Shown here in pieces: positions 1 through 64,000 of a stretch of 64,000 nt of DNA. Made by a program: the position numbers and the translations under genes. The notes beneath the pieces are model-generated. The model was not told the DNA's origin and did no database searches. It saw nothing but the letters and a program-made list of their open reading frames with translations. The DNA is from Halomicrobium urmianum (GTDB lineage: Archaea > Halobacteriota > Halobacteria > Halobacteriales > Haloarculaceae), in NCBI RefSeq assembly GCF_020217425.1, contig NZ_CP084090.1, positions 434,001-498,000 on the forward strand. The letters are read 5' to 3'. The number at the start of each line of letters is the position of its first letter. The stretch's first letter is position 1.

Positions 1-1748
1 GCCTGGCGCTGGGGGAGTACCACACGCCCCGCGGCGTCGCGGACCTCGCCGTCGACGCGCTGGCGGTCGACCCGGCCGAGGCGACCTACCTCGATCCCGG
101 TTGCGGCTCGGGGGCCTTCCTCGCCGCCTGCGTCGATCGCGTGGCCGCGGCCGCATCCGACGACCCCGCGGCGGTCGTCGACCGCGTCACCGACACCGTG
201 TTCGGTATCGACCTCAGCCCGGTCGCCGTCGCGAGCGCCCGGCTCACCTACCTGCTCGCGCTGGCACCGCACCTCGACGCGGCCGAGCGCGTGACCGTCC
301 CCGTCTACCACGGCGACGCCCTGGGACTGGTGGACGCGCCCGACGAAGGCGGTGACGACGAGGGCGGGAACGGCCGAGACCTCGCGGCGTCGCTCCCGCC
401 GGTCGACTGCCTCGTCGGGAACCCCCCGTGGATCACCTGGGATCGGCTGCCCGATCGACTCCAGGACCGCTGGCGGGACCGCTCCGAGGAACTGGACCTG
501 TTCCCCCACGAGGGGGCCGCCGCGCTGCTGGGCCACGGCAACGACGACCTCTCCGTCCCGTTCGTCTGGGTGTGTATCGACCGCTACCTCGACGCCGGCG
601 GCGAGGTCAGCGTCGTCCTCAAGCGGGACGTGACCAAGGGGCCCGCCGGCCGGTTGTTCCGCTCGCTGCGCGCCGGCGACCAGCCCCTCGCCCTCTCGCA
701 CGTCCACGACTTCGGGACGCTGTCGCCGTTCGGCGACCAGGTCGCCGCCGGTGCGGCCGTCTTCACCCTCCGGGCCGAGGAGGGAGAGTCGTTCCCGGCG
801 CCGGCCACCGCGTGGGAGCGGGACGGGGCGGCCCCCGACTACGGGAGCGGCGACGCCGTCCGGGAGCTACTGGCCCGCGAGGGGACGGCGCTGGTCCCCG
901 TCGATCCCGAGGACCCGGCCTCGGCGTGGATCCGCCGGGACGCCGAGCGGGCGGCGCTGGGCGATGCCGGCCAGGAGATCCGCCACGGCCTCAAGGACGA
1001 CGCCGAGGACGTGTTCTCGGTCGACCGGGACCTGCTCGACCGGATCGAACTCGACCTGGTGTACCCCTATCTCAAGTCCCGCCACGTCGTCCGATACGGT
1101 CACTTCGGCCACGACCTGCGGCTGGTCCCGATGCGGGAGGCCCACGAGGACAACGAGGCGCGACTCCGCGAGCGCTACCCCGAGACCTACCGGTACCTCC
1201 GGGAGCGGCGCGGGGCGCTCGAAGAGCGGTCCTCGTCGTGGCTGGACAACGGCCCGTTCTACAACGTCTTCGGCCTCGGCGAGTACACCTGGGCCGACTA
1301 CAGGGTCGCCTGGTGCCGGCTGGGGTACAAGCCACACTTCGCCGTCGTCTCGACGGCCGACGACCCCGACCTCGGCGAGAAGCAGGTGATCCCCGGCGAC
1401 CACTACATGTTCGTCGCCACCGACGACGAGCGCGAGGCCCACTTCCTCTGTGCCCTGCTCAACTCCGCGCCCTACCAGCGGTCGCTCCGGGACGTCGCCG
1501 GCGACGGCAAGGCGAGCCTCACGAAGTCGACCGTCTCGCGGCTTGCCCTGCCCGACTACCCCGGCACCGAACGCGCCGAGGAACTTGCCGAGCGCTCGAT
1601 GGCGGCCCACGACGTCGTCGCCGACCACGACCACCTGAGCAAGCGGGCCTACCGCGACCGCGAGGTTCCTGAACTGGCCGCCGTCCAGGCCCAGATCGAC
1701 GACCTCGCCGAGTCGCTCGTGGCCGAGCGGAACGGGCGGCAACTCTGA
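1..1748 (+). CDS. N6-adenine DNA methyltransferase of the Eco57I/PglX-like type, 5' truncated by the window edge
   Basis: The reading frame is already open at base 3 and runs to a TGA ending at 1748, so only the C-terminal ~580 residues are present. Close to the edge it shows a GEYHTP-type entry motif, then the SAM-binding motif I (DPGCGSGAF) and, ~100 residues later, the catalytic motif IV NPPW that defines amino-methyltransferases of the gamma class. The remaining ~400 residues should form the target-recognition and C-terminal region. Proteins of this type methylate adenine in restriction-modification, BREX-like or solitary systems. Upstream partners lie outside the window, so the system type cannot be decided. 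An internal ATG at 141 falls inside motif I and is not a credible start. The family call is secure; its role in a defence system is inferred. Confidence 0.85.
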   Translation, partial: LALGEYHTPRGVADLAVDALAVDPAEATYLDPGCGSGAFLAACVDRVAAAASDDPAAVVDRVTDTVFGIDLSPVAVASARLTYLLALAPHLDAAERVTVPVYHGDALGLVDAPDEGGDDEGGNGRDLAASLPPVDCLVGNPPWITWDRLPDRLQDRWRDRSEELDLFPHEGAAALLGHGNDDLSVPFVWVCIDRYLDAGGEVSVVLKRDVTKGPAGRLFRSLRAGDQPLALSHVHDFGTLSPFGDQVAAGAAVFTLRAEEGESFPAPATAWERDGAAPDYGSGDAVRELLAREGTALVPVDPEDPASAWIRRDAERAALGDAGQEIRHGLKDDAEDVFSVDRDLLDRIELDLVYPYLKSRHVVRYGHFGHDLRLVPMREAHEDNEARLRERYPETYRYLRERRGALEERSSSWLDNGPFYNVFGLGEYTWADYRVAWCRLGYKPHFAVVSTADDPDLGEKQVIPGDHYMFVATDDEREAHFLCALLNSAPYQRSLRDVAGDGKASLTKSTVSRLALPDYPGTERAEELAERSMAAHDVVADHDHLSKRAYRDREVPELAAVQAQIDDLAESLVAERNGRQL

Positions 1749-1960
1749 GAGACACCCGACCAGTTTCCGTGAGAACGCCGCCGAAGATTCCGTGAGAACG
1801 CGTCGCAAACTATTTGGTCTCCGGATGCGTACGCCTTTCTAGCGGACGATCCTGTCTATCTCCCGTCGTCTCCCGGTCCGCGCCGCTGGTGGTCGTTCTG
1901 TCCTGCGCAGGCGCTGGACCGCCGGGGACAGCGCCGCGGGATCGTTCGACGGAGGACACC

Positions 1961-2152
1961 ATGCCCCACGAAACCGACCTCCCCTGCCCGGACTGTGGAA
2001 GCGACCTCGAAGAGCGGTCCGTCGCGGCGTCTGACCTGGCACCGGGGGTAGCCCTGGAGGACCGCGTGACGGTCGCGGTCTGCCCTGCCTGCGACGCGAC
2101 GTACTACCCCGATCGGACGCTGTCGCGGCTGTTCTCGACGGCTCCACGGTGA
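1961..2152 (+). CDS. Small zinc-ribbon protein (63 aa)
   Basis: This is a short acidic protein with two cysteine pairs, CPDCG near residue 9 and CPAC near residue 41, spaced as in a single treble-clef or zinc-ribbon fold. The ATG at 1961 is preferred over the longer frame opening at 1814: a GGAGG Shine-Dalgarno sequence lies 4-8 bases before it, the protein becomes acidic only from here, and the upstream extension is basic and unlike haloarchaeal coding sequence. Zinc-ribbon mini-proteins of this kind are common in haloarchaea and mostly of unknown function. No partner can be inferred from the neighbours. Confidence 0.7.
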   Translation: MPHETDLPCPDCGSDLEERSVAASDLAPGVALEDRVTVAVCPACDATYYPDRTLSRLFSTAPR

Positions 2153-2200
2153 GCGGCCCGGACGGCGGGCCGTCCGCGGACGCCGCGGGCAACGCGGACT

Positions 2201-2301
2201 GGTAGCGAACTACCCTACTCGCTCACGGCTGACGCCGTTCGCTCCTCGAGGGTAGGGCTTCCTGCTTCTACGACGCGCTTTGCAGATACAGGTGTTCGAC
2301 T
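2201..2301 (-). mobile_element. Relic of an IS200/IS605-type (TnpB) element: TnpB C-terminal codons plus right-end hairpin
   Basis: On the minus strand, bases 2301 to 2215 encode the tail TPVSAKRVVEAGSPTLEER followed by TASAVSE and a TAG stop. I recognise this as the characteristic C-terminus of haloarchaeal TnpB (OrfB) proteins. Directly after the stop lies a small hairpin, GGTAG/CTACC with a 4-nt loop (2201-2214), as expected for the right end of an IS605-group element, where the TnpB guide RNA also derives from. Upstream of codon ~2301 the homology stops, so the rest of tnpB is gone. Recognition rests on memory of the family; a protein search would settle it. Confidence 0.65.
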
Positions 2302-2362
2302 TCGTGGGCCTGCCGTAATAGCGTCTCAATTCAGCTAAAAGGCCGGCGTCCCATGACGGCGT

Positions 2363-3316
2363 ATGCAACGCGTCATCGTCGACACGGACACGGCCGGGGA
2401 CGACACGCAGGCGCTCGCGCTGGCCTGCCTGACCGACCGGCTCTCCGTCGAAGCCGTCACCGTCGTCGCCGGGAACGTCCCCTTCGACCGCGAGGTCGAG
2501 AACGCCAAGTACGCGCTCTCGCTGGTCGATTCGACCGAGGTCCCCGTCTACGAGGGGGCCCGCCAGCCCCTCCTCAAGGAGCACGAACACGCCGAGGAGA
2601 TCCACGGCGAGGGCGGCCTGGGCGGCGACCTGCACCCCGAGACGGAAATCGAGTCGGCCGACGGGTTCGGGCCCGACGAGATCGTCCGGCGCTGTCGGGA
2701 CGCACCCGGCGAGATCACGCTGCTGTGCATCGGACCGCTGACGAACCTCGCGCTCGCCTACGCGCGCGAACCCGACCTCCCCGACCTCGTCGACGAGGTG
2801 TGGGTGATGGGCGGCAACGTGCACTGCCGGGGCAACGTCACCCCCGCCGCCGAGTTCAATTTCTGGGTGGACCCCGACGCCGCGAAGCGCGTCCTCGCCG
2901 AGTTCGACGCGACGCTCGTCGACTGGGGACTGTGCCTGCGGGACGGCGCGATGGGCGAGGCCGTCCTCGAGACGATCGACGGGATCGACACTGACCTCGC
3001 CGACTTTTTCGCCGCGGTGATCGGGACGCTGCGGGAGTCAGGCGACGCGGAGATCGGCGTCGACGGCGTCACCCAGCCCGACGCGCTGGCCGCCGCCCTG
3101 CTTGCTTACCCCGAACTCCGCGAGGCGACCGGGACCTACCACGTCGACATCGACGAGCGCGAGGGGCTGACGCGCGGCTACACGTTCGCCGACGTCGACG
3201 GGACGACCGGCGAGCCCGCCGACACGCGCGTGATCGAGGCCGCCGACGCCGACGGCTTCGAGCGCGTCGTCCTGTCGATGCTCCGGGACAGAAACCCCGA
3301 CGCCGGGGTCGAGTGA
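2363..3316 (+). CDS. Nucleoside hydrolase (IunH/RihA-like), 317 aa
   Basis: The family hydrolyses the N-glycosidic bond of ribonucleosides to ribose and free base in purine and pyrimidine salvage. The N-terminus has the calcium-binding aspartate cluster VDTDTAGDDTQA (residues 5-17), a variant of the usual DTDxGxDD in which Gly is displaced by one. Further support comes from the TLLCIGPLTNLA motif near residue 117, VWVMGGN near 147 and an EFNFWVDPDAA segment near 167, all diagnostic of inosine-uridine-preferring hydrolases. Length matches the family (~310-320). The ATG at 2363 begins directly with the catalytic strand. There is no signal peptide, so it is cytoplasmic. It appears monocistronic, between the TnpB relic and the next gene. 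Confidence 0.9.
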   Translation: MQRVIVDTDTAGDDTQALALACLTDRLSVEAVTVVAGNVPFDREVENAKYALSLVDSTEVPVYEGARQPLLKEHEHAEEIHGEGGLGGDLHPETEIESADGFGPDEIVRRCRDAPGEITLLCIGPLTNLALAYAREPDLPDLVDEVWVMGGNVHCRGNVTPAAEFNFWVDPDAAKRVLAEFDATLVDWGLCLRDGAMGEAVLETIDGIDTDLADFFAAVIGTLRESGDAEIGVDGVTQPDALAAALLAYPELREATGTYHVDIDEREGLTRGYTFADVDGTTGEPADTRVIEAADADGFERVVLSMLRDRNPDAGVE

Positions 3317-3385
3317 GGGGGCCGGGAGAAGGGATCCCCGCCGGTGACGGCAGGACTTTTGCCGACACGCGGTACAGTGCCGATA

Positions 3386-5011
3386 ATGGCCGCCCATTCG
3401 ACGACCGGTCGCTGGCACTGCGACTACCGCGTCGACCTCGCCGGCGACGCGGTCCGGATCACGCTTCGGGAGCGACGACGCGACCGCGAGCGGCCGGACA
3501 CCGTCGTCGGTCTGGAGCCGGGTGCGACCGAACCCGGCGTCGAGGCGGCGGACGGCCAGCGCCGCCGCACGCACCGCTTCGTCGCCGCCCCGGACTCCGT
3601 CGTGATCACGGGCGGATCCGCCGACGTCACGGTCGACGGCTCCGACGTCTCGCTCTCCGGGCCCGACGGGGGATCCGCGCCGGCCGCCGAGGCGTCCATC
3701 GAGCACCCGGCGGTGACGGCTCCGGCCCCGGTCGACGGGGTGACGGTACACCGGCTCCGGTTCGCGCCGGATCACGCGGAGACGTCGGTGACCGTCGAGG
3801 CCGACGATCCGATCGTCGCCGTCGACGCGCACAGCCGCGTCCCGTTCCGGGAGAGCGCCACCGACGACGCCGTGGAGTGGCGGGGGAGCGGCCCGCTGAC
3901 CGCCGCCGTAGTCACCGCGAGCGGCGACCCGATCGACGGGGTCTTCGAGATGGACCGCGAGACGCTGGCGGTGGAGCCGGGCCGACCGGGCGCGGGGAGC
4001 GACGCGCCCGCCGTCGTTCTGGGCGGCGCCGAGTACGAGGACTGGTTCGGCCGGACGGTCCCGGTCGCCGGCCTCGACGGGATCACGTACGTCGACGGCT
4101 CGCGGATCGGGCGCGGCCCCGGTCGGCCGCATCGCCACGGCGAGCGGTGCCTGGTCCGCGACCACGACGGCGAGTTCGACCTCGACGTCCGCGGCGCGCC
4201 CGAGCGGTACGTGGCCGTCGACGACGAGCTGGCGACCGTCCTCGGGTGCGACCTCGGGACGCAGGTGCTCGTCACACGCTCCGACGGTGACGACGCGGTG
4301 TACACCGTCGGCGAGCGCGGCGACCTGTCGGACGTCGCCGTCGGCATGACAACCGGCGGGCGCGACCGCCTCGGCGCGCCGCGGGACGGACAGTTCACCG
4401 TCACCGTCACGCCGGTGGTCGCCGCGCCGCACCTCGCGAGACACGAGGCCCGGCGCGCCGGCGCGGTCGCGGAGCGGCTGGCCGACGCCGGCGGGGACCG
4501 CCTCGTCGCCTGCGCGCCCCACGGCGGCGTGATCGAGGGGAACACCGACCTCCAGGCTCACCGGCTCGTCGACCGGCTGTCGGCCCGCGAGGCGACGGCC
4601 TGGAGCGTCGAGGGGTGGGACGACGACGCCGCCGCCTTCGATCGGTACCACGTCCGCTCCTCGGACGTCGACCCGCGGTCGTTCCCGCTGCTCGCCCGGA
4701 TCGCCGACCGCGGGTTCGAGCGCGCCGTCAGCTTCCACTGTCACGACAACGACGGCGTCGTCGTTGGGGGTCGCGCTCCCGAACCGATCCGCGAGGGCGT
4801 CGCTGCCGCCGTGTCGGAGGCGCTCGCCGGAACCGGCATCGAGGTCTCTCTCGAAGGTAAGTACATGGGACGGCGGCCCGAGAACCTCGTCAACTGGCTC
4901 ACCGCCGACGGCGAGTCGGGGATCCAGATCGAGCAGAGCATCCCGACGGTCGACCGTCACTGGCGGGCCGTGGCCGACGCCGTCGCCGAGTGGTTCCGGG
5001 ACCGCCGCTGA
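3386..5011 (+). CDS. Protein with C-terminal poly-gamma-glutamate hydrolase-like domain and long unknown N-terminal region (541 aa)
   Basis: The last ~170 residues match the gamma-PGA hydrolase family, a zinc carboxypeptidase-like fold. They show APHGGVIEGNTD (metal-binding His and Glu), a second metal histidine in SFHCHDND followed by VVVGG, and GIQIEQS near the end in the place of the family's GxQLE-type catalytic motif. The first ~370 residues are acidic and beta-rich by appearance and match nothing I recognise. No signal peptide or TM segment is visible, so the substrate may be intracellular or phage-derived rather than secreted polymer. ATG 3386 is chosen because the 14 residues ahead of it overlap upstream intergenic DNA. 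The C-terminal domain is well supported; the biological substrate is unknown. Confidence 0.7.
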   Translation: MAAHSTTGRWHCDYRVDLAGDAVRITLRERRRDRERPDTVVGLEPGATEPGVEAADGQRRRTHRFVAAPDSVVITGGSADVTVDGSDVSLSGPDGGSAPAAEASIEHPAVTAPAPVDGVTVHRLRFAPDHAETSVTVEADDPIVAVDAHSRVPFRESATDDAVEWRGSGPLTAAVVTASGDPIDGVFEMDRETLAVEPGRPGAGSDAPAVVLGGAEYEDWFGRTVPVAGLDGITYVDGSRIGRGPGRPHRHGERCLVRDHDGEFDLDVRGAPERYVAVDDELATVLGCDLGTQVLVTRSDGDDAVYTVGERGDLSDVAVGMTTGGRDRLGAPRDGQFTVTVTPVVAAPHLARHEARRAGAVAERLADAGGDRLVACAPHGGVIEGNTDLQAHRLVDRLSAREATAWSVEGWDDDAAAFDRYHVRSSDVDPRSFPLLARIADRGFERAVSFHCHDNDGVVVGGRAPEPIREGVAAAVSEALAGTGIEVSLEGKYMGRRPENLVNWLTADGESGIQIEQSIPTVDRHWRAVADAVAEWFRDRR

Positions 5012-5015
5012 TACC

Positions 5016-5085
5016 GCCGGCTGTACGCTCGTGAAGACACTCGCCACCACGGGGCGGCGAGTGCTCTCGAAGTGGTACAGCCGGC
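5016..5085. terminator. Nested inverted repeat between convergent genes, probable bidirectional terminator
   Basis: An outer 11-bp perfect inverted repeat (GCCGGCTGTAC at 5016-5026, partner 5075-5085) encloses an inner 8-bp perfect one (CACTCGCC at 5038-5045, partner 5056-5063). It fills the 95-bp gap between two convergent stop codons (5011 and 5107), where transcription from both sides must end. No T-run follows either arm, so termination activity is inferred only from position and symmetry. Confidence 0.45.
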
Positions 5086-5106
5086 AGTACGAGGAGCGAT
5101 TCGAGG

Positions 5107-8079
5107 TCAGGCGGCCAGGTCGGAACCGTCGAGTTCGCCGAGCAGGTCCGCGAACGACTCCTCGTAGTCGTCGAAGCCGTGCTCGGCCGCCAGCTCTCGA
5201 CCGCGTTCGCACCACGCCCGCGCGGCTCCGGACGCGCCCGTCTCGACGGCGACCTCGGCCATCCGCTCGAGCTTCGCGAGGGCGTTGTGGTACCCGTCCA
5301 CGTCGAGCAGGACCGCGACCGACTCGCCGGCGCGGTCGCGGGCGCGCTCGACGTCGCCGCGGCGGAGCGCGACCGTCGCGAGGTGCGAGAGCGTGTTCCC
5401 CTCGCCCTGCCGGTCGCCGAGCTCCCGCTTCACCCCGAGGCTCTCCTCGAAGTACTCCCGGGCGTCGTCGAGCTCGCCCTCGCGCTCGTGGACGGTAGCG
5501 ACGTTGTTGAGACACCAGGCCACGCACTGCCGGTCGCCGATCTCCCGGGCGACGCCGAGGCTCTGCCGGAAGTACGAGCGGGCCTCGCCGTACTCGCCGC
5601 GTTCGCGTGTCACGAGCCCCAGCGCGTTCAGGACCCGTGCCTCGCCGAGCCGGTGGCCGATCTCCTGGAAGACGTCGAGGCTGTCGTGGTGGCGCTCGGC
5701 GGCGAGTTCCAGGTCGCCGCGCTTGCGGGCCAGGAGACCGAGGTTGTTCAGCACCCATCCGCGACCCAGCCGGTTGTCGAGGTCGTCGAAGACGGTCAGA
5801 CTGTCCTCGTGGTACCGCTCCGCGGCGTCGAGGTTGCCGCAGACGCGGTTGACGCTGCCGAGGTTGTTCAGCGTCCACGCCTCCCCCGTCCGGACGCCGA
5901 CCTCCCGGAACGTCTCGAGGCCGCGCCGGTGGTACTCCTCGGCCGTGTCGAGCTCGCCACGGCGGCGCGCGACGTTCCCGAGGTTGTTCAGCGTCCACGC
6001 CTCGATCTCCGTCAGGCGATCGGGGCCGAGTTCGTCCGGCTCGAGGTCGGTGATCCGCTCGTGGAGGTGCTCGAACTCGGCCTTCGCCCGGTCGAACTCC
6101 CCGCTGTCGAGGTACATCACGCCCCGGAGGTTCGTACAGCGGAGGCGCGTCTCCGTGGAGCACGCGTCGGGCAGCGAGATCCAGGAGTGCTCGGTCGTGC
6201 CGAACAGCGGGGCGACGTGGAAGATCGGCTGGCGCTGGCTGCTGGAGGCCCTGGCGAAGGCGTACTGCGGATCGGCGTCGCCCATGTTGAAGACGGTCAG
6301 GGCGAGCGAGTCGGCGGTCTCCGTCGGTGCCTCCTCGACGCGCCGGACGTACGGCGCGTCCCCCCTGAACCAGCGGTCGATGCGCTCGCGCGTCTGCTCG
6401 TCGTCGACCACGGAGAAGAGGGCGTTGACCACCTCCTCGAAGTGGTCCGCCGCCCGGCGCTCGCCGGCCTCGTCGAGGAAGTGACGGAAGAAGATCGCCG
6501 ACCAGAGGGGATGGTGCGACCGATATCCCTCGCCGTCCCCCTCGAAGAGGAGCTCGTCCTCGAGGTCGTCGACGAGGTCCTCGATCCGCCGGTGGTCCCG
6601 CTTCTCCTCCGCCAGCGCGTGCAGGAGATCGGGATAGACGGTCATCTCGGAGGCGTTGAGGACGTTGATCAGGATCCCCAGGTGGAAGGGGAGGTAGTCG
6701 TCGTCGCCGCAGCGGTCCGTCAGGTCGTCGTAGACGCTCCGAACCGACGACTCCAGGACCGTCGCGGACCCGCTCTCGCCGGGCGTCGGAACCGTCTCCG
6801 TCGCGTGGCTGGCGAGCCGGTAAGCGAGGAGGTACATCTCGCCGACGTCGGTCGCGCCCAGGTCGGCGACGAGCTGGTCCACGTCCTGCGTGACCGACTC
6901 CCCGGTCGTCGCCTCGAAGTGTTCGACGGCCGCCGCGCACTCCCGCTCCGAGACGCTCGGGACCGGATAGCGCTCGATCCCCTGGTCCTTGATCTCCTGC
7001 AGCCGCGGGTCGTCCATCACGCTCTCGGGGTGTTGCCACTCGCTCTTCCGTGAGTCGAGGAGGAAGCGGACGGAGTCGTCGCCCTCGAACCGCTCGACGA
7101 GGTGGAAGACCGGGCTCGTCGCGGGCCTGGCGGCGTCCTCGACGACGATCAGAACGGGGCCGGCGGCCTCCCGGATCTGGGTCTCGAGCGGGCCGACCTC
7201 GTCGAAGTCGTTCGGCGCGTTGCTGCGCCGGTAGAACACGGCGCCCGTCGTCCGCTCGTACCAGGTCGTCGCGACCGCCTTGCAGATGGTACTCTTCCCG
7301 GACCCCGGGCGACCGAGGACGACGGTGTCGCGGCCCGCACGGAGTCGATCGGAGAGGTGCTCGGTGATCGTCTGTTCGTCGCCGTCCTCGTGGAACCGCT
7401 CGAAGTAGTGCCCCGCCCGGATCTCCGCGAGGCTGAACCCGGTCCGCCAGCAGGTCGCCGGGTCCTTCACCTCGGCCTGCTCGAAAAAGCGGGGCCCCAG
7501 CCGGACGAACCCCTGATCCCGGAGCCGGGCCAGCTCCTGTCGGTCGAGGCGGTCCTGAACAGTCTCGAGGCGCGTCTCGAGCCGGTTGACGGTGGCCGTG
7601 AGCTCGATGTTCGCCTCGGTGTCGAGAACCTCGGCGAGTTCCGTCCCCGAGATCTCCTCCGCGAACGCCCGGATCGCGTCGCGGTACGCGTCGGCGACGG
7701 CCGCCTCGAGCGCTCGTCGCAGCTCCGGATCGGCGTCGAGGTCGAGGTCCAGCGTCGCCCCGATCGCCCGGGCGATACGCGCGACGGCCTCGCGTTCGGT
7801 CTCGAATGCGACGTCGATCTCGTCCAGGTGCGCTGCGACCGCCGACCAGTCGTCGGCGACGTCGCTCGCCGACGCGCCGTCGACGTCCGCCTCGGCGAGC
7901 GCGGCCGGCACGGTGGCTTCGAGCGCCGCGTTGAACTCCGTCGCGAGCTCGTCGACGTCGCTCGAGAACCGTCGGCGGCGGATCACGTCCTCGATCTTGC
8001 CCTTCACGATACCGCTCCCCGCGGAGGCGCCCGCAGCCAGCCCGTTCGTCGCTATTCCGAGCGCGATCGTCTCCAGCAT
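5107..8079 (-). CDS. STAND-like P-loop NTPase with N-terminal helical region and C-terminal TPR array (990 aa)
   Basis: The order is: a helical, coiled-coil-prone region (residues 1-190); a short linker containing a GFVRLGPRFFEQ motif; an NTPase with Walker A GRPGSGKST (~256-264) and Walker B VLIVVEDA (~309-316); a winged-helix-like middle; then from ~660 to ~960 at least seven tetratricopeptide repeats with the recurring signature LNNLGxxxRxxGxLxxAxxxY. This sensor-switch architecture is typical of STAND NTPases, many of which are antiphage or programmed-death proteins that oligomerise on target binding. The first 30 residues (MLETIALGIATNGLAAGASA) are hydrophobic and might insert in a membrane. 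It diverges from the PD-(D/E)XK gene 133 bp away. No known effector domain is recognisable. The fold call is secure and the defence role is inferred. Confidence 0.8.
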   Translation of the reverse strand: MLETIALGIATNGLAAGASAGSGIVKGKIEDVIRRRRFSSDVDELATEFNAALEATVPAALAEADVDGASASDVADDWSAVAAHLDEIDVAFETEREAVARIARAIGATLDLDLDADPELRRALEAAVADAYRDAIRAFAEEISGTELAEVLDTEANIELTATVNRLETRLETVQDRLDRQELARLRDQGFVRLGPRFFEQAEVKDPATCWRTGFSLAEIRAGHYFERFHEDGDEQTITEHLSDRLRAGRDTVVLGRPGSGKSTICKAVATTWYERTTGAVFYRRSNAPNDFDEVGPLETQIREAAGPVLIVVEDAARPATSPVFHLVERFEGDDSVRFLLDSRKSEWQHPESVMDDPRLQEIKDQGIERYPVPSVSERECAAAVEHFEATTGESVTQDVDQLVADLGATDVGEMYLLAYRLASHATETVPTPGESGSATVLESSVRSVYDDLTDRCGDDDYLPFHLGILINVLNASEMTVYPDLLHALAEEKRDHRRIEDLVDDLEDELLFEGDGEGYRSHHPLWSAIFFRHFLDEAGERRAADHFEEVVNALFSVVDDEQTRERIDRWFRGDAPYVRRVEEAPTETADSLALTVFNMGDADPQYAFARASSSQRQPIFHVAPLFGTTEHSWISLPDACSTETRLRCTNLRGVMYLDSGEFDRAKAEFEHLHERITDLEPDELGPDRLTEIEAWTLNNLGNVARRRGELDTAEEYHRRGLETFREVGVRTGEAWTLNNLGSVNRVCGNLDAAERYHEDSLTVFDDLDNRLGRGWVLNNLGLLARKRGDLELAAERHHDSLDVFQEIGHRLGEARVLNALGLVTRERGEYGEARSYFRQSLGVAREIGDRQCVAWCLNNVATVHEREGELDDAREYFEESLGVKRELGDRQGEGNTLSHLATVALRRGDVERARDRAGESVAVLLDVDGYHNALAKLERMAEVAVETGASGAARAWCERGRELAAEHGFDDYEESFADLLGELDGSDLAA

Positions 8080-8110
8080 TCGAATCGACTGTGGCGTTGA
8101 TTGGGTCGTC

Positions 8111-8120
8111 TATTAAGTAT
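8111..8120 (-). promoter_or_regulatory. TATA-like element of the STAND NTPase gene
   Basis: On the minus strand ATACTTAATA lies 32-41 bases before the ATG at 8079, the only AT-rich stretch in the 133-bp divergent intergenic region. This is the expected place for an archaeal TATA box giving a short-leader transcript. The plus-strand gene starting at 8213 has no equally clear TATA box. Confidence 0.5.
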
Positions 8121-8212
8121 TCTGACCGCTCTCGCCCGTCGGGCGGTGATTCCCCGTCCCGGACTCGGTCGAGCCCGAACGTTCTTGTGCCAGCTCGCGA
8201 AACCGGGCGCGC

Positions 8213-9451
8213 ATGGCAAGCGCGGCGCGCGACCTGACCGAACCGCGGGTCCTCGCACACGCGAAGCGTCGGCTCTTCCCCGGGGACGCCGAGGACGGCT
8301 ACGCCGTCGTCGACACGCAGTTCGCCTCGGAGCGGTGGCTCGCCGATCGGCCGGTCGACCCGGACGTTCGGAACGTCCTCGCCCCGTTCAACCACGTCCG
8401 CGTCGGCTCGGGCTACCCCGACCTGGTCGGCGTCCACCCCCTCGACGACGACCTCCTGGCGGTCGAGCGCCTCGGCGACGACCCGCCGCTGGTGGCCGTC
8501 GAGGCCAAGGGCTACACCGACCGCGGCGTCGACGTCGACCGGGGCATCGTGCAGGCCCACGACCGCCTCGGCGAGGCCAACGCCGCCTACGTCACCGCGC
8601 CCGCCGACGCCGTCTCGGAGTCGAACCGGACGCTGGCCCGCGAACTGAACGTCGGAATCCTCGGCGTCGAGCCCGGCGGTGCCGTCGAGCCGATCGAGGT
8701 CCCCCGCGTCGTCGGCAACCGGACGACCACGGAGACGGACGCGATCCGGTTCCAGGCCAGCGCCCAGGGCGTCGCGGAGAAGTCGTTCGGCCTCAACCAC
8801 CCGAAGAACTACCTCGGCTACGCGCTCGCCGTCTCCCACCCCGACGAGACCGACGTCGTCGTCGCCGAGCGCGTCGTCGGCGCCGTCGACGCCGCCCGGA
8901 CCGGAGCGGCCTTCCTCGACCTCGTCGACGAGACGCCGGAGGGGGTCCGACTCACCCCGCTCGGCCGCGAGGTGGTCCGGTTCGCGCACCGGGAGTACGG
9001 ATCCGTCGATGCCGCGCTCCGGACGTTCGAGGACTGGAAGGGCTCGCGCAGGCGGTTCCGCGAGCTGGCGCCGGCGTGGGGACAGCTCACCCGACAGGTC
9101 GTGTACGCCTACCCCGCGACCCGGCTCCTCGTCGAGGAGATCCAGCACCTGCACGACGACGGGATCTCGGAGCCGACGCTCCCGCAGCTCGTCGAGTACC
9201 TCCACCGGCTCCACCCCTCGTTCACCGTCGAGCTGTTCGTCCGCGGCGACGAAGACGTCCGCAGTCGCGTCCTCGACGCCGACGGCGAGTTGCGACCCAC
9301 GACACTGACCGACGGCCGGGTGTACCACTCGCCGACGGTCTTCCAGCTGAAGGCGATGCTGTACCACGCCGGGATCCTGACCGAACGCGGCGCCGAGCCG
9401 ACCAACCTCGACCCCGGGTCAGACGTGTGGGCGCTGTGCGAGCCCGTCTGA
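8213..9451 (+). CDS. PD-(D/E)XK nuclease-like protein (412 aa)
   Basis: The N-terminal part shows a restriction-endonuclease-like active site: YPD at residues 68-70, VAVEAKGY with E97 and K99, and a helix containing Q114 followed by a hydrophobic strand AAYVTAP. Spacing and secondary-structure order fit the PD-(D/E)XK superfamily. Residues ~150-230 form a linker ending in a conserved FGLNHPKNYLGYAL segment. The C-terminal half (TPLGREVVRFAHREYGS onward) looks like tandem winged-helix DNA-binding domains. There is no TM segment or signal. It diverges from the STAND NTPase, which suggests a shared function, with this protein a possible nuclease effector or a Type-IV-like restriction enzyme. I cannot assign a named family; the nuclease fold is inferred from motifs only. 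Confidence 0.65.
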   Translation: MASAARDLTEPRVLAHAKRRLFPGDAEDGYAVVDTQFASERWLADRPVDPDVRNVLAPFNHVRVGSGYPDLVGVHPLDDDLLAVERLGDDPPLVAVEAKGYTDRGVDVDRGIVQAHDRLGEANAAYVTAPADAVSESNRTLARELNVGILGVEPGGAVEPIEVPRVVGNRTTTETDAIRFQASAQGVAEKSFGLNHPKNYLGYALAVSHPDETDVVVAERVVGAVDAARTGAAFLDLVDETPEGVRLTPLGREVVRFAHREYGSVDAALRTFEDWKGSRRRFRELAPAWGQLTRQVVYAYPATRLLVEEIQHLHDDGISEPTLPQLVEYLHRLHPSFTVELFVRGDEDVRSRVLDADGELRPTTLTDGRVYHSPTVFQLKAMLYHAGILTERGAEPTNLDPGSDVWALCEPV

Positions 9452-9537
9452 GCGAGTGCAAGTGGTAGCTTCTTGCATCGCAATGCGCCCGCATCTGACC
9501 CGTATCCTTTTGCATACCGTCGCGCTGGTATAGCCAA

Positions 9538-10818
9538 ATGAAACCGCCGGACTCCGACCGGATCGCCTGCTCCCGGCGAGCGCTCCTCGGCGGCGTCGCG
9601 GGGCTGGCCGCCGCGGGGGCCGCCCCGGCGGTCGCGGCGACGCCGACGCTGACCGTCCTGACGCGCAACTGCTACACCGGCGTCGACCTCGCGCGGCTGT
9701 TCGGCGCCGACTCGATGGACGACGTCGCCCGCATCGCCGGCGAGATGCTCGACGAGGTCCGCTCCCATCCCTACGAGGCCCGCGCCGACGCGCTGGCGGC
9801 CGAGGTAGAAGCGACCGACCCCGACGTCGTCGCGCTTCAGGAAGCCGCGCTGATACGCGTCCAGTCCGAGAGCGACTTCGCGGACGCTCCCGTCCCGAAC
9901 GCCGATCGCGAGGTGGTCGACCTGCTGGCCCTGCTCACCGACCGCCTGTCCGAACGCGGGCTGGACTACGAGGTCGCCGCCTCGACCGTCACCACCGACC
10001 TCGAAGTGCCCGCCGACCGCCCGGACGGCCGCGCCGACGTCAGGCTGACCGACCGGACGGCCGTGCTCGTCCGAAGCGACGCCGACGTGGACGGGACCTA
10101 CGCCGACACGTTCGACGCGACGTACCGGTACGCCTTCGACGGCGTCGACGTCCCGATCCGGCGGGGCTTCTGCCTCGTCGACCTCGCCGTCGGCGGGGCC
10201 GACGTGACGGTCGCGGCTGCTCACCTGGAGTCGACCGCGGACGGCGTCCGCCGGGAGCAGGCCGACGAGCTGCTCGCCCTCCTGCCGGAGGACCGCCCGG
10301 TCGCGCTCGCCGGCGACCTCAACAGCGGCCCCGGCGGACCGCGGGCCGCCTACGACCGGCTGGTCGAGTCGTTCGACGACGCCCACGCGTCCGTCCGCGG
10401 CGACGACGGCGCGGGCGCCACCTGCTGCCACGCAAGCGACCTCCGGAACGACGACGCCGAGTTCTCCCGACGGATCGATCACGTGTTCGTCCGCGGACCT
10501 CTCGAACCGACCGACGCCGAGCGCGTCGGTGCCGATTCGGAGTCCCGCGTTTCGGCCGAGGTCGGCGGCGAAACCGTCGAGACCTGGCCCAGTGACCACG
10601 CCGGCGTCGTCGCGACCGTCGCGGTGAGCGCCGGGACGCCGACGCCCGCGCCGACCGAGTCCGCCACTGCGACCCCGACGGCCGCGAGAACGGACGCCGC
10701 TCCCGCATCGGGGTCCGGCTTCTGGGTGTTCGAACGGCTCCCGTTCTTCGGCGTCGCCGGCGTCGGCTCGTTCGCGCTCGCGGCGCTCGCACTGTACCGC
10801 CGGAACGGGCGGACGTGA
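9538..10818 (+). CDS. Tat-exported endonuclease/exonuclease/phosphatase (EEP) family protein, C-terminally anchored (426 aa)
   Basis: The N-terminus carries a twin-arginine signal (CSRRALLGG followed by an Ala-rich hydrophobic stretch), so the folded protein is exported by Tat. The EEP/DNase I-like catalytic motifs are all present: LTRNCYTG, VVALQEAA with the metal-binding Glu, AAHLES, AGDLNSG (Asp/Asn pair) and a C-terminal SDHAG. After a Thr/Ala/Pro-rich, probably glycosylated stalk (~residues 365-395) comes a last hydrophobic segment (FGVAGVGSFALAALALY) and RRNGRT, an anchor resembling an archaeosortase-type tail but without a clear PGF. It is probably a surface phosphodiesterase or nuclease. 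Substrate (DNA, lipid head group) cannot be decided. It lies 130 bp before a second exported hydrolase gene on the same strand. Confidence 0.8.
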   Translation: MKPPDSDRIACSRRALLGGVAGLAAAGAAPAVAATPTLTVLTRNCYTGVDLARLFGADSMDDVARIAGEMLDEVRSHPYEARADALAAEVEATDPDVVALQEAALIRVQSESDFADAPVPNADREVVDLLALLTDRLSERGLDYEVAASTVTTDLEVPADRPDGRADVRLTDRTAVLVRSDADVDGTYADTFDATYRYAFDGVDVPIRRGFCLVDLAVGGADVTVAAAHLESTADGVRREQADELLALLPEDRPVALAGDLNSGPGGPRAAYDRLVESFDDAHASVRGDDGAGATCCHASDLRNDDAEFSRRIDHVFVRGPLEPTDAERVGADSESRVSAEVGGETVETWPSDHAGVVATVAVSAGTPTPAPTESATATPTAARTDAAPASGSGFWVFERLPFFGVAGVGSFALAALALYRRNGRT

Positions 10819-10948
10819 GCCTCGCTCGTTCGGCCGGCAACGGTCGCGCTGTCGACGTACGCGGCCGGCGTGAGCGCACGCGCTTCCGTGAAATCGCCCT
10901 TGCTATCACAAGCTTCCCCGCCTTGTCCGTGGGGCCCCTTGCGCGGAC

Positions 10949-12400
10949 GTGACTCCCTCTCGACCGGCACGCGTCGCCGCCGTCGCCGCGTTGCTCGTGC
11001 TCGCCGGCTGCGTCGGGGGAGCGGTCGACTCTCGGGCCGGTCCCGACCGGGGCGGCGTCGGCGCGTCGGCGAACGCGACGGCGTCCTCCGCCACGACCGC
11101 TGCCGACGGAAACGGAACGCTGGAGGTCCATCACATCGACGTCGGCCAGGGGGACAGCACGCTCGTGGTCGGCCCGACGAACGAGACGATGCTGATCGAC
11201 TCCGGCGACTTCACCGAGGACGGCAAGCGCGTCCTCGAGTACCTCGACGCCCGCGGCATCGACCGCATCGACTACCTCGTCACCACGCACGGCCACGCCG
11301 ACCACGTCGGCGGCCACGCGGCGATCATCGACCACTACGAGACCGAAGAAGAGGGCGTCGGCGCCGTCTACGATCCCGGCCTCGCCGCGAGTACGCAGAC
11401 CTACGAGGAGTACCTCGACGCCGTCGAGGAACACGACGTCACGCTCTACGAGACGCGCGCAGGCGACCGGATCCCCATGGAGAGCGTGAACGTCTCGGTC
11501 CTGGGGCCACCCGAGCCCTACCACGAGAGCGGTGACCGGAACGAGAACAGCCTCACGCTTCGCCTCCGGTACGGTGAGACGGGCTTCCTGTTCACCGGCG
11601 ACGCCGAGGCCACCCACGAGGAGTACCTCGTCGAGCGATACGGGGACGATATCGGCGCGACGGCCTTCAAGGTCGGTCACCACGGTAGCGCGACCAGCAA
11701 CACCGGGGCGTTCCTCGACGCGGTCGGTCCCGAAGTCGCCGTCGTCTCCAGCGCGTACGACTCCGAGTACGGACACCCCCACAACGAGACGCTGACGCGG
11801 CTGGCCGAGCGCGACGTCGACGCGTACTGGACCGCGACTCACGGGGACGTCCTCCTGGAGAGCGACGGCGAGACCGTGACCGCGTGGACGCAGGCGGAGG
11901 CCCCCACCGATCCGCGGTCGCTGTACGAGGGGGACCCGATAGCGCCCGACGCGTCCGGCTCCCTGGAACGGCGCGCGACCTACGAGGCCGACGTCGGCAG
12001 TGAGGTTGACACCCCGGTCGCGACCGACGGCGGAACGCCGACCGCGACGGTCACCGAGGCCGGTGACGGCGACCTGGCCGTCGCGGAGGTCCACGCCGAC
12101 GCCGCCGGCGACGACCGCGAGAACCTGAACGACGAGTACGTCGTCTTCGAGAACGTCGGCGACGCCTCGCTCGACCTCTCCGGCTGGGAAGTGGCGGACG
12201 ACGCCGGCCACACCTACGCCTTCCCCGACGGCGTCACGATCGATCCGGACGACAGCGTCACGCTGCACACCGGGAGCGGGTCCGACACCGAGACGGACCG
12301 CTACTGGGGGCAAGGGTCACCCGTCTGGAACAACAACGGCGACACGGTGATCGTCACGGACGCCGACGGCGATCGCGTCCTGACGGAGGCGTACTCATGA
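10949..12400 (+). CDS. Lipoprotein: ComEC-like metallo-beta-lactamase fold hydrolase with lamin-tail domain (483 aa)
   Basis: The GTG start gives a signal with lipobox LVLAGC, predicting lipid attachment outside the membrane. The middle has the MBL-fold signature of the ComEC/Rec2 hydrolase group: HHIDVGQGDSTLVV, MLIDSG, TTHGHADHVGGH (zinc ligands), LFTGDAE and KVGHHGSATSN. The last ~110 residues form a lamin-tail domain (NDEYVVFENVG, LSGWEVADDAG, a long loop, NNNGDTVIVTDADG). Such fusions are typical of extracellular nucleic-acid or surface hydrolases. It is translationally coupled by an ATGA overlap to the DUF3006 gene. The MBL domain of ComEC acts on DNA during uptake, so a role in extracellular DNA processing is plausible, but it is inferred. 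Confidence 0.85.
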   Translation: MTPSRPARVAAVAALLVLAGCVGGAVDSRAGPDRGGVGASANATASSATTAADGNGTLEVHHIDVGQGDSTLVVGPTNETMLIDSGDFTEDGKRVLEYLDARGIDRIDYLVTTHGHADHVGGHAAIIDHYETEEEGVGAVYDPGLAASTQTYEEYLDAVEEHDVTLYETRAGDRIPMESVNVSVLGPPEPYHESGDRNENSLTLRLRYGETGFLFTGDAEATHEEYLVERYGDDIGATAFKVGHHGSATSNTGAFLDAVGPEVAVVSSAYDSEYGHPHNETLTRLAERDVDAYWTATHGDVLLESDGETVTAWTQAEAPTDPRSLYEGDPIAPDASGSLERRATYEADVGSEVDTPVATDGGTPTATVTEAGDGDLAVAEVHADAAGDDRENLNDEYVVFENVGDASLDLSGWEVADDAGHTYAFPDGVTIDPDDSVTLHTGSGSDTETDRYWGQGSPVWNNNGDTVIVTDADGDRVLTEAYS

Positions 12401-12681
12401 CCGAGATCCCCGACGACAGATACGACGCGGTCGTGGACCGGATCGAGGACGGCCTCGCGACGATGGAACTGAACGGCGACGAAGGTCGATACGAACTGGT
12501 GGTCGACGAGGCGTCGCTGCCGGAGGACGGCCAGCACGAGGGTGCCGTGTACGAAATCGTGGTCGAGGCCGACCGGCTTGTCGACGCGTGGTACGACGAG
12601 GCGACGACGCAGGAACGGCGGGCGGACGCTCAGGACCGGTTCGATCGACTCTCGGAGCGGCCGCCGGGCGACGGCGAGTGA
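12397..12681 (+). CDS. DUF3006-like small protein (94 aa)
   Basis: A short acidic protein whose first ~65 residues (AVVDRIEDGLATMEL followed by a strand-rich segment ending in YEIVVEADRLVDAW) match the DUF3006 pattern, a small beta-barrel-like domain. Its ATG overlaps the TGA of the preceding MBL lipoprotein gene (ATGA at 12397-12400), so the two are co-translated. DUF3006 genes are repeatedly found beside ComEC-like MBL hydrolases in bacteria, which supports both calls. It lacks a signal peptide and should remain cytoplasmic. Molecular function is unknown. Confidence 0.75.
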   Translation: MTEIPDDRYDAVVDRIEDGLATMELNGDEGRYELVVDEASLPEDGQHEGAVYEIVVEADRLVDAWYDEATTQERRADAQDRFDRLSERPPGDGE

Positions 12682-12729
12682 AGCGTCCCTGAAGGAGGGC
12701 TTCGAACCGCGCCGGGCCGTCGCTCTCTC

Positions 12730-13037
12730 GGCGGATTTGAACCGGAGCAAGATTCACTCCGTTCGTCTTCCTGGGTTCAAATCCTCGTGACCCACACAGC
12801 CGAAAGAGGCAACGAGAGCCATGAAAGGCTCTCGCGGTGTTGTTTTCAGCAGAAGTGGGTTGGGGCGTCCTCGCGAGCGGAGTGAGCGAGGGCTCGGGAG
12901 AGCAAAGCTCTCCCGGCGGATTTGAACTACGGTCGGAGCGACGCTCCTCCCTACTTCAAATCCTCATCGACCATTTTGACGACACGGACCGCTCGCTGGC
13001 GCTCGCGGTGTTGTGTCGTCAAAAATGGGTTGGGGCG
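12730..13037. repeat. Two tandem structured repeat units containing tRNA 3'-end-like sequence
   Basis: No protein gene is visible between 12681 and 13175. Unit 1 (12730-12866) and unit 2 (12915-13036) share one layout. First comes an inverted repeat GGATTTGAA(CC)/(GG)TTCAAATCC (12733-12743 with 12774-12784; 12918-12926 with 12955-12963) that encloses a small GGAG/CTCC hairpin. Then comes a longer hairpin (12813-12820 with 12827-12834; 12974-12985 with 13013-13024, 12 bp perfect). Both end with the shared blocks CTCGCGGTGTTGT and TGGGTTGGGGC. Between the units a hairpin CGGGAGAGC-AAA-GCTCTCCCG lies at 12895-12915. The GGATTTGAAC and TGGGTTGGGG blocks equal the T-arm and acceptor end of the nearby tRNA-Val, so old integration scars are the simplest explanation. 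Confidence 0.6.
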
Positions 13038-13056
13038 GATTTGAACCGCCGACGTC
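13025..13056 (+). repeat. Left attachment site (displaced tRNA-Val 3' end)
   Basis: Identical over 32 bp to 15193-15224, beginning ATGGGTTGGGGCGG and ending CCGACGTC. The sequence beyond 13056 does not continue into a tRNA (no partner for the acceptor stem), so this is the scar copy and not a functional tRNA gene. Confidence 0.85.
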
Positions 13057-13174
13057 AGGCGCTCACGCCGGCCAAATCAAACAGTATGGCCGTTCGCGCC
13101 TGACCGCCAAGTGGTGAAGTTGGGTGCATAACATGTGTGGATCACACGGGCGGGCACTGGGTTGAGAGTCAACA

Positions 13175-14191
13175 ATGTCAAAAGACAACAGCCGAACCCA
13201 GATGAAGCCTGAACGGGCCGTAAACCGATACCTCACAGAAAAGAAACCGGAGTGGGCTGACTCATCGTACTACAACAACAGCTCTACTCTCAACCGATTC
13301 CTCGAATTTTGTGAGGAGGATGGCTTAGACAACATTTGTGAGATAGATGGCTTCCATATCTCTGACTTCAAGCAGTATCGACGCGAGAGCGGAATCAACG
13401 AAGTGACCCTCTACAATAACCTGAGTTCACTTCGGGCATTCCTCAGCTGGTGTAGCTCAATGGGGCTTGTCGAGTCGTGGATAGTAGACGATATGGTTCT
13501 GAACGAACCGGACGACAAGGTACGCTCCGAGATGCTGGATGCCGACCGTGCAGACCACATTCTCGACTACCTCGATAACTTCGAATACGCTACTCTTCGG
13601 CACGCTCTCTTTGCATTACTGTGGGATACTGGGATGAGACTTGGGGCAGCCCGCGCGGTCGACGTTGAGGATTACAACTCTACGGATCAGTACATTGAGG
13701 TCGCTCATAGACCGGACAAGGGAACCCCACTGAAGAACAAGCATGACGGTCAGCGAGAGATTAACCTGCACTCGTGGGCTTGCGAGATTCTCGACGATTA
13801 CCTCCAGATGCATCACGAGGATGTGACGGACGACTATGGACGCACACCACTGTTCTCGTCTCGGCATGGCCGTATGGTGCGGTCAAACTTGCGGATGCAC
13901 ATACGGCGGCTTACGCGCCCATGTCACTACACAGGGGAGTGTCCCCATAGACGGGATCTGGATGAGTGCGAAGCAAACCAAGACTACCGCGCTGCCTCGA
14001 AGTGTCCTGGTTCAGTCAGTCCCCACCCTATCCGACGTGGAGCGATCACTCATTGGTTGAACGAAGGACACCGGAAGGAACTCATCAGTGAGCGGATGAA
14101 TGTCTCCGTAAACACGCTTGATGAACACTACGATGCCCGAACTGAGTCGGAGAAGCGGAACCTGCGTCGAGAAATGTTCAAGATGGACTGA
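13175..14191 (+). CDS. Tyrosine recombinase / integrase (338 aa)
   Basis: The N-terminal SAM-like core-binding domain (residues ~10-110: LNRFLEFC, FKQYRRE) is followed by the catalytic domain with the first Arg in DTGMRLGAAR (~152), the HxxR box in SPHPIRRGAITHWL (~287-300) and the nucleophile Tyr in TLDEHYDAR (~322). A Cys-rich insertion (CHYTGECPH ... CEANQDYRAASKC) between them is probably a zinc knuckle. The gene carries out site-specific integration and excision of the surrounding element at tRNA-Val. Its base composition is clearly more AT-rich than the flanking chromosome. Start ATG 13175 lies ~120 bp inside the left att. Length is typical of the family. Confidence 0.92.
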   Translation: MSKDNSRTQMKPERAVNRYLTEKKPEWADSSYYNNSSTLNRFLEFCEEDGLDNICEIDGFHISDFKQYRRESGINEVTLYNNLSSLRAFLSWCSSMGLVESWIVDDMVLNEPDDKVRSEMLDADRADHILDYLDNFEYATLRHALFALLWDTGMRLGAARAVDVEDYNSTDQYIEVAHRPDKGTPLKNKHDGQREINLHSWACEILDDYLQMHHEDVTDDYGRTPLFSSRHGRMVRSNLRMHIRRLTRPCHYTGECPHRRDLDECEANQDYRAASKCPGSVSPHPIRRGAITHWLNEGHRKELISERMNVSVNTLDEHYDARTESEKRNLRREMFKMD

Positions 14192-14487
14192 GGGTCAACA
14201 CAGACACCCTTCGAGGACCGCAGTAGTCGGGGATGATACCAGACTGATCTGAAACCACACTCATCGAGGCTCTTCCAGCTGCGGGCAAAAGCTACGGTGT
14301 AGCCCAGTGGGCGGCTTACGAGCAACCTTTTGACTCAGTTGAAATATTATCGTTTAGTCATAATTGAGCGTGAAACCTCCGATACGTAGGTGTGCTCATT
14401 GCTCATGATCGTGAGGAGCATCCAAAACGTCCCCATGGTGTCTTCGACCCGCCCCTCGGTCAGACAAGCTTCATTGGTGATCTGCAA
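14192..14487. other. Gene-free part of the integrative element
   Basis: Low-GC DNA between the integrase and the small membrane-protein gene. I see no convincing reading frame on either strand and no strong hairpin; an AT-rich patch near 14340-14365 may be a promoter remnant. Confidence 0.5.
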
Positions 14488-14808
14488 TCAGTTCCTAAGA
14501 ACCATCAGTCCGATACCGACCGCACCCGGGATAGTCAGGATGAGAATGACACCGGTCGAACACTGCACAAACGCCGCTATTGCACCCGAACTTGGTGGGG
14601 TAGATGAGAACGCAGACAGTCCTTTGGAACACTCAGCAATCAGCGGCAAAGCCGCGTCGGACCTGGCTGATGAAACCGGAATCCCAACGACGATAGCGAC
14701 GAAGATTGCGACGGGGAGTAGCAGCAATTTCTGTGGGCTTAGCTTCATAAATTCTGCAGACCCGGCATGGCTTAAATAGGCGTCGGCTGAAGTAATCTCT
14801 GGACTCAT
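14488..14808 (-). CDS. Small membrane protein of the integrative element (106 aa)
   Basis: Two predicted membrane segments are visible: LLLLPVAIFVAIVVGIPV (~residues 28-45) and GVILILTIPGAVGIGLMVL (~86-104), separated by a Ser/Pro/Ala-rich loop with two cysteines. The N-terminus (MSPEITSADAYLSHAG) is not a typical signal peptide. Two-TM cargo proteins are common in haloarchaeal mobile elements, but I recognise no family here. The antisense frames over the same bases lack coherent composition, so this strand is preferred. Whether it is expressed is unknown. Confidence 0.5.
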   Translation of the reverse strand: MSPEITSADAYLSHAGSAEFMKLSPQKLLLLPVAIFVAIVVGIPVSSARSDAALPLIAECSKGLSAFSSTPPSSGAIAAFVQCSTGVILILTIPGAVGIGLMVLRN

Positions 14809-15192
14809 GGTGCACTTTTTGTTTCAGGGAGACACAGAGGATCAGATGTTCCTTAGACTCTCAATACTGATCAAAAAGATCTGAAACCATCAGCTGCTGA
14901 TGATTTCACCAGAGCCGCATATTCTGACCTGAGGAACAGTGCATAGAGGCAACGGTACTCCTCGGCTCAATGCATCTTTTGATGGACCTGATTCCCCAGT
15001 TTGAACACAGGCGATATTCCTTTCCGATTGGCTTAGAATATACGATACTCAGATTCTACCTAAAGGCGTAATTCGGTGCCGTATGGTGGTTCGCCACAGA
15101 ATTGGGAAGCACCTTCATGGGTTCCAAACCGGGTGCAATAGCACTTCGGCCCCGTCTTGCGATTAACTACGGAAGGTATAGGAAGTGAGCGT
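14809..15192. other. Gene-free right part of the integrative element
   Basis: About 380 bp of relatively AT-rich DNA with no reading frame of coding appearance and no recognisable repeat. It probably holds integrase arm-binding sites or is decayed element DNA; neither can be shown from the sequence alone. Confidence 0.4.
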
Positions 15193-15224
15193 ATGGGTTG
15201 GGGCGGATTTGAACCGCCGACGTC
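15193..15224 (-). repeat. Right attachment site, inside the tRNA-Val gene
   Basis: The second copy of the 32-bp direct repeat. It covers the discriminator base, the 3' acceptor strand, the whole T-arm and the variable region of the tRNA, so the inserted element restored the 3' half of the gene and the tRNA stays intact. Confidence 0.85.
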
Positions 15225-15268
15225 CTCCGTGTGAAGGAGGTATCATAACCGGACTAGATCACCAACCC
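15194..15268 (-). tRNA. tRNA-Val (anticodon CAC)
   Basis: Read on the minus strand, the 75-nt sequence folds as a complete cloverleaf. The acceptor is GGGTTGG with CCAACCC and discriminator A. The D-arm is followed by the anticodon stem CCTCC/GGAGG with loop TTCACAC, giving anticodon CAC for the GUG codon. The T-arm is GGCGG TTCAAAT CCGCC. No intron is present and the CCA is not encoded. It serves as the integration site for the element immediately 3' of it. Confidence 0.93.
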
Positions 15269-15312
15269 GCACCTGCGGCTAATCGGAGCGACGACTTAAG
15301 AATTGCCTTCCC

Positions 15313-15558
15313 TCACCGCGACGCCAACCGTTCACGGGCGGTGGTGACGGCGTCCTCGACTTCCCGTTCGACTTTCGCCCGGACCCGGTCGACGTCGGTC
15401 CGGGCCTTCTCCGCGCGGGTGGGTTCCGGTTCCTCCTCGCGGCCAGTCAGCTCGCGGGCTCGCTGTTCGACGGGCTCCAGTTCGTCGCGCACGCCCTTCA
15501 GGGCCATCTCGCCGGCGCGCTTGAGGTAGTATCGCGCGTCTTCGAAGTGCCGGTTCAT
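15313..15558 (-). CDS. Conserved-looking haloarchaeal small helical protein (81 aa)
   Basis: A highly charged, fully helical protein beginning MNRHFEDARYYLKRAGEMAL, with Glu/Arg heptads predicting a coiled coil. It looks like a DUF family I have seen in many haloarchaea (possibly DUF7553), always short and without known function; the name is from memory. On the minus strand an AT-rich CTTTATT (15584-15590) lies 26-32 bases before the ATG, fitting a leaderless or short-leader transcript. A DtxR-type palindrome lies 63 bp upstream of the start. Confidence 0.7.
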   Translation of the reverse strand: MNRHFEDARYYLKRAGEMALKGVRDELEPVEQRARELTGREEEPEPTRAEKARTDVDRVRAKVEREVEDAVTTARERLASR

Positions 15559-15620
15559 ATCTGTCCTTACGCAGGCAACGAATAAAGTCCTTGTGGCGAC
15601 ACCGGAAGATACTTGTATGT

Positions 15621-15636
15621 TTTAGGCAAACCTAAA
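15621..15636. promoter_or_regulatory. DtxR/Idr-type metalloregulator box
   Basis: The perfect dyad TTTAGG-CAAA-CCTAAA resembles the binding sites of DtxR-family iron- or manganese-dependent repressors (SirR/Idr in haloarchaea). It lies upstream of the minus-strand 81-aa gene (start 15558). In the other direction it overlaps a possible plus-strand promoter (ATACTTGTATG just before it), but no credible plus-strand gene follows. The assignment is by motif resemblance. Confidence 0.55.
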
Positions 15637-15906
15637 TCCGCCGGCGGGCGGGAGATACGACGACCGCACACACGTCTGCCGTGGTCCGCTGCAGCGCAGG
15701 CGTCGGAGGGTACGGAGGACGATCAGTGGAAGTCCTCCAGTGGCCGAGAGACGCGCCGGGCCGTCCGCCAGCCAGAATCGTCAGCCAGTTCCCCTCTCCG
15801 TGAGCATCGAGGGGTCCCAGCCAGGCAGTATCGGTCCCACCGCGTCGGGGACTTCCGTGGGCATCTCACCCCGACGCCGTCCCCATTTTCGCCAGTCACG
15901 AGTAGC
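15637..15906. other. Intergenic region without recognisable gene
   Basis: Frames here encode basic, low-complexity peptides that do not resemble haloarchaeal proteins. No structured RNA is evident between the metalloregulator-like box and the MITE. It could be the decayed remainder of a metal-regulated gene. Confidence 0.4.
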
Positions 15907-15989
15907 TATAGTAGAAATTGAACGCAATGACACACTCGAGGGGCACCCGGAAGCCCCTCGACGTGTAAATCGTTTCAATTTCTACTATA
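15907..15989. mobile_element. MITE copy 1 with TA target duplication
   Basis: A 79-bp element (15909-15987) with terminal inverted repeats TAGTAGAAATTGAA / TTCAATTTCTACTA, flanked on both sides by TA. The interior folds into a long imperfect hairpin topped by TCGAGGGGC/GCCCCTCGA. A second copy lies at 22230-22309. It has no coding capacity. The TA duplication and short terminal repeats point to mobilisation by an IS630/Tc1-type transposase; no such gene is present in the window. It sits ~115 bp past the nuoN stop. Confidence 0.75.
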
Positions 15990-16104
15990 GTAAGCGGCGC
16001 GAGGTTCGCCAGCGACGAGTACGCACATCGCGAGAAGCCGAACGGCAGAATCGCGAACTCGACGCGAGCCGGCGAAAGGCAGTCGAAGCCGAGAGGCGCG
16101 CCGA

Positions 16105-17604
16105 TTACACCAGAAGACCGGCGGCGCTCTCTGCGACGGCGGAGACGCCGCCGAAGCCGAACAGGAGCCCGAAGGTGATCACGGCGGCCGAGACGATGGC
16201 GGTGTACAGTCCCACCGGGTAGTGGTCGATGTCGAACCCGCCGTCGACCGGGTCCTCGATCCACATGGCCTTGACGACCCGGGAGTAGTAGAACAGGCTG
16301 AGCGCGCTGTTGACGATCAGCGCCGCGCCCAGGATCCACGTCCCGGAGTTGACCGTCGCCATCAGCAGGTAGAACTTCGACCAGAAGCCACCGCCGATAG
16401 GCAGGCCGGCCAGGCTGAACAGGAAGACGGTCATGGCGGCACAGGCCAGCGGCGCCTCGCTGCCGAGGCCGTTGTAGTCCTCGAAGGTCCGGCCGACGTC
16501 CCAGTACTCGGCCAGGGCGATGAACAGGAACGCGCCCGTGTTCATGAAGCCGTAGACCAGGAGATGAGCCATGCCGGCGCCCAGCACCGACGAGTGGTCG
16601 GCGCCGCTGGTCAGCGCGGCCAGCCCGATCAGCACGTACCCGGCGTGACCGATCGAGGAGTAGGCCAGCATCCGCTTGACCCGCTCCTGGGTGGCCGCCG
16701 CGAAGTTACCGAGCGTCATCGTCGCCACGGCGAGCACCTGGAAGACGAGCACCCAGTCGATGGTGCCCGCAACGGTGCCGATGGGGAACGCGGTGACGAA
16801 CACGCGGAAGCCGAGCACGAAGGCCGCGGCCTTCGACGCCGACGAGAGGAACGCCGAGATGGGCGCGGGCGCCCCCTCGTAGGCCTCCGGCGCCCAGTAG
16901 TGGAACGGGACGCTGGATGTCTTGTAGGCGACGCCGCCGATCAACATCATGATGCCGACGCCGAGGACGCTGGCCGGCGCGTCGCCGAGTGCCTCGGCCA
17001 CGGCGCCGAACTGGAGCGATCCGGTAGCGGCGTACACCAGCGAGATGCCGTAAGCCATGATCCCGGAGGACAGCGCGCCCACGAGGAAGTACTTCAGGCC
17101 CGCCTCGACGCTACCCTTGTTGTGCTTGAGGAAGGCCACCAGCGCGAACGAGGGCAGCGAGGCCAGTTCGAGGCTGATGAAGGCCGTCGCGAGGCTGTTG
17201 GACGCCCCGAGTAGCGTCATGCCGGTCGCGGCCAGCATCACCAGCGAGTAGAACTCGGCCTGGTAGGCCAGCCCCTCAAGGTAGTCGTAGCTCGCCAGCA
17301 CGACCAGGAACGCTACGCTGGCGACGATGAAGCCGACGAACAGCGCCATCTGGTCGACGATCAGCTGGCCGGCGAACAGGTCGACGACTCCGCGGCCGCC
17401 CTGCTCGGTCGGCAGGCCGGTTCCCGAGATCAGGTACCAGACGCTGGTCCCGGCGGCCGTGAAGGTCCCCAGACCGGCGATTCCGGCCAGCAGACCGACG
17501 TTTTCGGAGTCCGGGTCGATACTGTCGACGACGAAGAGGACGAGCGCCGTGAGGCCGAGCACCAGCGACGGCCCGAGCGCCGCCCACGTTGGGAGTTGCA
17601 CCAT
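16105..17604 (-). CDS. nuoN: Complex I subunit N (antiporter-like), 499 aa
   Basis: An antiporter-like membrane subunit that carries protons (or sodium) in the membrane arm of NADH-quinone-oxidoreductase-like complex I. About 14 hydrophobic segments are visible, with the family motifs LELASLPSFALVAFLKHNKGSVEAGLKYF cut here as LELASLP and GLKYFLVGA (conserved Lys in TM7) and KRMLAYSSIGHAGY (Lys/His of the broken helix). Length (~500) is normal. It is the last gene of the minus-strand operon and its ATG overlaps the nuoM stop by one base (TGATG). The stop lies 115 bp before MITE copy 1, and no separate terminator is obvious. Confidence 0.95.
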   Translation of the reverse strand: MVQLPTWAALGPSLVLGLTALVLFVVDSIDPDSENVGLLAGIAGLGTFTAAGTSVWYLISGTGLPTEQGGRGVVDLFAGQLIVDQMALFVGFIVASVAFLVVLASYDYLEGLAYQAEFYSLVMLAATGMTLLGASNSLATAFISLELASLPSFALVAFLKHNKGSVEAGLKYFLVGALSSGIMAYGISLVYAATGSLQFGAVAEALGDAPASVLGVGIMMLIGGVAYKTSSVPFHYWAPEAYEGAPAPISAFLSSASKAAAFVLGFRVFVTAFPIGTVAGTIDWVLVFQVLAVATMTLGNFAAATQERVKRMLAYSSIGHAGYVLIGLAALTSGADHSSVLGAGMAHLLVYGFMNTGAFLFIALAEYWDVGRTFEDYNGLGSEAPLACAAMTVFLFSLAGLPIGGGFWSKFYLLMATVNSGTWILGAALIVNSALSLFYYSRVVKAMWIEDPVDGGFDIDHYPVGLYTAIVSAAVITFGLLFGFGGVSAVAESAAGLLV

Positions 17605-19163
17605 CAGACACCACCTCCGACTTCGAGGATCGGGTTAACCGCGTGCTGGATCATCCGGTACGAGAGGTCCGGCGCGACCCCCAGTGCGATGACCAGCAAC
17701 AGCAGGACTGCCAGCGGCGCCACGTCGTGTAGCGGGGCCGGGCCGACGTCGTAGTCGGTCTCCAGGCGGAAGGGCCCGAAGATCGACCGCTGCATCGCCC
17801 ACAGCAGGTACCCCGCGACGATCACGATGCCGAACATCGCGGCCGCGGTGAACAGCGGCGCCGCGGTGCCCAGCGTCGGCGCGCCGAACGACCCGACGAA
17901 CACCAGGTACTCCGCGGCGAAGCCGGACATCAGCGGCAGACCCATGTAGCCAAAGGCCGCCGACACGAAGATGCCCACCGTCCAGGGCATCCGGTCGGCC
18001 AGCCCGGACATGTCGCCCACCATGCGCGTGTGCGTCGTGTTGTAGATGACGCCGACGGCCATGAACATCAGCCCGGAGATCAGGCCATGGGAGATCATCT
18101 GGAACGTCGCCCCGCCCATGCCGTGGGGCGTGAAGGCGACCAGCCCCAGGATGACGTAACCCATCGACGAGATCGACGAGTAGGCCACGATCCGCTTGAG
18201 GTCGCGCTGGGCCAGCGCGAGCATCGCCCCGTAGATGACGCTGAGCACGCCGATCGCCGCGATGGCGTAGGGCATCCACGCGACGAGTTCGCCGCGCGCG
18301 ACGTCACCCAGCATCGTGAAGTTGAACCGCAGCAGCGCGTAAGTCCCCATCTTCAGGAGGACGCCGGCCAGCATGACCGACACCGGCGTCGGTGCCTCGA
18401 CGTGAGCGTCGGGCAACCAGGTGTGCAGCGGGAAGACGGGCACCTTCACCGCGAACCCGAAGAACATGGCCACGAAGGCCAGCACCTTCAGCGTCGCCGG
18501 CTCGATGCCGGCCAGCGCCGACAGCTCGCCGCCGGTCAGCGCGGCCGTGATCTCCGCCAGGCCCAGCGACGAGATGGAGTCGCCCAGACCGAACAGGAGG
18601 GCGAAGAAGCCCACGAACATGATCAGCGACGCCACGTTCGTGTACACGAAGAACTTGATCGCGGCGTACTTCCGGCGCGGGCCGCCCCACACGCCGATGA
18701 GGAAGTACATCGGGATGAGGACGCCCTCCCAGAAGACGAACCACAGCAGGAAGTCCAGCGCCGCGAAGACCCCGATCAGGCTCGTCTCCATCAGGAGCAT
18801 CAGCCCGTAGAACTGGGACTGCCGGTCGTCGATGGGCGTCCACGAACTGATCAGCGCGAGCGTCGTCAGCACGGCCGTCAGCGTGAGCAGCGGCATGCTG
18901 ACGCCGTCCAGCCCGACCGAGTACTGGACGGAGAATCCGGCGATCTCGAACCACTCGACGGTCTGTGCGAAGGCGGCGTCACCGCCGAGCAGGGCGTTCC
19001 CGGTGGTCTCGTACTGGGTCAGGTACACCCAGTACATGTACAGCGATCCGACTGCGGGGACGGCGCTGATCGCCGTCGCCACCTTGCCCGCATAGCGGTC
19101 CGGCGCCAGGAACGTCACGCAGGCGCCCAGGAACGTCACCGCGAGGAGGGCAGCGATCCACAT
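17604..19163 (-). CDS. nuoM: Complex I subunit M (antiporter-like), 519 aa
   Basis: A second Mrp-antiporter-like proton channel of the membrane arm. Motifs include LWFVFWEGVLIPMYFLIGVWGG (key Glu in TM5; positions ~125-147), FPLHTWLPDAHVEAPTPVSV (~238-258), and KRIVAYSSISSMGYVILG with the conserved Lys. Roughly 14 TM segments. It starts immediately after the nuoL stop (no spacer) and overlaps nuoN by one base, so translation is coupled along nuoL-M-N. Length fits the family. Confidence 0.95.
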   Translation of the reverse strand: MWIAALLAVTFLGACVTFLAPDRYAGKVATAISAVPAVGSLYMYWVYLTQYETTGNALLGGDAAFAQTVEWFEIAGFSVQYSVGLDGVSMPLLTLTAVLTTLALISSWTPIDDRQSQFYGLMLLMETSLIGVFAALDFLLWFVFWEGVLIPMYFLIGVWGGPRRKYAAIKFFVYTNVASLIMFVGFFALLFGLGDSISSLGLAEITAALTGGELSALAGIEPATLKVLAFVAMFFGFAVKVPVFPLHTWLPDAHVEAPTPVSVMLAGVLLKMGTYALLRFNFTMLGDVARGELVAWMPYAIAAIGVLSVIYGAMLALAQRDLKRIVAYSSISSMGYVILGLVAFTPHGMGGATFQMISHGLISGLMFMAVGVIYNTTHTRMVGDMSGLADRMPWTVGIFVSAAFGYMGLPLMSGFAAEYLVFVGSFGAPTLGTAAPLFTAAAMFGIVIVAGYLLWAMQRSIFGPFRLETDYDVGPAPLHDVAPLAVLLLLVIALGVAPDLSYRMIQHAVNPILEVGGGV

Positions 19164-21209
19164 TCAGAACCACCCCCCGAGGACGCCGAAGGCGACCAGC
19201 AACACGACCAGCCCCGTGGTCACGAGGAGCGCGTAGTTGGTCACCACGCCCGACTGGATCCGGCGGACGCGACCGCCGGAGAACAGACTGACGCTGCTGA
19301 TCCCGTTGACCACGCCGTCGACCACGCCCTGGTCGAACTTGTCCGCGGCGCGAGCCAGTGGGTACGTGACGCCCGTCGCGAGCCACACCTGATACTCGTC
19401 CTGGTAGTAGTTGTGCATGAGCACCGTCTTGATCGATCCTAGCTTGTCCGTGTGTTCGACCGGCCGGTCGACGTTGTACAGCGACCACGCGAGGCCGACG
19501 CCGACCAGCGCCAGCGCCAGCGAGATCGCGCCGGGCACGAGCGCGCTCAGCCCGGCGGGGTGGACGCCTGCGACCTCCTCGAGGAGCACTTCGTAGTGGT
19601 GGGCGCCCGTCACGAACTCGGCCGGCCAGCCGCCTTCCTCGGGACCGAGCAGCCAGTCGTGGAGGAACTCGAGGTGGATCCCCGTCAGTTCCTGCACGGG
19701 AACCATGTTGATGAACCCGACCGTCGCGGCCAGGATCCCAAGCACGCTCAGCGGGCCTTTGACGTTCCAGCGGACGCCGTGAGGGCTCCGGGCCGTCTCG
19801 GTCCGGGGCTCGCCGTGGAAGGTCAGGAACACCATCCGGAAGGTGTAGAAGGCCGTGAACAGCACCGAGAGCAGACCCATCGCGTAGGCAGCGAGCATCA
19901 CGGTGCCGAGGCCGCCCTCGGTGCCGATCCCGTGGTTCAGCGCCTCGTAGAGCACCTCGTCCTTCGACCAGAAGCCGGCGAAGGGCACGATACCCGCCAG
20001 CGCCAGCGACCCGGAGAGGAACGTCCAGTAAGTGACGGGCATGCGCTCTTTCAGGCCGCCCATCTCCCACATGTTCTCCTCGTGGTGCATCGCGATGATG
20101 ACCGACCCGGCGCCGAGGAACAGCAGCGCCTTGAACACCGCGTGGGTCGTCAGGTGGAAGACCGCGGCGACGTAGCCGCCGGTCCCCAGCGCGAGCATCA
20201 TATACCCGTACTGAGAGATGGTCGAGTACGCGAGCACCTGCTTGAGTTCCTGCTTGACGACGCCCATCGTCGCCGCGAACAGCGCCGTGAAGCCGCCGAC
20301 CAGTGCGATGATCGCCAGCGTCGTCGGCGAGAGGGCGTAGAACCCGTACATGCGCGCGACGAGGTAGACGCCGGCCGCGACCATCGTCGCCGCGTGGATC
20401 AGCGCCGAGACCGGGGTCGGACCCTCCATGGCGTCGGGCAGCCACGTGTGCAGCGGGAACTGGGCGGACTTGCCGATCACGCCGCCCAGCACGAGCAGCC
20501 CGAGGATCGTGAACCAGGTCTGGGGGTCGAAGCCGAAGAGGTTCAGCGCCTCGGTCTCGCCGTCGACGAGCGCGTGCTCGGCCAGCACCGGGAACGAGCC
20601 GTCGCCGGCGAACGCGCCCGTGCCGAAGGTGGCGAAGATGCCGGCGACGCCGACCAGGAAGAAGTAGTCACCGAAGCGAGTGACCAGGAACGCCTTCTTC
20701 GCCGCGCTCGGCGGGGCCTCCTCCCGGAAGTGGAAGCCGATGAGGAGGAACGAGCACAGTCCCACCAGCTCGAAGAACATGAACGCCATCAGGATGTTGC
20801 TGGCGTACACGAAGTTGAGCATCGAGAAGGTGAACAGGCCGAGGCCGGCGTAGTACCGCGGCAGGCCCGTCTCCCCCTCGTCGTTCATGTACCCCAGCGA
20901 GAAGACGTGCACGAGGAGGCTGATCAGCGAGACGATCAGCAACATCAGCGCCGTCAGCGGGTCGATCAGGATCCCCAGGTTCAGCGTGAGGCTGTCGATC
21001 CCGGTGACCCACGTGAACAGCGTCTCGTTGTACGTCTGGCCGCCGGCAACGGTCAGCGCGACCCAGGCCGACAGCAGGAGCGATCCGCCCGTCGCTGCGA
21101 TCCCGGCAAGCGCGCCCCGCTTGGGCATGCGATTGCCGAGGAACAGCGCGACGAGGAACGATGCGAACGGGAGCAGCGCGATCGCGGGAGCGTAGTCGAA
21201 TGCACTCAT
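19164..21209 (-). CDS. nuoL: Complex I subunit L (antiporter-like), 681 aa
   Basis: The largest antiporter-like subunit, with the lateral helix expected at its C-terminus. Diagnostic segments: FFELVGLCSFLLIGF (Glu in TM5), QFPLHTWLPDAMEGPTPVS, KQVLAYSTISQYGYM, and a long C-terminal part with an amphipathic stretch before the final TM helix (LLVTTGLVVLLVAFGVLGGW). Length 681 is within the usual 600-690. Its ATG lies one base after the nuoK stop. Confidence 0.95.
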   Translation of the reverse strand: MSAFDYAPAIALLPFASFLVALFLGNRMPKRGALAGIAATGGSLLLSAWVALTVAGGQTYNETLFTWVTGIDSLTLNLGILIDPLTALMLLIVSLISLLVHVFSLGYMNDEGETGLPRYYAGLGLFTFSMLNFVYASNILMAFMFFELVGLCSFLLIGFHFREEAPPSAAKKAFLVTRFGDYFFLVGVAGIFATFGTGAFAGDGSFPVLAEHALVDGETEALNLFGFDPQTWFTILGLLVLGGVIGKSAQFPLHTWLPDAMEGPTPVSALIHAATMVAAGVYLVARMYGFYALSPTTLAIIALVGGFTALFAATMGVVKQELKQVLAYSTISQYGYMMLALGTGGYVAAVFHLTTHAVFKALLFLGAGSVIIAMHHEENMWEMGGLKERMPVTYWTFLSGSLALAGIVPFAGFWSKDEVLYEALNHGIGTEGGLGTVMLAAYAMGLLSVLFTAFYTFRMVFLTFHGEPRTETARSPHGVRWNVKGPLSVLGILAATVGFINMVPVQELTGIHLEFLHDWLLGPEEGGWPAEFVTGAHHYEVLLEEVAGVHPAGLSALVPGAISLALALVGVGLAWSLYNVDRPVEHTDKLGSIKTVLMHNYYQDEYQVWLATGVTYPLARAADKFDQGVVDGVVNGISSVSLFSGGRVRRIQSGVVTNYALLVTTGLVVLLVAFGVLGGWF

Positions 21210-21210
21210 G

Positions 21211-21513
21211 TTACCACCTCATTGTCGCCGCCTCGGTCACGTCCACGTCCGCGAAGTTGCGGTACAGCACCAGGATGATCCCCAGGCCGACGGCGACCTC
21301 GGCGGCGGCCAGCGCCATCACGAACAGCGCGAACACCTGGCCGGTGAGGTTGCCGTACTGGAGCGAGAAGGCCACCAGGTTGATGTTGGCGGCGTTGAGG
21401 ATCAGTTCGACGGACATCAGGAAGATCAGGGCGTTCCGGCGGGTCAGCACGCCGAACACGCCGATGCAGAACACCGCCGCCGACAGCAGGAGGTAGTACT
21501 GTGATGGGATCAC
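21211..21513 (-). CDS. nuoK: Complex I subunit K (100 aa)
   Basis: A three-helix membrane subunit with the conserved glutamates of the proton path in SVELILNAANINLVAFS (~residue 35) and MALAAAEVAVGLGIIL (~70). Length 100 is exactly typical. The start overlaps the nuoJ2 stop by four bases (ATGA). Confidence 0.95.
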   Translation of the reverse strand: MIPSQYYLLLSAAVFCIGVFGVLTRRNALIFLMSVELILNAANINLVAFSLQYGNLTGQVFALFVMALAAAEVAVGLGIILVLYRNFADVDVTEAATMRW

Positions 21514-21830
21514 TGTCCGTCACCTCCCTCGTCGTCGCGCTTGGCCAGCATGACCGACCCGTCCAGCGCCGCGTCCAGCAGCACGGCGATCAGGAGGAAG
21601 GCCGCGAGGAAGCCCTCGCTGGCGACCGCCGCGCCGTCGCCCGTCACGGCCGCGGGGTCGATGTCGAACAGCGCCGCGCCGATGCTGCGCACGATGGCCG
21701 CGTCGGCGCCGAAGCCAGTCGGCTCCGGGAACGACGCGTTCAGGAAGGCCGCCGCCATGACGACGAACAGCGCGACGGCGGCCAGCCCCGGCAGCAGCGT
21801 CGACTCGGTGCCGAGCTGGGGGCGGCTCAT
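21510..21830 (-). CDS. nuoJ2: Complex I subunit J, C-terminal half (106 aa)
   Basis: In haloarchaea the NuoJ subunit is encoded by two small genes. This second half has two hydrophobic helices, VALFVVMAAAFLNASF near residue 20 and FLAAFLLIAVLLDAALDGSV near 80, ending with acidic hydrophilic residues. It overlaps nuoJ1 and nuoK by four bases each, confirming co-translation. On its own it is weakly conserved; the operon position decides the call. Confidence 0.85.
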   Translation of the reverse strand: MSRPQLGTESTLLPGLAAVALFVVMAAAFLNASFPEPTGFGADAAIVRSIGAALFDIDPAAVTGDGAAVASEGFLAAFLLIAVLLDAALDGSVMLAKRDDEGGDGQ

Positions 21831-22099
21831 GTCGCCACCTCGAGGACGCTCTCGTCTTTCCGGGTGAGCATCACCGCGAAGGTGACCAGGATCAACACGC
21901 CGCCGACGTACACGAGGACCTGCATCGCAGCGACGAACTCGGCGCGCAGCATCACGTAGTGGACCGCGACGCTGAGCAGCGCCACGCCCAGCAGCAGCGC
22001 CGAGTGCCAGACGTCGCGCACGAGCACGACGCCCAAGCTGCTCGCGACGGTCACTATCGCGAACAGCGCGAACGCGATCGTCTCGTACAGTCCCATCAT
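21827..22099 (-). CDS. nuoJ1: Complex I subunit J, N-terminal half (90 aa)
   Basis: Carries the conserved NuoJ N-terminal helices: ETIAFALFAIVTVASSLGVV, VRDVWHSALLLGVALLSVA and the pi-bulge helix region AMQVLVYVGGVLILVTFAVMLT with its Tyr/Gly/Gly signature. The upstream distance to nuoI (419 bp) is far larger than any other spacing in the operon and is filled by a MITE and a duplicated nuoI end, so this and later genes may depend on read-through or on a new promoter. Confidence 0.92.
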   Translation of the reverse strand: MMGLYETIAFALFAIVTVASSLGVVLVRDVWHSALLLGVALLSVAVHYVMLRAEFVAAMQVLVYVGGVLILVTFAVMLTRKDESVLEVAT

Positions 22100-22220
22100 T
22101 AGTGGACTCTCCCGTCGGCTGGCTTTTGAATATTCCTCTTTCGTCTCGTCACAGCCGGGAAATGGCGCCGATACCAGCCCCTAACGAATCGAGCGTGCGC
22201 GAAACAAAACTGACCCCCGG

Positions 22221-22378
22221 TTACTGGTATAGTAGAAATTGAACGCACTGACACACTCGAAGGGCACCCGGGGCACCCTTCGATGTGTGAATAGTGTCAA
22301 TTTCTACTATAGTCGATGTCGCCCTCGCCGATCCACGCGCCCCGGTCGGGCTCGCGGGACTGCAGCGGGTGGGTGTCC
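22221..22378 (-). pseudogene. Duplicated 3' fragment of nuoI, split by MITE copy 2
   Basis: Bases 22312-22378 repeat, with few changes, the last ~22 codons of nuoI (PLQSREPDRGAWIGEGDIDY); the intact gene has an extra Gly-Glu in the same place. The stop-proximal codons lie on the other side of the MITE (22221-22229). The fragment cannot be translated as a gene. It is either the original nuoI end, displaced when a longer segment was copied in upstream, or a later duplication. Confidence 0.75.
22228..22311. mobile_element. MITE copy 2 with TA target duplication, inside a duplicated nuoI 3' end
   Basis: An 80-bp element (22230-22309) related to copy 1 along its whole length, with the same terminal repeats TAGTAGAAATTGA / TCAATTTCTACTA, flanked by TA on both sides (22228-22229 and 22310-22311). 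Removing the element plus one TA joins TTACTGGTA to GTCGATG and restores an uninterrupted nuoI C-terminus ending Asp-Ile-Asp-Tyr-Gln-stop, so the insertion site is defined to the base. In the apical stem TCGAAGGG/CCCTTCGA one G-C pair of copy 1 is an A-T pair here. Confidence 0.8.
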
Positions 22379-22517
22379 TCCACCTTTTTGCTTCGTCGGG
22401 TCGCCTGCGGCGACCGCTCCTCGCAAAAACGTGGGCGAAAAACGACTCGTGACTCGCTTCGCTCGTCGCGGTGAACCGCCTCGCGCGCGGAGTGCGCTCG
22501 GCGGATGCTGGAACCGA
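22379..22517. other. Spacer between duplicated and intact nuoI ends
   Basis: About 140 bp with no gene, rich in short inverted motifs such as GGTCGCCTGCGGCGACC and a segment with CCTTTTTGC ... GCAAAAACG arms. Similar strings are scattered in haloarchaeal intergenic DNA. It is foreign to the operon and probably arrived with the duplication. Confidence 0.45.
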
Positions 22518-22979
22518 CTACTGGTAGTCGATGTCGCCCTCTCCCTCGCCGATCCACGCACCCCGGTCGGGCTCGCGGGACTGCAGCGGGTCGATGTCCT
22601 TGTACCAGGGGACGTTCTTCAGTTGCTCCTTGTTGTAGGCGAAGTCGTCCTTCGTGTCCGCGGTGAATTCGAAGTTCTGGGTCAGTAGGATGGCGTCGAC
22701 GGGACAGACCTCCTCGCACAGCCGGCAGTAGATGCACTGGCCGATGTGGAGGTTGTACTGCTCGCCGTTGCGCTGATCGTCGGTGACGATGTGGATCGTA
22801 TTGTTCGGACAGACGTTCTCGCACTGCCGACACCAGATACACCGCTCCTGGCTGAACTTGTGGACCCCGCGGAAGCGCGGGCTCACCTCCGGAGTGGTCT
22901 CCGGGTACTCGACGGTGAACGTCTCACCGTCCAGCGCGTGCTTCATCGTCGTTGCCATTGATTTGAGGACGCCGATCAT
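22518..22979 (-). CDS. nuoI: Complex I subunit I, 2x[4Fe-4S] ferredoxin-like (153 aa)
   Basis: A peripheral-arm subunit that holds clusters N6a and N6b. Two canonical motifs are present: CIWCRQCENVCP (~residues 48-59) and CIYCRLCEEVCP (~87-98). A strong Shine-Dalgarno GGAGGTGA precedes the ATG. The C-terminal ~22 codons are duplicated downstream. The internal Gly-Glu repeat in GEGEGD marks the difference from the duplicate. Length is normal for archaeal NuoI. Confidence 0.95.
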   Translation of the reverse strand: MIGVLKSMATTMKHALDGETFTVEYPETTPEVSPRFRGVHKFSQERCIWCRQCENVCPNNTIHIVTDDQRNGEQYNLHIGQCIYCRLCEEVCPVDAILLTQNFEFTADTKDDFAYNKEQLKNVPWYKDIDPLQSREPDRGAWIGEGEGDIDYQ

Positions 22980-23026
22980 TGTTGGTCACCTCCGGTTGTC
23001 GCAGTCGGACGAAGCAGATCGCGCAT
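22976..23026 (-). other. Possible 16-codon mini-ORF linking nuoH and nuoI
   Basis: Its ATG overlaps the nuoH stop (TGATG) and its TGA overlaps the nuoI ATG (ATGA), so the peptide MRDLLRPTATTGGDQQ would bridge the 46-bp gap by translational coupling. It contains the nuoI Shine-Dalgarno sequence. It may be coincidence; no homologue is known to me. Confidence 0.25.
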
Positions 23027-24078
23027 CAGACGATCACCCCGACGATGACCGCCGTGAGGATCAGGTTGGCGAAGGCCAGCACGAGCAGGCCCTTCCACCC
23101 GATCGTGATCAGTTGGTCGATCCGGACGCGGGGCACCGCGGAGCGGGCCCACTGCGTGAACATGAACACGCCCCAGATCTTGATCAGGAACCACACGATC
23201 CCGGGCAGGACGGGACCGGCGGGGCCGCCCAGGAAGATAGTCGCCACGATGGCGCCGCCCAGGAAGATGTGGACGAACTCGCCGAGGTAGATCAGCACGA
23301 AGTACACCGACGAGTACTCGGTCTGGTACCCGGCGACGATCTCCGTCGGCGCCTCCGGGATGTCGAAGGGGTTGCGGCCCACTTCGGCGAGATTCGCGAT
23401 CATGAACAGGACGAACGCGAAGGGGTTCACGAAGGCGTACCACGCGGGGATGTCGATCCCGGCGATCGAGACCAGCGTCTCCGCCTGGGCCGCGACGATC
23501 CCGCTCATCTGGAGCGTGCCCGCGAACAGCACCACGGACACGCCCGTCAGGATCAGCGGGATCTCGTAGGCGAGGTTCTGCGCGACCGCGCGCAGGCCGC
23601 CGAGGAACGAGTACTTGTTGTTCGAGGCGTAGCCGGCCATCACCAGCCCGAGCGAGGCGATCGAGGCCACCGCGAACACGTACGCGAGGCCGGCCTCGGG
23701 ATCGGCGAGGTGGATGCCGCTGCCCATGGGGATGACGGCGAAGCCAAGCAGCGCCGAGGACGCGATGACGAGCGGCGCGAGGTCCCAGGCGGGGCGGTCG
23801 ACGCCGTCCGGCACGATCAGCTCCTTCGATATCAGTCGGACGGCGTCGGCCACGATGATCAGCAGGCCGGCGGGACCGTGCCGGTTGACGGCGATGCGGT
23901 CGGTGAACGCGGCGGTGATCTTCCGCTTGGCCCACGGGCCCGCAAGCGCCGCGTTCAGCAGCATGATCGTGCCGATGATGGTCGCACCGACGATGCTCAG
24001 CACGGCGAGGACGCCCGGGTTCGAGGGGTCCAGGCCGAGCAGGTCCGCCAGCGTCTCGGGGAGCGGCGCCGCCTGCAT
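23026..24078 (-). CDS. nuoH: Complex I subunit H (350 aa)
   Basis: The membrane subunit that lines the quinone-binding channel and contacts the peripheral arm. Eight or so TM helices, with the conserved acidic loop segments ERKITAAF-like (WAKRKITAAFTDRIAVNRHG), AEVGRNPFDIPEAPTEIVAG (TM5-6 loop with the essential Glu residues) and TEYSSVYFVLIYLGEF. Length and motif order are typical. Its ATG overlaps the nuoCD stop by one base. Confidence 0.95.
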   Translation of the reverse strand: MQAAPLPETLADLLGLDPSNPGVLAVLSIVGATIIGTIMLLNAALAGPWAKRKITAAFTDRIAVNRHGPAGLLIIVADAVRLISKELIVPDGVDRPAWDLAPLVIASSALLGFAVIPMGSGIHLADPEAGLAYVFAVASIASLGLVMAGYASNNKYSFLGGLRAVAQNLAYEIPLILTGVSVVLFAGTLQMSGIVAAQAETLVSIAGIDIPAWYAFVNPFAFVLFMIANLAEVGRNPFDIPEAPTEIVAGYQTEYSSVYFVLIYLGEFVHIFLGGAIVATIFLGGPAGPVLPGIVWFLIKIWGVFMFTQWARSAVPRVRIDQLITIGWKGLLVLAFANLILTAVIVGVIV

Positions 24079-25757
24079 CAGCGATCCACCTCCCCGAGCA
24101 CGATGTCGAGGCTACCGAGCGACGCGACCATGTCGGGCACGTACTCGCCCTCGGACATCACCGGCAGCGTCTGCAGGTTCGAGAAGCAGGGACTGCGGAT
24201 CTTGAACCGGGCCGGCTTGTCCGTGCCGTCGGCGCGGATGTAGATGCCGAGTTCGCCCTTCGCGCCCTCGACGGCGCGGTACACCTCCGTGTCCGGGTCC
24301 GGCCGGAGCGTGCGCGGGACGTTGGCCTGGATGTCGCGCTCCTCTTCGGGCCAGTCCTCGAGCAGGTCGACGCACTGCTCGATGATCTTTGCCGACTCCT
24401 CGACCTCGCGCATGCGAACGAGCAGGCGCGAGAAGTTGTCGCAGCCGTCCTCGGTGATGACGTCCCACTCCAGTTCGTCGTAGTAGCCGTAGGGGTCGTC
24501 CCGGCGGAGGTCGTAGTCGATCCCCGAGCCGCGAGCGACCGGCCCCGTCGCACCGTAGTTCTTGGCCGCCTCGGGCGGGAGGACGCCGGTGTCGATGGTC
24601 CGCATCTGGAGGATCTCGTTGCCCGTGATGAGGTCGTGGTACTCGTTGAGCTTCTCCGGCAGGTCGTCGAGGAAGTCCCGGATCTTCTCGAAGAACTCCT
24701 CGCGGGGCTGGGGGACGTCCCAGGCGACCCCGCCCAGCCGGAAGTAGTTGAACATCAGCCGCTGGCCGGTCAGGTCCTCCAGGATCGACTGGACGACCTC
24801 GCGGTCGCGGACGCCGTACTGGAAGATGGCGGTGAAGTCGCCGTAGACGTCCAGCGCGAACGTGGACACCGCCAGCATGTGAGCGGCGATCCGGGAGAGC
24901 TCGGCGCCCATCGTCCGGATGACCTGGGCGTACTCGGGGACCTCGATGTCCGCGAGGTCCTCGGCCGCCCGCGCGTAGGCCCACTCGTTGAGCAGGCCCG
25001 CCGAGATGTAGTCCCAGCGGTCGGGGTAGGGCATGATCTGGTGGCGGTAGGTGCCCTGCTGGCACATCTGCTCCTCGCAGCGGTGGAGGTAGCCGATGTC
25101 CGGTTCGACGTCGGCGACCTCCTCGCCGTCCAGCACCGTCTTCAGGTGAAGGACGCCGTGGGTCGCCGGGTGGTGGGGCCCGACGTTGACGAACATCGTG
25201 TCCGGATCGTCCGGGTCCCTGTGGTCCTCCTGGATCGGGTTGGCGTGCTCGCGCAGCGGGACGATCTGGGGCTGGTCCTGATCGAAGTCCCGCCGCAGCG
25301 GGTGGCCCTGCCAGGTCTCCGGCAGGAGGATCCGCCGGAGGTCCGGGTGGTCCTCGTACTCGACGCCCAGCAGGTCGTAGGCCTCCCGCTCGTGCCAGTC
25401 GGCCGTCTCGAAGACCGGTGCCGCGGACTCCGAGACCGGCTCGCCCCTGGTCGTCGGGACGACAACAGACAGTTCCTGGGTCGGATCCTCGAACTTCTTG
25501 AGGTGGTAGATCGTCTCGAACCGGTCCTCGTACTCCTGGGCGGTGACGCAGGAGCAGTGGTCGAAGCCGGCCTGCTCCTTCAGCGTCGAGAGGACCGACT
25601 GGACGTCGTCCGGCCGGATGACGAAGCCCTCGGCGTTCAGATGCTCCTCCCGGTCGATCACCTTGTCGCCGAGCAGGGCCTCCAGCCGATCGTAGTCCAG
25701 CCCGTCCTCGGTGACGCCGACGACGTCACCGGCGGCGTCGGTGCGTTCGAGGCTCAT
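24078..25757 (-). CDS. nuoCD: Fused complex I subunit CD (559 aa)
   Basis: Residues ~1-170 correspond to NuoC (HCSCVTAQEYEDRFETIYHL, YDLLGVEYEDHPDLRRILLP) and ~185-559 to NuoD (NVGPHHPATHGVLHLKTVLD, DIGYLHRCEEQMCQ, the C-terminal IRSPCFSNL and DIVLGEVDR). NuoD keeps the quinone-site His (HPATHG) but, as in all complex I, has lost the NiFe-binding cysteines of hydrogenases. The C-D fusion is also known in some bacteria. It overlaps nuoB by four bases. Confidence 0.95.
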   Translation of the reverse strand: MSLERTDAAGDVVGVTEDGLDYDRLEALLGDKVIDREEHLNAEGFVIRPDDVQSVLSTLKEQAGFDHCSCVTAQEYEDRFETIYHLKKFEDPTQELSVVVPTTRGEPVSESAAPVFETADWHEREAYDLLGVEYEDHPDLRRILLPETWQGHPLRRDFDQDQPQIVPLREHANPIQEDHRDPDDPDTMFVNVGPHHPATHGVLHLKTVLDGEEVADVEPDIGYLHRCEEQMCQQGTYRHQIMPYPDRWDYISAGLLNEWAYARAAEDLADIEVPEYAQVIRTMGAELSRIAAHMLAVSTFALDVYGDFTAIFQYGVRDREVVQSILEDLTGQRLMFNYFRLGGVAWDVPQPREEFFEKIRDFLDDLPEKLNEYHDLITGNEILQMRTIDTGVLPPEAAKNYGATGPVARGSGIDYDLRRDDPYGYYDELEWDVITEDGCDNFSRLLVRMREVEESAKIIEQCVDLLEDWPEEERDIQANVPRTLRPDPDTEVYRAVEGAKGELGIYIRADGTDKPARFKIRSPCFSNLQTLPVMSEGEYVPDMVASLGSLDIVLGEVDR

Positions 25758-26443
25758 GGCGAATCAGCCCAGTTGTAGCGCATCACGAGGTCGTCTTCGT
25801 CGATCTGGTCCGCGAGCTTCTGGACGAGTTCGTCCTGCTCGAGGTCGCCGAACTGCTCCAGCTCGTAGGGCTTGACGGTGACGGGCGCGGACTCGCCGTT
25901 GGCGATCCGCTCCTGGAGCTTGGCGACGCCGTAGATGAGCGCCTCGGGGCGGGGCGGGCAGCCGGGGACGTGGATGTCGCAGGGGATGACCTCCTCGGCG
26001 CCCTTGACGACGTTGTAGCCCTCCTGGAAGGGACCGCCCGAGACGGTACACGAGCCCATAGAGACGACGAACTTGGGCTCGGGCATCTGGTCGTAGACGC
26101 GCTTCATCCGCGGGGCGAACTTGGAGACGATCGTCCCGGGGACGATGATCACGTCCGCCTGCCGCGGCGAGGCCCGGGGCACGCCGGCACCGAAGCGGTC
26201 CAGGTCGTGCTTGATCGCGTAGGTGTGCATCATCTCGATGCTGCAGCAGGCGATCCCGAACTGCAGCATGAACATCGACGAGCCCCGGACCCAGTTCATG
26301 AACTTGTCGAACTTGGTGAGGATGAACGGCGTCGAGCCGAACGCCTCGCGCAGCTTCGAGTTGAACCGGTTGTCCGCACCGCTGCCCATCCGGGCTTCCT
26401 GAGTAGACTGTGCGTCGCCGGGGGTCGATTGGTCACTGCTCAT
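25754..26443 (-). CDS. nuoB: Complex I subunit B, cluster N2 (229 aa)
   Basis: Binds the terminal [4Fe-4S] cluster N2 next to quinone. The four ligands are visible as the tandem pair GIACCSIEMM (~residues 65-74), GSCTVSGGPF (~130) and VPGCPPRPEAL (~160). The first ~45 residues are a polar, acidic haloarchaeal extension. Only two bases separate it from the nuoA stop. Confidence 0.96.
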   Translation of the reverse strand: MSSDQSTPGDAQSTQEARMGSGADNRFNSKLREAFGSTPFILTKFDKFMNWVRGSSMFMLQFGIACCSIEMMHTYAIKHDLDRFGAGVPRASPRQADVIIVPGTIVSKFAPRMKRVYDQMPEPKFVVSMGSCTVSGGPFQEGYNVVKGAEEVIPCDIHVPGCPPRPEALIYGVAKLQERIANGESAPVTVKPYELEQFGDLEQDELVQKLADQIDEDDLVMRYNWADSP

Positions 26444-26445
26444 GA

Positions 26446-26853
26446 TTAGTGTTCAGCCTGCCGAGTGGCGCGCGGGCTGCGAATCCACTTGACGGCGCCG
26501 TTGCGCCAGGCCCACCCGAGACCGAGAGCGAGCATCCCGAGGAACCCGAGCATGGGATACAGCGCACGCGCGAGACCGACCTGCGCGACGGCGTCTCCGT
26601 AGATGACCGTCCACGGGAAGATCAGGACGGTCTCGATGTCGAAGACGAGGAACAGCAGCGCGACCATGTAGTACTGGATGTTGAACTTGATGCGTCGGCT
26701 GCTGCCGGTCGGGATCTCGCCGCTCTCGTAGGTGGCGCGTTTCCCTTGTTCAGGCACGGTCGGCCGGAGGAGGTACGATACCGACATCATAGTCACCGGT
26801 ATCGCGATCCCCACCAGCGCGAGCGCGCCGATTGCGATCCATGAATTAGTCAT
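26446..26853 (-). CDS. nuoA: Complex I subunit A (135 aa)
   Basis: First gene of the operon. Three TM helices, with the conserved KRATYESGEIPTGSSRRIKF loop and LLFLVFDIETVLIFPW (acidic residues near the quinone channel). Length ~130 is usual. The TATA-like element ~40 bp upstream is the best promoter in this region, so the whole 11-gene cluster is probably transcribed from here. No nuoE, nuoF or nuoG is present, so electrons should enter from a donor other than NADH dehydrogenase subunits, as in other archaea. Confidence 0.95.
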   Translation of the reverse strand: MTNSWIAIGALALVGIAIPVTMMSVSYLLRPTVPEQGKRATYESGEIPTGSSRRIKFNIQYYMVALLFLVFDIETVLIFPWTVIYGDAVAQVGLARALYPMLGFLGMLALGLGWAWRNGAVKWIRSPRATRQAEH

Positions 26854-26892
26854 TCGAGAGTCTCCTATCGTGCGACGATTGCGACCGGTGGC

Positions 26893-26899
26893 ATATAAG
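26893..26899 (-). promoter_or_regulatory. TATA-like promoter element of the nuo operon
   Basis: On the minus strand CTTATATG lies 40-46 bases ahead of the nuoA ATG, in an otherwise GC-rich gap. Position and sequence fit an archaeal TATA box. Confidence 0.55.
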
Positions 26900-27027
26900 G
26901 GTTGATTCTTTCGATTCTCGGGGGTTCGTCGGTCGTCGCTCCGATACCATATCTCGGGGCCGCGACCGCAAAAACCCTCGCTCGCACCGGGTCGAACCGG
27001 TCCGAAGCCGGCGTCGCTCCGGCGGTC

Positions 27028-27675
27028 TCAGTCCCAGTACGCCGCTTTGAATCCCGGCGTCCCCAGCTCGTGGAGGTCCCGGGAGGCCTCTCCGACCCCC
27101 TCCTGGAGGCCGTCGTGGTACTCGACCAGTCGCTCGCGCAGTTCCGGGTGCTCACGGGAGAGGATCTGGGCCGCGGTCAGCGCGGCGTTGAACGACTTGC
27201 CCGCGTCGACCGCCGTGATCGGCGCGCCCTGGGGCATCCCGATCACCGAGTCGACGGACTTCTCCTGGACCGGCACGCCGATGACCGGCAGCGGGTACGC
27301 GATGGAGGCGGTCATGTTCGGCAGGTCCGCGCTCTTGCCGCCCGCGCCCGCGACGATCACGTCGAGCCCGCGGTCCGCGGCGGTCTCCGCGTAGGCGTAC
27401 ATGAGCTCGGGCGTCCGGTGTGCCGAGACGACGAACGTCTCGAAGGTGAACCGCGCCTCTGGCGGGTCCTCGTAGTCAGTCTGTTCCGTGAAGCCGAGTT
27501 CCTCCGCGAGCGCGGCGTACGCGCCCGGCCGCTTTCCCTTCCCGCCGGCCATCGTCGGGAGGTCCGAGTCCGATCCCATGATGATCCCGACGTCCGGCGT
27601 CTCCTCGTCGGGCAGATCCATCTCGGCCTGCTCGCGCAGCTGGTCGATCAGCGACTGCACGGAGTCTGCGGTCAT
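27028..27675 (-). CDS. purE: N5-carboxyaminoimidazole ribonucleotide mutase (PurE), 215 aa
   Basis: Catalyses N5-CAIR to CAIR in de novo purine synthesis, after PurK. Motifs: VGIIMGSDSDLPTM (~residues 28-41), VVSAHRTPELMYAYA (substrate His) and VIVAGAGGKSADLPNM, followed by PVIGVPVQEK and the GMPQGAPITAV loop. ATG 27675 is chosen, since the 40 residues upstream are basic and overlap purK's flank. The first ~25 residues (DSVQSLIDQLREQAEM) are a short helical haloarchaeal extension. purK lies 53 bp upstream on the same strand, forming a purK-purE operon. Confidence 0.95.
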   Translation of the reverse strand: MTADSVQSLIDQLREQAEMDLPDEETPDVGIIMGSDSDLPTMAGGKGKRPGAYAALAEELGFTEQTDYEDPPEARFTFETFVVSAHRTPELMYAYAETAADRGLDVIVAGAGGKSADLPNMTASIAYPLPVIGVPVQEKSVDSVIGMPQGAPITAVDAGKSFNAALTAAQILSREHPELRERLVEYHDGLQEGVGEASRDLHELGTPGFKAAYWD

Positions 27676-27727
27676 GTTCGGGCGTGCGCGGGGGGCGACT
27701 GTAAGTGTGGGCGATACGGAACGGCGG

Positions 27728-28918
27728 TCAGTTCTGGAACGTCGTCCCGTCCCGCAGCGCGCCGACCGCTTCGACCAGCTCGTCGCGGTCCGCATCGGGC
27801 TCCCCGACCAGCGTCACGTGACCCATCTTCCGCAGGCGGTACACCTCGCGCTTGCCGTACCAGTGGAGGTGCGCGCGGTCGGCCTCGAAGATGGCCTGCT
27901 CGCCCGACATGGTCGCCTCCTGTCGCTCCGCGACGTCACCGAGCAGGTTCGCCAGCGCCGTGGGTGCGCGCTGCTCGGTCGTCCCGAGCGGGCGTCCCGT
28001 CACGGCGCGGGCGTGCTGCTCGAACTGCGAGGTGTGACACCCCTCGATCGTCCAGTGGCCGGAGTTGTGCGGCCGGGGCGCGATCTCGTTGAGGAGGACC
28101 TCGTCGCCGTGCTGGAACAGTTCGATCCCGTAGACGCCCCGGCCCTCCACGACGTCGAGTACGTCGAGGGCTACCTCTCGTGCGCGCTCGCGCACGGCCT
28201 CGCCTACGCGGGCAGGGGCGACCATCTCCCGGAGGATCTCCTCGCGGTGGATCGTCTCGGTGACGGGGAAGGCGTCCTGTTTGCCGTCCCCGAGACAGCC
28301 CATGATGGCGACCTCCCGATCGAAGTCGACCATCTCCTCGACCATCGCGACGCCCTCGGGGTCCTCCGGAGTCGCGCCCTGTGCAGTGTCGACGATCTCC
28401 GCGAACGCCTCTGCGACGTCGTCGGGCGACTCGACGGGGACGTTCCCGCGGCCGTCGTAGCCGCCGCGGCGCGCCTTCACCATTGCGGGGTAGCCCAGTT
28501 CTTCGCAGGCCCCTCGGAGGTCGGCCTCGCTGTCGACCCGGCGGAACTCGGGGACCGGAACGCCCGCCTCGGCGAGTTCCCGCTTCTGGACGAGCTTGTC
28601 CTGGATCAGCCGCAGCGTGTCCGGCTTCGGGTGGACGGGAGTCCCGGTCTCCTCGCTGACCCGCTCCAGGGCGTCCGGGTCGGCGAGTTCGATCTCGAAC
28701 GTGAGGTAATCGGAGCGCTCGGCGAGGCCGCGGATGGTCGCCTCGTCGTCGAAGTCGCCGGTCAGCGCGTCGCGGGCGACCGGCCCCGCCGGCGGGTCGG
28801 GCGTCGGGTCGGTGACGACCACCTCGATGCCGAGCGGCGCGGCCGCCTCGGCGAGCATCCGCCCGAGCTGTCCGCCGCCGACCACGCCCAGCGTCGGTCC
28901 CGGTGTGGAGAGCGTCAT
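27728..28918 (-). CDS. purK: 5-(carboxyamino)imidazole ribonucleotide synthase (PurK), 396 aa
   Basis: An ATP-grasp enzyme converting AIR, ATP and bicarbonate to N5-CAIR. The N-terminus has the dinucleotide-like GVVGGGQLGRMLAEAA, the central ATP-grasp region KARRGGYDGRGN and VEEMVDFDREVAIM, and the magnesium site LLNEIAPRPHNSGHWTIEG. Length is typical. The start at 28918 puts GVVGGGQ at residue 11; the upstream 23 codons are not acidic and are left out. It is the first gene of the purK-purE pair. Confidence 0.95.
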   Translation of the reverse strand: MTLSTPGPTLGVVGGGQLGRMLAEAAAPLGIEVVVTDPTPDPPAGPVARDALTGDFDDEATIRGLAERSDYLTFEIELADPDALERVSEETGTPVHPKPDTLRLIQDKLVQKRELAEAGVPVPEFRRVDSEADLRGACEELGYPAMVKARRGGYDGRGNVPVESPDDVAEAFAEIVDTAQGATPEDPEGVAMVEEMVDFDREVAIMGCLGDGKQDAFPVTETIHREEILREMVAPARVGEAVRERAREVALDVLDVVEGRGVYGIELFQHGDEVLLNEIAPRPHNSGHWTIEGCHTSQFEQHARAVTGRPLGTTEQRAPTALANLLGDVAERQEATMSGEQAIFEADRAHLHWYGKREVYRLRKMGHVTLVGEPDADRDELVEAVGALRDGTTFQN

Positions 28919-28993
28919 TACCGGAGCGTTCCCGTCGGCGCGGTTAAACGTTGCTGCACGCGCTCGATCCGCGGCTCCCGCGTCCAAGCGGTC

Positions 28994-30853
28994 TCACTCG
29001 GCGTGCGACTCGTGGACCCAGAAGGTCATCTCGGTGCCGTAGCTGCGCATCTCGTAGCTCTCGCGCTCGTAGTTCTCCGAGAGGACGTCCTCCGGGACGG
29101 TGGAGTCAGTCTTGGTGGTGATGATGACGGGCGGCTGGTCGTTGACTGCGCGGACGCTCAGGTTCTTGTCCGAGCGCTCGCACGCCACGTCGGCGTCCGC
29201 GGACGCGAAGTACCACGGCAGCGGGAGCGTGTTGAACCAGTTGCTGCACAGCGGCCGGTAGTTCAGATGTGAGGAGTTCCAGTCGGCCGGATTCTTCTCG
29301 ACCAGCGCCGACCCGTCGTCGTAGCGTTCGTCCGGTTCGCCGTAGTAGAGGAGAACGTCGTTGCCACCGTCCCCGTCGGCGGCGACCTCGCGGATGGTCT
29401 GTAGCTCCTCGCGGGGGGTGTCGCCGGGCTGAGCGTACTGGACGAGCGTGTTCGAGTCGGACTGGTCGTTCACGTACACGGCCGGTGCGCCGAAGACGGC
29501 GAACTGCGCGAGGAGCACAAGAAGGACGGCCGCTGCGGCACCGACGCCGACGCGGTCGTCGGCCGCCAGCGCCTCGCGCCCCCAGTCGACGACCCGAGCC
29601 AGGCCGACGGCGGCGGGGATCGACAGCGGGACCAGCGCGTGGACGACGATCCAGGCGCCGAAGATGTCCGTTCCCAGCGGGTAGCCCAGCACCGAGACGA
29701 ACCCGCCGTAGGCGGCGAACATGACGAGGTTGCGCGAGCGGGCGCGCCCGTAGCGCTCGTAGATGAACCCGAGGACGGCGAAGACCGACAGCGCGGCCGC
29801 GCGCGTGCCCATGACCTCGACGTAGCGGCCGAGGAACTCGGCGTATACCGAGGTCAGAGACTCGTCGTCCCCGGCCTCGTCGGCCTGCGTGATCCAGGTA
29901 CCGAACTGGTCGACGACCCGGTCGGTCGTCTCGGAGACAAGCGTCGGGAACTGGACCGGATTCGCGACTGCCTCCCAGAAGCCGAGCGTCGTCGCGGGGT
30001 CGGCCGGTGGGTACTCCAGCCCGGCGACGCCGGCCCCGCGGGGCGCGTAGAAGAACAGCGAGAGCAAGAGGAACAGCACGCCGGCCACGACGAGGTGGAA
30101 CGCGTAGTCCACGACGCGGGCGCGGACGGCCACGGGCGCCTGACTGGTCCACTCGCGCGCCGCCGACACCTTGCTCCGGAGCAGGCCGGCGCCGCTGCCG
30201 TGCTCCCGCGGGCGATACAGCGCCTGGTCGACGAGCAGCCCGGCGGCGCCGATCCAGGTCGCGACGTAGATGATCGCGTTTTCCTTGGAAGCGAAGCCGG
30301 CGGCCATCAGCGCGGCAGCGGCGTAGACGTAGCGGAAGCGGCGCGTGTCGTAGAACCGGACGAACATTCCGAACGCGGCGAACATGAAGGTCGCGACCAG
30401 CAGGTCGCTGCGCATGAACCGCGAGTAGTACAGCAGGACGGGGTTCAGCGCGAGGAACAGCGCCATCACGGCCATCTCGATCCGGCGGAGGTGCTCGCGG
30501 AAGAGCAGCGCAGTCAGCGGGAGCAGGCCGCCGACGATCGCCACCGGCAGGCGCATCGTGAAGTCGTTTGCCCCCAGGATCGGGAACAGCCAGCGGTTGA
30601 CGTGCTGGATGAACGGACCGTGGATGATCCGCCGGTAGGCGAACGACCCCGTCTCCTGGTAGTAGACGATCCAGTACCCCACCCGCCCCTCGTCCCAGTG
30701 GGCGATCCTGTCGCCCAGCAGGACGAACCGGAGGGCGAGCCCGAAGACCGTGATCGCGACTACGAGCCCCGTCGCGGTGAGGGCGTGCTGTCGCGCCCAC
30801 GCGCGAGGCTCAGAGCGTATGCGCGGCCGCTCGTGACTGCCGGGCGATGCCAT
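28994..30853 (-). CDS. Agl23-like multi-pass membrane protein (TIGR03663 type), 619 aa
   Basis: A GT-C-fold-like protein with ~12 TM helices. It has the luminal acidic motif HWDEGRVGYW (~residues 53-62) and RIIHGPFIQHVNRW, which are the signature region of the archaeal TIGR03663 family, called flippase activity-associated Agl23 in N-glycosylation studies. The C-terminal ~140 residues are an extracellular soluble domain (YYGEPDERYDDGSALV, NWFNTLPLPWYF). It probably takes part in S-layer or lipid-linked oligosaccharide assembly. No other glycosylation genes lie beside it, so its exact role is open. ATG 30853 follows an AT-richer stretch and is the only sensible start. Confidence 0.82.
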   Translation of the reverse strand: MASPGSHERPRIRSEPRAWARQHALTATGLVVAITVFGLALRFVLLGDRIAHWDEGRVGYWIVYYQETGSFAYRRIIHGPFIQHVNRWLFPILGANDFTMRLPVAIVGGLLPLTALLFREHLRRIEMAVMALFLALNPVLLYYSRFMRSDLLVATFMFAAFGMFVRFYDTRRFRYVYAAAALMAAGFASKENAIIYVATWIGAAGLLVDQALYRPREHGSGAGLLRSKVSAAREWTSQAPVAVRARVVDYAFHLVVAGVLFLLLSLFFYAPRGAGVAGLEYPPADPATTLGFWEAVANPVQFPTLVSETTDRVVDQFGTWITQADEAGDDESLTSVYAEFLGRYVEVMGTRAAALSVFAVLGFIYERYGRARSRNLVMFAAYGGFVSVLGYPLGTDIFGAWIVVHALVPLSIPAAVGLARVVDWGREALAADDRVGVGAAAAVLLVLLAQFAVFGAPAVYVNDQSDSNTLVQYAQPGDTPREELQTIREVAADGDGGNDVLLYYGEPDERYDDGSALVEKNPADWNSSHLNYRPLCSNWFNTLPLPWYFASADADVACERSDKNLSVRAVNDQPPVIITTKTDSTVPEDVLSENYERESYEMRSYGTEMTFWVHESHAE

Positions 30854-31093
30854 TACCCTCAGTGGGGCGGGCGGGATTTAGAATTCTTGTGGTCGCTCCG
30901 ATCGCGATCGGAACGGCGGCCGGCCACGCGATCGTGGTATTTGCTGGTCCATGATTACATTCAACATATCTTGGTGGTATTAAATGGCGAGAACCCGCCC
31001 CGCGGGGCCTGGGGCGACCGATCGCCGGAGCCGGTGGCCTCCGGAGCGGCGGACAACGGTAGTTCTTTTAGCGCCGGACCCCGCCGGTCGAAT

Positions 31094-31504
31094 ATGGTGC
31101 AGCTCGGGCTGGTGATCGCCCAGTACGACAAACACGGCGAGGTGATCGACGCGATGGAGCGGTCGGCCAGGGAGGCCGCCGACGAGCGCGGCGCAGAGGT
31201 CGCCGCGACCCTGGAGGTGCCGGGGGCGTACGACGCGCCGCTGGCGGCCGACCGGCTGGCCCGCCGCGACGACGTCGACGCCGTGGCCGCGCTGGGCGCC
31301 ATCGTCAGCGGCGACACCGACCACGATCAGGTGATCGGTGCGGCCGCCGCCCAGGGGCTGACGGACGTCAGCTTAGAGCGGGACACGCCGGTCACGCTGG
31401 GCATCGTCGGCCCGGGCATGAGCCAGGCCGAGGCCGAGGCGCGCACCGACAAGGGCGGCGAGGCCGTCAACAGCGCCGTCGACCTCGCCGAGGAACTGCC
31501 GTGA
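31094..31504 (+). CDS. ribH: 6,7-dimethyl-8-ribityllumazine synthase (136 aa)
   Basis: Penultimate step of riboflavin synthesis, condensing 5-amino-6-ribitylaminouracil with dihydroxybutanone phosphate. The family pattern is visible: LVIAQYDKH at the N-terminus, TLEVPGAYDAPLAA (PGA loop), ALGAIVSGDTDHDQVI (catalytic His region) and TPVTLGIVGPGMSQAEAEAR near the end. Length 136 is normal for archaeal RibH. Its stop overlaps a GTG that could start the following aminotransferase gene, so the two are likely co-transcribed. An FAD synthase gene lies 1.2 kb further on in the opposite direction. Confidence 0.93.
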   Translation: MVQLGLVIAQYDKHGEVIDAMERSAREAADERGAEVAATLEVPGAYDAPLAADRLARRDDVDAVAALGAIVSGDTDHDQVIGAAAAQGLTDVSLERDTPVTLGIVGPGMSQAEAEARTDKGGEAVNSAVDLAEELP

Positions 31505-31527
31505 ACGAACCTGCGGAGGACACGACC

Positions 31528-32688
31528 ATGAACCTGGACTTCTCAGACCGCGTCGGACGAGTGGAACCGAGCGCGACGCTCGCGATCAGCAACACGGCCG
31601 CGGAACTCGAGGCCGACGGCGTCGACGTCGTCGACCTGAGCGTCGGCGAACCGGACTTCGACACGCCCCAGAACATCAAGGACGCCGCCGAGGAGGCCCT
31701 GGAGGCGGGCCACACCGGCTACACGTCCACGCCGGGCATCCCCGCGCTGCGGGAGGCCATCGCCGAGAAGCTCCACGACGACGGCCTCATCCAGTACGAG
31801 GCCGAGAACGTCGTGGTCACGCCCGGCGGCAAACAGGCACTCTACGAGATCATCCACACGCTGATCGACGACGGCGACGAGGTCGCCCTGCTGGACCCGG
31901 CGTGGGTCTCCTACGAGGCGATGGTGAAGCTCGCCGGCGGGTCGCTGACCCGCGTCGACACCGCGGCCCACGACCTCCAGCTGGAGCCCGCGCTGGACGA
32001 CCTCGCCGCGGCCGTCTCCGACGAGACGGAGCTGCTGGTCGTCAACTCGCCGGGCAACCCCCACGGCGCCGTCTACTCCGACGAGGCCCTGGAGGGCGTC
32101 CGCGACCTCGCCGTCGAGCACGACGTCACGGTGATCTCCGACGAGATCTACAAGGAGATTACCTACGACGGCGTCGAGGCGACGTCGCTCGGTACGATCG
32201 ACGGCATGGAGGACCGAACGATCACGGTCAACGGCTTCTCGAAGGCCTACTCCATGACCGGCTGGCGGCTGGGCTACTTCGCCGGCCCCGAGGACCTAGT
32301 CTCCGAGTCGGGCAAGATCCACGGCCACTCCGTCTCCTGCGCCGTCAACTTCGTCCAGCACGCCGGCGTCGAGGCCTTGGAGAACACCGACGAAGAAGTC
32401 GGGGAGATGGTCGAGGCCTTCGCCGAGCGCCGCGACTTCCTGCTGGACCTCTTCGAGGACCACGGCGTCCACGTCCCGGAGCCCCAGGGCGCGTTCTACA
32501 TGATGCCCGAGGTCGCCCCGGACGGCGACGACGAGGAGTGGTGCAACGCCGCCATCGAGGATGCCGCCGTCGCCACCGTCCCCGGCAGCGCCTTCGGCAC
32601 GCCGGGCTACGCGCGCATCTCCTACGCCAACAGCAAGGACCGCCTGGAGGAGGCGGTCGAACGGCTGGCCGACGAGGAGCTCATCTAG
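31528..32688 (+). CDS. Class I/II PLP aminotransferase, aspartate aminotransferase-like (386 aa)
   Basis: Fold type I aminotransferase. Visible: DLSVGEPDFDTPQNI and GYTSTPGIPALREAIA (substrate side), VVTPGGKQALYEI (PLP phosphate), NSPGNPHGAVY (Asn for PLP ring), SDEIYKEI, and the Schiff-base Lys in VNGFSKAYSMTGWRLGY. The Arg binding the substrate carboxylate is in YARISYANS. ATG 31528 is preferred; a GTG at 31501 that overlaps the ribH stop would add nine residues. Substrate cannot be read from sequence; aspartate is likely. Confidence 0.92.
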   Translation: MNLDFSDRVGRVEPSATLAISNTAAELEADGVDVVDLSVGEPDFDTPQNIKDAAEEALEAGHTGYTSTPGIPALREAIAEKLHDDGLIQYEAENVVVTPGGKQALYEIIHTLIDDGDEVALLDPAWVSYEAMVKLAGGSLTRVDTAAHDLQLEPALDDLAAAVSDETELLVVNSPGNPHGAVYSDEALEGVRDLAVEHDVTVISDEIYKEITYDGVEATSLGTIDGMEDRTITVNGFSKAYSMTGWRLGYFAGPEDLVSESGKIHGHSVSCAVNFVQHAGVEALENTDEEVGEMVEAFAERRDFLLDLFEDHGVHVPEPQGAFYMMPEVAPDGDDEEWCNAAIEDAAVATVPGSAFGTPGYARISYANSKDRLEEAVERLADEELI

Positions 32689-32709
32689 ACGCGGAATCCG
32701 TCTCCGCGA

Positions 32710-33144
32710 TCAGTCGCCGCGCTCGCGCAGCACTTTCTCGATGATCCGGGCCGTCGAGAGGAGCTCGTCCTCGTGCTCCTCCCGCGGCGACGCGGTCCTG
32801 ACCTCGCAGTCGATGCCGCGGTCGGCCAGCGCCGCCCGGATCCCGTCGGCGTCGTGGTGCTGGTCGTACCCCAGCGCGATCACGTCGGGTTCGATCTCCT
32901 CGATGGGGACGAAGATGTCCTCGGGGTGGCCCAGTCTGGCCTCGTCGACGGGGTCTAACGCCGCAATCATCTCCCGGCGCTGCTCGTCCGAGACGATGGG
33001 TTTCGGCTTGTGCGTGACGTTCTCGCTCCGGGCGACGATGACGTGGAGGCGCTCGCCCATCGCCGCGGCCTCTCGGAGGTAGTGGAGGTGGCCCGGGTGC
33101 AGGATGTCGAAGGTGCCCTGGGCGACGACGCGGTCGGTCACCAT
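32710..33144 (-). CDS. ribL: FAD synthetase / nucleotidyltransferase (RibL-like), 144 aa
   Basis: Archaeal-type FAD synthetase that adenylates FMN. It is a cytidylyltransferase-fold protein with the HxGH motif in [19 protein letters not shown] and the [18 protein letters not shown] segment, and ALGYDQHHD in place of the usual GxDQ motif. Length ~145 fits RibL. Its ATG lies inside the end of the upstream JAMM protease gene (7-bp overlap). The closeness of ribH supports a flavin cofactor role over glycerol-3-phosphate cytidylyltransferase, which shares the fold. Confidence 0.85.
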
Positions 33145-33629
33145 TCGTCCTCCCGCAGCTCGCGGTCGATGTCCGTCTGGTCGAAGTCGAAGAAGGCCTC
33201 CTCGGGCGGCTCGACGTCGACGACGTCCAGGTCCATCGGCTCGCCCTCGCGGTCGAAGGCCTGCCAGTCGTCCCACCCGTAGGGCGCGCCGACGATGATG
33301 TGGACCTTGCCCTTGCCGAACGTGCCCAGGTCCGCGTCGCTGGGCCGCAACACGCCGTTGGGGTGGGAGTGGATCGATCCCGAAGCCCGCAGGTCGTTTG
33401 GCACCATGCTGGTCTTCACCGTCGCGCTCACGGGATTGGACTCCGTGCCCGGGATCACCAGCACGTCCGTCAGGACCGTGCCGTCCTCGTCGAGCCCGAG
33501 CTTCCGGGCGTCCTCGCCCCGGAGCAGCCCCATGTACTCGTCGGGGTGGGCCTCCTTCGACGCCTCGAGGGCGAACTCGAGGGCCGACTCGGCGATGCCG
33601 AGGATCCCACCCGAGCGAAACAGCCGCAT
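33138..33629 (-). CDS. JAMM/MPN+ metalloprotease (163 aa)
   Basis: A JAB/MPN domain with the full zinc-protease signature: an upstream Glu in [12 protein letters not shown] (~residue 36) and [17 protein letters not shown] (HxHP with seven residues to SxxD). Archaeal members such as HvJAMM1 remove ubiquitin-like SAMP proteins, so desampylase activity is a reasonable guess, not proven. The C-terminal ~45 residues after the domain are very acidic. It overlaps ribL by seven bases, so both are translated from one mRNA. Start ATG 33629 begins right at the domain. Confidence 0.85.
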
Positions 33630-33814
33630 GTCCGATTCTGGGGGAGCCCGCTTTCTAAGGTTTCCGACTGCCGGAAGAGCGGGGAAGTGAGCATCCGCTG
33701 ACTCGATAGGCGGGGCGTTCTCGTCCTCCGTGCGCGATCTCGATACCGTCGGAAGCGCGCCCTCCGAAACCGAGACCGAAGCTTAAAAACGCGGGTGCGC
33801 CCAAGAGATGGAAA

Positions 33815-35722
33815 ATGTCTCCGCCTGCAGGCACCGGGGACGGTGCCAACGTTCCCAGCGAGGGAACTGTCGTTTACGAACTCGCCGACGGCTGTACCCT
33901 CGACGACGTCGAGGAGGGCGAGCTGTACGTCGGAACGGTCAACGGCGTCGTCGAGTACGGCGTCTTCGTCGACCTCTCCGACGAACTGTCCGGCCTCGTC
34001 CACGCCTCGAACCTCGAGGGCGACTACGACGTCGGCGACGAGGTCGTCGTCGAGCTCGCCGAGGTGCGCGAGAACGGCGACGTCAGCTTCAACGAGGTAC
34101 CGGTCGACGACTACGAGCGCCGTCAGGTCGGCCGCGGCGACCGCGTCAGCGTCGCGGAGCTCGACGACGCGACCGGCGACACCGTCGTGCTCGCCGGCGA
34201 AGTCCTCCAGATCAACCAGACCGGCGGTCCGACCGTCTTCCAGCTCCGTGACGACACCGGCGTCGCGCCGTGTGCCGCCTTCGAAGAGGCCGGCGTCCGC
34301 GCTCACCCGGAGGTCGAACTGGGCGATATCGTCCAGGTGACCGGCCGCGTCGAGACTCGCGACGGCAGCGTGCAGGTCGAGGTCGACGAGCTACAGGTGC
34401 TCGGCGGCGACGAGGCCGTCGAGGTCCGCGTCGCGATCGACGAGGCCCTGGACGAACTCGCCGAGCCCGCCGACGTCGAGCCGCTCGTCGAGTGGCCCGC
34501 CTTCGAGAAGCTGTGGGACGACCTCCGCGACGTCGCCCGGCGTCTGCGCCGGACGGTCCTGGAGGGCCGACCGATCCGGATGCGTCACCACGCCGACGGC
34601 GACGGCCTCTGCGCCAGCGTCCCGCTGCACGTCGCGCTGGAGCGGTTCGTCGAGTCGCACTACGAGGACGACGACGCCGCCCGGCACATGCTCAAGCGCC
34701 TCCCCAGCAAGGCGCCGTTCTACGAGATGGAGGACGTCACCCGGGACCTCAACTTCGCGCTGGAGAACCGCGAGCGCCACGGCCAGAAGCTCCCCCTACT
34801 GCTCATGCTGGACAACGGCTCTACCGAGGAGGACACCCCAGCCTACCGGAACCTGCGGCACTACGACATCCCCGTGATCGTCGTCGACCACCACCACCCC
34901 GACCCCGAGGCCGTCGAGCCGCTGATCGACGCCCACGTCAACCCCTACCTCCACGACGAGGACTACCGCATCACGACGGGGATGATGTGCGTCGAACTCG
35001 CCCGGATGATCGACCCGTCGCTGACCGACGAGCTCCGCCACGTACCCGCCGTCGCGGGCGTCTCGGACCGCTCCGAGGGCGAGGCGATGGACGACTACGT
35101 CGAGCTCGCCCGCGAGGAGGGCTACGACGAGGACGACCTCCGGGACGTGGGCGAAGCGCTGGACTACGCTACCTTCTGGCTAAAGTACGACGACGGCCGC
35201 GAGCTCATCGACGACGTGCTCAACGTCGACTGCGACGACCGGCAGCGCCACGAGGAGGTCGTCGACTTCCTCGCCAGCAAGGCCGAGCGCGACGTCGAGG
35301 AGCAACTCGACGCCGCGATGAGCCACGTCGAACACGAGGAACTGGACAACGGCGCCCACCTCTACCACATCGACGTCGAGAACCACGCCCATCGGTTCAC
35401 CTACCCCGCGCCCGGCAAGACGACGGGCAAGATCCACGACCGCAAGGTCGAGGAGACGGGCGACCCCGTGATCACCATCGGCTACGGGCCGGACTTCGCC
35501 GTGCTCCGCTCCGACGGCGTCCGGCTGGACATCCCCGAGTACGTCGCCGAGCTCACCGACGAGCTCGACGGGGGCGGCGTCTCCGGCGGCGGCCACCTCG
35601 TCGTCGGCTCCATCAAGTTCGTCAAGGGCCAACGCCGTCGCGTCATCGACGCGCTGGTCGACAAGATGGCTGACGCCGAGATCGACGAGGACCTACAGAG
35701 CGCGGGCGTCCTCGGCGACTGA
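33815..35722 (+). CDS. DHH-family phosphoesterase with S1 and OB domains (RecJ/GAN-like), 635 aa
   Basis: The domain order is S1 (~residues 35-95: GELYVGTVNGVVEYGVFVD), a nucleic-acid-binding OB fold (~125-195), then DHH (motif I RMRHHADGDG ~256-264, MLDNGS, VVDHHHPDPEAV) and a C-terminal DHHA1 region (GGGVSGGGHLVVGSIKF). This is the haloarchaeal RecJ-like nuclease layout, relatives of which associate with GINS or degrade short RNA/ssDNA. All DHH metal ligands appear intact. A TATA-like CTTAAAAAC at ~33782-33790 lies ~25-33 bases ahead of ATG 33815, consistent with a leaderless transcript. Confidence 0.9.
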   Translation: MSPPAGTGDGANVPSEGTVVYELADGCTLDDVEEGELYVGTVNGVVEYGVFVDLSDELSGLVHASNLEGDYDVGDEVVVELAEVRENGDVSFNEVPVDDYERRQVGRGDRVSVAELDDATGDTVVLAGEVLQINQTGGPTVFQLRDDTGVAPCAAFEEAGVRAHPEVELGDIVQVTGRVETRDGSVQVEVDELQVLGGDEAVEVRVAIDEALDELAEPADVEPLVEWPAFEKLWDDLRDVARRLRRTVLEGRPIRMRHHADGDGLCASVPLHVALERFVESHYEDDDAARHMLKRLPSKAPFYEMEDVTRDLNFALENRERHGQKLPLLLMLDNGSTEEDTPAYRNLRHYDIPVIVVDHHHPDPEAVEPLIDAHVNPYLHDEDYRITTGMMCVELARMIDPSLTDELRHVPAVAGVSDRSEGEAMDDYVELAREEGYDEDDLRDVGEALDYATFWLKYDDGRELIDDVLNVDCDDRQRHEEVVDFLASKAERDVEEQLDAAMSHVEHEELDNGAHLYHIDVENHAHRFTYPAPGKTTGKIHDRKVEETGDPVITIGYGPDFAVLRSDGVRLDIPEYVAELTDELDGGGVSGGGHLVVGSIKFVKGQRRRVIDALVDKMADAEIDEDLQSAGVLGD

Positions 35723-35740
35723 CGCGGATCCCGGATCGAT

Positions 35741-37453
35741 TCAGGGACCCACACCGACGGGCTCCTCGCCGACGAACTCCACTCTCCAGACCACGAGTCC
35801 CGCCAGCGCCAGCAGTCCGCCCAGCGCTGCGAGCACGCCGACCGGGAGCCCCGTCGATCCGCCGCGCCAGTCGGCGTCGAAGACGCCGCCGTAGTAGCCC
35901 GCGACCCGCTCGCCCGAGAGGACCAGCACTACCTCGCGGTTCGAGGTGGCGGCCGCCTCGTTCCAGTTGAGGCTCCCGAGGACGACGTGGCGGTCGTCGA
36001 CGACGGCTCCCTTGGCGTGAATCTTCTCGAAGCGATCCCCGGGCTCGGCCAACCGGACCGACAGCGGCGCGTCCCGGCGGTCGGCCCACTCGCGGAGGCG
36101 CTCGGCCGTCTGCCTGTTCTCCTCGCGGGCGTACCAGGCGCCGGAGAGGAGGACGCAGACCTCGACGTCGCGCGCGGCCGCGCGCCGCAGCGTGCGCACG
36201 AGCGGCGCGTCCCACCCGCCCAGCGTCACCTGAATCACGTCGATCGACTCGTCGGCCCCGTCGAGCCGCTCGATCAGCCGGGGCTGGGCGTTGTCCAGCG
36301 CGACCAGGAGCGTCGTCCGGTCGACCGGCACCCGCTCGGGGTCGACGCGCGACGGGTAGTCCCCGAACGCCGGTTCGCCGCGCTCGAAGCTCCGGCCGCG
36401 GCGGAAGGACTCCCAGGGCCGGGCGTCGCGCCAGCCCGCGTCCGCCCGGAACGTCTCGGCGAGCCCCTCGACGATCTGCTCCTGCTCCGTCACCGCGCCC
36501 CAGCCGCGGCTGCTGTTGCCGCCCGTTCCGGCGGGCTTCCAGTTCTCCGTGAGCACGACCGCGCGGTCGTCGACGACGGCGTACTTCGCGTGGTGGTAGT
36601 CGTAGCGGGCGCCCGCGCCGCCGACGGCCTGGACCTCGACGCCCGCCTCGGCCAGTCGGTCCAGCGCGTCCGCCTCGCGTGCAGTCCGGCCGCCGACGGG
36701 CTCTCCCTCGACGAGCACGCGGACCGTCGCGCCACGCTCGCGGGCCCGGACGAGCGCGTCGACGACTCGTGCGGAGGTGAGCGTGTACCCGGCCAGGAGG
36801 AGCCTGTCGTCCGCGCCGGCGAGGACGTCGAGCGGGACGCCCGATGCGTCGGGCAGCACGAAGGCGCGGACCTCGCCGTTCCGGGCGCTGACGGGCTCGC
36901 GGTCGGTCGCGCCCAGCGGCCGCCACGTCGTCGCCGTCCCGTTCCAGCGGACGACGCTCCCCTCCGTCGTCTCGCGGTAGACGGCGGCGTCGACGAGCGA
37001 GCCGTTCCGGACGACTTCGAGCCGTCCGCCGTCGTTGGCCAGCGAGAGCGCGTCGACGCCGACGACGGGGCGGTCCGTCAGGTTCCGCGCGACGGCGGGC
37101 TCGGCGCTGACGGCGATCCGCCTCCGATCGATCGCCGCACCGGTCGCGGTCCCCAGCGACGCGGATCGGTGGCCGTCGGAGAGGTCGTAGCGCGAGAGGT
37201 TCGCGCCCGGCGGGACCGAGAGCACGGCGAACTCGCCGGCGTCGCCGCTCCGGACCGGGTCAGGGTAGGCGGCGACGACGTGGGGGTGCTGGTCTGCTGC
37301 AACTGTCTCGTTCGGGGTCGCCGCGCCGTCGGTCGCTCCGGCGGGCGCGGCGGACGGTTCGGCGGCGACGGACGTCGGGGCCGCGAGCGCAGGCGCGACA
37401 GCGGCGCTCGCGAGCGCTGCGACGAGCAGTGCGACGGTGGTGCGACCGGCCAT
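35741..37453 (-). CDS. Secreted, membrane-anchored phospholipase D-like protein with N-terminal lamin-tail-like domain (570 aa)
   Basis: A Sec-type signal (TVALLVAALASAAVAPALA) is followed by a Thr/Ala stalk, an LTD-like beta domain (~50-200; SLANDGGRLEVVRNGSLVDA), and two PLD half-sites. The HKD motifs are HHAKYAVVDDRAVVLTENW (~300) and HAKGAVVDDRHVVLGSLNW (~485); the canonical trailing Asp is present in both. A C-terminal TM helix (LPVGVLAALGGLLALAGLVV) anchors it. Two complete HKD motifs imply an active phosphodiesterase, either nuclease or phospholipase. It is convergent with the DHH gene. The LTD link also occurs in the MBL lipoprotein of this window. Confidence 0.87.
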   Translation of the reverse strand: MAGRTTVALLVAALASAAVAPALAAPTSVAAEPSAAPAGATDGAATPNETVAADQHPHVVAAYPDPVRSGDAGEFAVLSVPPGANLSRYDLSDGHRSASLGTATGAAIDRRRIAVSAEPAVARNLTDRPVVGVDALSLANDGGRLEVVRNGSLVDAAVYRETTEGSVVRWNGTATTWRPLGATDREPVSARNGEVRAFVLPDASGVPLDVLAGADDRLLLAGYTLTSARVVDALVRARERGATVRVLVEGEPVGGRTAREADALDRLAEAGVEVQAVGGAGARYDYHHAKYAVVDDRAVVLTENWKPAGTGGNSSRGWGAVTEQEQIVEGLAETFRADAGWRDARPWESFRRGRSFERGEPAFGDYPSRVDPERVPVDRTTLLVALDNAQPRLIERLDGADESIDVIQVTLGGWDAPLVRTLRRAAARDVEVCVLLSGAWYAREENRQTAERLREWADRRDAPLSVRLAEPGDRFEKIHAKGAVVDDRHVVLGSLNWNEAAATSNREVVLVLSGERVAGYYGGVFDADWRGGSTGLPVGVLAALGGLLALAGLVVWRVEFVGEEPVGVGP

Positions 37454-37589
37454 CGGGGACGGGTGGCCGGCTCACCCTACAAGAAGGTGTGGAGAGACGG
37501 CGGAGCGCGCGTGGTACGAACGGCTGTCGTTCAGTCCCGCACGACGCCCGACTGCGGGCGGTCGACCGGCGCAGCGACAGGAGTCCGTA

Positions 37590-38855
37590 TCAGACGCTGG
37601 CTGCTTTCTCGGCCTCGGCCTGGACGAGGTACGCGCGGTCGTCGGCGTAGTCGCTGGCGACGTCGAGCGCGCGCTCGGTGCCGATCTGGCGCAGCGCCCA
37701 CGCGGCGGAGGCGCGCACGGCGTCGCTCTCGTCGTCCTCGAGGACGTCAGCCAGCGGCTCGATGGCGCGGGTGTCGCCCAGCAGCCCGAGCGTCCGGGCG
37801 GCCATCGACCGGACCTCGTGGTCCTCGGCGACCAGTCGCTGGGCGACGGGCTGGACCGACTCCTCGCTGCCCAGCTCGCCGAGCGCGCGCAGGGTCACCT
37901 TCTGGAGGGCCGGGTCGCCGTCGCCCTCGATGAACTCGTGGAGCGTGTCGGCGGCGCGGTCGTCGCCCATCTTGCCCAGGATCCGGATCGGCGCCTTGTC
38001 GCGCTTCTGGGCGCGCTGGTGGATCTCGTCGAAGGCCGCCTGGGCGTCCTTGCCCATGTGGACGAGTTCGTCGTAGACGTACTCCTCGAAGAAGTCGGAG
38101 TCGCCCAGCTTCTCCAGCGCGTAGAGCATCGGCTCGACCTCGCCTTCGCGGCCGTAGCGCTTGAGCGCGCTCCACTCCGGCGGGAAGTCCTTCAGGCTCT
38201 CGCTCTCGAGGACGTCGTAGAACCCCTCGGCCTGGAGCTGCTCCTGGACGGTCAGGTCCTCCCAGGTCTCCGCCGCGTCGAGGTCGTCGGTCAGCGCCTC
38301 GGAGATTTCGAGGAGCCCGGCGATGGTATCGGCGTCCTCGTCGGGGTCGAGATCGGTCGAGGCGACGACGGACTCGACCTGCTCGACGGCCGACGCGGCC
38401 TCCGCGGGCGAGCTTCCGGCGTCGGTGCCGAACGAGACGTACTCGTCGGCTTCGTCGAGGAAGGCGTCGACCGCGGCGACGGCCTCGTCGGCGCCGGTCT
38501 CGGTCCACTCGGCCTCGGTGAGCGTCCCGCGGGCGTCCGCGAGGACGTCGGTCACGTCCTCCGCGTAGGGGCCGCGTTGCTCCTCGAGGTCGTCGCGGAG
38601 GTCGGAGATGCGTGACTCCAGCTCCTCGCGCGGGTCCTCGACGTCCTCTTCGTCCTCGTCCGGTTCGGGCAGTTCGGCGACGTCCAGTTCCTCCTCGACG
38701 TCGTCGAGTTCCGCCTCGACGGCGTCCAGATCGGCCTCCGTCTCCGCGGCCTCGAGCTCCTCGGCCGCCTCGTCCAGGCGGTCGTTCAGCGCCTCGGCCT
38801 CGGACACGACGGGCTCGGCCGCCGGCTCCTCGTCAGCGTCGTCCCCGTTGCTCAT
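37590..38855 (-). CDS. HEAT-repeat protein with acidic coiled-coil N-terminus (421 aa)
   Basis: Residues 1-110 are very acidic with heptads (EELEAAETEADLDAVEAELD), probably a coiled coil. The middle is helical. From ~250 to the end are five or more HEAT/PBS-lyase repeats (IRILGKMGDDRAADTLHEF, LRALGELGSEESVQPVAQRL, ARTLGLLGDTRAIEPLADVL, AWALRQIGTERALDVASDY). It is likely a scaffold for protein interaction. ATG 38855 is preferred to an in-frame ATG 39 bases upstream, because that extension is not acidic. No enzymatic motif is present. Confidence 0.8.
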   Translation of the reverse strand: MSNGDDADEEPAAEPVVSEAEALNDRLDEAAEELEAAETEADLDAVEAELDDVEEELDVAELPEPDEDEEDVEDPREELESRISDLRDDLEEQRGPYAEDVTDVLADARGTLTEAEWTETGADEAVAAVDAFLDEADEYVSFGTDAGSSPAEAASAVEQVESVVASTDLDPDEDADTIAGLLEISEALTDDLDAAETWEDLTVQEQLQAEGFYDVLESESLKDFPPEWSALKRYGREGEVEPMLYALEKLGDSDFFEEYVYDELVHMGKDAQAAFDEIHQRAQKRDKAPIRILGKMGDDRAADTLHEFIEGDGDPALQKVTLRALGELGSEESVQPVAQRLVAEDHEVRSMAARTLGLLGDTRAIEPLADVLEDDESDAVRASAAWALRQIGTERALDVASDYADDRAYLVQAEAEKAASV

Positions 38856-38934
38856 GCCCGAACCTGGGCCCGTCCGGGCCATAGTCGTTTCCATCCTGGC
38901 TCGGACGGTCGCCGAGGGGCGCGGCCCCCACGCC

Positions 38935-40701
38935 TCACTCCGACGGCGACTCGCGTCCCACGACGCCGCCGTCGGCCGTCCCCACGTTGGTGAACTCGAA
39001 GCGCGCGCCGCCGGCCTCGCTCTCCGTGACGGAGACGTCCCAGCCGTGGGCGTCGGCGATGCTACGGACGATGTTCAGGCCGAATCCGGTCCCCTCGTCG
39101 CTCGTCGAGAACCCCGCCTCGAACACCGACTCACGGTCGCTCTCGGGAATGCCCGAGCCGTCGTCGGCGACGTAGAAGCCGCCGTCCGTGGCGCCCACCG
39201 TCACGGTGACGCCCTCGTCGCCGTGTTCGGAGTCGCCTCCCCGGGGAGCTTGCGAGCCGGGGTTCGTGGAACCGTGTTCCACGGCGCCCTCCCGAGCCTG
39301 CGAGTCAGGGTTCGTCGAGCCGTGCTCGACGGCGTCCTCGCGAGACGAAGTCGAGCGAGGGCTCGTGGAACTGTGTTCCACGGCGTTCCGGTAGAGGTTC
39401 TCGAACAGCTCGCGGATGCGGCTCTCGTCGCCGGGGACCGCCCCCAGCGGTGCCTCGACGTCGAGCGTCGCCGGCCCCGTCCGGGTGGTCCGCCAGGCCT
39501 CCGCCGCCACCGCTTCGAGGTCGACGCTGGCGAACTCGCTGACGACCGTTCCGGTCCGGGCCAGCGTCAGGACCTGGTCGACGAGCTCGTCCATCCTTGC
39601 GAGCGCGTCGGACGCCCGCCGGAGGTGGTCGCTGTCGCGCTCCTCCCGCTCCAGCGTCAGCGATCCCTGGGCGACGTTCAGCGGGTTCCGGAGGTCGTGG
39701 CTGACCACGCTCGCGAACTCCTCGAGGTGCCGGTTCTGGTTCTCGAGCTCCCGCTCGCGCTGCCGGAGTTGCTCGCGGGCCTCCAGCGAGGAGACGGCGT
39801 GGCCGATCGTCTCGCCGAGTTCCGCGAGCACAGTCCGCTCGGGTTCGTCGAACACGAACGGGCGGTCGGCGTACAGGCTCAGGATGCCGACGACGGCGTC
39901 GTCGTCGACGATCGGGACGACGGCGATAGAGGCGACGTCGTACGTCTCGATCAGGTCCTGCCAGGGCTCCATCGACGGGTCAGCCGCGACGTCCTGAGAG
40001 CACTGGATCTCGCCCGTTCGAACGGCTCTCCCGCCGAGGCCCCGTCCGAGCGGATCGTCCTCGTCGACCGTCACGACGACCGACTCGTAGTACTCGTCGT
40101 CCAGACCGGACCACGCGTCGGGCCGCACGGCCTCTGCACCGCGTTCGTACCGACCGATCCACGCCGACTCGTAGGTGCTCGATTCCTGTAGGCGCTCGCA
40201 CACCCGCCGCTCGAGTTCGCTCCGGTCGTCGGCGTCGACGATGTCCTGGGTCACGATCCGGAGCGTGTCGTTGACGTGGCGCAGCTGGTCGGCGCGCAGC
40301 TGCTGTCGGCGCCGCCGGGCGTCGTAGACGCCGACGAGGTAGCCGACGAGCGACCCGAACGTCGCGGCGTTCAGCAGCGTCAGCACCGGGTCCGGCGGGA
40401 GGGCGTCAGTGGTCAGAGCGTGAGCGAACAGCCACCCCGCCGCGGTCAGGAGCGCCAGCACGCCGACGCCGACCCAGGCGAGCACCCGCTCGACGAACTG
40501 ATCGGGGACGAGGCGGCCGCGCGCCATCCCCGCGCCGGCGAGCACCATGACCGCAGACAGCACCAGCGGCAGGGCCCCGTCCACGACCGCCAGGGCGGGG
40601 TCGTCGCGTAGCAGCTCGGCTGTACGCGCGTGAAAGACGGAGAGCGCGAGGCCGAGCGCCGCGATGACAGTCCCTCCCGCCCGGGATGAGAGATTCAGCA
40701 C
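38935..40701 (-). CDS. Membrane sensor histidine kinase with GAF domain (588 aa)
   Basis: Four N-terminal TM helices (~residues 10-125) are followed by a GAF domain (~150-310: SAWIGRYERGAEAV, SIAVVPIVDDDAVVGILSLYA), a HisKA helix with the phospho-His in FASVVSHDLRNPLN (~340), and a HATPase domain. The N-box LFENLYRNAVEH and the G-boxes VADDGSGIPESDRESVFE and GTGFGLNIV are intact. Between N-box and G1-box lies an unusual tandem repeat insertion (separate entry). No response regulator is adjacent, so its partner is unknown. The ligand is not predictable. Confidence 0.88.
   Translation of the reverse strand: MLNLSSRAGGTVIAALGLALSVFHARTAELLRDDPALAVVDGALPLVLSAVMVLAGAGMARGRLVPDQFVERVLAWVGVGVLALLTAAGWLFAHALTTDALPPDPVLTLLNAATFGSLVGYLVGVYDARRRRQQLRADQLRHVNDTLRIVTQDIVDADDRSELERRVCERLQESSTYESAWIGRYERGAEAVRPDAWSGLDDEYYESVVVTVDEDDPLGRGLGGRAVRTGEIQCSQDVAADPSMEPWQDLIETYDVASIAVVPIVDDDAVVGILSLYADRPFVFDEPERTVLAELGETIGHAVSSLEAREQLRQRERELENQNRHLEEFASVVSHDLRNPLNVAQGSLTLEREERDSDHLRRASDALARMDELVDQVLTLARTGTVVSEFASVDLEAVAAEAWRTTRTGPATLDVEAPLGAVPGDESRIRELFENLYRNAVEHSSTSPRSTSSREDAVEHGSTNPDSQAREGAVEHGSTNPGSQAPRGGDSEHGDEGVTVTVGATDGGFYVADDGSGIPESDRESVFEAGFSTSDEGTGFGLNIVRSIADAHGWDVSVTESEAGGARFEFTNVGTADGGVVGRESPSE
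39235..39385 (-). repeat. In-frame ~48-51-bp tandem repeats inside the kinase ATPase domain
   Basis: Three consecutive units of 16-17 codons, each beginning Ala-Val-Glu-His and reading AVEHSSTSPRSTSSRED, AVEHGSTNPDSQAREG and AVEHGSTNPGSQAPRGG. The repeat copies the end of the N-box itself (RNAVEH), so it looks like repeated duplication of that site. It lengthens the loop toward the ATP lid without breaking the frame. Confidence 0.8.
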
Positions 40702-40859
40702 GTCCGTGAACGTAGCGGCTGGGCGGACATGAGTCTGCCCCTCCAGATGTCTCCGCAGAAGTGCTCACGTGGGCAATTCGGCCCGAACTCGACAGCGTAT
40801 TGGCGAGCCGCCGGTCCCGTCGTTCGCGGTCGCCGCGACGGAAGCGACCCCGCCCCGCG

Positions 40860-41393
40860 TCAGTACTCCGGATTCTCCTCGGGGACGCCCTCGCGCTCGT
40901 TGACCAGTCGGGCCAGCGTGAACAGCAGGTCCGACAGCCGGTTGAGGTACGTGATCGCCGCGCCGTTGGCCGACTCCTCGGCGGCGAACGAGACGGCGCG
41001 GCGCTCCGCCCGCCGGCAGACGGCCCGCGCGTGGTGGAGCTTCGACCCCTGGTCCGAGCCGCTGGGGAGGATGAACTCCTCCAGCGGTTCCAGTTCCTCG
41101 TTGGCCTCGTCGACGTACGCCTCCACCTGCTCGACGTGCTCGTCCTCGATGACGGGGTCGCCCTCGTCGGGGTCCGGGTTGGCGAAGTCCGCCTGAACGA
41201 CGTGGAGGTGGTTCTGGACCTCGCGGAGCATCTCGTCGACGTCGTCGTACCCCGTGGGCCGGACGCGACCGACGAGCGCGTTCACCTCGTCGACCGTGCC
41301 GTAGGCCTCGATGCGGCGGCTGTCCTTCGACACGCGGTCCATGTTCCGCAGGTCGGTCTGGCCTTCGTCGCCGCGGCCGGTGTAGATGGGCAT
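40860..41393 (-). CDS. Cob(I)alamin adenosyltransferase, PduO type (177 aa)
   Basis: Transfers the 5'-deoxyadenosyl group of ATP to cob(I)alamin or cob(I)yrinic acid a,c-diamide. Motifs: YTGRGDEGQTDL (ATP-binding N-terminus), RIEAYGTVDEVNALVG, the helix with FILPSGSDQGSKLHHARAVC, and CRRAERR. Length ~177 fits the PduO N-terminal family. ATG 41393 is used; the frame extends further upstream but into non-acidic, Arg-rich sequence. No other cobalamin genes are in the window. Confidence 0.92.
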   Translation of the reverse strand: MPIYTGRGDEGQTDLRNMDRVSKDSRRIEAYGTVDEVNALVGRVRPTGYDDVDEMLREVQNHLHVVQADFANPDPDEGDPVIEDEHVEQVEAYVDEANEELEPLEEFILPSGSDQGSKLHHARAVCRRAERRAVSFAAEESANGAAITYLNRLSDLLFTLARLVNEREGVPEENPEY

Positions 41394-41580
41394 GCGAGAG
41401 GCTGGGGCCGCCAGCGTCTTATAGGCGACTGGGGAGCAGTGACGCCGCCTCGAACGGGCCTCCCGAAAGCGAGAGAACGCGTGCCCACGGTCGAGAAGAA
41501 AGGAGGGCCGACAGTCCGTTACGCGGGAGTCAGACCTCGCGGCTCGCGTGTCGTTCGCTTCGCTCACTCCCGCTCGCTTT

Positions 41581-41609
41581 CGAGGTCCTTCGCTGCGCTC
41601 AGAACCTCG
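41581..41609 (-). terminator. Hairpin immediately after the superoxide dismutase stop
   Basis: CGAGGT (41581-41586) pairs with ACCTCG (41604-41609), with a GAGCGCAGCGA-type loop common in haloarchaeal intergenic DNA. It directly follows the sod stop codon at 41610. There is no clear T-run, so confidence is limited. Confidence 0.35.
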
Positions 41610-42212
41610 CTATTCGAACAGCTCGACGGCCTGCTCGTAGCGGCTGCTCGGCTCCTCCCAGTCGACGACCTCGAAGAAGTTGTCGACGAAGTCGCCGCGG
41701 TCCGGACCGTAGTCGTAGTAGTAGGAGTGCTCCCAGACGTCCAGCGCCAGGATCGGGTGACCGCCCCAGATCGCGCCCTGGTCGTGCTTGTCGACGACGA
41801 CGTTGCGGAGCTGGTTGCTGAAGGAGTCGTACACGAGCAGGGCCCAGCCAGAGGCGTCGCCGGCGGCGGCCTCGAACTCGCCCTTCCAGGCCTCGTAGGA
41901 ACCGAAGTCCTGCTCGATGCGGTCGCGCAGCGCGCCCTGGGGCTCGTCGCCGCCCTCGGGGGACATATTCTGCCAGAACAGGTCGTGGAGGATGTGCCCC
42001 GAGGAGTTGTGGGTCACGTTGCGGATGGCCCCGGCGGAGGAGGCAAAGTCGCCGTCCTCGCGGTTCTCGGCCAGCGTCTCCTCGGCGGCGTTCCAGCCGT
42101 CGACGTACCCTTGGTGGTGGGTGTCGTGGTGCCAGGTGAGCACCTGCTCGGAGACGTGGGGTTCCAGCGCGTCGTAGTCGTACGGCAGCGGATCGAGTTC
42201 GTAGTCAGACAT
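41610..42212 (-). CDS. sod: Superoxide dismutase, Fe/Mn type (200 aa)
   Basis: Dismutates superoxide in the cytoplasm. All four metal ligands are in place: HHDTHHQGYVDGWN (first His), HNSSGHILHDLFWQNM (second His), and DVWEHSYYYDYG (Asp and His). The glycine/glutamine second-sphere pattern (WALLVYDSFSNQL, KHDQGAIWG) is as in haloarchaeal Mn-SODs, although iron versus manganese cannot be fixed from this alone. Length is typical. The upstream intergenic region is shared with the divergent HTH gene. Confidence 0.96.
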   Translation of the reverse strand: MSDYELDPLPYDYDALEPHVSEQVLTWHHDTHHQGYVDGWNAAEETLAENREDGDFASSAGAIRNVTHNSSGHILHDLFWQNMSPEGGDEPQGALRDRIEQDFGSYEAWKGEFEAAAGDASGWALLVYDSFSNQLRNVVVDKHDQGAIWGGHPILALDVWEHSYYYDYGPDRGDFVDNFFEVVDWEEPSSRYEQAVELFE

Positions 42213-42320
42213 CGACCGAGTGGAGGGTCCGACTACCCTTGAAGGTAATCTGAAGCGAGTTACAGTTAGCGGGACTACAGGTCCCCCGGCCGGAGAGAGA
42301 AGTGGTAAGGAGATAGATAT

Positions 42321-42330
42321 AACTGCAGTT
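42321..42330. promoter_or_regulatory. Short palindrome in the sod/HTH divergent region
   Basis: The perfect 10-bp palindrome AACTGCAGTT directly follows an AT-rich GATAGATAT. It lies 40-49 bases before the ATG of the HTH gene, where a TATA box or operator would be. A role as an autoregulatory site is only inferred. Confidence 0.3.
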
Positions 42331-42369
42331 CAGCATAGTTTTTAGTCCGTGAGGGCCGTCGGTAGGGGC

Positions 42370-43242
42370 ATGAGCCGAGTCGACAGCCTGCAGGAGTGCG
42401 AGGACTGCGTCCCGCCGGCCGACGCGTTCTCCGTGGTCGCCGACGAGACGCGGCTGGCCATCCTGGAGGCGCTCTGGCAGCTCGAGACGCCCGCGCGGTT
42501 CACGGACGTCCACGACGAGGTGGGGCTGCGCGACAGTGCGCAGTTCAACTACCACCTCGGGAAGCTGACGGGCCAGTTCGTCCGCAAGCGCGAGGACGGC
42601 TACGAGCTTCGGACGGCCGGCGAGCGCGTCGTCCAGGCCATCCTCGCGGGCTCGTTCACGGAGCACCCGCGCCGGGAGTTCGAACTCGACGACCCCTGTA
42701 CGGAGTGCGGCGAGCCGCTGGCCGCGGAGTACGAGGACGAGACGCTGGCCATCTCGTGTCCGGCCTGCGGGCACGGCCACGGCGAGTACCCGTTCCCGCC
42801 GGGGGGATTCCACGAGCGCTCCGACGCGGAGGTGCTGGAGGCGTTCGACCAGCGCGTGCGCCACCTGCACTGCCTCGCGAAGGACGGCGTCTGCCCGGAG
42901 TGCAACGGCCGCATGGAGACGACCATCGCGCGGGAGGGCGACTGCTGTCTGGGGGCGCGCGTCCGGGCCGAGCACGTCTGCCGGCAGTGCCACCACGAAC
43001 TGTGCTCGGCCGTCGGCCTGGCCCTGCTGGACCAGTCCGACGTCGTGGCCTTCTGCGACGAGCAGGGCATCGCCCTCTCCGAGACGCCCTACTGGCGGTT
43101 CGAGTGGTGCGTCGACGACGACCCCGTCACCGTCGAGTCCGAGGACCCCTGGCGCCTGACGGTGGACGTCACCGCCGGCGACGAGCGGCTCCGGGTCACC
43201 GTCGACGGCGACCTCTCCGTCGTCGACACCGAGCGCGCGTAG
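42370..43242 (+). CDS. ArsR-like winged-helix transcription regulator with zinc ribbon (290 aa)
   Basis: The N-terminal ~85 residues form a winged HTH: DAFSVVADETRLAILEALW, TPARFTDVHDEVGLRDSAQF, NYHLGKLTGQFVRKREDGY. Then comes a zinc ribbon (CTECGEPL ... CPACGHGH), and further Cys pairs (CPECNGRM, CRQCHHELC) suggest a second ribbon, so metal or redox sensing is possible. The C-terminus is a beta-rich acidic domain (PYWRFEWCVDDDPVTV). This architecture recurs in haloarchaea (I believe as a DUF7351-type family). ATG 42370 is preferred to a GTG 21 bases upstream. Divergent from sod. Confidence 0.82.
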   Translation: MSRVDSLQECEDCVPPADAFSVVADETRLAILEALWQLETPARFTDVHDEVGLRDSAQFNYHLGKLTGQFVRKREDGYELRTAGERVVQAILAGSFTEHPRREFELDDPCTECGEPLAAEYEDETLAISCPACGHGHGEYPFPPGGFHERSDAEVLEAFDQRVRHLHCLAKDGVCPECNGRMETTIAREGDCCLGARVRAEHVCRQCHHELCSAVGLALLDQSDVVAFCDEQGIALSETPYWRFEWCVDDDPVTVESEDPWRLTVDVTAGDERLRVTVDGDLSVVDTERA

Positions 43243-43361
43243 CGCGCGGTTCTTCCTCGTCCTCACTCCCACCGGCCGGCTGTACATGCCGCTTTCCGCT
43301 TCCGGTCGCGCGCCGACCGACAGTCTCGCCGTCTCCCGATTCGTCTCAGGTCCGTTTCAGA

Positions 43362-43398
43362 AACGCGGTCCGGTAATCCGCGTTACATAAACGTAATT
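43362..43398 (+). promoter_or_regulatory. Inverted repeat and TATA-like promoter of the small membrane-protein gene
   Basis: AACGCGG (43362-43368) and CCGCGTT (43378-43384) form a 7-bp dyad directly followed by TTACATAAACGTAA, which contains a TATA-like ACATAAAC. This fits an operator next to the promoter for the gene starting at 43411 or 43441. Confidence 0.35.
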
Positions 43399-43440
43399 CA
43401 GATTATGATTATGGTGGCGGCGGCCCGTCGTCTAGACGTG

Positions 43441-43692
43441 ATGAACCGATCCGGTCCAGCGGTCGACGCGGCCGCGACGTACAGTCTCCGGCAGGTGGTC
43501 GCGGCGGCTGCACTGGTCTCCGGCGCGGCGGTCGGTGCCGTGCTGGCCGCGGCGAACCCGCTCGTCGCGCTAGGTGCGGCCGCCCTCGCCGTCGGCGTCC
43601 GCCGGACGCGCCGATTCGCCAGCCGGCGGCGCCACCCCGAGTGCCCCCGACGCGTGTGCGTTCCGCGGACGGCGGCCTGTCCCGAGTCCTGA
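43441..43692 (+). CDS. Small membrane protein, C-terminus possibly frameshifted (83 aa)
   Basis: A single hydrophobic hairpin is visible: LRQVVAAAALVSGAAVGAVLAAANPLVAL... given here as VVAAAALVSGAAVGAVLAA and PLVALGAAALAVGV, then basic RRTRRFA. After ~residue 60 the sequence becomes Arg/Pro/Cys-rich and unlike a haloarchaeal protein. In the next frame the DNA encodes a coherent acidic tail to a TAA at 43790 (see separate entry). In-frame alternative ATGs lie at 43405 and 43411; the latter would suit a leaderless transcript from the nearby TATA-like element. Function unknown. Confidence 0.5.
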   Translation: MNRSGPAVDAAATYSLRQVVAAAALVSGAAVGAVLAAANPLVALGAAALAVGVRRTRRFASRRRHPECPRRVCVPRTAACPES

Positions 43693-43790
43693 CGCCCGAT
43701 CCCGAGCGCGACGCGGCGACGTACGAGAGCGACGACGTCGTCGAGCACCTCGGGGGCCACTACGCCCAGGGCACGGCTAACGCACAGTAA
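43656..43790 (+). pseudogene. Acidic C-terminal coding segment in shifted frame, probable end of the preceding gene
   Basis: In the third plus frame, bases after ~43656 encode ADGGLSRVLTPDPERDAATY and ESDDVVEHLGGHYAQGTANAQ followed by TAA. This is typical haloarchaeal composition. No good start of its own exists (a GTG at 43656 is possible). With the preceding membrane segment it would form a ~115-residue protein if the frame shifted near 43620-43650. Either a real frameshift mutation or a sequence error is likely. Confidence 0.4.
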
Positions 43791-43879
43791 CCCCGTCGCC
43801 GGTCGGTTCCATATAGCGCTTTCTGGTTTACCACGTGAGAACCGGGAGCTTCAACTGCACCCGCGGAGAAGGCCCTCCC

Positions 43880-44044
43880 ATGGCCGTCGAGCGCTACTGT
43901 CCGCGTTGCGGCGAGGATCGGACGTTCTGGAAAGTCGCGAGCACGACGATGCACCTCGGCGAGAAGACCAAGTACCGCTGCGAGGAGTGCAACTACGGCT
44001 TCGTCCGCATCGACGACGTCGTCGACACCAGCGTCGAGGCCTGA
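43880..44044 (+). CDS. Zinc beta-ribbon protein (54 aa)
   Basis: A minimal zinc ribbon: ERYCPRCGEDRTFWK and KYRCEECNYGFVRID, with both CxxC pairs and the TTMHLGEKT linker. This is a compact haloarchaeal family that I know as a putative zinc beta-ribbon protein of unknown function (possibly DUF7838). ATG 43880 is chosen over an in-frame ATG 45 bases earlier; the shorter product begins right at the ribbon. It ends in front of a good T-run terminator. Confidence 0.85.
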   Translation: MAVERYCPRCGEDRTFWKVASTTMHLGEKTKYRCEECNYGFVRIDDVVDTSVEA

Positions 44045-44077
44045 GACGGTCTCCCTACTCCTCGATAGCTCTCGATA

Positions 44078-44097
44078 CCCCTCTTAGCAGGGGTTTT
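44078..44097 (+). terminator. Hairpin with T-run after the zinc-ribbon gene
   Basis: CCCCT (44078-44082), a 6-nt loop, AGGGG (44089-44093) and TTTT (44094-44097), 34 bp past the stop codon. It is the most canonical terminator-like signal in the window. Confidence 0.6.
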
Positions 44098-44123
44098 CGT
44101 CGGCCGGAACGGGTTCCCGAGCG

Positions 44124-44300
44124 ATGCCAGCCGAACCCGCCCCCTCCACCGGCGAGGAGCTGACGATGACCGTGGTGACCTACGCGGACGCACCCGACCG
44201 CTGTACGGTGTCGCCGCCCGGTCTGTCGGGCGACGCGCGGATGTCGACGTGGCTCAGCGTCGACCGGTCGAGCGTCGTCTCCCGCCGGGAGATGCGCTAG
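44124..44300 (+). CDS. Small haloarchaeal protein, DUF7511-like (58 aa)
   Basis: A short frame starting at ATG 44124 and ending in TAG. The core LTMTVVTYADAPDRCTVSPP and LSGDARMSTWLSVDRSSVVS matches a conserved haloarchaeal small-protein family I recall as DUF7511, in which a TVVxYxxxPDxCTxxPP motif is followed by TxWLSVD. It has no TM segment and no metal motif apart from a single Cys. It is easily missed because of its length. It precedes the response-regulator gene by 38 bp on the same strand. Function unknown. Confidence 0.7.
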   Translation: MPAEPAPSTGEELTMTVVTYADAPDRCTVSPPGLSGDARMSTWLSVDRSSVVSRREMR

Positions 44301-44338
44301 CCAAGAGATTTATCGCGGAGTGACCGTATACCGCCCTC

Positions 44339-44707
44339 ATGACCATCGAGGTGCTGATCGTCGACGAGGACCGGGACGTCCTCGAGGTGACCGAGGCGTT
44401 CCTCGGTCGCCACGACGATCTGGCGGTCGCGACAGAGACGGACCCCGAAGCGGCGCTTTCGGCCGTCAGGGACGGTGAGTACGACGCCGTCGTGAGCGAC
44501 CTGACGATGCCCGGCCTGGACGGGCTAGCGCTGTGCCGGGAGATTCGCGAGAGTCGGCCGGAACTGCCCTTCTTCCTCTTCACCGGCCGAGAGGAGAGCG
44601 ACATCGACGGCGACGTCGACCCCGTCACGGCGGTCGTCCGGAAGTCGACCGGGACCGACCAGTACGACGACCTCGCCGAGCGGATCCGCGCGGCGATCGG
44701 CGGTTGA
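44339..44707 (+). CDS. Stand-alone response regulator receiver protein (122 aa)
   Basis: A CheY-like domain with no output module. Acidic pocket EVLIVDEDRD, phospho-acceptor Asp in AVVSDLTMPGLDGL (~residue 55), Thr in FLFTGREES (~82) and Lys in AVVRKSTG (~102). All active-site residues are present. It is convergent with the frameshifted kinase gene that starts downstream on the other strand and may be its partner. Output is probably by protein-protein contact. Confidence 0.9.
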   Translation: MTIEVLIVDEDRDVLEVTEAFLGRHDDLAVATETDPEAALSAVRDGEYDAVVSDLTMPGLDGLALCREIRESRPELPFFLFTGREESDIDGDVDPVTAVVRKSTGTDQYDDLAERIRAAIGG

Positions 44708-44711
44708 ACGT

Positions 44712-46939
44712 CTAGGCGTCCGCTCGCGGCAGCGTCAGCGTCACGGTCGTTCCCCCGTCGCGGTCGAACTCGACGGTGCCGCCCATCGACGCCGTGGTCC
44801 ACTTGACCAGCCACAGCCCCAGCCCTCTGCTGTGTGTGAGCTGGGTTATCTCCGCGTCGCCGACGACGACGGCGAGCTCCCGGTCCGGGATGCCCGCGCC
44901 GTCGTCCGAGACGGACACCTCGACGGTCCGGTCGTCGGTCCGGACGCCGACCGCCACGGACGGGGCCTCGTTGTGCCGGACGGCGTTCTCCAGGAGCTCC
45001 CGCAGGGCCGTCCGCAGTCGCTCGTCGCCGGCCAGGGCGGTGTCGACGACGTCAGTCCGGACGTCGGCGCCGCTCGACGCCGAGAACTCCGCGGCGACGT
45101 CGGCGGCGACGTCCGCGACGTCGACCGGCTCGCGGTCGCCGGAGCGGACCGCGCGCTCGACCTCGCGGGCTCGCTCGCTCATCCGGACCAGCGACTCGGC
45201 GGTCCGTTCCAGCAGCCCGACGCGGTCGGCCGGCTCCCCGTCGAGCGCCTCCCGGAGGTAGTCGGCCACGCCGAGGACGACGGTCATGTCGTTGCGCAGG
45301 TTGTGCCGGAGGACCCGGTTGAGCACCTGAATGCGCCGCTCGCGCTCCCGCTGGTCGGAGATGTCCGTGTAGATGCCGAAGCCCCACCGTCCGCCGTCGC
45401 CGCGGTCGAAGGGGATCCCCCGGAACAGGAAGTCCCGGTAGCCGTCGTCGGTCCGGCGTCGGACCTCGGCGTGAACGATCTGGCCCTGCTCGGCCCGCCG
45501 GCCGAGGGCGCGGGCCGTCGCGCGGACGTCCTCGTCCGGCGGGAGGAGGAGGTCGTTGAGGTTCCGGTCCCGGATCGACGCCGCGTCGTAGCCGAACACG
45601 TCCTCGAAGGCGGGGTTGACCGACCGGACGCGCGGCCGGCCGTCGACGAACTCCGTCTCGACGACCGGGTCCGGCAGGCTGTCGAACAGGTACGAGAAGC
45701 GGTCCTGCTCGTCCCGGAGCCGCTCGCGCGCCCGGCGCAGGTCCGTCCGGTCGCGGACGACGCCGACGACGCCGTGACGGCCGCCCTCGTCGGGGAGCAG
45801 CGACAGGTCGATCTCCACGGGCAGGCGGTCGCCCTCGGCGGTCAGCAGGTCCGTCTCGACGGCGACGTCGTCCGCCTCGCCCCCGCGGAGCCGATCGATC
45901 GCGTCGTCGATCCCGTCGACGGCGTCGGCATCGGCGATCAGTGACCGCGGCGAGCGGGCCCGCAGGGACGGCCGGTCGTACCCGAGCCGGTCGGCCAGCG
46001 GGCGGGTCACGAGGTCGAACGCGCAGTCCTCGTCGAGGACGAACATCATGTCCCGGCCGTGCTCGACGACGGTCCGGTAGCGGCGCAGTTCCCGCTCGCG
46101 ATCGACGCGGTCCAGCGCGTCGGCCGCGTTCGCCGCCAGGATCTCCGCCATCGAGACGTCGGTCTCGTCGAAGGCGTCCGCCCGCTCGCTGCCGAGACAC
46201 AGCACCCCGTGTTCGCCGAGCGGGAGGTAGGCCGACGAGCGGTGGGGCCCGCGGTCGTCGTCGTCCGACCGCTCCTCGTGGTCCTCGATCACCAGCGTCT
46301 CGCCGGCCTGGAAGGCCTCGCCCGGTAGCCCCTCGTCGACCGCGTACGTGGGGCGTTCGGGCATCTCGTCGGCGACCGCGTCCGTCCTCGCGACCGGTTC
46401 CAGAGCGCCCGTCTCCGGGTCGTAGAGGCGGACCAGATTCCGCTCGAAGCCGAGGACGTCCTCGGCCGCGCGGCGACGATGTCGGCGACCTGCCGTGGTC
46501 TGTGGGCCAGCATGAGCGCCCGCGCCGTCTCCAGCAGCCCCGACAGCGGATCGTCGGGCTCGCCCGGACACTCCCCGGATTCGCCACCGTCCCGACCGGG
46601 ACAGGAGTCGTCTCCTGCCACGACGGCCCGGACGCGCTCTCCGGGATCGGTCGTCGACCGCGGGACGTACTCAGTGACCCCGTTGCGGGTGGCTCGCGCA
46701 GCCACAGTCCCGTCGGGCTCGTCGGTGCACAGGAGCGCCGGCAGTCCCGGACTGACCTCGCGGACGGTCCGGAGGACCTCCACCCACTCGGCCCCCGGAA
46801 GGGACGCCTCGATCACGGCGCAGTCCGCACCCGCGATCCGGTCGCGGACCTCGCCCGGTTCCGTCCGAGTCACGTCGAACTCGCCGCCGAGCCGGGGCCC
46901 GTCCGGAGAGCTGACGTGCACCACCACAGTACGCGACAT
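44712..46939 (-). pseudogene. Sensor histidine kinase (receiver-like, GAF, PAS, PAS, HisKA, HATPase) broken by a frameshift
   Basis: The minus-strand gene starts at ATG 46939 with a receiver-like domain lacking the phospho-Asp (CAVIEASLPGAEW), then continues LLETARALMLAHRPRQVADI before losing frame near 46466-46476. The -1 frame resumes exactly with AAEDVLGFERNLVRLY, a GAF domain, then two PAS domains (VVEHGRDMMFVLDEDCAFDL; FDSLPDPVVETEF), HisKA (VLNRVLRHNLRNDMTVV) and HATPase (ELLENAVRHNEAPSVAV, VSDDGAGIPDREL, GLGLWLVKW) to a stop at 44712. One missing base in the GC-only run at 46464-46472 explains it. It is either a recent pseudogene or a sequencing error; without the error the protein would be ~742 aa. 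Confidence 0.8.
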
Positions 46940-47006
46940 CGAGTCGGATTGCTAACTGACCTCCATCCGGAAATAAGGTCCGCTAATTATAGAAATTATA
47001 TCACGT

Positions 47007-47030
47007 CCTGCGTCCGGAGGCAGACGCAGG
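47007..47030 (-). terminator. Hairpin downstream of gcvPB
   Basis: CCTGCGTC (47007-47014) pairs perfectly with GACGCAGG (47023-47030). In the direction of gcvPB transcription it is followed by an AT-rich tract (TGATATAATTTCTATAATT). It lies 50 bp after the gcvPB stop, so it probably ends the glycine cleavage operon. Confidence 0.5.
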
Positions 47031-47079
47031 GAGAGAGGCAACCGCAAGCGACGAACTGCCGAGGACGAATCGCGGGGCG

Positions 47080-48501
47080 CTACTCCAGCGCGTGCCAGGA
47101 GAGTCGCGGCTCGCGGGCGGCGGCGACCTGATCGATCCGCCGGGCGGCCGTCGACTCGGGCGCGTCCGCCAGCGTCTCGTCGTCCTCGGCCGCGACGGCG
47201 TCGAACGCGTCGGCCAGTTGATCGAGCGTTCGCTTCGACTCGGCCTCCGTGGGCTCGGTCATCAGCGCCTCGGGGACGATCTCCGGCCACTTCGTCGTCG
47301 GCGGGTGGACGCCGTAGTCGAGCATGCGCTTGGCCACGTCGGCGGCGTCGCGGTCGCCCGCGCTGGCGACGAACTCGTGGTGGAACGGACCGAACGGTAC
47401 CTCGAAGTCGACCTGCTCGGCGAGGTAGTTGGCGTTCAGCACGGCCTTCGCGCTGGTGTCGCGCAGGCCCTCGTCGCCCAGTCGCGCGACGTAGCCGTAG
47501 GCCCGCAGCAGCACCTGCCAGTTGCCCTGGAACCCGTGGACCTTGCCGATGGAGCGCTCGGGCTCGGACAGTTCGTATCCGTCTTCGCCATCACGCTCCC
47601 GCACTTGCGGCGCCGGCAGGAACTCGGCCAGCTCCTCGGTCACGCCGATGGGGCCGGCGCCGGGGCCGCCGCCGCCGTGCGGCGTCGCGAACGTCTTGTG
47701 CAGGTTGAAGTGCATGACGTCGAAGCCCATGTCCCCGGGGCGAGCGCGGCCCAGCAGGGCGTTGAGGTTCGCGCCGTCGTAGTACAGCAGCCCGCCGGCG
47801 TCGTGGACGACGTCGGCGATCGCCTCGATGTCGCGCTCGAACAGGCCCAGCGTGTTGGGGTTAGTGAGCATCAGCGCGGCCGTCTCGTCGCCGACGGCGG
47901 CCTCCAGTGCGTCCAGGTCCATCCGCCCGTCGTCGTCGCTGGCCAGTTCGACGACGTCGTAGCCGGCCATCGCCGCGCTGGCGAAGTTGGTGCCGTGCGC
48001 GGAGTCGGGGACGATCACTTCACTACGTCCGTCGTCGCCGTTGGCCTCGTGGTAGGCCTTCGCGACGAGGATGCCGGCGAACTCGCCCGCGGCGCCGGCC
48101 GGCGGCTGGAGCGAGACGGCGTCCATCCCGCCGATCCGGCCCAGGTAGTCCTGCAGGCGGTGCATGACCGCCAGCGTTCCCTGCGCGGTCTCTTCGGGCC
48201 TGTCGGGGTGGAGCGCGGCCCGGGAGTCGCCCGCCAGCGCCTCCGTGAACTTCGGGTTGTACTTCATCGTGCAGGAGCCCAGCGGGAACGGGCCGCTGTC
48301 GACGCCGTAGTTCGTCTGCGAGAGCCGCGTGTAGTGGCGCGCCAGCTCCGGCTCCGAGAGGGCGGGTAGCTCCAGCGAGTCCCGCGTCAGATCGTCCGGC
48401 AGCGGGGAGTCGTCGGTCGACACCGCCGTGGTGTCTTTCTCCGAGAGCAGCGGTTCGTAGCGCTCCTCGTCGTCCGTCCAGCGCGCTTGCGAGTAGTGCA
48501 T
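47080..48501 (-). CDS. gcvPB: Glycine dehydrogenase (decarboxylating) subunit 2 (473 aa)
   Basis: The PLP-carrying half of the split P-protein, which decarboxylates glycine and passes aminomethyl to the H-protein. Key parts: YTRLSQTNYGVDSGPFPLGS near the start, the Schiff-base Lys in MHFNLHKTFATPHGGGGPGA, and SAHGTNFASAAMAGYDVV. Length ~475 is usual for the archaeal/Bacillus type. It starts one base after the gcvPA stop, so the two chains are made together. Last gene of gcvT-H-PA-PB. Confidence 0.96.
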   Translation of the reverse strand: MHYSQARWTDDEERYEPLLSEKDTTAVSTDDSPLPDDLTRDSLELPALSEPELARHYTRLSQTNYGVDSGPFPLGSCTMKYNPKFTEALAGDSRAALHPDRPEETAQGTLAVMHRLQDYLGRIGGMDAVSLQPPAGAAGEFAGILVAKAYHEANGDDGRSEVIVPDSAHGTNFASAAMAGYDVVELASDDDGRMDLDALEAAVGDETAALMLTNPNTLGLFERDIEAIADVVHDAGGLLYYDGANLNALLGRARPGDMGFDVMHFNLHKTFATPHGGGGPGAGPIGVTEELAEFLPAPQVRERDGEDGYELSEPERSIGKVHGFQGNWQVLLRAYGYVARLGDEGLRDTSAKAVLNANYLAEQVDFEVPFGPFHHEFVASAGDRDAADVAKRMLDYGVHPPTTKWPEIVPEALMTEPTEAESKRTLDQLADAFDAVAAEDDETLADAPESTAARRIDQVAAAREPRLSWHALE

Positions 48502-48502
48502 C

Positions 48503-49852
48503 TCAGGCCACCTCTTCGAACGCCGCGACGAGTCCGTCGGCGTCGTCGGCCGCCGTCTCCGTGACGCAGACCTGTACCTCGTGCTCTCCGACGGCGTGGA
48601 CCGCGTAGCCGGCCTCGGCGAGGTCCGCCCGGACGGCCTCGGCGGGCCGGTCGGTCCGGGCGACGAACTCGCGGAAGTGATGGCGGTCGTGGACCGGCGC
48701 GCGGACGCCGTCGACGGCGTCGAACCGCTCCGCCAGGTCGCGGGCCTCCGTCACGCAGGACTCCGCGAGGTCGAGCAGCCCGTCCGGTCCGAGCCAGGCG
48801 GCGTGAATCGCCGTCCGCAGGGCGAGCCAGGCCTGGTTCGTGCAGATGTTCGACGTGGCTCGCTCCCGGCGGATGTGCTGTTCCCGGGTCTGGAGCGTCA
48901 GCGTGTACGCCCGCCGGCCGCTGTCGTCCGCCGCGGCCCCGACCAGCCGGCCGGGGACCTGCCGGAGGTACTCCTCGCGGGTGACGAACAGGCCGTGGCC
49001 GGTGCCGTACGCCGCGGGGACGCCCAGCGTGTCCGCCTCGCCGACGACGACGTCCGCGCCCACGCTCGCGGGTTCCTCCAGCAGGGCGAGCGCGACGGGG
49101 TCGATCCCCAGGCAGAACAGCGCGTCGTAGTCGTCGGCCAGGTCGCCGATCTCCCCGAGGCGCTCCTCGATCGTCCCGCGGACGGTCGGGTTCTCGGCGT
49201 AGACCATCGCGACGTCGTCGTCCAGGGCCGCTTCGAGCCCCTCGACGTCGGCGTTGGCGTCGTCGGTGGGGTAGGTCTCGACCTGAACACCTGGGCCGTC
49301 GGCGTAGTTCTCCAGCACCGCGCGCTTGCCCTCGCGGAGGCGCTCCGGCACGAGGACGCGGTCGCCGGAGACCGAGCGAACGCGCTGGGAGAGCGTCGCC
49401 GCCTCGCCCAGCGCCGTCGCGGCGTCGTACATCGAGCAGTTGGCCACGTCCAGGCCCGTCAGTTCGACCAGCATCGACTGGTACTCGAACAGGGCCTGCA
49501 GGAAGCCCTGGGCGATTTCGGGCTGGTACTGGGTGTACGAGGTGAGGAACTCCGACCGACTGGCCAGGTCGTCGACGACCGCCGGCACGTAGTGGTCGTA
49601 GTGGCCGCGGCCGAGGAACTCCGTCAGGTCGTCGTTGCGGGACAGCAGCCCCTCGACGTGCCGGCGCGCTGCCCGCTCCGAGCGGGCCTCGATGCCGAGC
49701 TCGCCGTCGAACGCCACCGATTCGGGGACGTCGAACAGTTCGTCCTCGCTGTCGGCGCCGACGGCGGACAGCATCGCCGCCGTGGCCTCGGGGGTGTGCG
49801 GTGCGTACGGCGTGCCGCGGGACTCGCCCGCGGCGCGTGAGTGGTCCGTCAT
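48503..49852 (-). CDS. gcvPA: Glycine dehydrogenase (decarboxylating) subunit 1 (449 aa)
   Basis: N-terminal half of the split P-protein. Motifs: [32 protein letters not shown] shown as [40 protein letters not shown], and [18 protein letters not shown]. This half has no PLP Lys, as expected. ATG 49852 is used; the longer frame adds 14 non-conserved residues. A 101-bp gap separates it from gcvH. Confidence 0.96.
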
Positions 49853-49953
49853 GGTACCCGGGGGAAGATGGGCGAGAGTAGCCCACGGGCGCATATGAGC
49901 CTATCCTTCGGAGCGTCCCGGGTCGAGAGGCGACGAGCGCCGTACCGGCGTCG

Positions 49954-50337
49954 TCACTCGATCTGGTCGCGGTACGCCTCTGGCGAGAGCAACTCGTCCA
50001 GTTCGTCCTCGTCGGCCGGCTCGACCTCGACGAGCCATCCCTCGCCGTAGGGATCCTCGTTGAGCAGCTCCGGCTCGTTCTCCAGCGCCTCGTTGACGGC
50101 CGTCACCGTGCCCGAGATCGGGGCGTAGACGTCCGAGACGGCCTTGATCGACTCCACGACGCCGAAGTCCTCGTCCCTGCTCAGCTCGTCGCCCGCCGCC
50201 GGCAGCTCGACGAACACCACGTCGCCGAGCTCGTCCTGCGCGAAGTCGGAGACGCCGATCCTCGCCGCGCCGTCCTCGAGGCGGACCCACTCGTGGGACT
50301 CCAGGTACCGGCAGTCGTCGGGTACGTCGAAGCTCAT
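49954..50337 (-). CDS. gcvH: Glycine cleavage system H protein (127 aa)
   Basis: The lipoyl carrier of the system. Typical [20 protein letters not shown] at the N-terminus, [10 protein letters not shown], and the lipoylated Lys in [19 protein letters not shown] (~residue 63). Length 127 is standard. Its ATG overlaps the gcvT stop (ATGA), giving coupled translation. Lipoylation genes are not in the window. Confidence 0.97.
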
Positions 50338-51422
50338 CTGTTCAGAAAGGGCGGCACGCTCGTACGTGCTTTCTTCGGTTCGCCCCGGACGACCACGCGG
50401 ACGATCTCGTCGGGGGAGGTGTACTCGGACGGGAGGTAGGCCAGCGCGATCGGGTCGCCCAGCGTCGGGCTCATCGTCCCGCTCGTGACGTGGCCGAGAT
50501 GCTCGCCGTCCGGCGTCGTCACCTCGTATCCCTCGCGGGGAACGCCGCGGTCGATCAGTTCCAGCCCCACGAGCTCCTCGTCGGGCCCCTCCTCGTACTG
50601 CTGCTCCAGCGCGTCGCGGCCGACGAACTCCGTGTCGAGCTTCACGACGAAGTCGATCCCGGCCTCGTAGGGCGTCCGGGGCTCGTCCTCGGGGTCGAAG
50701 TCCTGTCCGGAGAGCAGGAAGCCCATCTCCAGGCGGAGGGTGTCGCGGGCGCCCAGCCCGCAGCGCTGGACGTCGAACGCGTCCCAGACCGCCCCCGTCT
50801 CGTTCCAGGGGACGAACAGCTCGAAGCCGGCCTCGCCGGTGTAGCCCGTGGTCGCGACCAGGGCGTCGACCCCGGCCACGGTGCCCTCGGTCACCTCGAA
50901 CCGGCCCATATCGTCGACGTCGAGGTCCGTCTCGTCGGCCAGCAGGTCCGGGGCGTCCGGTCCCTGCAGGGCGATCAGCCCGTACTCCGCGGTGCGGTTG
51001 TCGACGCTCACGTCGAAGCCCTGCTCGTCGGCGTACTCCTCCCAGCGGTCGACCGCCTCCTCGTCGTGGCCGGCGTTGGGGACGAGGAGGAACTCGCCGT
51101 CGGTCGCCTCGGGGAGGCGGTAGACGACGGTGTCGTCGAGCATGACCCCGTCCTCGCGAGTGGCGGCCGCGTAGTGGGCCTCGCCCGGGTCGAGCGCGGT
51201 CGCGTCGTTGGTGGTCAGCCGCTGGGTCAGCCGCTCGGCGTCAGCCCCAGAAATGACCACTTCGCCCATGTGCGAGACGTCGAATCGGCCGCACGCCTCG
51301 CGGACGGCGGCGTGCTCGGTCCGGATCGAGTCGAACTCCACCGGCATGTCCCAGCCGCCGAAGTCCGTGAACGTCGCCCCGGCCGCGTCGTGCGCGGCGT
51401 GGAGCGGTGTCTCTCTACTCAT
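50334..51422 (-). CDS. gcvT: Aminomethyltransferase, glycine cleavage T protein (362 aa)
   Basis: Transfers the methylene group from the H-protein aminomethyl arm to tetrahydrofolate and releases ammonia. Motifs: [20 protein letters not shown] at the N-terminus, [38 protein letters not shown] (folate site) and [18 protein letters not shown] at the C-terminus. ATG 51422 is chosen because it directly precedes the conserved start; the open frame reaches 89 codons further, with non-haloarchaeal composition. First gene of the operon. Confidence 0.95.
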
Positions 51423-51629
51423 ACGGCCTCTGACGCCCGGACGCGCCTTAGTGTTGCTCACCGAGTGGCGTATCGAGCCACGCTCTGTCGACGCCGTAAA
51501 CCACCAATTGCTATACCAAATACCTGCCAGTCGGTCCGGGCCGTGCACAGACTCGGTCGCATCTGTGGGCCGTCTCGGCTGCGATATCGGCAGATACGCT
51601 GACTGTCGCGCGTGCGCGCGATAGTACCC

Positions 51630-51778
51630 ATGCGTTTGCTGTCGGCGCTGTCCGATCTGAACCGCGACTCGCCGCGCCCGCTGTAGCACCTCGACGACGA
51701 ATCCGAGTCCGAGACAGCGGCCGAGTACGTCGAAGCGTTGCGGGGCGACGTCTCTGATCGGCCGCTGCAGAAATCGAT
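51630..51778 (+). pseudogene. Possible degraded gene fragment in the gcvT/oxidoreductase gap
   Basis: The 357-bp gap between gcvT and the oxidoreductase gene holds no intact gene. From ATG 51630 one frame reads MRLLSALSDLNRDSPRPL, a TAG, then HLDDESESETAAEYVEALRG and DVSDRPLQ, which has haloarchaeal acidic composition across the stop. It may be the remnant of a short protein gene; evidence is composition only. Confidence 0.25.
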
Positions 51779-52879
51779 CTACTCCTCGTCAGCGGGTTCG
51801 GGCGACAGCTCGCCCGACTCCACCAGATCGAGGAAGGGGTTGTCCCGGACCTCGGCCGGCAGGTCGACGCGCCCGCGGCGGCGGACGGACTCGTACCCGC
51901 CGAAGATGACCCGGGCCGTCTGGAGCCCGATCCGGCCGCTCAGCTGCGACTCCTCGCCGGAGGAAAGCGCCTCGACGACGTCCGCGACGGCGCGGTCGTG
52001 GAACCGAGAGCCGAAGCGGCCTTCCTCGTCGCCGGTGGCGTGCATGGTCTCGCCGTCCACGTTGACGACCCGCTCGTCACCGTCGGCCCGGAGTTCGAGC
52101 ATCGGTCCGCCCTCCACGTCGATGCGAATCTCGCCGTCGGACCCGCGCAGCGACATCGCGCAGTCGAGGAAGTCGGTCCCCTCGCCCGTTGACATGACGC
52201 CGTAGACGCCGTTCTCGTAGCGCCACTGGGCCCAGATCTGGTTCTCCTGGTGGACGCCGAAGCGGCGGTCCTCCTCGCGGTAGTCCAGCTGGGCGATGAC
52301 CCACTCCGCCGGGTCCTCGCCGTTGAACATCCCCGCGAGGTCGACGGTGTGCGCGCCCGTGTCGAAGAAGTCGCCCCAGGCGATCTCGACGCGCCGGAGG
52401 TCGCCGATCGCGCCGTCCTCCAGCAGCCGCTTTGCCTCGGTGAAGGGCTTCCCGAAGCGCCGCTGGCGGTTGAAGGTGAGCTGGACGCCCAGTTCGTCGC
52501 AGGTATCGACCATCCGCTCGGCCGCCGCGAGGGTGTCGGCCATCGGCTTCTCGCAGTGGACGGCGTCGACGACGCCCGTCTCCGCCAGGTCGACGACGAC
52601 CTGCTCGTGGACGTCGGGGGGCACGGTGACGCTGACGAGGTCGGGTTCGACGGCCTCGGCCATCGCCTCGTAGTCCTCGAAGACGTTGCCCTCGTCGATG
52701 CCGAACTCCTCGGCGAAGGCCGCCGCGTTCTCGGGGACGATGTCCGCACACGCGACCAGTTCGCAGTCGGGGTGGTTGCGGTAGGCCTCGGCGTGGCGAT
52801 AGCCCATCGCGAAGCTCTCGACTGTCGGGTTGGCGGGGTCGGGACCGGTTCCGACGACGGCGACGGTGTATCGGCTCAT
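51779..52879 (-). CDS. Gfo/Idh/MocA family NAD(P)-dependent oxidoreductase (366 aa)
   Basis: A Rossmann N-domain (YTVAVVGTGPDP with an unusual insertion after the first Gly pair, then ADIVPENAAAFAEEFGID) and the family signature VTVPPDVHEQVVVDL, HCEKPMADTLAAAERMV with the conserved Lys-Pro. The C-terminal domain has GDFFDTGAHTVDLAGMF with Asp and His in the active-site position. Family members oxidise sugars, inositol or derivatives. The GH3 glycosidase 660 bp upstream on the same strand suggests a sugar substrate. Exact substrate unknown. Confidence 0.88.
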   Translation of the reverse strand: MSRYTVAVVGTGPDPANPTVESFAMGYRHAEAYRNHPDCELVACADIVPENAAAFAEEFGIDEGNVFEDYEAMAEAVEPDLVSVTVPPDVHEQVVVDLAETGVVDAVHCEKPMADTLAAAERMVDTCDELGVQLTFNRQRRFGKPFTEAKRLLEDGAIGDLRRVEIAWGDFFDTGAHTVDLAGMFNGEDPAEWVIAQLDYREEDRRFGVHQENQIWAQWRYENGVYGVMSTGEGTDFLDCAMSLRGSDGEIRIDVEGGPMLELRADGDERVVNVDGETMHATGDEEGRFGSRFHDRAVADVVEALSSGEESQLSGRIGLQTARVIFGGYESVRRRGRVDLPAEVRDNPFLDLVESGELSPEPADEE

Positions 52880-52892
52880 GAAGCGTGCGTTG

Positions 52893-52915
52893 CTATACCA
52901 CCATCGAGGGTATAG
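52893..52915. promoter_or_regulatory. Inverted repeat at the oxidoreductase promoter
   Basis: CTATACC (52893-52899) and GGTATAG (52909-52915) form a 7-bp perfect dyad with a 9-bp spacer, 14-36 bases before the ATG at 52879, overlapping the place of the TATA box. It fits a repressor operator controlling this gene. Confidence 0.4.
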
Positions 52916-53538
52916 TCATTTTGTAATATTTCGAAAGAGTTGACGGTCCGGCGGTGGAGGCGCGCTCGACGGCCGGCAACCACTCGTCTCGCCATCAGCC
53001 CGGGCGAGCGGGTCCGGTCGAGCCGACGGGCAGCGCTGACGGTTCGCTCGCTCAGACCCGTTCCGTATAGCGACAACGGATATATCGGGCTCCGACGTAC
53101 GCGACTGCCGGAAGCGGCACGCGCCAGCGACGGCGGAACGGTCGCCTCAGCCGCCGATACCGGTTCGTCCGGGCCTGTTTCGATCGACCGGGACTGCGAC
53201 CCGACGGAGGCGCGGTTCGGATCGAAACACCGGATCGGGCGGTTCGCCGGGAGAGAGGTTTCGAAGCGTGATCACGACGGCGGGCGACGCTGGACCGCAC
53301 GGTCTGTACTGGACTGGCGGTCCGGGTGCCCGGCCTTCACCAGGGAAGCGTCCGATCGAGGTCCGCAGATTCCCGTCGCCGGAACTCCAGGCAGAAACCC
53401 ACGACGAAACGCGGCGCGGCCTGTAGTGATCGGAAGAACGCCCGCGGTCGGTCGCACGGAGACTGGAACGCTCCCGAACGAAGCGTCGATCGAGTCGATA
53501 AACCCGACAGCGCGATACAGAATCTGGTTCGGCCTGAT
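52916..53538. other. 620-bp region without recognisable gene
   Basis: Frames in both directions give Arg/Ser-rich, non-acidic peptides, and no RNA gene or long repeat is visible. GC is slightly lower than in the flanks, with an AT patch at 52915-52935 that belongs to the oxidoreductase promoter. Decayed DNA is the likeliest explanation. Confidence 0.4.
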
Positions 53539-55707
53539 TCAGCGCTCGATCGTCACGCTGTCGCGGAGGTCCCGGGAGGTCCGGCCGACGTGGACGGTGA
53601 ACTCGCCGTCGTCGATCGTCCAGCCCTCGTCGCCGTCGTAGCGGCCCAGCGCGCTCTCGTCGAGGGTCAGTTCGACGGTCTCGGACTCGCCGGCGGGGAC
53701 CTCGACGGCCGCGAAGCCGGCCAGTTCCCGCGGCGGTCGTTCGAGGTCGTCGGGGGCGTCGGGCGCGGCGACGTAGGCCTGGACGACCTCGCGGCCGTCG
53801 CGGTCGCTCACGTTTGCGACGTCGACGTGGACCGTCCGGTCGCCGGTGACCTCGGCGTCGCCGTAGCGGAACTCGGCGTACGAGTCGCCGTGGCCGAAGG
53901 GATAGGTCGGGTCGACGCCGGTGGCGTCGAAATGGCGGTAGCCGACGAGCAGGCCCTCGTCGTAGCTGGCCTCGCGGTCGACGCCGGGATAGCGGCGCTC
54001 GTCCGCGGTCGGGTAGTCCGATTCGGGGGCGAACGTGACGGGCAGTCGGCCGCCGGGGTCCTCGTCGCCGTACAGCACCGCGGCGACGGCGTCGCCGTGG
54101 GCCTGGCCGGGGTACCAGGTCTGGAGGACGGCGGCGACGTCCTCGCGCCAGGGCAGCTCGACCGGGCCGCTGGAGCTGACGGCGACGACGGTGCGGTCGT
54201 TCGCGGCGGCGACGGCCTCGACGAGTTCGTCCTGCTCCTCGGGCAGGCTGAGGGCGTCGCGGTCGGCCGCCTCCGTCGCGGTGTCGCGCACGAAGACGAC
54301 TGCGACGTCGGCAGCAGCGGCGGCCTCGACGGCGGCGTCGCGGTCGACGTCTCCTTCGTCGTCCTCGTCCTCCTCGCCGCCGCCCATGATGGCGTCGAGG
54401 AGCGTCACGCCCTCGACCCGCTCGTGGCCGCGCTCGACGGTAACCTCGCCGTCGGCGCGGGCCTCCACGCCCTCGACGGGGGACGTCAGGACGACCGGTT
54501 CGGTCTCCGAGGACCCGCCGCCGCCGAGCATCGCCTCGTCGACGTTCGGGCCGATCAGGACCACGTCGGCGTCGTCGGAAAGCGGCAGGACGCCGTCGTT
54601 CTCCAGCAGGACCGTCCCGTCGGCGGCGATGCGCTCGGCGAGCGCGCGGTGCTCGGGCGTGTCGACGCTCCCCTCGCCGCGATCGCCGTCGAGCAGGCCG
54701 ACGCGCTCGACCTGTCCCAGCAGGCGCGCGACCATGTCGTCGAGTCGCGCCTCGGGCACCTCGCCCGACTCGACGAGGCGGGCAAGTTCGTCCCGGAAGT
54801 AATCACCGCGGTCCGGGTCGGGCATCCCGTCCTCGAACTGGTCGAGGCCTTCCGGCGGGTTGTCGCCCTCGCCAGGGGCGGCGTCGCCCTCGTCGTCGTC
54901 CGCCCCGTCCACGTCCGCCGTCCCGTCGGAGGCCTGTAGCTCCGCCATCGTGACGCCAGGCATCTGGAGGTCCAGTCCGCCGCTGGCGGCGTCGACGGTG
55001 TGCCGGGTGCCGAACCAGTCGGACATGACGAACCCCTCGAAGTCCCACTCGCCCTTGAGCACCTCCCGGAGGAGGTGGCGGTGCTCGCTGGCGTAGGTGC
55101 CGTTGATCCGGTTGTAGGCCGTCATGAGCGCGCCGGCGCCGGCCTCGACCGCGTCGCGGAAGGCCGGCAGGTACAGCTCCCGGAGGACGCGCTCGTCGAC
55201 CTCGGCGCTGACCTCGGCGCGGTGGGTCTCCTGGTTGTTGGCGACGAAGTGCTTCGGCGTCGCCACCACGTCCTCGGACTGGATCCCCGAGACGACGCCG
55301 GCGGCGAAGCGACCGGAGAGGACGGGGTCCTCGCTGTAGTACTCGAAGTTTCGGCCATTGTGCGGCACGCGGATCAGGTTCAGGCCCGGCGCGAGCATGA
55401 CGTCCTGGTCGCGGGCCAGCGCTTCCCGGCCCATCGCGCGCCCCTGCTCGTGCGCGAGTTCTGGTTCGAACGTGGCCGCCAGCGCGATGGAGGCCGGAAA
55501 CGCGGTCGCCGGTTTCTCCGTGCGGACGCCCAGCGGGCCGTCCGCCAGCCGCAGCTCCGGGATCCCCAGCCGATCGACGCCGGGCACGTAGCCGGTGGCG
55601 TTGCCCTCCGGGTCGACCGCCCCGTGAGTGAGCGATACCTTCTCCTCCAGCGTCAGCCTGTCGAGCAGGTCCGCGACCCGCTCGCTCCGTTCGGTTGCGT
55701 CCTCCAT
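53539..55707 (-). CDS. Glycoside hydrolase family 3 (beta-glucosidase-like), 722 aa
   Basis: The usual three-part GH3 layout. The TIM-barrel N-domain has the catalytic nucleophile Asp in WDFEGFVMSDWFGT (~residue 230) and the substrate-binding PKHFVANNQETHR. The alpha/beta C-domain follows (VLIGPNVDEAMLGGGGSS), then a fibronectin-III-like end (ELAGFAAVEVPAGESETVEL). Two very acidic insertions (DGADDDEGDAAPGEGD; EEDEDDEGDVDRD) are haloarchaeal adaptations. There is no signal peptide, so it acts in the cytoplasm on imported oligosaccharides. A perfect 18-bp palindrome abuts the start codon. Substrate (gluco- or xylo-) is not resolvable. Confidence 0.93.
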   Translation of the reverse strand: MEDATERSERVADLLDRLTLEEKVSLTHGAVDPEGNATGYVPGVDRLGIPELRLADGPLGVRTEKPATAFPASIALAATFEPELAHEQGRAMGREALARDQDVMLAPGLNLIRVPHNGRNFEYYSEDPVLSGRFAAGVVSGIQSEDVVATPKHFVANNQETHRAEVSAEVDERVLRELYLPAFRDAVEAGAGALMTAYNRINGTYASEHRHLLREVLKGEWDFEGFVMSDWFGTRHTVDAASGGLDLQMPGVTMAELQASDGTADVDGADDDEGDAAPGEGDNPPEGLDQFEDGMPDPDRGDYFRDELARLVESGEVPEARLDDMVARLLGQVERVGLLDGDRGEGSVDTPEHRALAERIAADGTVLLENDGVLPLSDDADVVLIGPNVDEAMLGGGGSSETEPVVLTSPVEGVEARADGEVTVERGHERVEGVTLLDAIMGGGEEDEDDEGDVDRDAAVEAAAAADVAVVFVRDTATEAADRDALSLPEEQDELVEAVAAANDRTVVAVSSSGPVELPWREDVAAVLQTWYPGQAHGDAVAAVLYGDEDPGGRLPVTFAPESDYPTADERRYPGVDREASYDEGLLVGYRHFDATGVDPTYPFGHGDSYAEFRYGDAEVTGDRTVHVDVANVSDRDGREVVQAYVAAPDAPDDLERPPRELAGFAAVEVPAGESETVELTLDESALGRYDGDEGWTIDDGEFTVHVGRTSRDLRDSVTIER

Positions 55708-55725
55708 ACTGACTGATCAGTCAGT
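55708..55725. promoter_or_regulatory. 18-bp perfect palindrome, probable repressor operator of the GH3 gene
   Basis: ACTGACTGATCAGTCAGT is symmetric over all 18 bases and touches the ATG of the GH3 gene. On the minus strand a TATA-like TTAAGGAT (55728-55735) precedes it, so a bound repressor would cover the transcription start. Its TGACTGATCAGTCA core is the kind of site bound by TetR-family dimers. No TetR gene lies in the window. Confidence 0.65.
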
Positions 55726-55774
55726 CAATCCTTAACCGTTGCGGGTACGGCCGTATCGACCCTGAACGACCGAC

Positions 55775-56575
55775 TCAGGACAGCGGATTCGAGTCGAGGG
55801 CCTGGACCACGGCGATCGTCGCCAGCGCGACACCCAGCAGGACGACGGCGACGGGGAAAGCCGCGTCCAGTCCCCGCGTGGTGAACGCGACCCAGATCTG
55901 AACCGGCATGGTGCGGGGGTAGTACGCTAGCATGAGCGTGGCGCCGAACTCGCCGATGGCCCGTGCGAAAGCGAGCGTCGTCCCGGCCAGGACCGACGGG
56001 CGGACGAGCGGGAGCGTGACGCGTCGAACCGTCGACAACCGGTCCTCCCCGAGCGTCCGGGCGACCTCCTCGAGTCGAGCGTCGACGTCCTCGAAGGCCG
56101 TCTTGGCGGTGACGACGACGAACGGCGACGCGACGAACGTCTGCGCGAGGACGACCGCCGGGAACGACCGGGTGAGGGGGACGCCGAGGCCCGCGCCGAC
56201 GCTGCCCAGAAGCGTGCCGGGGCCGACGACCGTCAGCAGCACCATCCCGCTGACGACCGGCGGGAGGACCAGCGGCAGGACGGCGACGGCGGTGACGAGG
56301 CCGGCGAGCGGCCCCTCGGAGCGAGCGAGCCAGTACGCCAGCGGGAGCCCGAACGCGACGGCCACGCCGGTGCTCACGGCGGCCGAGAGCACGGACGTGA
56401 GAGCCGCGTCGATCACGTCCGGCGACTGCAGCGACGCGAGCACCGCGGCCGGGGACCGCGCCGTCACGAGGGCGGCGAGCGGGACGAGGTAGTACGCCAG
56501 CAACACGGCGCCGGGGAGCAGCGCGATCGAGAGCCGGTCCCGGCCGCCGGTCTCACGCGAGCGCGTCGGGAGCAT
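55775..56575 (-). CDS. ABC transporter permease, molybdate/tungstate type (266 aa)
   Basis: Six TM helices and the cytoplasmic EAA loop (EEVARTLGEDRLSTVRRVTLPLVRPS, here LEEVARTLGEDRLSTVRRVT), followed by AFARAIGEFGATLMLAYYP, which is diagnostic of the ModB/WtpB/CysT branch. It overlaps the binding-protein gene by 23 bp. The usual ATPase gene does not follow: the next gene downstream is the unrelated GH3 hydrolase. It may share an ATPase encoded elsewhere. Confidence 0.88.
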   Translation of the reverse strand: MLPTRSRETGGRDRLSIALLPGAVLLAYYLVPLAALVTARSPAAVLASLQSPDVIDAALTSVLSAAVSTGVAVAFGLPLAYWLARSEGPLAGLVTAVAVLPLVLPPVVSGMVLLTVVGPGTLLGSVGAGLGVPLTRSFPAVVLAQTFVASPFVVVTAKTAFEDVDARLEEVARTLGEDRLSTVRRVTLPLVRPSVLAGTTLAFARAIGEFGATLMLAYYPRTMPVQIWVAFTTRGLDAAFPVAVVLLGVALATIAVVQALDSNPLS

Positions 56576-57440
56576 TGCCGGCGTACCGCGGGTAGTCGTC
56601 GGGGACCGCGAACCCGAACTCGTCGAGCGGCGCCGTCACGTGGGCCCGGAACGCCTCGTCGGCGGCGCGCGAGCGGTGCCTGACCGTCGACACGTACCGG
56701 ATCGGTGCCCCGCGGACGACGCTACCGTCGGGCAGTTCGTAACTGGCGGTCGCGTACTCGCCGGTCCGGTCCGGGTCGCTGAGATCGATCGCTGCGGGCA
56801 GGTCGACGTAGTCGTACCCCCGGCTGACGGCCATGCTCCGGTAGGTGACGGCGGCGTCGACGCCGCCCGTCTCGAACTGTCCGAGCAACTGCGTCTCGGG
56901 GTAGATCTGATCCCTGCCGGTGACGGCCTCCCGCAGGTTCCGATCGAGCCCGTAGTAGTCCGTCGCGAGTTCCAGCGCGAACAGCGTCCGGTACCCGAGC
57001 GGGTCCAGATCCGGATCCGTTCGTCCCAGGGAGACGTCGTCGGACAGCAACGGGCGGAACCACGCCCCGGAGCCGGCCTCGGCGATCCGCCTCCCGGCGG
57101 CCGTGTCGTCGTGGGCGACGACGAGCGCGTTGGTCGCGAACGTCGCGTACCACTCGGGCGAGAGCGGCGACTCGAAGAGGACCGGGTCGGCCAGACTCAG
57201 CACGTCCGGGTCCCTGACCCCCTCGTCGACGAGGCGGGCCAGTTCCGTCGAGCCCCGCGCCTCGATCCGGAGGGGGACGTCGACCCGGTCGCGCAGTCCG
57301 TTCTCGAGCGCGTGGTTCAGGCTGCCGGCCGCGTGCAGCGAGACGGGCTGCTGGGCGCTCCGGCCGAGACATCCGGCGACCGAGAGCGCGCCCGCGACTC
57401 CGGCGAGGTACCGGCGGCGACGCACCGGCCTGGGTTGCAT
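56553..57440 (-). CDS. Substrate-binding lipoprotein, molybdate/tungstate type (295 aa)
   Basis: The N-terminus has a signal with lipobox LSVAGC, so the protein is lipid-anchored outside. The fold markers are HAAGSLNHALENGL (anion-binding Ser), DVLSLADPVLFE, TNALVVAHDD, LGRTDPDLDPLGYRTLFALE and VDAAVTYRSMAV, the pattern of archaeal WtpA/ModA proteins. It is the first gene of a two-gene operon with the permease. ATG 57440 gives a proper twin-basic signal start; the longer open frame is rejected. Molybdate versus tungstate cannot be decided. Confidence 0.85.
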   Translation of the reverse strand: MQPRPVRRRRYLAGVAGALSVAGCLGRSAQQPVSLHAAGSLNHALENGLRDRVDVPLRIEARGSTELARLVDEGVRDPDVLSLADPVLFESPLSPEWYATFATNALVVAHDDTAAGRRIAEAGSGAWFRPLLSDDVSLGRTDPDLDPLGYRTLFALELATDYYGLDRNLREAVTGRDQIYPETQLLGQFETGGVDAAVTYRSMAVSRGYDYVDLPAAIDLSDPDRTGEYATASYELPDGSVVRGAPIRYVSTVRHRSRAADEAFRAHVTAPLDEFGFAVPDDYPRYAGNAPDALA

Positions 57441-57561
57441 GCGCTGACGTTGCGAGGAGCCGGAGAAAAAGCTGTCCCCACGTACCACTGCGCGGGAATC
57501 CGGACGCAGGGCCGCGACCGTTTCCGGGGCGACTAAGCCGCGTCGCCGCCAACCCCCGCGC

Positions 57562-58743
57562 GTGACAGAGCGACGGACGCGCTTCGCGCTGGCGGGGATC
57601 GTCTTCGCGGTCCTGTTCGCCCAGGTGCTGCTGTACCCGGGAATCGACGCGCTGGTGGCCGCGCTGGGCGCCGACGCGGCGCTGTCGGGAAGCATGTGGT
57701 TCCTCGCGGCGGAGTTCGCCGCCTTCGTCGCCTTCGCGGGCGTGTGGGGCGCCGCCAGCGACGCCGTCGGCCGGCGGGCGCCGCTGATCGCTGCCGGGGC
57801 CGTCGGCGGCGCCGCGGGGTACGCGACCCTCGCCGCGATTCCGCAGCTGGGCGGCGCAAGCTTCCTCGCTATCCTCGGCCTGCGCGTCCTCCAGGGGGCG
57901 AGCACCATCGGTGCCTTCTCGCTGTCGATGACGATGCTGCTCGACCTCGACGGCGGCCAGGGGAAGAACATGGGCGCCGCGGGCATCGCCATCGGCTCCG
58001 GGACGGCGCTGGGCGCGCCGCTGGGCGGCCAGCTGTACGAGGTCGGCCCGCTGGTTCCGGTGACGGCCGCCGCCGGCCTCCTCGCCGCCGTGGCCGTCGC
58101 CGCGCTGCTCGTGGAGGACCGCGCGCCGGAGAGCAGGGAGGGCGTCGGCGCGATTCTGGCCTCCGTGACCGATCGGCCCGCGCTGGTCGTGCCCTACGCC
58201 TTCGGCTTCATCGACCGGTTCACCGCGGGCTTCTTCGCGCTCGTGGGCACGCTGTACTTCCGGACCGCGTTCGACCTGAGCACCGGCGCGACCGGTCTGA
58301 TGCTGGCGCTCTTCTTCGCCCCCTTCGCGCTGTTCCAGTACCCCTTCGGGACGCTCTCGGACCGGATCGGCCGGACGATTCCAGTCGTCCTCGGATCGGT
58401 CTGCTACGGGCTGGTCGTGATCGGCGTAGGCCTCGCGCCGACGGCGGTACTGGCCGGCGTCGCGATGGTCGCCGTGGGCGTCGTCGGCGCGCTGATGGCG
58501 CCCGCGACGATGGCGCTGGTCGGCGACCTGGCGCCGCCGGACCGCCGTGGCGTCGCGATGGCGGGGTTCAACGTCTTCGGCAGCGTCGGCTTCCTGGCCG
58601 GCATCCTCGGGGGCGGCACGGTCGCCGACGTCTACGGGTTCACGGCGGCGTTCGGCGTCGCCGGCGCCACGGAACTGCTGGTAGCGCTCGTGACCCTGCC
58701 GGTCTTCCTCCGCCTGCGACTGCCCCGTCCAACCGCCAAGTAG
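57562..58743 (+). CDS. Major facilitator superfamily transporter (393 aa)
   Basis: About 12 hydrophobic helices in two halves. The loop 2-3 signature is GAASDAVGRRAPLI and its second-half counterpart is GTLSDRIGRTIPVVLG, both MFS hallmarks; RVLQGASTIGAFSLSMTMLL is the TM4-5 region. The GTG start lies just after a GC-rich leader and gives a short positively charged N-terminus (MTERRTRF). Substrate unknown; the domain pattern resembles drug/sugar:H+ antiporters. It is divergent from the binding-protein gene. Confidence 0.9.
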   Translation: MTERRTRFALAGIVFAVLFAQVLLYPGIDALVAALGADAALSGSMWFLAAEFAAFVAFAGVWGAASDAVGRRAPLIAAGAVGGAAGYATLAAIPQLGGASFLAILGLRVLQGASTIGAFSLSMTMLLDLDGGQGKNMGAAGIAIGSGTALGAPLGGQLYEVGPLVPVTAAAGLLAAVAVAALLVEDRAPESREGVGAILASVTDRPALVVPYAFGFIDRFTAGFFALVGTLYFRTAFDLSTGATGLMLALFFAPFALFQYPFGTLSDRIGRTIPVVLGSVCYGLVVIGVGLAPTAVLAGVAMVAVGVVGALMAPATMALVGDLAPPDRRGVAMAGFNVFGSVGFLAGILGGGTVADVYGFTAAFGVAGATELLVALVTLPVFLRLRLPRPTAK

Positions 58744-58814
58744 CCGGACGGGTCGGCCGGAACGGGGACCGACCGACACGCGGGTATATGCCCTTCGAGG
58801 ACGTACGTGGCCGC

Positions 58815-59081
58815 ATGGCAGAGGAAGTCCTCTTCGAGACGGAATCGACCCGGTCGCGGGCGGACGTGGCCGCGTACCTCCGGACCGTCGCCGACAGGCT
58901 CGAGGACGGCGACGCGCTGTCCCTGAACGCCGGCAACCAGTCCGTGACGCTCGACCCACCAGAGACCGTCGAGTTCGAGGTGAAAGCGGAGCGGGAGAAC
59001 GGCGAGCGCAGCGTCGAGTTCGAACTGGAGTGGGACGAGGACGGGGGCGAGGCGACCGGCGGCGACCTGACCATCGAGTGA
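58815..59081 (+). CDS. Amphi-Trp domain protein (88 aa)
   Basis: The small conserved domain has EEVLFETESTRSRADVAAYL, then LRTVADRLEDGDALSLNAG and TVEFEVKAERE. I recognise it as amphi-Trp, a domain of unknown function found singly in haloarchaea. ATG 58815 is preferred to an in-frame ATG at 58788, because a TATA-like GGTATATG at 58783-58790 lies ~25-32 bases upstream, as in leaderless haloarchaeal genes, and overlaps the alternative start. The C-terminal 20 residues are acidic and flexible. Confidence 0.85.
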   Translation: MAEEVLFETESTRSRADVAAYLRTVADRLEDGDALSLNAGNQSVTLDPPETVEFEVKAERENGERSVEFELEWDEDGGEATGGDLTIE

Positions 59082-59209
59082 CGCGGCCGAGGAGGGAGAC
59101 AGCAGCCGAGGGAGCGCAGTAGCCGCGGCTGTCCCAGTTACTGTAACGAACGTCTCTCCGGTACGCGCGCGAAAGCAAGCCATTTGGCGGGGCCGCGCCG
59201 AGAGGGTGT

Positions 59210-59656
59210 ATGGACCTGCTGGGCGCCCTGCGCGAGGACGAGGCCCGCGTGGGGCTGTTCGTCGACGGGCCGAACGTCCTCCGGTCGGAGTTCGACGTCG
59301 ACCTCGACGACGTGCGAGCCGTCGCCGGGGAACACGGCCGACTGGCCATCGCGCGCCTGTACCTGGACGAACACGCGACGCCGAGCCTCATCCAGGCCGG
59401 GGAGGCGCGGGGCTTCGAGGTGGTGACGACGAGCGGCGACGTGGACGTGCGACTCGCCGTCGACGCGACGGCGGCCGCCATCGACGACCGGATCGACGTG
59501 CTCGCGGTGGCCTCGCGGGACACCGACTTCAAGCCGGCCCTCGAGTCGGCCGCCGAGCGCGGCGTGCGGACGCTGGCCATCGCGCCCGGCGAGCACGGCC
59601 GCTCGGACGCCCTGCGGAACGCCGCCCAGGACGCGGTGACGCTGGAGGACGTCTAG
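59210..59656 (+). CDS. NYN-domain protein, TIGR00288-like (148 aa)
   Basis: A PIN-like RNase fold of the LabA/DUF88 type. Acidic active-site residues are visible in VGLFVDGPNVL (~residues 14-24), GDVDVRLAVDATA (~75) and LAVASRDTDFKPAL (~100), and the C-terminus has LRNAAQDAVTLED. It is probably a single-strand RNA nuclease, or a binder derived from one. Length fits the archaeal TIGR00288 family. It stands between the amphi-Trp and TatD-like genes on the same strand, 128 bp and 94 bp away respectively. Confidence 0.85.
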   Translation: MDLLGALREDEARVGLFVDGPNVLRSEFDVDLDDVRAVAGEHGRLAIARLYLDEHATPSLIQAGEARGFEVVTTSGDVDVRLAVDATAAAIDDRIDVLAVASRDTDFKPALESAAERGVRTLAIAPGEHGRSDALRNAAQDAVTLEDV

Positions 59657-59750
59657 GCGTCCGCGGCCGCGCGCGGGCCGCCACCGTCGCCGGTGACGAC
59701 CGCCGACCGCTGACGAACCGCTTTTCCCGCCGTCGCCCGCACCTCCGCAC

Positions 59751-60593
59751 ATGGACGAACTCGACGTGCCCGTGCTGGACAACCACCTCCACCTCGACCC
59801 CGTGAACGGCCGCGGGGTCGAGGCGGTCGAGGAGTTCGTCGACCGCGGCGGAACGCACCTGCTCGTGCTGAACAAGCCCTCCTGGAACCTCGTCGAGGCG
59901 GCGACCGACGCGGAGACGTTCCGCGAGGGGTTCGACCTCACCGTCGAGGTGACCGAGGCCGCCGACCAGGTGCTGCCCGGTCGGGCGTGGCCGGTGCTGG
60001 GCGTCCACCCGGCGCTGATCTCGAAGCTGGTCGAGGACGGCTACGAGCCCGGGGAGGCGAGGGACGTCATGCAGGCCGGCCTGGACGTCGCCGCGGAGTA
60101 CGTCGCCGACGGGCCCGCGCTGGCGATCAAGTCCGGCCGGCCCCACTACGACGTCGACGACGACGTCTGGGCGGCCTCCAACGAGGTGATGCGCCACGCC
60201 TTCGAACTGGGCGCCGAGGTGGGCTGTCCGGTCCAGCTCCACACCGAGGGCGGCGAGGACTTCACCGAACTCGTCGAGTGGGCCGAGGCGGAGGGCCTGT
60301 CCCGCGAGCAGGTGGTCAAACACTTCTCGAACGGGTCGGTTCGCGGACCGGTAAAGAGCGTCATCGCGAACAAGGACGACCTCCGGGACGCCGTCGAGAG
60401 CGGCGACCCGTTCCTCATGGAGACCGACTACATCGACGACCCGGACCGGCCGGGCGCCGTGCTCGGCCCGAAGACGGTGCCCCGGCGGGTCAGGTGGCTC
60501 CTCCAGGAGGGCCACGAGGACGCCGTCCGGCGAGCCCACGTGGAGACGCCGGCGCGGGTGTACGGGATCGACACGGAAGCGACGCTGTCGTAG
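59751..60593 (+). CDS. TatD-like metal-dependent hydrolase (280 aa)
   Basis: An amidohydrolase-superfamily barrel. The metal site starts with LDNHLHLDP (HxH), GVHPALIS contains a further His, VQLHTEGGEDF and VVKHFSN supply the later His ligands and FLMETDYIDDP the Asp. This matches the archaeal TatD-related family (COG1099 type), which is distinct from bacterial TatD DNase. Activity could be a DNase or hydrolase; the archaeal branch is uncharacterised as far as I know. ATG 59751 is the first in the frame. Confidence 0.87.
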   Translation: MDELDVPVLDNHLHLDPVNGRGVEAVEEFVDRGGTHLLVLNKPSWNLVEAATDAETFREGFDLTVEVTEAADQVLPGRAWPVLGVHPALISKLVEDGYEPGEARDVMQAGLDVAAEYVADGPALAIKSGRPHYDVDDDVWAASNEVMRHAFELGAEVGCPVQLHTEGGEDFTELVEWAEAEGLSREQVVKHFSNGSVRGPVKSVIANKDDLRDAVESGDPFLMETDYIDDPDRPGAVLGPKTVPRRVRWLLQEGHEDAVRRAHVETPARVYGIDTEATLS

Positions 60594-60638
60594 GCGGCGT
60601 GAGCGGGGAAGCGCGCGTCGACGACTCGTCGACGCGAC

Positions 60639-61973
60639 TCAGATCCGGTCGGTGACCTCGTCGAGGACGGCCGTGTCCACGAACAGGATGACGTGATCGC
60701 CCGGCTGGATCACGGTGTCGCCCCGCGGCGTCACGAGCTGTCCGCCGCGGGAGATTGCGCCGACGACGACCCCGTCCGGGAGGTCGCCGACGGCCTCCTG
60801 GATGGGGCGGTCCGCCAGCGTGCTCCCATCGCCGATCTCGATCTCGACGACCTCCGCGCGGTCGTTCTCCAGCATCGCGATCTTCTCGGTCTGGCCCTCG
60901 CGGGTGAACCGGACGATCTCCTCGGCGGTCTCCTGCCGGGGATTGACGGCGATGTCGACCCCGACCGTCTCGAACAGGTCGGCGTACTCGGCCGTCTCGA
61001 CGACGGCGATGGTCCGCTCGACGCCGATGCGGTCGGCCAGCAGCGAGACCAGCAGGTTCTTCTCGTCGCTGTCCAGCGCGGCGACGACGACGTCGGCCTC
61101 GTCGACGTGTTCGCGCATGAGGAACTCCGCGTCGGTCGCGTCGCTCCGGAGGACGGTCGTCCGCGGGAGCCGCTCGGCGAGGTCGCGGGCTCGATCCTGG
61201 TCGCGCTCGATCAACTGCGGGCGGAAGCCGTGCTCCTCGAACAGGCGAGCCGTCTGGTAGCCGATCTCGCCGCCGCCGAAGATTACGACTTCCTCCGCCC
61301 CCTCGTCGCCCGGTTCGGCGACGGCGTCAGAGAACTCCCGCAGCGAGTCCGGGCTCCCGATGACGACGACGCGGTCGCCGATCCCGAACCTCGTCGAGCC
61401 GGTCGGGATGACGACCTCGTCGTCGCGGAAGACGGCGGCGAAGGTCAGCGACGAGTACCGGTCGGCGTCGCTGACGGTCTGGTCGGCGATCTCGCTCTCG
61501 GCGGTGATCTCGAACTCCGCCATTCGGACGATGCCGCCGGCGAAGGTGTCCACGTCGTGGGCGCCCGGGACGCCGGTGACGCGGAAGATCGCCTCGGCGG
61601 TCAGCAGGTCCGAGCAGACCATGAAGTCGACGCCGAAGGCCCCCTCGGCGTTCTGCCAGGTGGCCAGGAGGTCCCGGCGCTTGACTCGCGCGACGGTGAA
61701 CGGGTCGCCGGCCGTCTTCGCGGCCCCGCAGGCCACGATGTTCGTCTCGTCGACGTCCGTGCTGGCGATCAGCATGTCGGCCCGCTCGACGCCGGCCTCG
61801 TGCAGCACGTCCATGTCGGTACCGTCTCCGTGGACGGTCAGCACGTCCAGCGAGTAGGTCAGTTCGTCGACCAGGTCTCCGTCTCGCTCGACGACGACCA
61901 CGTCGTGTGCGTTCGCGAGGTTCGCGGCGATGGACTGGCCGACCTCGCCAGCCCCGATGACGATCACGCGCAC
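60639..61973 (-). CDS. trkA: Trk potassium uptake regulatory protein TrkA (444 aa)
   Basis: Two RCK units in tandem. Rossmann motifs are RVIVIGAGEVGQSIAANL at residue 2 and EVVIFGGGEIGYQTARLF near 225, each followed by an acidic residue typical of NAD binding (VVVERDGD; LIERDQD). Each is completed by an RCK_C lobe (FEITAESEIADQTV; VEIEIGDGSTLADRPI). The GTG at 61973 makes the classic MRVIVIGAGEVG start; another GTG lies three codons upstream. It gates TrkH on NAD(H)/ATP binding. trkH starts upstream on the same strand with a 95-bp gap, so both are likely co-transcribed, which suits a salt-in halophile. Confidence 0.94.
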   Translation of the reverse strand: MRVIVIGAGEVGQSIAANLANAHDVVVVERDGDLVDELTYSLDVLTVHGDGTDMDVLHEAGVERADMLIASTDVDETNIVACGAAKTAGDPFTVARVKRRDLLATWQNAEGAFGVDFMVCSDLLTAEAIFRVTGVPGAHDVDTFAGGIVRMAEFEITAESEIADQTVSDADRYSSLTFAAVFRDDEVVIPTGSTRFGIGDRVVVIGSPDSLREFSDAVAEPGDEGAEEVVIFGGGEIGYQTARLFEEHGFRPQLIERDQDRARDLAERLPRTTVLRSDATDAEFLMREHVDEADVVVAALDSDEKNLLVSLLADRIGVERTIAVVETAEYADLFETVGVDIAVNPRQETAEEIVRFTREGQTEKIAMLENDRAEVVEIEIGDGSTLADRPIQEAVGDLPDGVVVGAISRGGQLVTPRGDTVIQPGDHVILFVDTAVLDEVTDRI

Positions 61974-62068
61974 GCGGACCACTCCCGATACATGGACAGT
62001 GATTCGGCAGGTTCGGGCAAGTGGGTTTCGGAGTCACCGGACCGACAGGATCCTGACGGGATCGCCGA

Positions 62069-63646
62069 TCACCGGCCGTCGAGGCTGTTGACGAACAGCG
62101 CGAGGACGGGGACGATCTCCAGCCGGCCGAACCACATCAGCCCGACCATCAGGAGCTTCGAGGGGTCGGAGAACATCAGGTAGCTCCCGAAGGGGCCGAG
62201 CTTGCCGAAGCCGGGGCCGATGTTCCCGAGCGTCGCGATGGCCGCGCTGATCGTCTCGAGTATCGACAGTTGCAGGCCGATCCGGGCGGCGTCGAGGCCG
62301 ATGAGTACCGTCGAAATCCCGAACACGAGCAGGTACAGCAGCGTGAACGCCATGATCCCGCGGACCGTCTCCTCGTCGATGACCCGGCCCGCCAGGCGAA
62401 CCGGTTCCACCGCGCTGGGGTTGGCAGCGACGAACAGCTGTCGGCGTACCCCCTTCAGAACCACGATCCACCGGATCACCTTGACGCCGCCGCCGGTCGA
62501 GCCCGCCGAACCGCCCACGAACATCGCGAACAGGAGCACGAGCTTCCCGTGGGGTCCCCACTCGACGAAGTCGCTGGTGGCGTACCCCGTGGAGTTCAGC
62601 AGCGACGTGATCTGGAAGGCCGCCTGCCGCAGGGCGTTCTCCGTCACGCCCTCCGTCGCGCCGCCCAGTTCCAGGGCCGGTGCGGCGCCGCGGAACAGCA
62701 GGACGCCGGCGATCGCAGTCAGCACGGCGACGGCGCCGGCGTAGGCGCGGAACTCCGGATCGTCCGTCAGCGCGTCGACCTCGCCGCGGATCACGTGCCA
62801 GAACAGCGCGAAGTTGACGCCAGCGACGAACATGAAGGGGATGACGGCCCACTGGACCACCGCCGAGAAGGCGGCGACGCTGTCGGCCTCCGGCGAGAAC
62901 CCGCCCGTCGGCAGCGTCGTGAACCCGTGGGCGATGGCGTTGTACAGGTTCATCTGGGGGGCCATCCCGGCCAGGTGGAGGCCGTACAGGACGAGGACGT
63001 ACAGCAGCGTGAAACCGACGTAGATGAGCCACAGCGCCCGCGCCGTCTCGACGATCCGGGGCGTCAGCTTCTGGAGCTCCGGTCCGGGGGCCTCCGACTG
63101 CATCAGTTCGGCCCCGTTGACGGCCAGCTCCGGGAGAATAGCGATCATCAGTACGATGATCCCCATCCCGCCGAGCCACTGGGTGAGCTGGCGCCACATG
63201 AGCATCGCGTGGGAGTGGCGGTCGGTGCCGATCACCTCGAGCACCGTCGCTCCCGTCGTCGTGAATCCGCTCATTGACTCGAAGAGGGCGTTGACCGGAC
63301 TCGCCAGTACTGACGCCGGCGTCGTGGGCTCCAGCAGGTACGGGATCCCGTTGCCCGCCAGCAGGTACGGGATGGTCCCGACGATAGCGACGGCCAGCCA
63401 CGCGAGCGAGACCAGCAGGAGCGCCTCCCGCGGCCCGAGGTCGGGATCGGGCTCCAGCTGTTCGAGGGCGAGCCCGATCCCCGCAGTCAGCAGGATCGAG
63501 ACGACGAACACCCAGACGTCGTCGCCGTAGACGACGGCCACGGCGAGAGGGACGAGCAGCGATAGCGAGAGGTACTTCACGATCGTCCCGACGAGGCTGA
63601 CGCTGGCTCGCCAGTCGACCCGACACCGCGCTGCCAGTCCGCGCAT
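62069..63646 (-). CDS. trkH: TrkH-family potassium uptake protein (525 aa)
   Basis: The potassium channel-like membrane subunit with four M1-P-M2 repeats. Selectivity-filter glycines are seen in SMSGFTTTGATVLE (first), AHGFTTLPTGGFSPE (second), STGYATSDFVEWG (third) and TLGNIGPGFGKLG (fourth), and the intramembrane loop is GGSAGSTGGGVKVIR. Length and order are standard for TrkH. It works with TrkA encoded just downstream. The ATG at 63646 gives a short basic N-terminus before the first TM helix. Confidence 0.95.
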   Translation of the reverse strand: MRGLAARCRVDWRASVSLVGTIVKYLSLSLLVPLAVAVVYGDDVWVFVVSILLTAGIGLALEQLEPDPDLGPREALLLVSLAWLAVAIVGTIPYLLAGNGIPYLLEPTTPASVLASPVNALFESMSGFTTTGATVLEVIGTDRHSHAMLMWRQLTQWLGGMGIIVLMIAILPELAVNGAELMQSEAPGPELQKLTPRIVETARALWLIYVGFTLLYVLVLYGLHLAGMAPQMNLYNAIAHGFTTLPTGGFSPEADSVAAFSAVVQWAVIPFMFVAGVNFALFWHVIRGEVDALTDDPEFRAYAGAVAVLTAIAGVLLFRGAAPALELGGATEGVTENALRQAAFQITSLLNSTGYATSDFVEWGPHGKLVLLFAMFVGGSAGSTGGGVKVIRWIVVLKGVRRQLFVAANPSAVEPVRLAGRVIDEETVRGIMAFTLLYLLVFGISTVLIGLDAARIGLQLSILETISAAIATLGNIGPGFGKLGPFGSYLMFSDPSKLLMVGLMWFGRLEIVPVLALFVNSLDGR

Positions 63647-63830
63647 TATCGTCTCTCCCCGTCGCGGTCACAATGAACGCTCCGGAACGGAACGACCGCC
63701 CGTACTCCCGCGTCGAGGAGAACGGAACAGTTACAGTCGCTCACGGGGAGTTCGTTCACATGTTACTACTCGGCGGTACGTCACGCGTAGCCGTGCCGAA
63801 TCGACGAGTGCGAGCCGAGCGGGGGAAGCG

Positions 63831-64000
63831 ATGACCGACCTCTTCGAGCGCGTCCTGCTCCCGATCGCGGAGAAAGAGGACGCGCGGGCGACTGCCCGAG
63901 CGGTGCGCGACCACCTCGACGACGGCAGTCGGGTGATCGCCGTGCACGTCATCGAGAAGGCCGGCGGCGCTCCGGACAAGGCCAGCGTCGAGCAGCGCGA
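63831..64000 (+). CDS. Universal stress protein (UspA family), 3' truncated by the window edge
   Basis: The first 56 residues read FERVLLPIAEKEDARATARA and VIAVHVIEKAGGAPDKASVE, the usual first strand, helix and second strand of UspA. A GGGGGAAG stretch 1-9 bases before the ATG may be a weak ribosome site. It diverges from trkH, and Usp genes are often found beside potassium transporters in haloarchaea. The ATP-binding GxxGH motif lies outside the window. Confidence 0.8.
   Translation, partial: MTDLFERVLLPIAEKEDARATARAVRDHLDDGSRVIAVHVIEKAGGAPDKASVEQR

Follow-up and report, generated by a model that had tools for sequence, protein, structure and literature searches.

Duplicated gene tails next to a palindromic element: a probable target duplication at the nuoI stop codon of Halomicrobium urmianum

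Introduction

In Halomicrobium urmianum (Haloarculaceae), the complex I genes nuoI and nuoJ are separated by 418 bp. A second copy of the last ~76 nt of nuoI lies within this gap; it begins 138 bp past the nuoI stop codon and is split by a TA-flanked MITE. This arrangement raises the question of how the 3' end of an intact gene came to be present twice and what kind of DNA lies between the two copies. A first-pass annotation of the window, by which we mean the whole stretch of 64,000 nucleotides that was analyzed, regarded the locus as a local duplication of the nuoI tail which is linked with the MITE and splits the complex I operon. The key feature, on which that annotation was silent, is the 138 bp between the tails, a repetitive element that is accompanied by a tail duplication in other genera too.

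Results

Organization of the nuoI-nuoJ region

The nuoI gene was assigned by an NCBIfam profile search (TIGR01971 NuoI, E 1.1e-32, 112.1 bits versus a cut-off of 113.05) and is 94% identical to that of Halomicrobium katesii (L036; NCBI family Haloarculaceae), which is among the nearest named relatives of the window. The features of the region are as follows.

22518..22979, minus strand: nuoI, complex I subunit I, intact, 153 aa (NCBIfam TIGR01971 NuoI)
22518..22600, minus strand: tail copy 1, the last 83 nt of nuoI including the stop codon; duplicated stretch (repeat comparison)
22380..22517, minus strand: palindromic terminator-like element, 138 bp (sequence reading and core pattern)
22436-22517, minus strand: left hairpins of the element, ending in TTTTTCG (sequence reading)
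22380-22435, minus strand: element core CCCACGTTTTT-hairpin-AAAAAGGTGG (core pattern with 14 strict copies in the genome, versus 0 for the reversed control)
22221..22379, minus strand: tail copy 2, distal and non-coding, directly after GGTGG (repeat comparison)
22228..22311, no strand assigned: MITE with TA duplication, 84 bp; element proper about 22230-22309 (inverted repeat)
22125..22145, minus strand: promoter-like box GACGAAAGAGGAATATTCAAA upstream of nuoJ (common to relatives)
21827..22099, minus strand: N-terminal part of nuoJ, 90 aa (NF005024 NADH dehydrogenase subunit J, E 1e-47)

The duplication of the C-terminal nuoI codons described by the first-pass annotation was confirmed. The direct repeat (22312-22379 versus 22533-22600) comprises 68 nt at 90% identity, and a second comparison yielded 58 nt at 94.8% (E about 1e-24). 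On the minus strand, nuoI ends in GGCGAGGGAGAGGGCGACATCGACTACCAGTAG while the distal copy reads GGCGAGGGCGACATCGAC-TA-MITE-TA-CCAGTAA. Thus, removal of the MITE together with one TA brings Asp-Tyr-Gln-stop back in frame, as had been stated. The distal copy is 6 nt shorter than copy 1, a difference that had been ascribed to a Gly-Glu gained by the intact gene. Since the intact nuoI tails compared carry the longer form, it is instead the distal copy that lost 6 nt (Gly-Glu).

By its inverted ends, its TA duplication and its occurrence in several copies, the 84-bp repeat interrupting tail copy 2 is a MITE. Its 28-nt arms are 79% complementary, TA is present at both sides, and 25 places in the genome were counted. 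A second TA-flanked copy is located at positions 15908-15988 of the window, directly downstream of the final gene in the complex I cluster. At seven other nuoI loci (L091, L063, L014, L022, L094, L099, L312), a long tail copy was found around the palindromic element, and in the spacers of these seven loci no comparable MITE was visible. The proposed tie between MITE and duplication did not withstand this comparison; the MITE is a separate, ordinary event, later than the tail duplication, and thus a late passenger.

The annotation had further stated that 419 bp were added and that the expression of nuoJ-N had possibly become separated from that of nuoA-I. The former value is too high because relatives of the same genus already show nuoI-nuoJ distances of ~150-380 nt. 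As to the latter, the box GAAAGAGGAAT(A/C)TTCAAA upstream of the window's nuoJ, with its GACGAAAGAGGAATATTCAAA sequence read by us as a putative promoter, is also present in relatives lacking the element core (L007, L002, L019, L084, L105), which leaves the idea of a new separation unsupported. A box of a broader type was matched in 43 of 81 nuoJ loci and is, therefore, not universal. As the box is common to element-free relatives and the spacer exceeds 49 nt in 71 of the 81 loci where nuoJ was found, a boundary of transcription between the two genes was probably in place before the element inserted. In several genera (L012, L058, L062, L064, L101, L108 and others) 1.4-2.4 kb lie between the two genes; hence, this spacer seems to take inserts often.

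A family of palindromic elements

The element has the layout hairpin-TTTTTCGC-CCACGTTTTT-hairpin-AAAAAGGTGG. It is about 85-150 bp long, encodes no protein and possesses a fixed right end (AAAAAGGTGG), at least one hairpin and a ragged left end; its palindromic core comprises ~44-70 bp, and imperfect ends (CCCACG / GTGG) were seen. The set of elements was defined by the exact pattern CCACGTTTTT-N20-50-AAAAAGGTGG, so that decayed copies were missed. This pattern matched 14 times in the window's genome and was present in 68 of 116 genomes of the family, whereas the reversed control gave 0 matches in each of them. In an order-level draw of 195 genomes, 33 with the pattern were counted, 23 of 27 within the family and 10 of 168 outside it. 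No exact match to TCGCCCACGTTTTT-N20-50-AAAAAGGTGG was detected in viral contigs. An Rfam search of the window revealed only a tRNA at the gathering score and no family for the element; at eight loci, a tRNA apart, nothing was found above that score.

Folding of the core surpassed that of shuffled versions preserving base composition, not dinucleotides (median z -3.9, 94% below -2), and the inner stems vary among copies yet mostly still pair. The element contains two T runs resembling haloarchaeal terminators, and 134 of 172 copies read exactly TTTTTCGC upstream of CCACG. Since T stretches ending at C are outlined as the intergenic termination motif of Haloferax volcanii (PMC7237163), it is likely, by analogy, that the element acts as a terminator. 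Two copies of the window's genome (L114 at C1:713510 and L118 at C1:2337594) have ~160 identical bp upstream plus the core in common; CTGTACTGACC-like sequence occurs at both ends, and they perhaps represent a larger mobile unit.

Repeats flanking the element and their junctions

For the study of flanking sequences, distinct pattern matches with at least 350 nt upstream and at least 250 nt downstream were collected. After copies identical in upstream sequence and core had been merged, and those with short flanks removed, 172 copies remained, which are not a random sample. In 82 of the 172, a repeat of the upstream sequence follows directly after GGTGG, compared to 11 of 849 mismatched pairs of flanks used as a control. 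Within the window's genome, 6 of the 14 strict copies (L112, L113, L115, L116, L117, L122) are followed by a repeat of the DNA that precedes them. In 78 of 82 cases, the stop codon of a co-directional open reading frame (80 codons or more) falls within the repeat or close to it, and 70 of these 78 repeats span the stop codon. Because the duplicated stretch usually includes the stop, the gene stays intact.

The median start of the repeats lies 50 nt ahead of the stop codon (10-90% range 33-81), and the duplications measure 41-113 nt (10-90% range), with overall limits of about 30-156 nt. On the right, the repeat starts 0-10 nt after GGTGG, an end for which the search pattern itself selects; the left end is variable. 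Some repeats continue into the left hairpin, by which the left boundary is blurred. Junctions were analyzed for 73 of the 82 repeats, three array-internal ones having been dropped and the others discarded for a poor diagonal. In 26 of these 73 usable cases, GGTGG is followed by three target bases, one extra base and then the target again. The same form was exhibited by 17 of the 49 junctions left after removal of similar ones, with C (12), T (4) or G (1) as the extra base and a purine as the next target base in 17 of 17. Over the 49 distinct junctions, no strong target consensus emerged, none of 28 positions holding more than 0.30 bit of information.

The remaining 90 of the 172 copies (e.g., L111, L119, L120, L121) have no flanking repeat. 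In 41 of them, the stop codon of a long convergent open reading frame is situated 0-12 nt from the right end (0-6 nt in 39 of the 41), a spacing observed for only 1 of 82 repeat-bearing copies and for 48 of 688 control windows. Our guess is that these are old copies whose terminator is shared by two convergent genes.

Recurrence across genera and gene ends

Copies of the nuoI tail were also identified in Halorarius litoreus (L091, 81/81 nt), Halorientalis salina (L063, three copies), Halosimplex pelagicum (L094), a Halovenus MAG (L099) and the genomes G026 (L014), G019 (L022), G027 (L312) and G023 (L160); shorter ones occur at L008/L061 and L011. The order between the nuoI copies is hairpin, T run, second T run, hairpin and AAAAAGGTGG or a variant of it, followed by the tail copy. 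At eight nuoI loci including that of the window, the copies within a genome are 87-100% identical, compared to 74-92% for copy 1 between genomes. The assembly artefact that had been named as a possible refutation is argued against by this recurrence in independent genomes.

Grouped by C-terminal similarity, the 73 repeat-bearing loci fell into 38 gene groups, 19 of them with more than one locus. In some groups a single junction is found across genera; four loci of one gene have theirs at 58-59 nt, counted back from the end of the stop codon. By the same count, another gene has six junction distances (34, 37, 43, 53, 55 and 68 nt); the distances are 25, 47 and 68 nt for sufS and 19, 79 and 86 nt for nuoI. 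From such different distances within one gene group, it appears that individual gene ends were struck repeatedly. Tandem arrays whose unit consists of gene tail and element were detected as well. Ten near-identical units with a period of 171 bp are present in G020 (L258, G020:C1:2702800-2706400), and G003 contains three units at 182 bp and an array of 154-bp period around 819106-819960.

Occupied and empty sites

Four sites were compared in detail among G000 to G006, of which G001 belongs to the same genus as the window's genome. The genes are presumably gatA, gyrA, purM and sufS, names which we assigned from the look of their translated tails. The presence or absence of the element, the duplication and its position can be observed directly at these sites. 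At gatA, G003 possesses an element of 83-84 bp between 48 identical bp (48/48 nt) that span the stop codon, while G001, which is nearly identical to G003 there, has neither element nor duplication; neither was visible in G002, G004, G000, G005 and G006. The gyrA site is occupied in G002, with a repeat of 73/74 nt, and uninterrupted in G001 and G003; no core was found in G004-G006, and G000 has a different copy without a repeat. In the empty gatA and gyrA relatives, there is no element core and the second tail continues into the same downstream sequence.

The purM site of G003 carries an element with 151/156 nt, and G000 a decayed one (108/123 nt) at the same junction. The duplication is lacking in G001, G002, G005 and G006, and the sequence of G004 is masked at this place. 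At sufS, G001 and G003 are occupied, G002 retains only a remnant of the left hairpin, and G000 and G004-G006 have no core; the sufS element of G003 contains ~65 extra bp within the core relative to that of G001 (L281 versus L280).

Gain of the element at gatA in G003 and at gyrA in G002 would be the parsimonious reading of these sites, with loss via the repeats as the alternative. Since recombination between direct repeats could empty an occupied site, gain is argued here from parsimony only.

Discussion

We propose, with a probability of about three in four, that the tail of nuoI was duplicated by a non-autonomous mobile palindromic element inserting at the nuoI stop codon. The repeats behind 82 of 172 copies, the occupied and empty sites of sister genomes and the repeated targeting of the same gene ends together make it most likely that the second nuoI tail arose as a long target duplication when this element inserted. 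From such sites we infer a chemistry of insertion in which the right end of the element would be joined to a point ~30-80 nt within the gene and the left end to one immediately past the stop codon, the stretch between the two being duplicated. The route might lead through a displaced flap or through repair synthesis at a staggered nick. The gene would thereby obtain a new 3' end of terminator-like character. Subsequently, the repeats could recombine with each other and so enlarge the unit to arrays or remove it; this may also keep the copies alike. Into the distal tail of the window, the MITE would have inserted afterwards.

Several observations stand against the insertion model. Of the 172 copies, 90 are without a repeat, and the position of 41 of these near a convergent stop is not predicted by simple insertion. 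The left boundary blurred by some repeats and the lack of a close parent copy for the gatA element count on the same side, as does the negative search for an RVT_1 reverse transcriptase. In addition, the purM junction is common to G000 and G003 although four other genomes (G001, G002, G005, G006) are without the duplication, so that losses or the reuse of one site are needed.

How well do other explanations account for the same data? It is conceivable that a gene 3' end together with the element was imported from another strain via one homologous arm, the gene tail, and one illegitimate joint at GGTGG, the resident tail being left behind. The element is found on the same genes in several genera, and G003 yielded no other copy closer than 94% identity to its gatA element and thus no recent parent of it, which gives import some room as an explanation. 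Nevertheless, the two gatA tails of G003 agree at all 48 nt and are similar to G001, and a constant illegitimate joint at GGTGG is unexpected unless the imported fragment ends there, which renders import unlikely. Replication slippage at a pre-existing, non-mobile terminator palindrome, by which tail and terminator were copied in tandem and the second unit was later truncated, would fit the tandem arrays, the repeats extending into the left hairpin and the stems that vary but still pair. We consider it rather unlikely, since a slip cannot create a core and the empty gatA and gyrA relatives have none, the second tail running straight into the same downstream sequence.

Retroposition, i.e., copying of the element from RNA by target-primed reverse transcription as in SINEs, would account for the fixed right junction, the ragged left end, the long and variable target duplications and the extra pyrimidine near the right junction. 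A search limited to the reverse transcriptase family RVT_1 found no match in 28 of 28 genomes tested, G000-G003 among them, while three control genomes were positive. Simple retroposition has been set aside on this ground as quite improbable, and a DNA route by a nick or displaced flap near the gene end is favored. As to the linkage of the duplication with the MITE that was suggested initially, the position of the MITE within the distal copy and the frame restored by its excision with one TA speak for it. It is nonetheless very improbable given that duplications without a visible MITE exist in other genera and that the nuoJ box is common to element-free relatives. Of that interpretation, a duplicated tail later split by a MITE stands; the role of the MITE and the gain of Gly-Glu do not, and the new operon break is not supported.

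On the reading preferred here, insertion of a mobile palindromic element, a wider proposal can be made, to which we would give somewhat less than an even chance. Haloarculaceae may possess a so far undescribed, RVT_1-free route of transposition that puts a protein-free hairpin element at gene 3' ends; its right end would lie in the final 30-80 nt of the reading frame, its left end immediately behind the stop codon. In this process, 30-150 nt would be duplicated and the gene would survive and gain a terminator, with three target bases plus an extra pyrimidine as the signature. The window contains a tyrosine integrase-like gene (13175-14191, Pfam Phage_integrase) ~1 kb from a tRNA gene (15194-15268). 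It was dropped as a candidate driver because the insertions share no common core.

What the element has in common with known systems, and what separates it from them, can be stated for several groups. Like the bacterial REP/BIME sequences with their RAYT transposases, it is a short intergenic palindrome, present in many copies, sometimes terminator-like or arrayed, and non-autonomous. To our knowledge, long duplications of the neighboring gene tail are not a known feature of REPs. These are also smaller than the core of ~44-70 bp, having 20-40 bp; most of them carry a GTAG or CGTC tag (PMC3733652). The SMRs of Haloquadratum walsbyi are summarized as transposase-free sequences of about 110 bp with an enigmatic mode of movement (PMC3119063). 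They insert without duplicating their target, and members of the SMR-A group go into PATEs and IS605-type elements (PMC3119063). By contrast, the element studied here makes long duplications at gene ends (repeats at 82 of 172 copies, 78 of the 82 at gene ends). Still, SMRs are the nearest described haloarchaeal elements.

The element also resembles MITEs in being short and non-autonomous and in having inverted terminal parts. MITEs, on the other hand, produce short target duplications of fixed length, and an assignment to this class failed at the three polymorphic sites, where the duplications are 48, ~74 and 156 nt long. SINEs have a fixed 3' end, a ragged 5' end and variable target duplications. 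SINE-like retroposons would resemble the element in these respects, but its right end is one for which the search pattern selects; they differ by the reverse transcription for which the RVT_1 search found no match in the 28 genomes. Integrative elements with an attB site in a gene 3' end use one gene and one att core via an integrase; in common with the element, they duplicate the gene 3' end and restore the gene. An element of the integrase type was rejected, since dozens of unrelated genes are involved, the 49 junctions have no common core and the element is too short to contain an integrase. Among short palindromic non-autonomous mobile elements, its distinguishing feature is the long duplication spanning the stop codon. 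In the open literature searched, no title or abstract start describing this element was found, which does not prove the absence of such a description.

For annotation, the results imply a warning because the extra tails can resemble gene fragments, frameshifts or assembly errors. If the proposed insertion is true, stray gene-tail fragments and short tandem arrays would be explained, and the element would be a source of new terminators. It would also suggest that archaea have an unfamiliar insertion chemistry, one whose target duplications are long and variable. Many haloarchaeal genes would then owe their 3' ends to a mobile element whose insertion leaves the gene unharmed because the tail is duplicated.
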